From the IMG/VR virus record IMGVR_UViG_3300021956_000082, positions 1 to 23,327 of that record: 23,327 bases of DNA; one strand, written 5' to 3'. Origin of the DNA: a virus. The notes under the pieces are model-generated. The model did no database searches. It was not told the origin of the DNA and saw only the letters and a list, made by a program, of their open reading frames with translations. Each line of letters begins with the position of its first letter. Position 1 is the first letter of the stretch. Both the position numbers and the translations under genes were made by a program. Shown here in pieces: positions 1 to 23,327 of the stretch.

Positions 1-11
1 TAGGAGCCGTT

Positions 12-431
12 ATGCCGTACAAAGACGAAGCAGCACGTAAAGCCTACCATAAAGAGTATCATGCAAAGTGGTACGAAGCTAATAAAGAAAAACGCTTAAA
101 ACAAATATCAGAATATGGTAAATCCCAGCCTAAAGAATGGCATCAAGCTAAAGGGCGAAAATGTCATCTAAAACGTCGATATAACATTACCCAGCAAGAA
201 TATGAAACCAAATTAGCTCATCAAGATTATAAATGTGCTATATGTGGAAAAGACGCGGCAGATAATAAAAGAGGAGGCAAATTAGATCCTCTACATATAG
301 ACCATTGCCATATTACAAATAAACTTAGAGATCTTCTTTGTCATCAATGTAATTCAGGTTTAGGTCAATTTAAAGATAATATAGAAACCCTTCAAAAAGC
401 CATAGATTATCTACGTAAACACATGGTATAA
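12..431 (+). CDS. Endonuclease VII-type HNH endonuclease
   Basis: This 139-residue protein looks like a recombination endonuclease VII-type (Endonuclease_7, HNH/beta-beta-alpha-metal) nuclease. The N-terminal half is basic and helical. The C-terminal half holds two CxxC knuckles (C75/C78 and C110/C113) that should bind one structural zinc, flanking the catalytic HIDHCH block at residues 95-100, and it ends in a CNSGLG motif typical of the family. The start is fixed by AGGAG at 2-6, five bases upstream of the ATG. In phages such proteins resolve branched DNA or act as homing endonucleases. Here the frame continues past the stop at 429-431 into a C-terminal-looking peptide at 462-539, so it may be an intron-borne or inserted homing gene rather than a packaging nuclease. 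The nuclease call is firm; its role is inferred. Confidence 0.88.
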   Translation: MPYKDEAARKAYHKEYHAKWYEANKEKRLKQISEYGKSQPKEWHQAKGRKCHLKRRYNITQQEYETKLAHQDYKCAICGKDAADNKRGGKLDPLHIDHCHITNKLRDLLCHQCNSGLGQFKDNIETLQKAIDYLRKHMV

Positions 432-432
432 T
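424..432 (+). promoter_or_regulatory. Candidate extended -10 promoter
   Basis: The bases TGGTATAAT form a perfect extended -10 element (TGn plus TATAAT), overlapping the last codons and stop of the HNH gene. There is no good -35 hexamer at the expected distance, which is tolerated for extended -10 promoters. It would drive the capsid-associated gene at 552 and the operon below. In an AT-rich phage such a match can arise by chance. Confidence 0.3.
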
Positions 433-461
433 GCTTGCAAATAGTACTAATTCAGGTATTA

Positions 462-539
462 TTTGGGAATCCGGGTTACCCGGCTTATCAGACTGTCCCG
501 GCAGACGCATACAAGACGGATAAGCTTAACTTTGTATGA
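462..539 (+). pseudogene. C-terminal fragment or 3' exon of an interrupted gene (possibly major capsid protein)
   Basis: Downstream of the HNH stop, and in the same frame, is an open stretch without a start codon that ends in TGA at 537-539. It would encode a 25-residue C-terminus, roughly FGNPGYPAYQ followed by TVPADAYKTDKLNFV. Three things suggest a real gene end. Its codons are unusually GC- and C-ending for this window (38 of 78 bases are G or C by hand count). The stop sits 12 bases before the next ATG, as at other junctions here. The next gene's Shine-Dalgarno AAGGA directly follows the stop. Its place just before probable capsid-associated genes suggests the major capsid protein. It could be the 3' exon of an intron-containing gene, a fragment left by HNH insertion, or a chance open frame. 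The true 5' boundary may lie anywhere between 432 and about 465. Confidence 0.45.
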
Positions 540-551
540 AGGAAAAATATC

Positions 552-1136
552 ATGGCATTAACAACGTTTAGCGGACCAGTGTCGTCTCAAAATGGCTTTA
601 TCGGCGGTACATCTACTGATCCAATCGTAGTAACAACAGCAGGCAATATCAACTCATCATATGCAACTACATCTGCAACATCAGGTGATACACGTTTAGT
701 ATATGACAAACTAACATTCACAGCAGCAGGTTCAGGCGAAACATTAAGAGCTTTCTCAGTTGTATCAGGTGCAGCAGCAGTTGCAGGAACAATCAATGGT
801 GCTCACGTTTCTATGGAAGTTAATACTGGCGGTTCTATTTCAGGCGCTGGTAATGCAATCCGTGCAACATTAGGCGGTACAGCAACTTCTCCAGGCGGTA
901 CATTAGCTGTTATTCAAGCTGATACTAACTTTGCTTCAGGCGTAACATTACCATCGACAGCTTCATTTATCAGATTTACTGATAGTGGTGCAGGCACTAA
1001 CAAGATCCCTAACTTATTCAACTTAGCAGGTGCAGGTTTATTAACAACAGGTACAGCAACAGTTGGTGGCGGTCTTAAAATTGTAGTTAACGGTACACCA
1101 TACTGGTTATTAGTTTCTACATCAGCACCGGCTTAA
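552..1136 (+). CDS. Probable capsid-associated structural protein
   Basis: This 194-residue protein is rich in Ala, Gly, Ser and Thr, has no Cys, and consists of short alternating segments that look like beta-strands. This is the composition of capsid decoration or head-fibre proteins. A strong SD (AAGGA, eight bases before ATG) and a simplified, highly biased codon set (TTA, GCA, ACA) suggest high expression. It lies directly after the putative capsid C-terminal remnant and before small virion genes, the usual place for a decoration protein. I see no motif proving this, and a minor capsid or head-completion role is equally possible. The virion assignment rests mainly on context and composition. 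Confidence 0.5.
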   Translation: MALTTFSGPVSSQNGFIGGTSTDPIVVTTAGNINSSYATTSATSGDTRLVYDKLTFTAAGSGETLRAFSVVSGAAAVAGTINGAHVSMEVNTGGSISGAGNAIRATLGGTATSPGGTLAVIQADTNFASGVTLPSTASFIRFTDSGAGTNKIPNLFNLAGAGLLTTGTATVGGGLKIVVNGTPYWLLVSTSAPA

Positions 1137-1139
1137 TAA

Positions 1140-1295
1140 ATGGAAATAACAAAAGAGTTTCTTTTGTCTGAGATCAAGCGTCTTGAAAATGAACGTAATC
1201 AAGCAGCAAACTTTATTACAGCTTCTCAAGGCGCCATCGATGCATATACTGCATTAGTGGAAAGATTAGAAGCAGAAGATCCTAAAGGGGAATAA
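1140..1295 (+). CDS. Small coiled-coil protein, 51 aa
   Basis: A short gene fills the space between the capsid-associated gene and the next structural gene. It starts with ATG two bases after the previous TAA and ends at TAA 1293-1295. The product is almost entirely helical and charged, beginning MEITKEFLLSEIKRLENERN and ending in VERLEAEDPKGE, with heptad-like spacing of I/L residues that suggests a short coiled coil. It contains no Cys or Trp. Similar 50-residue helical proteins are common beside phage head genes, but no function is known to me. The coding call rests on tight packing, a sensible amino-acid composition and the absence of any alternative in the gap. Confidence 0.7.
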   Translation: MEITKEFLLSEIKRLENERNQAANFITASQGAIDAYTALVERLEAEDPKGE

Positions 1296-1298
1296 ATT

Positions 1299-1574
1299 AT
1301 GATGCAAACGGATGTAAAGGCTTCAACATTAGCCAATACTGGATCAATAGGATATGCAACTAGATTAAAAGGTTTAGTTATTTCTTATACCGCTGGTACA
1401 GGTTCAGTCGTATTAAAAGATGGCGGTTCAGGCGGTACGACACGATTTTCTTTTACTGCTCCTGCAACTACTAATGGCGCTATTAATGTTATTATTCCTG
1501 GTGAAGGTATTAGATTCGATACTTCCATCTATGGTGCTATCACTGATGCTACAGTAACAGTATTTTATGGCTAA
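1299..1574 (+). CDS. Small beta-rich virion protein, 91 aa
   Basis: A 91-residue protein made of short beta-strand-like segments (KGLVISYTAG, SVVLKDGG, TRFSFTAP, INVIIPGEGIRF, ATVTVFYG). It resembles a small single-domain phage decoration or spike subunit, a form seen repeatedly in head modules of tailed phages. The first of two consecutive ATGs is preferred because AGGGG at 1286-1290 lies eight bases upstream. The end overlaps the next gene by eight bases (ATGGCTAA), suggesting translational coupling. No enzymatic motif is present. Function is inferred from fold appearance and position only. Confidence 0.65.
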   Translation: MMQTDVKASTLANTGSIGYATRLKGLVISYTAGTGSVVLKDGGSGGTTRFSFTAPATTNGAINVIIPGEGIRFDTSIYGAITDATVTVFYG

Positions 1575-1830
1575 TAAGAAAAAAGGTCCAAGCTTAGCAG
1601 TCGGACGTGGTGAGAAGCTCCCTGTGTCTAAAGGCGCAGGTCTTACCGCTAAAGGTCGTGCTAAATATAATGCGGCTACAGGTTCAAATTTAAAGGCACC
1701 ACAACCACAAGGTGGACCTCGTAAGAGATCATTTTGTGCACGTATGTCTGGTATGCCAGGTCCTATGAAAGACGAAAAAGGTAGACCTACTCGTAAAGCT
1801 GCTTCATTAAAAAGGTGGAATTGCAAATGA
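1567..1830 (+). CDS. DUF6321-like small basic phage protein
   Basis: An 87-residue, strongly basic protein. It contains a run that I recognise from a widespread phage family (DUF6321-like): GLTAKGRAKYNAATGSNL at 25-42, then KAPQP, a RSFCARM block at 54-60, and a terminal RKAASLKRWNC. The two conserved Cys (C57, C86) could pair or share a metal. The family is usually found among phage structural or packaging genes and its function is unknown. The gene overlaps its upstream neighbour by eight bases, and its TGA overlaps the next ATG (ATGA), so the three are probably translated together. The family name is recalled from motif memory, not a search. Confidence 0.72.
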   Translation: MANKKKGPSLAVGRGEKLPVSKGAGLTAKGRAKYNAATGSNLKAPQPQGGPRKRSFCARMSGMPGPMKDEKGRPTRKAASLKRWNCK

Positions 1831-2045
1831 GTACAGAACGCGAATTAGCCGAACATGGCATAGAAATTAAACATATTCAAGGTGATGTGGATATTCTTAT
1901 GGAAGATATGAATGAATTAAAAAAACGACTTGATGCCATTGAGAATACACTTAATGAAATTAAAGGTGGTTGGAAAGTGTTTATATTTATTGCTGGCATA
2001 GCTTCAGCTATAGTTAGTTGGGTTGTAACTCATTGGTTAAAATAA
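1827..2045 (+). CDS. Coiled-coil protein with C-terminal membrane anchor (XhlA/holin-like)
   Basis: A 72-residue protein. Residues 5-47 form a charged amphipathic helix with heptad-like hydrophobics (IKHIQGDVDILMEDMNELKKRL). Residues about 50-69 form one transmembrane segment (VFIFIAGIASAIVSWVV), followed by a short WLK tail. This order matches XhlA-type haemolysin/holin accessory proteins. The ATG at 1827 overlaps the previous stop (ATGA) and has AGG about ten bases upstream. An in-frame GTG at 1815 would add four residues but has poorer spacing. The gene lies among head genes, far from the lysis cassette near 20-21 kb, so a lysis role is uncertain and a membrane-associated accessory role is as likely. 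Confidence 0.68.
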   Translation: MSTERELAEHGIEIKHIQGDVDILMEDMNELKKRLDAIENTLNEIKGGWKVFIFIAGIASAIVSWVVTHWLK

Positions 2046-2073
2046 AATGAAAGCTTTTATAGAAAGGGTCTTT

Positions 2074-2229
2074 ATGGCTAAGAAAAATAAAAAACAAGAG
2101 GAATTACTTAATGAAGAAATTACTACAGACGTTGCAGAACAAGCTACAGAAGCTGCTGTCGAAGCTATCGTTAAAGAAGTAAAAAGCAATTATGAACAAG
2201 ACGGCTTTATAGATAGAAAGGCTGATTAA
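2074..2229 (+). CDS. Small acidic helical protein, 51 aa
   Basis: A 51-residue helical protein: MAKKNKKQEELLNEE, then an Ala/Glu/Val-rich amphipathic stretch, ending in GFIDRKAD. The start at 2074 is chosen because AGAAAGG at 2061-2067 sits about seven bases upstream and because MAKK-type starts recur in this cluster. An in-frame ATG at 2047 would add nine residues but lacks an SD. It is unlike its lysine/glycine-rich neighbours in having a net acidic body. I do not recognise a family. It sits between the membrane-anchored coiled-coil gene and the first of the KGKTKGR-type genes. Confidence 0.62.
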   Translation: MAKKNKKQEELLNEEITTDVAEQATEAAVEAIVKEVKSNYEQDGFIDRKAD

Positions 2230-2230
2230 C

Positions 2231-2683
2231 ATGCCAAGTAAATCTAAAGCCCAAAGAAATCTTATGGCAGCCGCAGCTCATAATCCTGCGTTTGCTAAAA
2301 AAGTAGGCGTTCCTATGTCAGTGGCAAAGGAATTTAATAAAGCAGACAAAGGTAAGAAATTTAAAGGAGGCGGTATGGCTACAAAATGTGCAACAAAATC
2401 AGATGCAAAAATGATTGCTAAAAAAGAAGTTAAAGGTCATGAATCATCGATGCATAAAATGAAAAAAGGCGGGGCTTGTAAAGGATATGCTAAAGGTGGT
2501 ATTGTAGAAAAAGGTACTGGCGAAAAATATGCTTCTAAAGCTGCTATGATGAAACACGAAAAGAAAGAATCTAAAGCAGAAGAAATGAAAGAACACGGCA
2601 TGAAAAAAGGTGGCATGTGTGGTAAATATGCACGTGGTGGTGGCATCGAGAAAAAAGGTAAAACTAAAGGAAGGATTATTTAA
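2231..2683 (+). CDS. Lysine/glycine-rich protein with KGKTKGR C-terminus, 150 aa
   Basis: A very basic protein with 36 Lys among 150 residues by hand count. Residues 1-45 resemble a small phage/bacterial module beginning PSKSKAQRNLM and ending in VAKEFNKADKGKKF. Residues 49-80 (MATKCATKSDAKM onward) look like a second module. Two copies of an MKKGG-C-KYA-GG-EK motif follow, at about 77-94 and 124-142. The protein ends KKGKTKGRII, shared with neighbouring genes. An in-frame ATG at 2375 has a near-perfect SD and could give a second, 102-residue product. The last codons (AAA GGA AGG) also serve as the SD for the gene at 2686. The role is unknown; such basic proteins could bind packaged DNA or the inner capsid. 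The coding call is firm, the function open. Confidence 0.78.
   Translation: MPSKSKAQRNLMAAAAHNPAFAKKVGVPMSVAKEFNKADKGKKFKGGGMATKCATKSDAKMIAKKEVKGHESSMHKMKKGGACKGYAKGGIVEKGTGEKYASKAAMMKHEKKESKAEEMKEHGMKKGGMCGKYARGGGIEKKGKTKGRII
2364..2370 (+). promoter_or_regulatory. Internal ribosome binding site before in-frame ATG 2375
   Basis: AAGGAGG lies inside the 2231-2683 gene, four bases before an ATG that is in frame (codon 49). The match to the Shine-Dalgarno consensus is better than that of most gene starts in the window, so a nested shorter product is possible. The site also encodes a Gly run (GGA GGC GGT), so the match may be incidental. Confidence 0.35.
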
Positions 2684-2685
2684 TC

Positions 2686-3123
2686 ATGGCAAAGAAAAAA
2701 GAAACTAAACTTAATGTAGGTAAAGGCGGTTATACCTATACTGATGAAGATAAAGGTGTAGTTCCTCATCCAGGTGGCTACGAATATACTCAAAAAGAAT
2801 GGGATGAAATTCGTGATCGTTCAGCTTCTACTAAGCCTACTACGTTAAAAAACGAAAAATATAATCCTGTTAAAGTTACTAAAAAAGAAGTGTCTGTAGA
2901 AACACCTACAGGTGATATTGGAAGTGTAGATAAAACTTCTGATGTAATTGGACCTGATATGGGCAAAGTAGTTAAACCAACAGTCGAAAAAGAAATGGAC
3001 ATGATGGAAAGAGCTCGTAAATCAATGGGTTTCAAAAAAGGTGGTTCTGTTAAAGGTAGTTCAGCTTCACGTCGTGCAGATGGATGTGCTATGCGAGGTA
3101 AAACTAGAGGTCGTATTGTTTAA
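2686..3123 (+). CDS. Basic protein with C-terminal ADG-GKTRGRIV module, 145 aa
   Basis: A 145-residue basic protein. The N-terminal part contains GGYTYTDEDKG and HPGGYEYTQKEWDEI, a compact aromatic and charged segment at residues 14-42. A polar, probably disordered middle follows. The C-terminal part has KKGGSVKG at 117-124 and the shared module SASRRADGCAMRGKT followed by RGRIV (126-145). The same module ends the next gene and, in reduced form, the previous one. The SD for this gene is formed by the last codons of its upstream neighbour. No enzymatic motif is visible. The shared tail suggests a common binding partner such as capsid, portal or DNA, but that is inference. Confidence 0.75.
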   Translation: MAKKKETKLNVGKGGYTYTDEDKGVVPHPGGYEYTQKEWDEIRDRSASTKPTTLKNEKYNPVKVTKKEVSVETPTGDIGSVDKTSDVIGPDMGKVVKPTVEKEMDMMERARKSMGFKKGGSVKGSSASRRADGCAMRGKTRGRIV

Positions 3124-3125
3124 TT

Positions 3126-3395
3126 ATGGCTAAAGAAGATTACTTAGAAGGATATGGTCAAGGTCTCAAAAGAGGTGCAGAAGGACCTATCAAAGGATAT
3201 ATTAATAAAACATTAGATCTTGCTCTTGGTAATCCTCATGAAAGTGCTAAACGAGGTTTAGAACAAGGTTATAAAGAAATGAAAGAAGCACAAAAAGCAG
3301 AAAAGAAAATGTCTAAAGGTGGCTCAGTATCTTCAGCTTCTAAACGAGCTGACGGTATTGCTACTAAAGGCAAAACAAAAGGAAGGATTATATAA
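3126..3395 (+). CDS. Small basic protein with C-terminal RADG-KGKTKGRII module, 89 aa
   Basis: An 89-residue protein with a helical N-terminal body (MAKEDYLEGYGQGLKRG, then a segment with EQGYKEMKEAQKAEKK) and the shared tail. SKGGSV at 63-68 leads into SASKRADGIATKGKT and KGRII, to residue 89. The tail is nearly identical in protein sequence to that of the gene upstream but differs at many codons. Its terminal AAA GGA AGG codons provide a good SD for the next gene, whose ATG overlaps this stop by one base (TAATG). The role is unknown. It belongs to the same family of small tagged proteins near the head genes. Confidence 0.75.
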   Translation: MAKEDYLEGYGQGLKRGAEGPIKGYINKTLDLALGNPHESAKRGLEQGYKEMKEAQKAEKKMSKGGSVSSASKRADGIATKGKTKGRII

Positions 3396-3655
3396 TGAGA
3401 CCTTCACGCGGTATGGGTGCTATTAAAAAAACAAAGTTACCTAGTGCTACTGAAAATAAAATGCCTAAGGGCGTCGTCAAAAAACGTCGTGATAACACAG
3501 ACTTTATCCAATATAAAGAAGGTGGTCCCGTAGGCTTATATGCAAATATAAATGCTAGGAAGAAAAAAGGTATTTCACGTTCTAAATCAGAATCTACTAT
3601 AACACCTAAAGCATATGCAAATATGAAAGCAGGATTTCCTAAAGGGAAAAAATAA
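3395..3655 (+). CDS. Small basic phage protein with GLYANI motif, 86 aa
   Basis: An 86-residue, highly basic protein, overlapping its neighbours by one base at each end (TAATG junctions). A KEGGPVGLYANINARKKK block at 41-58 resembles a motif (GLYANI/H followed by basic residues) that I recall from many small phage proteins encoded beside tail or portal genes. The tail that usually follows this motif in those proteins is divergent here, ending KAYANMKAGFPKGKK. It lacks the KGKTKGR module of its neighbours but shares the GG-turn and lysine-rich style. Function unknown. Its tight coupling to the gp4-like gene downstream suggests a structural or assembly role. Confidence 0.7.
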   Translation: MRPSRGMGAIKKTKLPSATENKMPKGVVKKRRDNTDFIQYKEGGPVGLYANINARKKKGISRSKSESTITPKAYANMKAGFPKGKK

Positions 3656-4593
3656 TGGTTGATAGAACCACCGGTACTACGGCATTTAACTTAGATTTAA
3701 ATAATTTAGTTGAAGATGCATTTGAACGATGCGGTCAAGAGTTACGCACGGGGTATGACTTAAGAACTGCAAGACGTTCACTTAATATTATGACGGCTGA
3801 ATGGGCTAATCGTGGTATTAATATGTGGACGATTGAACCGGGTCAAATTCAGTTAAATCAAGGTCAGATTATGTATCCATTACCTGCTGATACAATTGAT
3901 TTATTAGATATGGTGACACGTACTGGCACAGGATTGAATCAACAAGACATTAATATTAACCGTATTTCTGAATCTACTTATTTAACTATTCCTAATAAAA
4001 ATGCTACAGGTCGTCCTATCCAAGTTTGGATTAATAGACAAAGTGGTCAAGAGAATCCTACAGATATTACGCTAAATGAAACTTTAACTGGCACAGACAC
4101 AACAGCAGATGACACTATTACATTATCTAGTACAGTAGGGTTAGCTCAGTTTGGCTTTATTAAAATTGGTGAAGAAACAATTCAATACGGCGGTATTAGT
4201 GGCAGTACAATCACAGGATGTATCAGAGCCGTTAACAATACAGCAATTGCGCCTCATGCAATAGGGGCTAGAGTGTATGTACAAAACTTACCTACAATTA
4301 ATGTATGGGTAGCACCTGATCAAAGCAACTTTTATACCTTTGTATACTATAGATTAAGGCGTATTCAAGATGCGGGTAATGGTGTAAATATACAAGATAT
4401 TCCGTTTAGATTTATTCCTTGCATGGTAGCAGGGTTAGCTTATTATTTGTCTATGAAATTACCTAATGTAGACCCAGGTCGCCGAGCAGAATTAAAAGCA
4501 GATTATGAGCAACAATTCCAACTTGCTGCAGATGAAGACAGAGAAAAAGCAGCTGTTAGGTTTGTACCTCGTGAAATGTTTTACCACGGGTAA
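3655..4593 (+). CDS. P22 gp4-like tail accessory factor / head-completion protein
   Basis: A 312-residue protein resembling the P22 gp4-like family that docks under the portal and begins the tail. Diagnostic features are the N-terminal helix pair LVEDAFERCG and GYDLRTARRSLNIM (about 18-46), the segment ANRGINMWTIEP (51-62), a PLPADTIDLLD strand pair (75-85), and a C-terminal helical part with FIPCMVAGLAYYLSMKLP ending in a long charged helix. Between IQVWINRQ (122-129) and INVWVAPDQ (215-223) lies an inserted Gly/Thr-rich beta domain of about 75 residues (GFIKIGEETIQYGGISG within it). The family is normally about 150-210 residues without such an insert. The start overlaps the previous TAA by one base. 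Confidence 0.83.
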   Translation: MVDRTTGTTAFNLDLNNLVEDAFERCGQELRTGYDLRTARRSLNIMTAEWANRGINMWTIEPGQIQLNQGQIMYPLPADTIDLLDMVTRTGTGLNQQDININRISESTYLTIPNKNATGRPIQVWINRQSGQENPTDITLNETLTGTDTTADDTITLSSTVGLAQFGFIKIGEETIQYGGISGSTITGCIRAVNNTAIAPHAIGARVYVQNLPTINVWVAPDQSNFYTFVYYRLRRIQDAGNGVNIQDIPFRFIPCMVAGLAYYLSMKLPNVDPGRRAELKADYEQQFQLAADEDREKAAVRFVPREMFYHG

Positions 4594-4597
4594 TTAA

Positions 4598-5029
4598 ATG
4601 CCAACCAAGTACGCTAGTGCCAAGAACTCGATTGCGCAGTGTGATCGCTGTGGATTTAGATATAAGTTAAAACAACTTAAAAGATTGGTTATCAAGACCA
4701 AAAATGTTAATATACTGGTATGTCCTGAATGTTGGGAACCGGATCAACCACAGTTAAGCTTAGGTTTATATCCAGTAAATGATCCGCAAGCAGTAAGAAA
4801 TCCAAGACCTGATAGTCCTAGTTATTATCAATCTGGATTAGATGGGATACAAGCAGAAGCAGGTACAGGTACATCACCATTACAAACTGGTGTTCCACTA
4901 TTGGGTAGTAGAATTATTCAATGGGGGTGGGGTCCTGTAGGTGGTTCAAGAGCTAACGATGCTGGATTAACGCCTAATGATCTAGTGGGAATAGGTAATT
5001 TAGGTACAGTAACAGTAACAACAACTTAA
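4598..5029 (+). CDS. Zinc-ribbon phage protein, 143 aa
   Basis: A 143-residue protein with an N-terminal zinc ribbon: C15-DR-C18 and C42-PE-C45, separated by a basic beta-hairpin (RYKLKQLKRLVIKTKN). WEPDQPQ and then PVNDPQAVRNPRPD follow, a conserved run I recall from phage proteins beside tail adaptors. The C-terminal half is Gly/Pro/Thr-rich and ends in GTVTVTTT, so it is probably extended or disordered. Its place between the gp4-like gene and the adaptor gene suggests a small virion or neck component. No nuclease or polymerase motif accompanies the ribbon. The zinc site is clearly visible; the role is inferred from position. Confidence 0.72.
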   Translation: MPTKYASAKNSIAQCDRCGFRYKLKQLKRLVIKTKNVNILVCPECWEPDQPQLSLGLYPVNDPQAVRNPRPDSPSYYQSGLDGIQAEAGTGTSPLQTGVPLLGSRIIQWGWGPVGGSRANDAGLTPNDLVGIGNLGTVTVTTT

Positions 5030-5040
5030 GGAGAAGTAAC

Positions 5041-5235
5041 ATGGCATATAAATCAGCAGCTGACGGTATTACTAAACAAGGTAAAACCAAGGGTCGCAAT
5101 TTAGGTGATGATGGCGCTAAAGTAGGTATCCAAAAGGGTCCTAAACATGCAGGTTCTAAAGGCGGTAAAAAGAACATTGATATGAAAACTATGGGTCGTA
5201 ATCTAGCTAAAGTTGCAGCACAGAAAAAAGGATAA
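5041..5235 (+). CDS. Small basic protein with N-terminal ADG-KGKTKGR module, 64 aa
   Basis: A 64-residue basic protein preceded by a strong SD (AAGGAG at 5028-5033). It carries the shared module at its N-terminus (KSAADGITKQGKTKGRN, residues 4-20), whereas other genes carry it at the C-terminus. It then has GDDGAKVGIQKGPKHAG and ends in an MGRNLAKVAAQKKG motif, which I recall from other small phage proteins of this kind. In this copy the KGR codons are AAG GGT CGC, not the SD-forming AAA GGA AGG used where the module ends a gene. Function unknown; probably part of the same tagged set. Confidence 0.72.
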   Translation: MAYKSAADGITKQGKTKGRNLGDDGAKVGIQKGPKHAGSKGGKKNIDMKTMGRNLAKVAAQKKG

Positions 5236-5240
5236 TAATC

Positions 5241-5456
5241 ATGGCAGAATACAAACAACCTATTGTTGTGCCTAATGCAGATATTGGCTTTTCAGAAGAT
5301 CCAAATACATTAAAAGCTCAACAATTGAATAGTAACACAGGTAGACAACGTGTAAGTGCAGGTGATCCTGCTCGCGGTCCTAAAACTGACGGTATTACAA
5401 TCCGTGGTTGCGGTGCAGCTACAAAAGGCACTAAAGCTAGAGGACCGATGGCATAA
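5241..5456 (+). CDS. Small protein with ATKGTKARGPMA tail, 71 aa
   Basis: A 71-residue protein with an SD formed by AAAAAGGA at the end of the upstream gene. The N-terminal half is polar (PIVVPNADIGFSEDPNT). The C-terminal third reads PKTDGITIRGCGAATKGTKA then RGPMA. This seems to be a variant of the ADG..KGKTKGR module: DGI-x-x-(K/R)G followed by a basic TKGTKARG run. I recall near-identical GAATKGTKARGPM tails in other phage small proteins. Together with the gene at 5041 it ends the cluster of tagged small proteins just before the adaptor. Function unknown. Confidence 0.7.
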   Translation: MAEYKQPIVVPNADIGFSEDPNTLKAQQLNSNTGRQRVSAGDPARGPKTDGITIRGCGAATKGTKARGPMA

Positions 5457-5462
5457 TAAACC

Positions 5463-6119
5463 ATGGCACTAGGTACCTTAACATATACGACACTTGTAGA
5501 TGAAATACAAAACTACACAGAAAATCAGTTTACAACTGCTGTAGTTAACACATTTATCACACAAGCAGAACAACGTATTTATAATACGGTGCAATTACCT
5601 GCTTTGCGTAAAAATGTAACAGGTACTATGACGTCAGGCAATAAGTATTTAGCTATTCCTAGTGATTGGTTATCTACATTTAGTTTGGCAGTAATTAATG
5701 CTAATAATGAGTATTTATATCTATTAAATAAAGATGTGAATTTTATTAGACAATCATTTCCAGACACAGATAGCGATTATTATGGTGAGCCTCAATACTA
5801 TGCAGTATTTGATAATAGCTCATTTATATTAGGTCCTACACCTGATGCTAGCTATGCTGTTGAGCTACACTATTTTTACTATCCTGAATCTATTACAACT
5901 GTGTCAGGTGGTACAACGTGGTTAAGTACTAACTTTAGTTCAGTATTATTATATGGCTCATTACTCGAGGCTTACACCTATATGAAAGGTGAAAAAGACG
6001 TTCTTGATAATTACAGAGCTCGTTATGATGAAGCTATGTTACTCTTGAAACAACTTGGTGATGGTAAAGATCGTGGCGATGCATATCGCGATGGGCAAGT
6101 AAGGTACCCAGTTAAATGA
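5463..6119 (+). CDS. Head-tail adaptor protein (SU10-type)
   Basis: A 218-residue protein of the phage adaptor family seen in short-tailed phages such as SU10. Its subunits form a ring between portal and tail nozzle. Family features are LTYTTLVDEIQNYTEN at the N-terminus, the helix FITQAEQRIYNTVQLPALR (about 29-47), LAIPSDWLSTFSLAV, the strand LLNKDVNFIRQSFP, YYAVFDNSSFILGPTPD, VELHYFYYPESI, and a C-terminal helical part with LLEAYTYMKGEKDVLDNYRA. Length is normal for the family. The stop overlaps the next start (ATGA). Together with the gp4-like protein and the nozzle at 21.3 kb it supports a podovirus-type tail. Confidence 0.85.
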   Translation: MALGTLTYTTLVDEIQNYTENQFTTAVVNTFITQAEQRIYNTVQLPALRKNVTGTMTSGNKYLAIPSDWLSTFSLAVINANNEYLYLLNKDVNFIRQSFPDTDSDYYGEPQYYAVFDNSSFILGPTPDASYAVELHYFYYPESITTVSGGTTWLSTNFSSVLLYGSLLEAYTYMKGEKDVLDNYRARYDEAMLLLKQLGDGKDRGDAYRDGQVRYPVK

Positions 6120-6541
6120 TTTTAGGACAAGCACAGACCACAACGTTTAAACTAAACTTACTTAAAGGTTTAGAAAACTTTTATACTGGGTCACCCTATA
6201 CATATAAAATTGCTTTGTATGATGCAACAGCTACGATTAATAGTGAAACTACTGCATATACAACGAATAACGAAATTACAGGTACAGGCTATACTGCTGG
6301 GGGACAAACTTTAACTCCTACTGTGGGTAGTGATACTAGTAATAACACGGCTTATGTAACTTTTGCTAATGTAACATGGAGCCCTGCAAACTTTACGGCA
6401 GCTGGTGCCTTAATATATAATAGCACTACAAATGCATCAGTCGCAGTATTAAATTTTGGTGGAGAAAAAACAGCCACTACAACGTTTACAATAGAATTTC
6501 CCGCAGCAACTTCAACCACTGCTGTATTAAGAATTAACTAA
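6116..6541 (+). CDS. Beta-rich virion protein, 141 aa
   Basis: A 141-residue beta protein with a layout that I recall from many tailed-phage structural clusters: a TTTFKLNLLKGLENF opening, YKIALYDATATIN, a TTNNEITGTGYTAGGQTLTP loop, AYVTFANVTWSPANFTAAGA followed by LIYNST, and closing strands that include VAVLNFG. Such proteins are usually annotated as head, neck or fibre-associated structural proteins without a proven role. It is translationally coupled to the adaptor gene through an ATGA overlap and followed by a gene with its own strong SD. No catalytic residues stand out. Virion location is inferred. Confidence 0.7.
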   Translation: MILGQAQTTTFKLNLLKGLENFYTGSPYTYKIALYDATATINSETTAYTTNNEITGTGYTAGGQTLTPTVGSDTSNNTAYVTFANVTWSPANFTAAGALIYNSTTNASVAVLNFGGEKTATTTFTIEFPAATSTTAVLRIN

Positions 6542-6551
6542 AGGAGTTATT

Positions 6552-7157
6552 ATGTTACAAAAAGAACATGGCGGATTTGGTGATAACGCTACCATCACGT
6601 TAAATGCCGGCGCCCAAGCTAATGAAACAGTTGGTATTGAAGGACATTATAAAGTCACATGCCACGATAAAGATGGTAATTTAAAATGGGAAGAATCAAT
6701 TCCTAACTTAGTAGTAGCGGCAGGTAAACAGTTATTATTGGATACCTTATTAAAAGGATCTAGCTATTCTGTTACTGGTCCTTATTTAGGTTTGACAAGT
6801 GCTTCTTTAACACCAGCAGCTACAGACGTTATGAGTACGATTGTACCTTCATCTGAATTTATTAACTATACTGTAGGTGGATCAGCAGTACGTGGCACAG
6901 CAGTATTTGCATCAGCTACTTCAACAGGGTCTACACCATCTAATGTAACAACATCTACAGCTTCAGCTATTACTTACACTATTACAGGTGTAGGTGGTAC
7001 AGTTTATGGTTGTTTCTTAGTAACAGGTACAGGCGCATCTAGCTCACAAGGTAATACTGGTGGTACATTGTATAGCGTAGGTAATTTTGCAACATCAAAA
7101 ATTACTACAGCTGGCGACACAGTAGCAGTTACATACTCAACTACAGCTACAAGCTAA
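6552..7157 (+). CDS. Probable virion structural protein, 201 aa
   Basis: A 201-residue protein with a strong SD (AAAGGAG, about five bases upstream). The N-terminal domain has GHYKVTCHDKDGNLKWEESI (31-50) and then NLVVAAGKQLLLDTLLKG, a pattern I recall from small phage structural proteins encoded near tail fibres. The remainder is a Ser/Thr/Gly-rich beta domain with AVFASATSTGSTPS and ITYTITGVGGTVYG. The position directly before the first long fibre gene fits a connector or collar subunit to which fibres attach, but no experiment-level knowledge supports that here. The stop and the following SD lie in a small potential hairpin at 7151-7164. Confidence 0.65.
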   Translation: MLQKEHGGFGDNATITLNAGAQANETVGIEGHYKVTCHDKDGNLKWEESIPNLVVAAGKQLLLDTLLKGSSYSVTGPYLGLTSASLTPAATDVMSTIVPSSEFINYTVGGSAVRGTAVFASATSTGSTPSNVTTSTASAITYTITGVGGTVYGCFLVTGTGASSSQGNTGGTLYSVGNFATSKITTAGDTVAVTYSTTATS

Positions 7158-7166
7158 GGAGCTTAA

Positions 7167-8696
7167 ATGGCTCTGATCTTAAAAGATCGTGTTCAGGAAA
7201 ATTCCACGACTAGTGGCACAGGTACACTCACGCTATCAGGTGCTGTCCCTGGGTTTCAAACCTTTTCTACCGCTATTGGTAATGGCAATACAACTTTCTA
7301 TACTCTCTATGATAATGTAGCTCAGGTATGGGAAGTTGGTATTGGTACTGTTGGTGCAGGTACATTAGCTCGTACTACAGTTTTAGCAAACTCTTCAGGC
7401 GGCACTTCTCCTCTTACATTAGCTGGTAATTCAATAGCAGTATGGTGTGATTACTCCGCTGAAAAAGCTGTTAATTTAGATGCATCTGGTAATGTTTCTC
7501 CTTTAGGCACCATTGCATCTGGCACTTGGCAAGGCACTACGGTTGGTGTGTCTTATGGTGGTACAGGTGTTACAGCGTCATCTGGTGCTAATTCTGTTGT
7601 ATTGCGTGATGCAGATCAAAACATAAATGTTAATAGTGTTACTCAAAACTTAACTAAAACAGTATCAGCAGCTGGCACTACAACATTAACTACAGCCTCT
7701 TCTCACTTCCAGATTTTAACTGGATCAACTACTCAAACTTTTAAATTACCTGATGCTACATCACTTTCTGTAGGCTCTACTTGGATATTTGATAATGACT
7801 CTACTGGTAACTTATATATTACTGACTATGCAAATGGTCCCGTAGATACAGTAGCACCAGGTGGATATACAACAGTATTTTTAGAAACAAATGGTACTGT
7901 AGCTGGTGAATGGGGTAGATTTGGAATGCTACCTAATGAAGTTAATTGGGGAACATTATCTGCAGATTTAGGTAATACAGTTATTACAAATGCTACATGG
8001 AATGGAAATACCATTGGTACTGCTTATGGTGGTACAGGATTAACTTCTTTTTCTTCAGCTAATTATGCTCTTTATTCTACATCTTCATCAGCACTAACAG
8101 CAGGCACATTACCCGTTGCTGCAGGTGGTACAGGGGCTACAACACTTACTGGATATACATATGGTAATGGCACAGGTGCATTTACAGCATCAACTACAAT
8201 ACCATTCTCAGCTATTACAGGCACAGTTCCAGTAAATCAGGGTGGTACAGGGCAAACATCATATACTGATGGTCAGTTATTAATTGGTAATTCATCAGGA
8301 AACACTTTAACCAAAGCTAATTTAACTGCAGGTACTGGAATTAGTATTACTAATGGTGGTGGATCTATATCTATCGCATCAACAGTAACTTCTGGTGTAA
8401 CCATATCAGATGACACTACAACTAATGCTACTAGATACCCATTATTTACAAGTGCAACATCAGGATCAGTATCTACTGAATATGTATCGAGTACCAAATA
8501 TACATATAACCCGTCTGTAGGTACTTTAAGTGCTCCTAATATTGAAGCAACTAACGGATTATTTGTTAATAATGCTACAGTAAGTTCTGCTTATACTATT
8601 CCTAATGGATATAATGCATCAAGCGTTGGTCCAGTAACAGTAGCCCCAGGAGGATCAGTCACTATACCTGCTGGATCTAGATGGTTGGTATTATAG
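7167..8696 (+). CDS. Tail fibre protein with YGGTG repeats
   Basis: A 509-residue fibre-like protein. The N-terminal domain (about 1-110; LKDRVQENSTTSGTGTLTLS onward) is a conserved phage appendage domain that probably attaches the fibre to the virion. The shaft carries repeated (Y/A/Q)GGTG turns at about residues 130, 287, 319 and 358, each preceded by a TWxG or TLPVA-type strand, typical of trimeric beta-structured fibre shafts. A middle segment (TTTLTTASSHFQILTGSTTQ onward) resembles a compact domain found in other fibres. The C-terminus ends in a short GGSVTIPAGSRWLVL tip. There is no S74 chaperone domain. The stop TAG directly abuts the next ATG. Confidence 0.78.
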   Translation: MALILKDRVQENSTTSGTGTLTLSGAVPGFQTFSTAIGNGNTTFYTLYDNVAQVWEVGIGTVGAGTLARTTVLANSSGGTSPLTLAGNSIAVWCDYSAEKAVNLDASGNVSPLGTIASGTWQGTTVGVSYGGTGVTASSGANSVVLRDADQNINVNSVTQNLTKTVSAAGTTTLTTASSHFQILTGSTTQTFKLPDATSLSVGSTWIFDNDSTGNLYITDYANGPVDTVAPGGYTTVFLETNGTVAGEWGRFGMLPNEVNWGTLSADLGNTVITNATWNGNTIGTAYGGTGLTSFSSANYALYSTSSSALTAGTLPVAAGGTGATTLTGYTYGNGTGAFTASTTIPFSAITGTVPVNQGGTGQTSYTDGQLLIGNSSGNTLTKANLTAGTGISITNGGGSISIASTVTSGVTISDDTTTNATRYPLFTSATSGSVSTEYVSSTKYTYNPSVGTLSAPNIEATNGLFVNNATVSSAYTIPNGYNASSVGPVTVAPGGSVTIPAGSRWLVL

Positions 8697-9602
8697 ATGT
8701 TTGGTTTAAATACAATATCTCAGTCTCCTTTTGCATCTCTTGGAGGAAATTCATTTATTCTAGATTTAACTGAGAATATTAATATGGCTGATGCTAACAG
8801 CCAAGTATGGAGCTTTACCCAAAGTATTACTGAAGATGTCGTGATGAACGACTTTAATTCACCAGCAGGATTCTTCGTGGGTACTATAGTAGAAAATTTT
8901 GGTATAGACGATAGTTCTACTCAACAAAGTAACTTCTTACAAAGTATTACAGAAGACCAAACTTTAAACGATACCCCTACTATTACAGCGCAATTTGTAG
9001 CATCTCAAACAGAAAACGTAGATATGGCTGATATATTAGTGCCATACTTTGCAGCGCTAGAGTCTATTACTGAGAATGAAAATATGGGCGATATAGGTTC
9101 TATTAGTGCTCAGTTCAAAACAAATATTACAGAAAATGCAGATTTAAACGATACCCCAAGTATTACAGCTCAGTTTAACGTAAGTAGAACAGAAAATGTT
9201 AATTTAGATGATGTAAGAAATATAGCCGCTAATTTTGTAGTCACAGATGTCGAAGCAGTAACTATGGCTGATGTAGAAACTATTATTTCTATATTTACAT
9301 TTAATGTAGTAGAACCTATTACAGTTGCAGAAACAGAAACTATTCAAGCTGGTTTTGCACAATCAGTTACAGAAAATGTAACTATGGGGGATACTTATAC
9401 TGTGGTAGCTAACTTTGTAACATCTATTACTGAAGCTATTACATTACTTGATGATATATGTTACAACGGCTGGTTTAGAATTGATGACAGTCAAACAGCA
9501 GCTTGGTCTGCAATTTCTACTCCTGTAGGCGTATGGGTAGATGTGAACGACGCTCAAACACCAAGTTGGGGTACAATTGATACCTCTCAACCATGTAGTT
9601 AA
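8697..9602 (+). CDS. Twelve-repeat (20-residue period) fibre-like protein
   Basis: A 301-residue acidic protein made almost entirely of twelve consecutive 20-residue repeats (residues 21-260). Each carries a T/V-E pair (E26, E46 and so on to E246), usually a hydrophobic at +4, an acidic residue at +6, and usually Phe at the end of the unit (F40, F60, F80 and so on). No insertion or deletion breaks the register. A short cap follows with two related segments, IDDSQTAAWSAI and VNDAQTPSWGTI, 21 residues apart. Such regularity suggests a beta-solenoid or fibrous shaft. The gene starts immediately after the previous stop and has no clear SD, so it is probably coupled to the fibre gene upstream. A tail fibre or spike shaft is the best guess. 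Confidence 0.72.
   Translation: MFGLNTISQSPFASLGGNSFILDLTENINMADANSQVWSFTQSITEDVVMNDFNSPAGFFVGTIVENFGIDDSSTQQSNFLQSITEDQTLNDTPTITAQFVASQTENVDMADILVPYFAALESITENENMGDIGSISAQFKTNITENADLNDTPSITAQFNVSRTENVNLDDVRNIAANFVVTDVEAVTMADVETIISIFTFNVVEPITVAETETIQAGFAQSVTENVTMGDTYTVVANFVTSITEAITLLDDICYNGWFRIDDSQTAAWSAISTPVGVWVDVNDAQTPSWGTIDTSQPCS
8757..9476 (+). repeat. Array of twelve 60-bp coding repeats
   Basis: Twelve exact-length 60-base units encode the 20-residue repeats of the 8697-9602 protein. They are conserved in protein pattern (TEN, M/L, D, F positions) but diverged in DNA. Some pairs keep local identity, for example segments coding for NDTPTITAQF and NDTPSITAQF near 8970 and 9150. The array therefore appears old and maintained by selection on register. 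Confidence 0.75.
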
Positions 9603-9636
9603 TGTATAATACGGATAATTAAATAAAGGATTTATT

Positions 9637-10830
9637 ATGGCAAGCACCTATTCAAACCTAAAAATAGAGCTCATTGGGACCGGCGATCAGTCAGGTACAT
9701 GGGGTACAACCACAAATACCAATTTAGGTACAGCGATTGAAGAGGCAATTACAGGATCAGCAGACGTAACCTTTGCAAGTGCTGATGTTACATTAACTCT
9801 TACTAATACGAATACAACTCAAACTGCTCGTAACTTACGTTTAAATCTTACGGGCACGGTAGGCGCTGCTCAGAACCTAATAGTTCCTGCTATCGAAAAG
9901 CAATATATCGTTAATAATACTTTAGGTTACGATATTACAGTTAAAAATTCAACTGGCACAGGCGTTGCAGTTCCTGCCGGTAAATCAATGATTGTATTTA
10001 ATACGGGATCAAACGTAGTAGAAGTAGTTACATCTCTTGCTACAGGTACAGTTATTCCGGTTGCAAATGGTGGTACAGGCGCTACAAGTGTAGCTTCAGG
10101 TCCTTTCGCAGCTAAAGGGGCTAACTCAGATATTACATCAATTACAGGGTTAACTACGCCTCTTGCAGTAAATCAAGGTGGTACAGGTGTTGCAACGACA
10201 ACTGCTTACGCAGTGCAATGTGGCGGTACTACGTCAACAGGCGCTTTTCAAGCTGTTTCAGGATTAGGTACATCAGGTCAACTTCTTACATCTAATGGCG
10301 CAGGCGCCTTACCAAGTTGGCAAAATGCTCCAGTAAGTACAACTATTACAGGCACAGCAAACCAAGTATTAGCAAACGGCACATCAGGTTCTGTACAATC
10401 CGGCTCGGTGACACTTACTACGCCTCAATCAATAGGTACTACATCTAACGTTCAATTTGGTTCACTAGGTTTAGGCACAGCAGCATCAGGTACATCTGGT
10501 GAAATTCGCGCTACAAATAATGTTACTGCGTACTACTCAGATGAAAGGCTTAAAACTAAGTTAGGTAATATTGAAAATGCGTTAGATAAAGTAAATAGTT
10601 TAAGTGGATTCTATTATCAAGCGAATGAAACTGCGCAAGCATTAGGATATGAAGTTAAACAAGAAGTCGGTGTATCTGCACAAGAAGTACAACGTGTGAT
10701 GCCTGAAGTAGTAGCACCAGCACCGATTGATGAAACATATTTAACAGTAAGATATGAAAGATTAGTACCACTTCTTATTGAAGCAATCAAAGAACTTAAA
10801 ACTGAAATTGATAACTTAAAGGCTAAGTAA
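9637..10830 (+). CDS. Tail fibre/spike with C-terminal peptidase S74 chaperone domain
   Basis: A 397-residue fibre protein ending in an intramolecular chaperone auto-processing domain (peptidase S74) at residues 301-397. The hallmark SDERLK is present, with S301 and K306 as the expected catalytic pair. The rest of the domain (LDKVNSLSGFYYQ, VGVSAQEVQRVMPEVV, VRYERLVPLLIEAIKEL) is complete. In this family the domain helps the fibre trimerise and then cuts itself off just before the Ser. The N-terminal part has a TYSNLKIELIGTGDQSGTWG opening, a beta domain (NLIVPAIEKQYIVNNTL region) and GGTG turns near 143-150 and 180. A clear SD (AAAGGAT) precedes the start. The mature fibre would be about 300 residues. 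Confidence 0.9.
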   Translation: MASTYSNLKIELIGTGDQSGTWGTTTNTNLGTAIEEAITGSADVTFASADVTLTLTNTNTTQTARNLRLNLTGTVGAAQNLIVPAIEKQYIVNNTLGYDITVKNSTGTGVAVPAGKSMIVFNTGSNVVEVVTSLATGTVIPVANGGTGATSVASGPFAAKGANSDITSITGLTTPLAVNQGGTGVATTTAYAVQCGGTTSTGAFQAVSGLGTSGQLLTSNGAGALPSWQNAPVSTTITGTANQVLANGTSGSVQSGSVTLTTPQSIGTTSNVQFGSLGLGTAASGTSGEIRATNNVTAYYSDERLKTKLGNIENALDKVNSLSGFYYQANETAQALGYEVKQEVGVSAQEVQRVMPEVVAPAPIDETYLTVRYERLVPLLIEAIKELKTEIDNLKAK

Positions 10831-11828
10831 TGGCACTTAATTCGTCAGGACCAATTAGCTTAGGCGGTGCTACAACTGGACAGTCTATTAATTTAGAACT
10901 TGGTCAATCTGCTACAGCTGCTGTATCTATGAATGATACTAATGTGAGAGCGTTAGCTACAAAGACAACTCCAGGTTCTGCTGTTATAGCTCCTACTGAT
11001 TTTTATGGTAAGTACTATTATTATTTGACTGCTTCAAGTAGTACTTATAGTTCATATAGTTTTATAAGCCAACAAGGTGGACTACAAAATGGTGGCGGTT
11101 CTTGTTTAGCTGGTGGTAATCCGTCTTATATTACTGATATTAATGGCGGCTGGCGTGTAGGTAACCCATACTATCCGACGTCACAAAATACAGCGTCACC
11201 TTGTTATTGGTGGACAGTTAATTTAGGAGTAGGAGATTATACAAGTTTAAGTGATATGAGAACCTTACTTAATACAGGGGGTTCTGCTTCAGCTGCTTTT
11301 AGTAGTGTAAGTGCAATATCAGGAACAACTGAACAATCATTCACTGCAGTACTTAATACAGGATATTATTGTTATTTAAATAATGGTGCAGGTACAGTTT
11401 GTTTAATGAATCCAGGTCAAACTATTACGTTTTATGTAAGCGGATCACAAACTGGCATAGGCGTTGGTACAGCAAATAGATATGCTGGCACTACTTATTT
11501 CTGTATGTTTACAGCGGATGGTGGCATATGGACTAATGATACTGGAGCTCCAGGTACGATTAATGTAATTTGCCGTGCAGTAGGTCAAGGTAAACTTGGT
11601 AACTTTAGGGTTACTATTGATGGCACTGTAGTTTATACAGGCAGTAATGGAGATACAGGTTGCGGAGGTAAGGACTATGGAGATGTTACTGTAGGACCAT
11701 TTAGTATAACAGCTACAAGCTCTGTATTAGTTGAAGAATATTGGTGGGGTTGTGGTAATTTCCAATATGGCGTTAATTATATTACAGGTGGTTCTTGGAA
11801 AATTGGTGCTACATTAACTAATGTATGA
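10830..11828 (+). CDS. Adhesin-like tail protein with conserved SGPISLGG N-terminus
   Basis: A 332-residue protein starting at a TAATG junction with the S74 fibre. The N-terminal 60 residues (SSGPISLGGATTGQSI, then SMNDTNVRALA, ending with DFYGK) match a short domain that I recall at the start of many phage appendage proteins, probably an attachment segment. The remaining 270 residues are rich in Gly, Tyr, Thr and Cys and look like a beta-sandwich receptor-binding or adhesin region (for example GNFRVTIDGTVVYTGSNG and GPFSITATSSVLVEEYWWG). No hydrolase signature is seen. Its 3' end overlaps the next small gene by four bases. Confidence 0.72.
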   Translation: MALNSSGPISLGGATTGQSINLELGQSATAAVSMNDTNVRALATKTTPGSAVIAPTDFYGKYYYYLTASSSTYSSYSFISQQGGLQNGGGSCLAGGNPSYITDINGGWRVGNPYYPTSQNTASPCYWWTVNLGVGDYTSLSDMRTLLNTGGSASAAFSSVSAISGTTEQSFTAVLNTGYYCYLNNGAGTVCLMNPGQTITFYVSGSQTGIGVGTANRYAGTTYFCMFTADGGIWTNDTGAPGTINVICRAVGQGKLGNFRVTIDGTVVYTGSNGDTGCGGKDYGDVTVGPFSITATSSVLVEEYWWGCGNFQYGVNYITGGSWKIGATLTNV

Positions 11829-11986
11829 TTGTAGAAAAAGAAATATCCGATAAAAGAAAAGAAATTTGTAATAGTTGTGAGTTTTTAAGGGATGTATTAA
11901 CATTTAAAGTTTGTAACCAATGCGGTTGTGTAACAGCGATAAAAACAGAATTAGATATAGCAGCTTGTCCTAAAGGAAAATGGTAA
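11825..11986 (+). CDS. Cys-rich small zinc-binding protein, 53 aa (DUF6171-like)
   Basis: This 53-residue gene begins at ATG 11825, overlapping the previous TGA (ATGA), and ends at TAA 11984-11986. The product contains six Cys in a clear pattern: C15-NS-C18, C30-NQ-C33-G-C35, and C48 followed by PKGKW at the C-terminus. This C-x2-C, C-x2-C-G-C, CP-x-GKW pattern resembles a common phage family (DUF6171-like) expected to bind one or two zinc ions. Its function is unknown, but it often lies among fibre genes. The family name is from motif memory. Confidence 0.72.
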   Translation: MIVEKEISDKRKEICNSCEFLRDVLTFKVCNQCGCVTAIKTELDIAACPKGKW

Positions 11987-12153
11987 TGACAGAAGTAGTA
12001 TCACAATATGATCCTAAGCCTTATCCATCATGGATAATTGATCCAGCGTGTGGATGTTGGGTAGCGCCTGTTGAATATCCTAATGGCACAGGTAAAGTTT
12101 ATCAGTGGGATGAATCTATTTTAAATTGGGTTCTTTTTCCAAATGAAGCGTAA
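11986..12153 (+). CDS. Small fibre-associated protein related to the 18293 gene, 55 aa
   Basis: This 55-residue gene starts at a TAATG junction (ATG 11986) with the Cys-rich gene and ends at TAA 12151-12153. Its sequence KPYPSWIIDP, then CWVAPVEYP, then VYQWDESILNWV matches, residue type by residue type, the C-terminal module of the protein at 18293-18667 (QPFPSWTLNN, WEAPTPMP, IYTWDEATVSWV). Its two Cys (C22, C24) sit where the longer protein has T and T/W. It is therefore a stand-alone copy of that module. In other phages this module accompanies fibre genes. An assembly or tip-associated role is plausible but unproven. Confidence 0.72.
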   Translation: MTEVVSQYDPKPYPSWIIDPACGCWVAPVEYPNGTGKVYQWDESILNWVLFPNEA

Positions 12154-12170
12154 ATACAAAGGAAATATAA

Positions 12171-13805
12171 ATGGCATCAACGATTAATGCAATAACTACA
12201 GGTACAGGTGGTGTAGTCACTACAGCTGACTCGTCAGGTAATCTTAACTTCCAATCAAACGGAACTAATATGATGACTTTGACCCCACAAGGTATTGCAT
12301 TTCCTATTACAGGATATTTTGGTTTGCCATATGGTACAACTGCTGAAAGACCTTCACCTGCTACTGTAGGATATACAAGATTTAATACTACATTAAATGC
12401 AGTAGAAACATATAATGGGACTGGTTGGAACGTAGCGTATGAATTTTCAATACCCGGTGCTCCTACTATTGGAACTGCAACAGCGACAGGAACTACAACT
12501 GCAACAGTAACATTTACTGCACCTACAAATACCGGCGGTGGTATTACATCATATACTGCGGTATCTTCACCTGGAGGTATTACTGCAACATTAGTACAAG
12601 CAGGTTCTGGCACTATTACAGTAACGGGGCTTACTACTGGAACAGCTTATACATTTACAGTTTATGCAACTAACGTTGCTGGCAATTCATCATCTAGTTC
12701 TGCGTCAAATTCAATTACAACTTATCAAGTACCAGGCGCACCTACAATAGGTACAGCAACAGCTACAGCATGGAATACAGCTACAGTAACATTTACTCCT
12801 CCAGCTAATTTAGGCGTTCCAGCAACATCAAGTTATACTGCTGTATCTTCACCAGGAGGTATTACAGGTACATCTTCAACATCTCCAATTACTGTAACAG
12901 GTTTATCAGCTACAACATCTTACACATTTACAGTATATGCATCAAATGCTGCTGGCAATGGAGCTTCAAGTTCAGCTTCTAATTCAATTACAACTCCGGC
13001 TAAATCTATGACATATCTTTCTATTGCTGGGGGTGGCGGTGGTGGAACAGGCTCTCCTGCTGGTGGTCCTCGTGCTGGTGGTGGAGGCGGTGCTGGTGGG
13101 CTATTAACAGGAACTTTACCTGTTGGAGCTGGACAAGTATATTCTGTTACTATTGGTGGTGGTGGAGGTAATACAGCTAGTGGTAGTCCAACTACATTAA
13201 CTAATGCAACTACTGCTGTAGGTGGTGGCTATGGTGCGCCAGGAGCTGGAACTGCTAGTCCTGGAGGATCTGGTGGAGGTGGCGGTCAAGGACCAGGTGT
13301 TGGCGGTGCAGGCACAGGAACGCCAGGTCAAGGAACTAATGGTGGCGATGGTTGGGGTTCTGGTAGTGCTGGTTTACCATTTGGTGGAGGTGGCGGTGGA
13401 GGATCTAGTAGTGCTGGTGGCGCTGCTGGAACTAACCCTGCTGGTGTATCTGGCACAGGCGGAAATGGAACGGCTTCATCTATTACAGGATCTCCGTCTA
13501 CATATGCTGGAGGTGGATCAGGTGGTGTGCAAAATAATGGAGGATCTTATACTGTAGGAGCTGCAGGTCCTGGAGGCGGTGGAACGGGATCTAGAGATGG
13601 CGGCGGTGGAAGTAATGCAACTGGATATGGATCTGGTGGAGGTGGCGGTGGCTCTAGCGGAGGATTTAATGGATCTGCGGGTGTGGTAATATTATCTATT
13701 CCAACAGCTTTGTATACAGGAACTTATTCTGGTACTCCTTCTATTACAACAAGCGGATCAAATACTATATTAACATTTACTGGTGCTGGAAGTTATACAT
13801 CATGA
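12171..13805 (+). CDS. Tail fibre 1: two Fn3 domains and a glycine-rich tip
   Basis: A 544-residue fibre. Residues 1-90 include a GLPYGTTAERP segment leading into YTRFNTTLNAVETYNGTGW, a short domain shared with the paralogue at 14053. Two fibronectin type III-like domains follow (about 93-186 and 187-277), with APTIGTATAT, SYTAVSSPGG and YTFTVYATN strands. Residues about 284-505 form a glycine-rich region with G3-G7 runs, TPGQGTNGG and AGGG blocks, in which polyglycine helices could pack as in some phage adhesins. A conserved beta tail closes it (GVVILSIP and ILTFTGAGSYTS). The SD is AAAGGAA. The next gene overlaps its stop. It is probably a receptor-binding fibre. Confidence 0.85.
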   Translation: MASTINAITTGTGGVVTTADSSGNLNFQSNGTNMMTLTPQGIAFPITGYFGLPYGTTAERPSPATVGYTRFNTTLNAVETYNGTGWNVAYEFSIPGAPTIGTATATGTTTATVTFTAPTNTGGGITSYTAVSSPGGITATLVQAGSGTITVTGLTTGTAYTFTVYATNVAGNSSSSSASNSITTYQVPGAPTIGTATATAWNTATVTFTPPANLGVPATSSYTAVSSPGGITGTSSTSPITVTGLSATTSYTFTVYASNAAGNGASSSASNSITTPAKSMTYLSIAGGGGGGTGSPAGGPRAGGGGGAGGLLTGTLPVGAGQVYSVTIGGGGGNTASGSPTTLTNATTAVGGGYGAPGAGTASPGGSGGGGGQGPGVGGAGTGTPGQGTNGGDGWGSGSAGLPFGGGGGGGSSSAGGAAGTNPAGVSGTGGNGTASSITGSPSTYAGGGSGGVQNNGGSYTVGAAGPGGGGTGSRDGGGGSNATGYGSGGGGGGSSGGFNGSAGVVILSIPTALYTGTYSGTPSITTSGSNTILTFTGAGSYTS

Positions 13806-14056
13806 TGACTACACAAGAACTTATTGAAAAGTATACTGATGAATCAGGTGAATTTATATTTGGCATTGATAAAGTAATGGATGCAATAAGACCAAATGCA
13901 TTATATGAACTCTCTATTAACGCAGGATTTTTTAACGTGACTCGTTGGGACGAAGGTCAAAATATGGAAGCACCAAGTTCACAAGAAATACGAGAAGAAT
14001 ATTTAAGACATAAAGCAATTAAAGAAACTTTAGATTATATTAGGAGCAAGGCATGA
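13802..14056 (+). CDS. Small partner of fibre 1, possible fibre chaperone, 84 aa
   Basis: An 84-residue acidic helical protein embedded between two glycine-rich fibres, overlapping both (ATGA at each end; a second ATG at 13805 is possible). It contains IDKVMDAIRPNALYELS (22-38), FFNVTRWDEGQNMEAPS (43-59) and a C-terminal helix with EEYLRHKAIKETLDYI. The pattern of a short helix, two strands with W-DEG, and a charged helix resembles small XkdW-like or tail-fibre-assembly proteins that follow fibre genes. That resemblance is weak. Its place matches that of the two oxygenases behind fibres 2 and 3, so a fibre-folding or fibre-modifying partner is a reasonable guess. Confidence 0.66.
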   Translation: MMTTQELIEKYTDESGEFIFGIDKVMDAIRPNALYELSINAGFFNVTRWDEGQNMEAPSSQEIREEYLRHKAIKETLDYIRSKA

Positions 14057-15678
14057 GTATTGTTTTACAAGGTACAGGTATAGTTAATACTACGTGGACA
14101 ACGGCTACACGCCCTTCTTCTCCATCTATTGCTCAAGTTGGATATAACACAGATACAGGATTTATGGAGTATTGGACTGGAACTGCTTGGATTTCAACAG
14201 GACAAGTTTACGATGCTGCAACAACATCAACAGGATTCTTTGCATTACCGTCAGGTACAACTGCACAAAGACCTGTGTCTCCAGCAAGTGGCTATACAAG
14301 ATTTAATACAACATTAAATGCAGTGGAATCTTATTCTGGCGTGACAAGTAAATGGGAAATATTATCAACCTATACTTCTATTCCAGGAACTCCAACTATT
14401 GGAACTGCTACTGCTACTGGCACTACTACTGCTACAGTGGCATTTACTCCTCCAGCTGATCTTGGAGGTGGAGTATCTTCTTATACAGCTACATCAAGCC
14501 CAGGGGGTATTACAGCAAGCGCTGGATCATCTCCTATCACGGTAACTGGATTAACAGGTGGAACTTCATATACATTTACAGTAACAGCTACTAATAGCGC
14601 TGGTACTTCTCCAGCAAGCTCTGCATCTAATTCAATTACAACTTGGACGGTTCCAGGTGCACCTACTATTGGTACTGCTACTAAAACAGGTGCAACTACT
14701 GCAACAGTTTCTTATACTGCTCCTGGTAATAATGGAGGTACGGCAATTACATCATATACAGCTGTATCTAGCCCAGGCGGTGTTACAGGTACATTAGCAA
14801 CTGCTGGATCAGGTACTATTACTGTATCAGGTTTAACTGGTAATACAACATACACATTTGTTGTTTATGCTACTAATGCTGTGGGAAACTCTGCAAATAG
14901 TTCTGCTTCTAATTCAATTACTACTGATCCTTTAGTTTATACAGTGGATTATTTAATTGTAGCTGGAGGTGGAGGTGGGGCTAATTCCTTAGCTGGCGGT
15001 GGTGGAGCTGGTGGTTTTAGAACAGGTACAGGTCAGTCTGTTACCCAAGCAACTGCATATCCAGTTACAGTAGGTTCTGGTGGTGCAGGTAATGGTAGTA
15101 GTGTAAAAGGCACTAGTGGTAATCCATCATCTGTATTCTCTGTGACTTCAACAGGTGGAGGTGGTGGAGGTGGCAATTCATCTCGTCCCGGTGCTCCAGG
15201 TGGTTCTGGAGGTGGAGGTGGACCTAATGACTTAGGTGGTGGCGGAGGTGGTACAGGTACTCCTGGTCAAGGCACTAATGGAGGTACGGGTAACGGAGGC
15301 GGTCCGTTTGGTGGCGGTGGCGGTGGCGGTGCTAATACTGCTGGTTCTGGCGGCACAGGTGCTCCTGGTGGTCCTGGTACAGCAAATTCTTATTCTGGTT
15401 CTCCTGTAACTTATGCAGGTGGTGGGGCTGGATGTAATAACGGTGGTGGTGGAGGTACTGGAGGTACTGGTGGAGGCGGTCCTGGTACAGGTACAGCAGG
15501 GACTGCTAATACGGGTGGTGGTGGAGGAGCATCAAACCCATCTACTGGCGGCACTGGAGGTTCTGGAGTAGTTATTATTAGATACCCTGGTTCACAAACA
15601 GGTAGTGGTGGAACTGTAACTAACGTAGGCGGATATACAATTCATACATTTACATCAAGCGGAACATTTACAGGATGA
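14053..15678 (+). CDS. Tail fibre 2: two Fn3 domains and a glycine-rich tip
   Basis: A 541-residue paralogue of the fibre at 12171. An N-terminal WTTATRPSSPS/GYNTDTGFMEYWTG segment (residues 15-45) is unique to this copy. A FALPSGTTAQRP to YTRFNTTLNAVESYSG module (63-95) is then shared. Two Fn3-like domains lie at about 109-201 and 202-294. The glycine-rich region runs from LIVAGGGGG (about 301) to about 505, with GTGTPGQGTNGG and TYAGGG blocks like fibre 1. The tail GVVIIRYPG to IHTFTSSGTFTG is a variant of the common C-terminus. Protein similarity is high, but the DNA is diverged at synonymous sites. The stop overlaps the oxygenase start (ATGATG). Confidence 0.85.
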   Translation: MSIVLQGTGIVNTTWTTATRPSSPSIAQVGYNTDTGFMEYWTGTAWISTGQVYDAATTSTGFFALPSGTTAQRPVSPASGYTRFNTTLNAVESYSGVTSKWEILSTYTSIPGTPTIGTATATGTTTATVAFTPPADLGGGVSSYTATSSPGGITASAGSSPITVTGLTGGTSYTFTVTATNSAGTSPASSASNSITTWTVPGAPTIGTATKTGATTATVSYTAPGNNGGTAITSYTAVSSPGGVTGTLATAGSGTITVSGLTGNTTYTFVVYATNAVGNSANSSASNSITTDPLVYTVDYLIVAGGGGGANSLAGGGGAGGFRTGTGQSVTQATAYPVTVGSGGAGNGSSVKGTSGNPSSVFSVTSTGGGGGGGNSSRPGAPGGSGGGGGPNDLGGGGGGTGTPGQGTNGGTGNGGGPFGGGGGGGANTAGSGGTGAPGGPGTANSYSGSPVTYAGGGAGCNNGGGGGTGGTGGGGPGTGTAGTANTGGGGGASNPSTGGTGGSGVVIIRYPGSQTGSGGTVTNVGGYTIHTFTSSGTFTG

Positions 15679-16223
15679 TGCACGTAGAAAAATTTATACC
15701 TGATTCGTATAAAAATGATTTGATTTTATTGATGGGAGATGATTATTTCCCTTGGTACTATAATGCCATGACAATATCATATGATGACCATGACATATTT
15801 TATCAATTTACCCACAATATATATGGCGAAGATAAAATTAAATCTGAAACATTTTATAGAGTTCAACCATTGTTATATTTCTTTGAACAATCATCAGGTT
15901 TAAAGATTAAAAGCATTAGAAGAATTAAAGTTAATTTATTGCCTAGACAGCCAGTATCAGAAGACCAAGAAAAGACAGCTATGCATACTGACTTGGATTA
16001 TGAAGAAAATGCAAAAGATACTAAAAATTTTATATCCATTGTTTACTACGTAATAGACTCTGACGGAGATACTGTTATATGCGATAATAATGGTAACGAA
16101 TTAAAAAGAGTTAGCCCAAAAGCTGGGGATTGTGTTTGGTTTAGATCAGATATGCCACACTATCCCGAAGTGCCAAAAATACATAAAAGAAGAATTGTTA
16201 TTAATATAATTGTAGAAGTTTAA
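15675..16223 (+). CDS. 2-oxoglutarate/Fe(II)-dependent oxygenase 1
   Basis: A 182-residue protein with the signature of 2OG-Fe(II) oxygenases (prolyl-4-hydroxylase-like double-stranded beta-helix). The metal triad is H104-T-D106 and H162, and R172 or R173 ten or eleven residues later is placed to hold 2-oxoglutarate. The surrounding strands fit: ISIVYYVIDSDGDTVI, KAGDCVWFRSDMPHYP and RIVINIIVEV. No DNA-binding or AlkB-type motif is seen. It is coupled to fibre 2 by a four-base overlap and lies ahead of fibre 3, so its substrate may be a fibre, for example prolines in the glycine-rich tip. Alternatives are nucleic acid or lipopolysaccharide precursor hydroxylation. The enzyme family is well supported; the substrate is inference. 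Confidence 0.84.
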   Translation: MMHVEKFIPDSYKNDLILLMGDDYFPWYYNAMTISYDDHDIFYQFTHNIYGEDKIKSETFYRVQPLLYFFEQSSGLKIKSIRRIKVNLLPRQPVSEDQEKTAMHTDLDYEENAKDTKNFISIVYYVIDSDGDTVICDNNGNELKRVSPKAGDCVWFRSDMPHYPEVPKIHKRRIVINIIVEV

Positions 16224-16232
16224 GGATAAAAT

Positions 16233-17714
16233 ATGAGTTCAGTAGTTATAGCAGGCGATACCTCAGGAAGTATAACCTTACAAGCACCAGCAATAGCTGG
16301 ATCTAATACTATTACTTTACCTGCATCTACAGGTTATTTATTTGTCACTCCTACAGCGGGAACATTAGGTACATCTTCAGGCGGTACAGGACTCTCAAGT
16401 TTTACTTCTGGTGGAGCTATGTATGCTACATCTACAAGTGCTTTAACTACAGGAACATTGCCAATAGCTTCTGGAGGCACAAACAACTCGGCACTAGCTG
16501 TAACCGCAGGTGGAGCTTTATATACAGATGGTTCAAAAATAGTTAACGTAGGTGCTGGAACTTCAGGTCAGTTTCTAAAATCAAATGGTGCATCAGCTCC
16601 AACTTGGGCTACAGCAGGATTATCTTGGCAGTCTGTACAAACAACAGGATTTACGGCAACTGCTGGAAACGCATATCCATGTAATACCACATCAGCGGCA
16701 TTCACTGTTACATTACCTGCAAGTCCATCAATAGGAGATCAAGTACAAATTGTAGACTATGCTGCGACATTTGCTACTAACAATCTAACAGTTGGTAGAA
16801 ACGGAAACAAAATTATAGGACAAACTTCTAATTATTTACTAACTACAAATAGAGAAGCAGTTATTTTTACTTACATTGATTCAACTCAAGGATGGGTAGT
16901 TTCAAGCGCTGCTTATACTACTACACCACTTACATCGCCACCATATTCTGCATCATTTCTTGTAGTTGCTGGTGGTGGAGGCGGTAATAATGTTGAGAAT
17001 GCTGGAGGTGGTGGTGGCGCTGGGGGTTTATTAAGTGGAACAGTCACTTTAACAGCGGCTCAAGTTTATACAGCTACAGTAGGTGGAGGCGGTAGCGCAG
17101 GAGTCAACGGATCAAATTCAGTTTTATCTGGTTCAGGAATCTCAACTCAAACAGCTATCGGCGGAGGAGGTGGATCAGCTGCTGGTACTCGTGCCGCTGC
17201 AGGAGCGCCTGGTGGATCTGGTGGAGGCGGTGGTGGATGGGATGGCGGAACTTACAGTGCTGGCGGTTCTGGAACTCCTGGTCAAGGTAATTCTGGTGCT
17301 TCTGGAAGCCCTACTGCTTTTGGTGGCGGTGGCGGAGGTGCTGGTGCTGCTGCAACAACAAAAAATGGAGCAAACGGATCTGCTTCATCTATTACAGGAT
17401 CATCTGTGACTTATGCAGGTGGGGGTGGAGGAGGATCAGATACAAGATTTGGTACTGGCGGTACTGGTGGATCGGGTGGCGGAGGTGCCGGTGCTGTACC
17501 AGGTTCAGGTGGAGCTGGAACTGCTAATCTTGGCGGAGGTGGTGGTGGTTCTGGAAATGGAGGAGGACCTGGTGGTACTGGAGGTTCTGGTGTAGTAATA
17601 TTGTCAGTTCCAACTGTAAACTATACAGGAACTACTACAGGTAGTCCAACCGTTACAACATCTGGATCTGATACTATTATTAAATTTACAGCATCGGGAA
17701 CTTATACTGCATAA
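16233..17714 (+). CDS. Tail fibre 3: GGTG shaft and glycine-rich tip
   Basis: A 493-residue fibre with a different base from fibres 1 and 2. It opens MSSVVIAGDTSGSITLQAPA, a common phage-fibre N-terminus, followed by SSGGTGLSSF and ASGGTNNSAL shaft turns and a compact beta domain at about 130-235 (SWQSVQTTGFTATAGNAYPC, GDQVQIVDYA, QGWVVSSAAY). No Fn3 domain is present. From FLVVAGGGGG (about 242) to about 455 it has the same glycine-rich tip type as fibres 1 and 2, including SGTPGQGNSG and VTYAGGGGG. The shared C-terminus GVVILSVP to IIKFTASGTYTA closes it. AAGGAT provides the SD. The stop overlaps oxygenase 2 (TAATG). Confidence 0.84.
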   Translation: MSSVVIAGDTSGSITLQAPAIAGSNTITLPASTGYLFVTPTAGTLGTSSGGTGLSSFTSGGAMYATSTSALTTGTLPIASGGTNNSALAVTAGGALYTDGSKIVNVGAGTSGQFLKSNGASAPTWATAGLSWQSVQTTGFTATAGNAYPCNTTSAAFTVTLPASPSIGDQVQIVDYAATFATNNLTVGRNGNKIIGQTSNYLLTTNREAVIFTYIDSTQGWVVSSAAYTTTPLTSPPYSASFLVVAGGGGGNNVENAGGGGGAGGLLSGTVTLTAAQVYTATVGGGGSAGVNGSNSVLSGSGISTQTAIGGGGGSAAGTRAAAGAPGGSGGGGGGWDGGTYSAGGSGTPGQGNSGASGSPTAFGGGGGGAGAAATTKNGANGSASSITGSSVTYAGGGGGGSDTRFGTGGTGGSGGGGAGAVPGSGGAGTANLGGGGGGSGNGGGPGGTGGSGVVILSVPTVNYTGTTTGSPTVTTSGSDTIIKFTASGTYTA

Positions 17715-18271
17715 TGACTTCATTTATATATGAGCACCAAATAGAAGATACAAGTATTTGTGATGAAATCATTCAATACTTTAAACAAAGCAACAATAAA
17801 ACACAGGGGAAAATATACAAAGATTCTGTTTATACAATAGACGAAACAATAAAAGCTTCTACAGATGTTTATTTAGATCCGTGTCCACTTGCAGAAAAAT
17901 ATTGTATACAGCTACAAAAGGCATTGGATGAATATATAAACATATATGAGTTTAGTGGAAAATGTGCTGAATTTGGTTTAGTTGAAAGAATTAATATTCA
18001 ACAGTATTTACCAAGCCAAGGTTTTCATATGTGGCATAGTGAAAGAATGCATGGAAATGGAGCTGCATCATCAAGACATTTAGTGTTTATGACTTATCTT
18101 AATGATGTTAATGACGGCGGTGAAACAGAATTTTATTATCAACAAATAAAAATTAAACCTAAAAAAGGTAAAATAGTTATATTTCCAACAGACTGGACGC
18201 ATACACATAGGGGTATTACTTCCAAGACAGAGGAAAAATATATTACAACTGGGTGGTTTAACTTTAAATAG
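17714..18271 (+). CDS. 2-oxoglutarate/Fe(II)-dependent oxygenase 2 (prolyl hydroxylase-like)
   Basis: A 185-residue 2OG-Fe(II) oxygenase of the type common in phages. The proximal motif is WHSE (H108, E110), so the usual H-x-D is H-x-E. It is followed by HLVFMTYLNDVNDGGETEF (122-140), the strand KIVIFPTDWTHTHRG with distal H165, and K175 in EKYITTGWF as the likely 2-oxoglutarate-binding basic residue. Length and strand order fit a complete enzyme. It differs greatly from oxygenase 1, so the two are not recent duplicates. It directly follows glycine-rich fibre 3 with a one-base overlap. A role in hydroxylating virion protein is suggested by this position; DNA or host-metabolite substrates are possible. 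Confidence 0.87.
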   Translation: MTSFIYEHQIEDTSICDEIIQYFKQSNNKTQGKIYKDSVYTIDETIKASTDVYLDPCPLAEKYCIQLQKALDEYINIYEFSGKCAEFGLVERINIQQYLPSQGFHMWHSERMHGNGAASSRHLVFMTYLNDVNDGGETEFYYQQIKIKPKKGKIVIFPTDWTHTHRGITSKTEEKYITTGWFNFK

Positions 18272-18292
18272 ATTTTTAACAAGGAGAAACAA

Positions 18293-18667
18293 ATGAGTCA
18301 TTTTGCAAAAGTATGTGATGGTAAAGTTATACGAGTAATCGTAGCTGAACCAGAATTTTTTCAAACATTCGTAGATGATAGTCCAGGTGAATGGATTCAA
18401 ACATCTTATAATACACGTGGTGGTAAACACTATGATCCAGAAACAGGATTAGAAGATGATAAACCAGCTTTACGTGGTAACTATGCTGGACCTGGTATGG
18501 TTTATGATCGTACAAACGATGTATTTTATAACCAACAACCATTTCCTTCATGGACATTAAATAATACAACATGGACATGGGAAGCTCCAACACCTATGCC
18601 AGTAGCTGAAGGTAAAATTTATACGTGGGATGAAGCTACAGTATCTTGGGTTGAAGTAGCGGAATAA
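18293..18667 (+). CDS. Conserved phage fibre-region protein with WDE module, 124 aa
   Basis: A 124-residue protein with a strong SD (AAGGAG). The N-terminal half (MSHFAKVCDGKVIRVIVAE, then GEWIQTSYNTRGGKHYD) and the C-terminal half (PFPSWTLNNTTWTWEAPTP, YTWDEATVSWVEV) match a family that I recall from many cyanophages and other aquatic phages, encoded near tail-fibre genes. The biochemical role is unknown; roles in fibre assembly or as a small virion protein have been supposed. The second half is duplicated as the separate 55-residue gene at 11986. The two related genes flank the glycine-rich fibre block. The stop overlaps the next gene by one base. Confidence 0.78.
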   Translation: MSHFAKVCDGKVIRVIVAEPEFFQTFVDDSPGEWIQTSYNTRGGKHYDPETGLEDDKPALRGNYAGPGMVYDRTNDVFYNQQPFPSWTLNNTTWTWEAPTPMPVAEGKIYTWDEATVSWVEVAE

Positions 18668-19149
18668 TGAAAATTCTAGTTGGCGTTTTAATTACTTTAT
18701 TTTTATTGTTGATGGTAGAGCTGCATCTATCTTCACCAGCTCATGCTGAAACAACAGTAATACAAAATAAAGGAATGCCAGTACCTAGTGCTATGGCACC
18801 TAGTATGTCTGCGTTCTCACAAGATGTTTGTGCAGTACCAGTATCAGGTGCAGGTAATGTTGGCGTATTTTCAATCTCAGGTGGTACGGTTCTCCTTGAC
18901 CAAAACTGCGTTAAAATTAAGTTAGCAAAAACATTAAACGATTTAGGACTTAAAGTGGCTGCAGTATCGGTGCTATGCCAAGATCCTACAGTATGGGATG
19001 CTATGGAAATGTCAGGTTCACCTTGTCCTATGGGCGGTGCTGTAGGTCAGGCTGCTAAGAAAGCATGGTTCACTAAGTATCCTGAAAGGTTCAAAAAACT
19101 ATATGGCGAGGATTATAATATTCCTGCTTTGCCTCCTACTAAGGAATAA
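18667..19149 (+). CDS. Secreted protein of unknown function, 160 aa
   Basis: A 160-residue protein with a typical signal peptide: basic MK, hydrophobic LVGVLITLFLLLMV, and an SPAHA cleavage site after residue 27. The mature part carries four Cys (55, 81, 104, 120), enough for two disulfides in the periplasm. It has a conserved-looking core NCVKIKLAKTLNDLGLKVAA then VLCQDPTVWDAM. I recall similar exported proteins just before lysis genes in aquatic podoviruses, with no assigned role. The gene overlaps its upstream neighbour by one base and the next gene by 47 bases in another frame. A lysis or superinfection role is possible, but nothing in the sequence proves it. Confidence 0.75.
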   Translation: MKILVGVLITLFLLLMVELHLSSPAHAETTVIQNKGMPVPSAMAPSMSAFSQDVCAVPVSGAGNVGVFSISGGTVLLDQNCVKIKLAKTLNDLGLKVAAVSVLCQDPTVWDAMEMSGSPCPMGGAVGQAAKKAWFTKYPERFKKLYGEDYNIPALPPTKE

Positions 19150-20146
19150 CGCATATGCTACTTGGTGTAGTTGGGGACAAAATCAAACAGGGTACATTGA
19201 AAATTTATATTGTACTGATCAATGGGCTTATGGCTATGTATTACAAAGTATATGGTGCCCTTCTCATACAAGTGACCCGTCTTGTGCAGCTTATTATCAA
19301 CCTGTTTGTACAGCTCAAGTTGAATATAGAACTTTGTCTTGCCCGATACACCAATCAGGTGCCATTAATGAAACTAGAACTTATCAATGTTCTTCACAAA
19401 GTTGGGGACCTTGGACAACGACTTCTACAAATTGCACGCAAGATCCTCCAACGTGTATTGAATCTACTGAGACGAGGCAACTAACATGTCAAGCTGGTTA
19501 CGAAGGGTTATTGCAAGAACAGAGAAGTTCACTATGCTCAGATCCATATGGTTCGCCAACTTGGACTGCTTGGTCAACATTGTCCAATACTTGCACGATG
19601 ACGGCGACGAATATCAACAACCCAGTGAGTCCTATAAGTCCGATCAGTCCAACGAACCCAAACAGTGTAATAAGTCAGCAGATCACAACTGCGCCAATTG
19701 TGGTGCCGGAATCAGTAACGGTACAGGACATGACTGCTATTGTAACTACCCCATCAACAGAAACAGTAACCACTTCGGTAGCCACAGTGCAAAGCACTTC
19801 AACGACAGCGTCAACGAATACAACGAGCTCTATACCAAGCTCAAATACTACGACGACGTCGGCTACCGTGAAAGCACCAGAAACACCGAAGGGTAAAGAA
19901 ATAGTACCAGGATTTGGCATCGTCATGTCGATGCAACTTATAAACTCAGGTTACAACCTGCAACAGCAACAAATAGAAGAGTCAATTAAACTTATACAGG
20001 AACAAGATTATGAGCGACAACAAAACATACTCCTTGAATTTATCAGCGCAAATGATACTGGGGATTATATTATCCGTGCTAGTGCCAATAGGTGGCGCAG
20101 TATATTACGGGATAACCCTCTTCAACGATTTGACCTCGACGATTGA
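19103..20146 (+). CDS. Secreted Cys-rich protein with thrombospondin-like W..W repeats
   Basis: A 347-residue protein. Residues 1-19 form a signal peptide ending NAYA. Residues 20-165 are Cys-rich, with two thrombospondin type 1-like units (WGPW at 101-104 and WTAW at 154-157, each followed by a Thr/Ser/Asn-Cys pattern and each preceded by an ETR and Cys-containing segment). Residues about 166-260 form a Pro then Ser/Thr-rich linker, probably extended. The C-terminal part, from KGKEIVPGFGIVMSMQL to NPLQRFDLDD, is a distinct conserved-looking domain. This frame is chosen over two other open frames because of the signal peptide, Cys pattern and W repeats. It overlaps genes at both ends (47 and 137 bases). 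The role is unknown; export suggests action at the envelope or on the virion. Confidence 0.76.
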   Translation: MARIIIFLLCLLLRNNAYATWCSWGQNQTGYIENLYCTDQWAYGYVLQSIWCPSHTSDPSCAAYYQPVCTAQVEYRTLSCPIHQSGAINETRTYQCSSQSWGPWTTTSTNCTQDPPTCIESTETRQLTCQAGYEGLLQEQRSSLCSDPYGSPTWTAWSTLSNTCTMTATNINNPVSPISPISPTNPNSVISQQITTAPIVVPESVTVQDMTAIVTTPSTETVTTSVATVQSTSTTASTNTTSSIPSSNTTTTSATVKAPETPKGKEIVPGFGIVMSMQLINSGYNLQQQQIEESIKLIQEQDYERQQNILLEFISANDTGDYIIRASANRWRSILRDNPLQRFDLDD

Positions 20147-20405
20147 GGAAGTGAAAAAGATGAGCACAGTTGAGACTAGAATCACAGTGCTTGAAGATAG
20201 ATCTAAATCAGTAGAACGTCAATTAGTTGATGTGATGATGTCTAACAATCGAGCTCTTGAAAAAGCCAACGAAGCTTATGGCAAAGCAATCGAAGCTAAC
20301 AGCGTTGCTAAAGGCACTGCAGATAAAGTTGTAGATACTGTAACTAATGTTAAAGACGAAATGAAACAATTAAGAAAGGCAATGGTTAATCCATTGAATA
20401 ACTAA
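20010..20405 (+). CDS. Membrane-anchored coiled-coil protein, possible lysis accessory or inner-membrane spanin
   Basis: A 131-residue protein with one N-terminal membrane segment (about 15-38, ILGIILSVLVPIGGAVYYG) followed by a long charged helix (ETRITVLEDRSKSVERQL and onward), predicted as a coiled coil. The layout fits a spanin inner-membrane subunit or a holin-accessory protein, and the next two genes are holin and lysozyme. AGGA lies about nine bases before the ATG. The start region overlaps the secreted-protein gene by 137 bases in another frame. A later ATG at 20160 with SD GAGGA would avoid the overlap but remove the membrane segment. No lipoprotein partner (outer-membrane spanin) was seen nearby. 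Confidence 0.72.
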   Translation: MSDNKTYSLNLSAQMILGIILSVLVPIGGAVYYGITLFNDLTSTIEEVKKMSTVETRITVLEDRSKSVERQLVDVMMSNNRALEKANEAYGKAIEANSVAKGTADKVVDTVTNVKDEMKQLRKAMVNPLNN

Positions 20406-20406
20406 C

Positions 20407-20892
20407 ATGCTATCAATATTAAGCTCGATTTTAGGTTTTGCAACCGCAGGTCTTCCTAATATATTAGGGTTCTTTCAACAACGTGGTGATCAAAAGCATG
20501 AAAGAGAAATGGCTAAGCTACAAACAGAACGTGAGTTAGAATTAGCTAAAGCAGGCTTTATCGCACAAGAAAAAATAGAAGCTATTAAATTAGATGAAAT
20601 TAATGCACAAACATACGCAGAAGAACGTGTAGCATTATACGACCACGATAAAAAGTTAGTAGAATCTGCTTCTCCTACAGTACGTAATTGGAACGCTATG
20701 GTTAGACCTATAGTAGCATTTATTTTTGTAGGTGAGTTAGTGCTTATTAATTTTGTGACTTTATTCTGGGCTATGTGGACAGGTACTGATTTTGTAGTAG
20801 CTTCAGATACAGTGTTTTCAACAGATGAAATGGCTATCGTAGCATCAATTATCGGATTCTACTTTGGTTCAAGAACTTGGGAAAAGAAATAA
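20407..20892 (+). CDS. Holin, three-TM gene-transfer-agent type
   Basis: A 161-residue protein matching the three-TM holin family known from gene transfer agents and phages (Holin_3TMs). A hydrophobic N-terminus (MLSILSSILGFATAGLPNIL) precedes a long charged helix (about 28-85), then ASPTVRNWNAMVRPIVAF, a strong membrane segment (about 100-124), an acidic loop, and a last hydrophobic segment (142-155) ending GSRTWEKK. Holins collect in the inner membrane and open it at a set time so that lysozyme can reach the wall. The gene is one base from the upstream coiled-coil gene and abuts the lysozyme start, as expected for a lysis cassette. Confidence 0.82.
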   Translation: MLSILSSILGFATAGLPNILGFFQQRGDQKHEREMAKLQTERELELAKAGFIAQEKIEAIKLDEINAQTYAEERVALYDHDKKLVESASPTVRNWNAMVRPIVAFIFVGELVLINFVTLFWAMWTGTDFVVASDTVFSTDEMAIVASIIGFYFGSRTWEKK

Positions 20893-21342
20893 GTGAATGT
20901 ATCAAAAGCTGGCATCGTTCTTATTAAACATCATGAAGGTGTGCGTAATCGCCCCTATACATGTCCTGCTGGCTTGTGGACTGTTGGTGTTGGTCACCTT
21001 ATCGGCGATGGCAAATCTTTGCCTGATTCTTGGAACAGAACTTTTACGCAGGAAGAAATAGATGGACTTCTTAAATCAGACTTACGTCGCTTCGAGTTGG
21101 GATTACATAGAATGTTACCTAACGTGCCTCTTAGACAAGGGGAGTTTGACGCTCTTATCAGCTTTTGCTTTAATTTGGGTCTTGGATGCTTTCAGCGTTC
21201 AACTGTCCGTCAAGCGCTTCTTCGCGGTGATAAAAAGGCGGCTATGGAATCGTTAGTGAAATATTGTCGTGCAGGTGTTAAAATACTGAAAGGTCTGCAA
21301 ACTCGCAGATTGGATGAACGAGCACTTTTTGAGGGTAGATAA
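20893..21342 (+). CDS. Endolysin, GH24 phage lysozyme
   Basis: A 149-residue soluble phage lysozyme (glycoside hydrolase family 24), which cuts peptidoglycan glycan chains. The catalytic E-x8-(D/C)-x5-T triad is present as E15, C24 and T30 in HHEGVRNRPYTCPAGLWTVG. The Cys variant occurs in P22-like enzymes. GVGH at 32-35, the segment ending in LRQGEFDALISFCFNLG (121-137 of the coding order is approximate), and the C-terminal RRLDERALFEG are family features. No signal or SAR anchor is visible, so it relies on the holin. It begins with GTG directly after the holin stop; no in-frame ATG is nearby. The stop overlaps the nozzle start (TAATG). Confidence 0.93.
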   Translation: MNVSKAGIVLIKHHEGVRNRPYTCPAGLWTVGVGHLIGDGKSLPDSWNRTFTQEEIDGLLKSDLRRFELGLHRMLPNVPLRQGEFDALISFCFNLGLGCFQRSTVRQALLRGDKKAAMESLVKYCRAGVKILKGLQTRRLDERALFEGR

Positions 21343-23315
21343 TGGCATTAAGTAAATTAGTATTTAAACCCGGTGTTAACCGAGATCAAACTAACTACGC
21401 ATCAGAAGGTGGTTGGTATGAGACTCAGCTCGTCCGTTTTAGATCAGGCTTCCCTGAAAAGTTTGGTGGTTGGACTGTATCTAACTTAAATGCATACACT
21501 GATTCTGCACGTTCAGTATTTAGTTGGTCAACTACTGACGGATCTAATTTACTTGGTATTGGTACAAACTCTCGTGTTTATGTAGGTTCAGGTACAACCC
21601 TATATGACATTACACCTATCTATGCTACATATACATCTATCTCCACTCCATCAACAGATAATTGTATAGGAACAACAAACGCATCTAAAACTGTAACAGT
21701 AACTTTAACAGGTCATGGTGCAACTACAGGAACTTATGTAACATTCAGTGGTATTGCAGGACCTACTATTGGTGGTATTCCTGTAACTGAAATGAATACT
21801 ACAGTACAAGTTACAGTGCTTGATTCTAATACATTTACCTTCCAAGCAACTACTACTGCAACATCAACTACAACAGGACAAGGTGGTACAGGCATTACGG
21901 CTGTTGTTTATATGCCGGCAGGTTATCCAATTACTACAGCAGGTTATGGTTGGGGTACATCTACTTGGGGTCGAGGTACTTGGGGTTCTGGCTCAACTGT
22001 TCCTGTATATCAACCTGCAAGACTTATATTTATGGATAAGTTTAATAATGATTTAATTTTTAATACTCAATATGACACAGTATCGGGTACAGGTGGAGAA
22101 ATTTATTATTGGGCTTTTGATCCATCATTTGGAACCCATGCTGTTTTATTAAATTCAATAGCAGGTGCAGTAGCAGTACCTCAAAAAGTAGGTAAAATAT
22201 TATTTGCTCCACAAGGTTTCTTATTTGCATTAGGATGTACAAACTATGATGCTACAGCACCAGCACCTAATTATTTAGGAACTTATGATCCACTACTTAT
22301 TCGTTGGTCTAATGTTGATCCTGATATTGGTCCTGAACCTGAAAATTGGCAACCAACTGTAACTAATACTGCGGGTTATTTAAGATTACAATCAGGTTCT
22401 AAAATTATTACTGCAATTAATACTAGACAAGAAACTCTAGTATTTACTAATACATCATTAACATCTATTCAATATTTAGGCACACAAGAAGTATTTGGCT
22501 TACAAGAACTATCACATAATATATCTATTATCGGTGCTAATGCATTAGTAGGCTCAAACAACATTACTTACTGGATGGGTCGAGATAGATTCTATACATA
22601 CTCTGGTCGTGTTGATACATTACCTTGTACATTAAGACAATATATATTTACTGATATTAATTATACCCAAAGTGCACTTATATTTGCAGGTGTTAATAAT
22701 AAATTTACAGAAATTATTTGGTTCTATCCTTCAGCAAATTCAGATGAAATTGATCGATATGTTGTATTTAATTACCTTGAAAATATTTGGTATTATGGTC
22801 AATTAGAAAGAACTGCATGGATTGATTCAGGTGTATTCAATAATCCTGTTGGATTAGATAATGGTTGGGTTTACCAACATGAAAATGGTACTGATGATGG
22901 ACAACCATTAGGTGCAGCTCCACTTCCTATTACATCATATATTCAATCTGCAGACGTAGATATTGATGACGGCGATAAATATATGTTAATACGTCGTGTT
23001 ATTCCTGATATTAATTTTAGAGGGTCTGAAACTATTAATCCTGTGACAGGTGCTACAATTATTCCTGAAGCTGATATTACTGTAGGTGTACGTAATTTTC
23101 CTGGTGCTGCACAATCTACAACTAACTTAGAAGGTCAAACAACAGGTGATACGATTGTCACTGCAACAGCAACTGTAGATCAATATACAAACCAAGTATT
23201 TATTAGAGCTCGTGGTCGTCAAATGAATTTTAAAATTGCATCAGATACAGTTGGTACACAATGGCAGTTAGGTTTACCAAGAGTTGATGCACGTCCTGAC
23301 GGAACAAGAAACTGA
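21342..23315 (+). CDS. Tail nozzle / P22 gp10-like stabilisation protein
   Basis: A 657-residue protein of the P22 gp10-like family, which forms the nozzle of short-tailed phages and holds packaged DNA in place. The diagnostic N-terminus is VFKPGVNRDQTNYASEGGWY then QLVRFRSGFPEKFGGW (7-44). Beta-propeller-like repeats follow, including LLGIGTNSRVYVG, ARLIFMDKFNNDLIFNT, IYYWAFDPSFGTHAV, QPTVTNTAGYLRL, ISIIGANALVGSNN, WFYPSANSDEIDRYVVFN and a C-terminal strand-rich part. An extra Thr-rich beta insertion at about 107-184 (VTVTLTGHGATTG within it) breaks the first repeat. Its position after the lysis genes separates it from the other tail genes at 3.6-6.1 kb. Confidence 0.85.
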   Translation: MALSKLVFKPGVNRDQTNYASEGGWYETQLVRFRSGFPEKFGGWTVSNLNAYTDSARSVFSWSTTDGSNLLGIGTNSRVYVGSGTTLYDITPIYATYTSISTPSTDNCIGTTNASKTVTVTLTGHGATTGTYVTFSGIAGPTIGGIPVTEMNTTVQVTVLDSNTFTFQATTTATSTTTGQGGTGITAVVYMPAGYPITTAGYGWGTSTWGRGTWGSGSTVPVYQPARLIFMDKFNNDLIFNTQYDTVSGTGGEIYYWAFDPSFGTHAVLLNSIAGAVAVPQKVGKILFAPQGFLFALGCTNYDATAPAPNYLGTYDPLLIRWSNVDPDIGPEPENWQPTVTNTAGYLRLQSGSKIITAINTRQETLVFTNTSLTSIQYLGTQEVFGLQELSHNISIIGANALVGSNNITYWMGRDRFYTYSGRVDTLPCTLRQYIFTDINYTQSALIFAGVNNKFTEIIWFYPSANSDEIDRYVVFNYLENIWYYGQLERTAWIDSGVFNNPVGLDNGWVYQHENGTDDGQPLGAAPLPITSYIQSADVDIDDGDKYMLIRRVIPDINFRGSETINPVTGATIIPEADITVGVRNFPGAAQSTTNLEGQTTGDTIVTATATVDQYTNQVFIRARGRQMNFKIASDTVGTQWQLGLPRVDARPDGTRN

Positions 23316-23327
23316 TGACTGATATTA
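23315..23327 (+). CDS. Start of a further gene, cut by the window end
   Basis: An ATG overlaps the nozzle TGA by one base (TGATG) and opens a frame reading MTDI before the window ends. The overlap matches other junctions here, so a gene is likely, but nothing can be said of its product. Confidence 0.4.

Follow-up and report, generated by a model that had tools for sequence, protein, structure and literature searches.

Glycine-rich phage tail-fibre tips encoded beside 2-oxoglutarate/Fe(II) oxygenases: a candidate system for fibre modification

The substrates of vCPH, the prolyl 4-hydroxylase (P4H) of the chlorella virus PBCV-1, are proline-rich repeats. Proteins of the virus itself are the presumed targets of this enzyme, which comes from a eukaryotic large DNA virus (Eriksson 1999, cited in PMC9301287), and the role of viral P4Hs has been called cryptic (PMC9301287). 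For mimivirus, modification of the collagen that the virus encodes is ascribed to a lysyl hydroxylase/glycosyltransferase of the L230 type (Luther 2011, cited in PMC12220804). Among bacterial viruses, glycine-rich domains bind receptors in phage Pam3 and in the phages carrying gp38: the gp24 fibre of Pam3, which is encoded with the gp25 chaperone, and the gp38 adhesins of S16 and PP01 display a glycine-rich receptor-binding lattice, and an oxygenase partner is not mentioned in the available excerpts of the articles describing them (PMC9608196, PMC12892980). The 2-oxoglutarate (2OG)/Fe(II) oxygenases abundant in marine phages have so far been assigned to auxiliary metabolism or to DNA repair, or left as unknown. 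The same holds for the cyanomyoviruses Syn9 and S-SM1 and the pelagimyophage HTVC008M, which encode, near glycine-rich fibres, oxygenases of the families found in the locus studied here; these are annotated as auxiliary, as repair enzymes or as unknown, and the literature searched states no role for them in fibres.

Here, we examined a stretch of viral DNA of 23,327 nucleotides (IMG/VR record IMGVR_UViG_3300021956_000082, hereafter the window), which at 23.3 kb is probably a partial virus genome. Among named phages, its tail stabilisation protein is best matched in phage DSL-LC04, planktothrix/cyanobacterial phages, roseophages and pelagiphages. Phage DSL-LC04 is a freshwater phage whose host is given as Gammaproteobacteria. 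A first reading made from the letters alone (the sequence-only reading) had proposed that glycine-rich fibre tips are encoded in this region together with enzymes that hydroxylate them. The features of the locus are the following.

12171..13805, + strand: fibre 1, 544 aa (ORF), with a phage structural N-terminus, two fn3 domains (Pfam, 1.6e-17) and a glycine-rich C-terminal domain; matches phrog_2295/phrog_1325
about 13026-13664, + strand: glycine-rich domain of fibre 1, Gly 45%, Pro 5.6%
13320..13334, + strand: TPGQG loop of fibre 1, GTGTPGQGTNGG (sequence)
13802..14056, + strand: 84-aa gene, partner of fibre 1 (ORF, homologues)
14053..15678, + strand: fibre 2, 541 aa, with two fn3 domains (Pfam, 5e-18) and PF21722 Gly_rich_2 (2.6e-18)
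about 14962-15633, + strand: Gly_rich_2 domain of fibre 2
15259..15273, + strand: TPGQG loop of fibre 2 (sequence)
15675..16223, + strand: oxygenase 1 (ox1), 182 aa, 2OG/Fe(II) oxygenase; PF13640 2.5e-7, phrog_274 3.7e-29
16233..17714, + strand: fibre 3, 493 aa, with a tail-fibre N-terminus (tail-fibre PHROGs) and PF21722 Gly_rich_2 (6.3e-16)
about 16968-17585, + strand: Gly_rich_2 domain of fibre 3
17274..17288, + strand: TPGQG loop of fibre 3 (sequence)
17714..18271, + strand: oxygenase 2 (ox2), 185 aa, P4H-like 2OG/Fe(II) oxygenase; PF13640 1e-13, phrog_61 1e-44
18293..18667, + strand: 124-aa protein of the phrog_7759 family, with a start like 'AHFAK/GHYAK' and the end 'YxWDE..W'

The open reading frames bear out the alternation of fibre tips with partner genes, all in a single direction from 12171 to 18271, in the order that the sequence-only reading had described. 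The overlapping gene ends on which it had based the notion of a coupled partner for each tip are likewise present, with 4-nt ATGA overlaps between fibre 1 and the 84-aa gene, between the latter and fibre 2, and between fibre 2 and ox1, and an overlap of 1 nt only (TAATG) between fibre 3 and ox2. They do not carry over as evidence of modification: the 84-aa family also occurs beside tips devoid of oxygenase (L063, L080) and, since overlaps of 1-4 nt are frequent at other borders in the window (e.g. 3395, 3655, 6116, 10830 and 21342), overlap alone is weak evidence of a special pairing. In other loci (L011, L049, L052 and phage DSL-LC04), a member of the 84-aa family separates a glycine-rich tip from an oxygenase. 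The protein has no Pfam match above threshold, Tfa/chaperone profile included, and its relatives match phrog_21526, a PHROG without assigned function. By its position alone, which is that of gp25, the dedicated chaperone folding the glycine-rich fibre of Pam3 (PMC9608196), it is probably a fibre assembly chaperone. Genes of the phrog_7759 family regularly adjoin glycine-rich tips in other phages, where the recurrent order is a tip, a small protein of the phrog_7759 or 84-aa family, and a run of one to seven oxygenases.

The Gly_rich_2 profile (PF21722) matches fibres 2 and 3, fibre 1 being linked to them via phrog_2295 only. TPGQG and APGG or SPGG stretches occur in all three tips, as first read. 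The accompanying description of the tips as loosely collagen-like had to be abandoned, because their cores show polyglycine runs, with no long (G-x-y)n repeat, and Pfam returned no collagen match for them at E<=1. Proline amounts to 5.8% of the core in fibre 2 and to 2.4% in fibre 3, the lowest of the three and the one adjoining ox2. For tips of their loop class, fibres 1 and 2 have a fairly high proline content. AlphaFold2 modelled the glycine-rich domain of fibre 3 with a pLDDT of 96.1, and the best, weak Foldseek matches of this tip in the PDB (E about 0.008-0.0095) were the Bxb1 tail tip, the Pam3 fibre and the extracellular region of the LTK kinase, which we take, in part from the description of Pam3, to share a polyglycine lattice. 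A glycine-lattice fold is thereby predicted for the fibre 3 tip. In this predicted lattice the tip may resemble the glycine-rich adhesins of Pam3 and of the gp38 phages, at a fold match of E about 0.01 only.

Both oxygenases pass the curated PF13640 cut-off of 27 bits, with scores of 32.0 for ox1 and 52.5 for ox2. The site residues of ox1 (H104-x-D106, H162 and R173) are invariant in a family alignment of 21 sequences (A2), as are those of ox2 (H108-x-E110, H165 and K175, the iron site being HxE instead of HxD) in the alignment of its own family (A1). Since metal- and 2OG-site residues are invariant within each family, both sites of the window enzymes can be regarded as intact, in agreement with the sequence-only reading. 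In comparisons of the ox2 family profile with solved structures, prolyl 4-hydroxylases were the only matches. The ox2 model (pLDDT 88.7) has as its best Foldseek match vCPH (PDB 5c5t, E 5.7e-10, TM 0.71, about 21% identity), from which it differs by the HxE motif; the P. putida P4H and PHD2 are also among the top fold matches, the B. anthracis P4H is another structure resembling ox2, and no AlkB appeared in the best 50. By sequence and predicted fold, ox2 is a member of the protein-hydroxylase (P4H) branch. The ox1 family is more distant, with weak profile matches to P4Hs (E 0.05), so that nearest homologue and fold point to a P4H for ox2 only. Simple sequence patterns retrieved no ox1 relatives from viral contigs, and a glycine-rich query of the phage collection gave no matches, probably an effect of low-complexity filtering. 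The phrog_274 type, to which ox1 belongs, is commonly annotated 'DNA endonuclease V', a name that does not fit because the family carries a 2OG site. An identity of ox1 with T4 endonuclease V (DenV; DNA glycosylase/AP lyase fold) was rejected, the 2OG profile and site being present.

We propose that the locus is a tail-fibre module and that its receptor-binding tips, rich in glycine, would be encoded with their own maturation factors, namely putative small chaperones (the 84-aa gene and the phrog_7759 gene) and the two 2OG/Fe(II) oxygenases. Following translation, the oxygenases would hydroxylate side chains of the neighbouring fibres at the expense of Fe(II), O2 and 2-oxoglutarate, and this hydroxylation may make the glycine lattice, or the loops on it, more stable or ready the tip for a further step. 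That ox1 and ox2 modify the window fibres next to them, which we infer to be their substrates, is in our view reasonably probable.

A survey of tip-oxygenase linkage against chance, as called for by the sequence-only reading, bears on this proposal. Viral contigs were chosen by the YLxVAGGGG motif alone (tip sample, 120 loci among the matches listed), by collagen-like repeats (118 new loci among the matches listed) or, as a random control, by an arbitrary 15-mer (65 loci). Open reading frames were called mechanically and oxygenases were marked by phmmer, with seeds taken from the window, related contigs and annotated cyanophages. Among the matches listed, an oxygenase was found within four genes downstream of the tip in 40 of 120 loci and upstream in 1 of 105 (p=8e-12). 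Oxygenases made up 112 of the 1452 genes in tip loci (7.7%) versus 2 of 809 in random loci (0.25%; p=8e-20). Of the two oxygenase-bearing random loci, L283 is itself a tip-oxygenase locus. Collagen-like fibres behaved similarly, with an oxygenase downstream in 7 of 43 cases and upstream in none of 50. The contigs are short, so little weight attaches to a missing oxygenase near a contig end. Relatedness among the sampled contigs was controlled in part: almost every locus is connected to the others through common tail genes, in a single component, which made lineage counts by shared genes unworkable, and contig clustering together with a comparison within podovirus-type loci was used instead. 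Each window family can occur on its own behind a tip, as in L439, where a tip and a phrog_7759 gene are followed by an ox2 relative as sole oxygenase, and in L448, where an ox1-family gene stands alone in the same place. An absence of linkage, which the sequence-only reading had named as grounds for refutation, was thus not what the survey showed. The strong downstream linkage, which extends over many marine and freshwater phages, supports the general idea of tip modification.

A relation between tip sequence and enzyme family emerged in other phages. The proline content of the sampled tips is 6.2% near an oxygenase versus 2.5% otherwise (2.5 times, p=3e-11), and whole-tip proline marks oxygenase loci with a locus AUC of 0.93; this marker tracks one PKHD/P4H-like family (GC412) and not all oxygenases, and was therefore not applied to the window enzymes. 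The signal is centred on one loop beside a conserved QG, whose proline-rich form is PPx[ST]PxQG, typically GNTPPVSPPQGN. Loci with this form contain an oxygenase in 26 of 29 cases, and the remaining three show at most three downstream genes, giving 26/26 among those viewable. A fresh sample was then drawn by the loop pattern PPVxPPQG alone (loop A), with GTSGQG as control and with loci seen earlier left out. Where at least four downstream genes were visible, an oxygenase accompanied 60 of 65 loop-A tips versus 7 of 69 GTSGQG tips (p=1e-23), and the loop-A result persisted after merging similar contigs (56/62 clusters at 90% and 18/22 at 80% identity). The GC412 family is present in 69 of the 71 oxygenase-positive loop-A loci (any view). 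Within loci sharing the podovirus-type genes of the window, loop A coincides with GC412 in 29 of 34, versus 8 of 29 for non-class-A tips with any oxygenase. The nearest solved relatives of this family are PKHD-type hydroxylases (PiuC) and bacterial P4H. We found no statement of a tip-loop/oxygenase relation in the open literature. GC412 is absent from the window and, as the record is partial, a gene of this type may lie elsewhere in this phage.

A further arrangement concerns fibres with collagen-like X-K-G repeats, X-K-G being a lysyl-hydroxylase context. In one locus (L180), such a fibre is followed by a fusion-like protein that combines a GT25/PLOD-type glycosyltransferase with a 2OG part, and the same order of fibre and enzyme is seen in Synechococcus phages S-PRM1 and S-CAM9 and in Roseobacter phage CRP-6; the GT25, PLOD_GT and 2OG domains were read in L180 and assigned in the three phages by homology to it. 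These proteins resemble the L230-type enzyme of mimivirus and are absent from the window. One ox2 relative, gp160 of S-PRM1, is encoded behind a collagen-like fibre.

The linkage could also arise by hitchhiking, if fibre loci were recombination hot spots that collect auxiliary oxygenases acting on a host protein, a metabolite or nucleic acid. Hypervariable host-recognition regions of marine myophages indeed carry a wide assortment of unrelated genes, glycosyltransferases among them (PMC7029224), and four loci (L004, L005, L018 and L019) carry ox2 relatives with no glycine-rich tip in the fetched stretch. Such cargo would hardly account for the strict downstream polarity, for a random control in which one of the two oxygenase-bearing loci turned out to be a tip locus, or for a proline-rich loop from which the presence of one P4H/PKHD-like family can be predicted in fresh loci, also within those of podovirus type. 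The correspondence between loop sequence and enzyme family argues against hot-spot cargo unless modules always transfer whole, and module co-transfer is a possible cause of the covariation. We consider hitchhiking unlikely as an explanation.

Fibre modification as proposed above includes, as a special and overlapping case, the chemistry put forward by the sequence-only reading, namely prolyl 4-hydroxylation of the TPGQG and APGG stretches in the window tips. The membership of ox2 in the P4H branch and the proline content of fibres 1 and 2 favour this case. The survey, however, gave no enrichment of TPGQG near oxygenases (1 of 36 loci versus 3 of 78), so that its choice as a prolyl substrate found no backing. 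As markers of oxygenase-linked tips, TPGQG, APGG and SPGG were all rejected (p=0.83, 0.27 and 0.38, respectively). TPGQG is one form of a loop class that is usually oxygenase-free (oxygenase in 6/46 and 7/69 loci); as the window tips belong to this class and their enzymes fall outside GC412, the survey lends no support to prolyl hydroxylation at TPGQG. The proline-poorest tip of the window is moreover the one beside ox2, and the proline-rich loop pairs with an oxygenase family that the window lacks. Tips adjoining ox2 relatives where the enzyme of the proline-rich loop is missing are mostly proline-poor (about 1-2% in L002, L003, L007 and L009), that of L439 included, and no common target residue was found in tips adjoining ox2 relatives. 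We therefore judge this chemistry doubtful for the window tips, and the ox1 and ox2 families are unlikely to have the TPGQG proline as their general target.

Some marine clusters hold tryptophan halogenases and other enzymes, an observation that fits other chemistry and counts against fibre modification. Cyanophage clusters of halogenase and 2OG genes have been proposed to carry out metabolite or capsule chemistry (PMC7824862), and oxygenases might accordingly act with halogenases to make a small molecule (secondary metabolite) or to decorate the surface polysaccharide of the host capsule. Tryptophan halogenases are present in L002, L032, Syn9 and three loop-A loci; in the tip sample they are rare (1/120 among the matches listed) and weakly linked, the window is devoid of such accompanying genes and ox2 falls in the protein-hydroxylase branch, which together make this reading improbable. 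DNA repair or modification, suggested by the 'DNA endonuclease V' name given to phrog_274 in PHROGs and several records and by the AlkB-like role put forward for cyanophage 2OG genes (PMC2984593), is very improbable given the invariant HxD...H...R site of the ox1 family, the protein prolyl hydroxylases that top the ox2 matches, with no AlkB among the best 50, and the location of both genes within a fibre module.

Returning to fibre modification, we lean towards extending it to phages in general. Enzymes encoded directly behind the glycine-rich and collagen-like fibres of a phage would hydroxylate these fibres and, in certain lineages, probably glycosylate them as well; the GC412-type family would act on prolines of NTPPVSPPQG-type loops and other families, including the two of the window, on other residues. 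The loop-enzyme covariation supplies a concrete pair of peptide and enzyme. If this proposal is true, a large set of phage genes now called 'unknown' would gain a function, and recombinant tips produced without their oxygenases may be wrong. Host recognition may then hinge on the oxygen, iron and 2-oxoglutarate that the infected cell contains, and these genes would represent a widespread, unrecognised class of protein modification by bacterial viruses.

The phrog_274 family, which includes oxygenase 1 of the window (15675-16223) and a gene of the sampled viral contig L017 (10702-11190), carries the label 'DNA endonuclease V' or denV in PHROGs and in many cyanophage records. Because an HxD...H...R site is conserved in this family, its members are, judging from their sequences, 2OG-Fe(II) oxygenases, and the label appears to be wrong.

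Upstream of fibre 1 (12171-13805), the window holds the following genes:
10830-11828, fibre-like gene, 332 aa, without a match in Pfam and PHROG searches
about 11824-12150, two small ORFs, the first overlapping the fibre-like gene and featuring a CxxC...CxxC pattern

Among the 120 loci picked by tip motif (L020-L139), the glycine-rich cores of oxygenase-paired tips contained 0.91% cysteine versus 0.14% in unpaired tips (~6-fold), and were likewise richer in lysine and aspartate. In marine phages, the phrog_7759 gene and the first oxygenase repeatedly flank the gene for a conserved protein, roughly 167-184 aa long and with the sequence MQKKVLSEIALYYGD... (L077:3372-3872; L106:2424-2924; L072:2939-3484). 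Some fibre-oxygenase clusters contain or adjoin tryptophan halogenases (L002:7637-8725; L032:1778-2956; L015:1621-4726; L016:1855-3249), which are scarce overall (1/120 tip loci).

In another sampled locus, L180, a collagen-like fibre precedes a protein (2801-4621) in which Pfam identified GT25, PLOD glycosyltransferase and 2OG oxygenase domains, the last scoring slightly under the cut-off. Homologues matching this protein along most of its length were found in three phages, preceded by collagen-like fibres with X-K-G repeats:
L324, Synechococcus phage S-PRM1, gp158-gp162
L325, Synechococcus phage S-CAM9, gp222-gp218
L326, Roseobacter phage CRP-6, gp60-gp58
The L180-type protein appears to be the phage equivalent of procollagen lysyl hydroxylase/glycosyltransferase.
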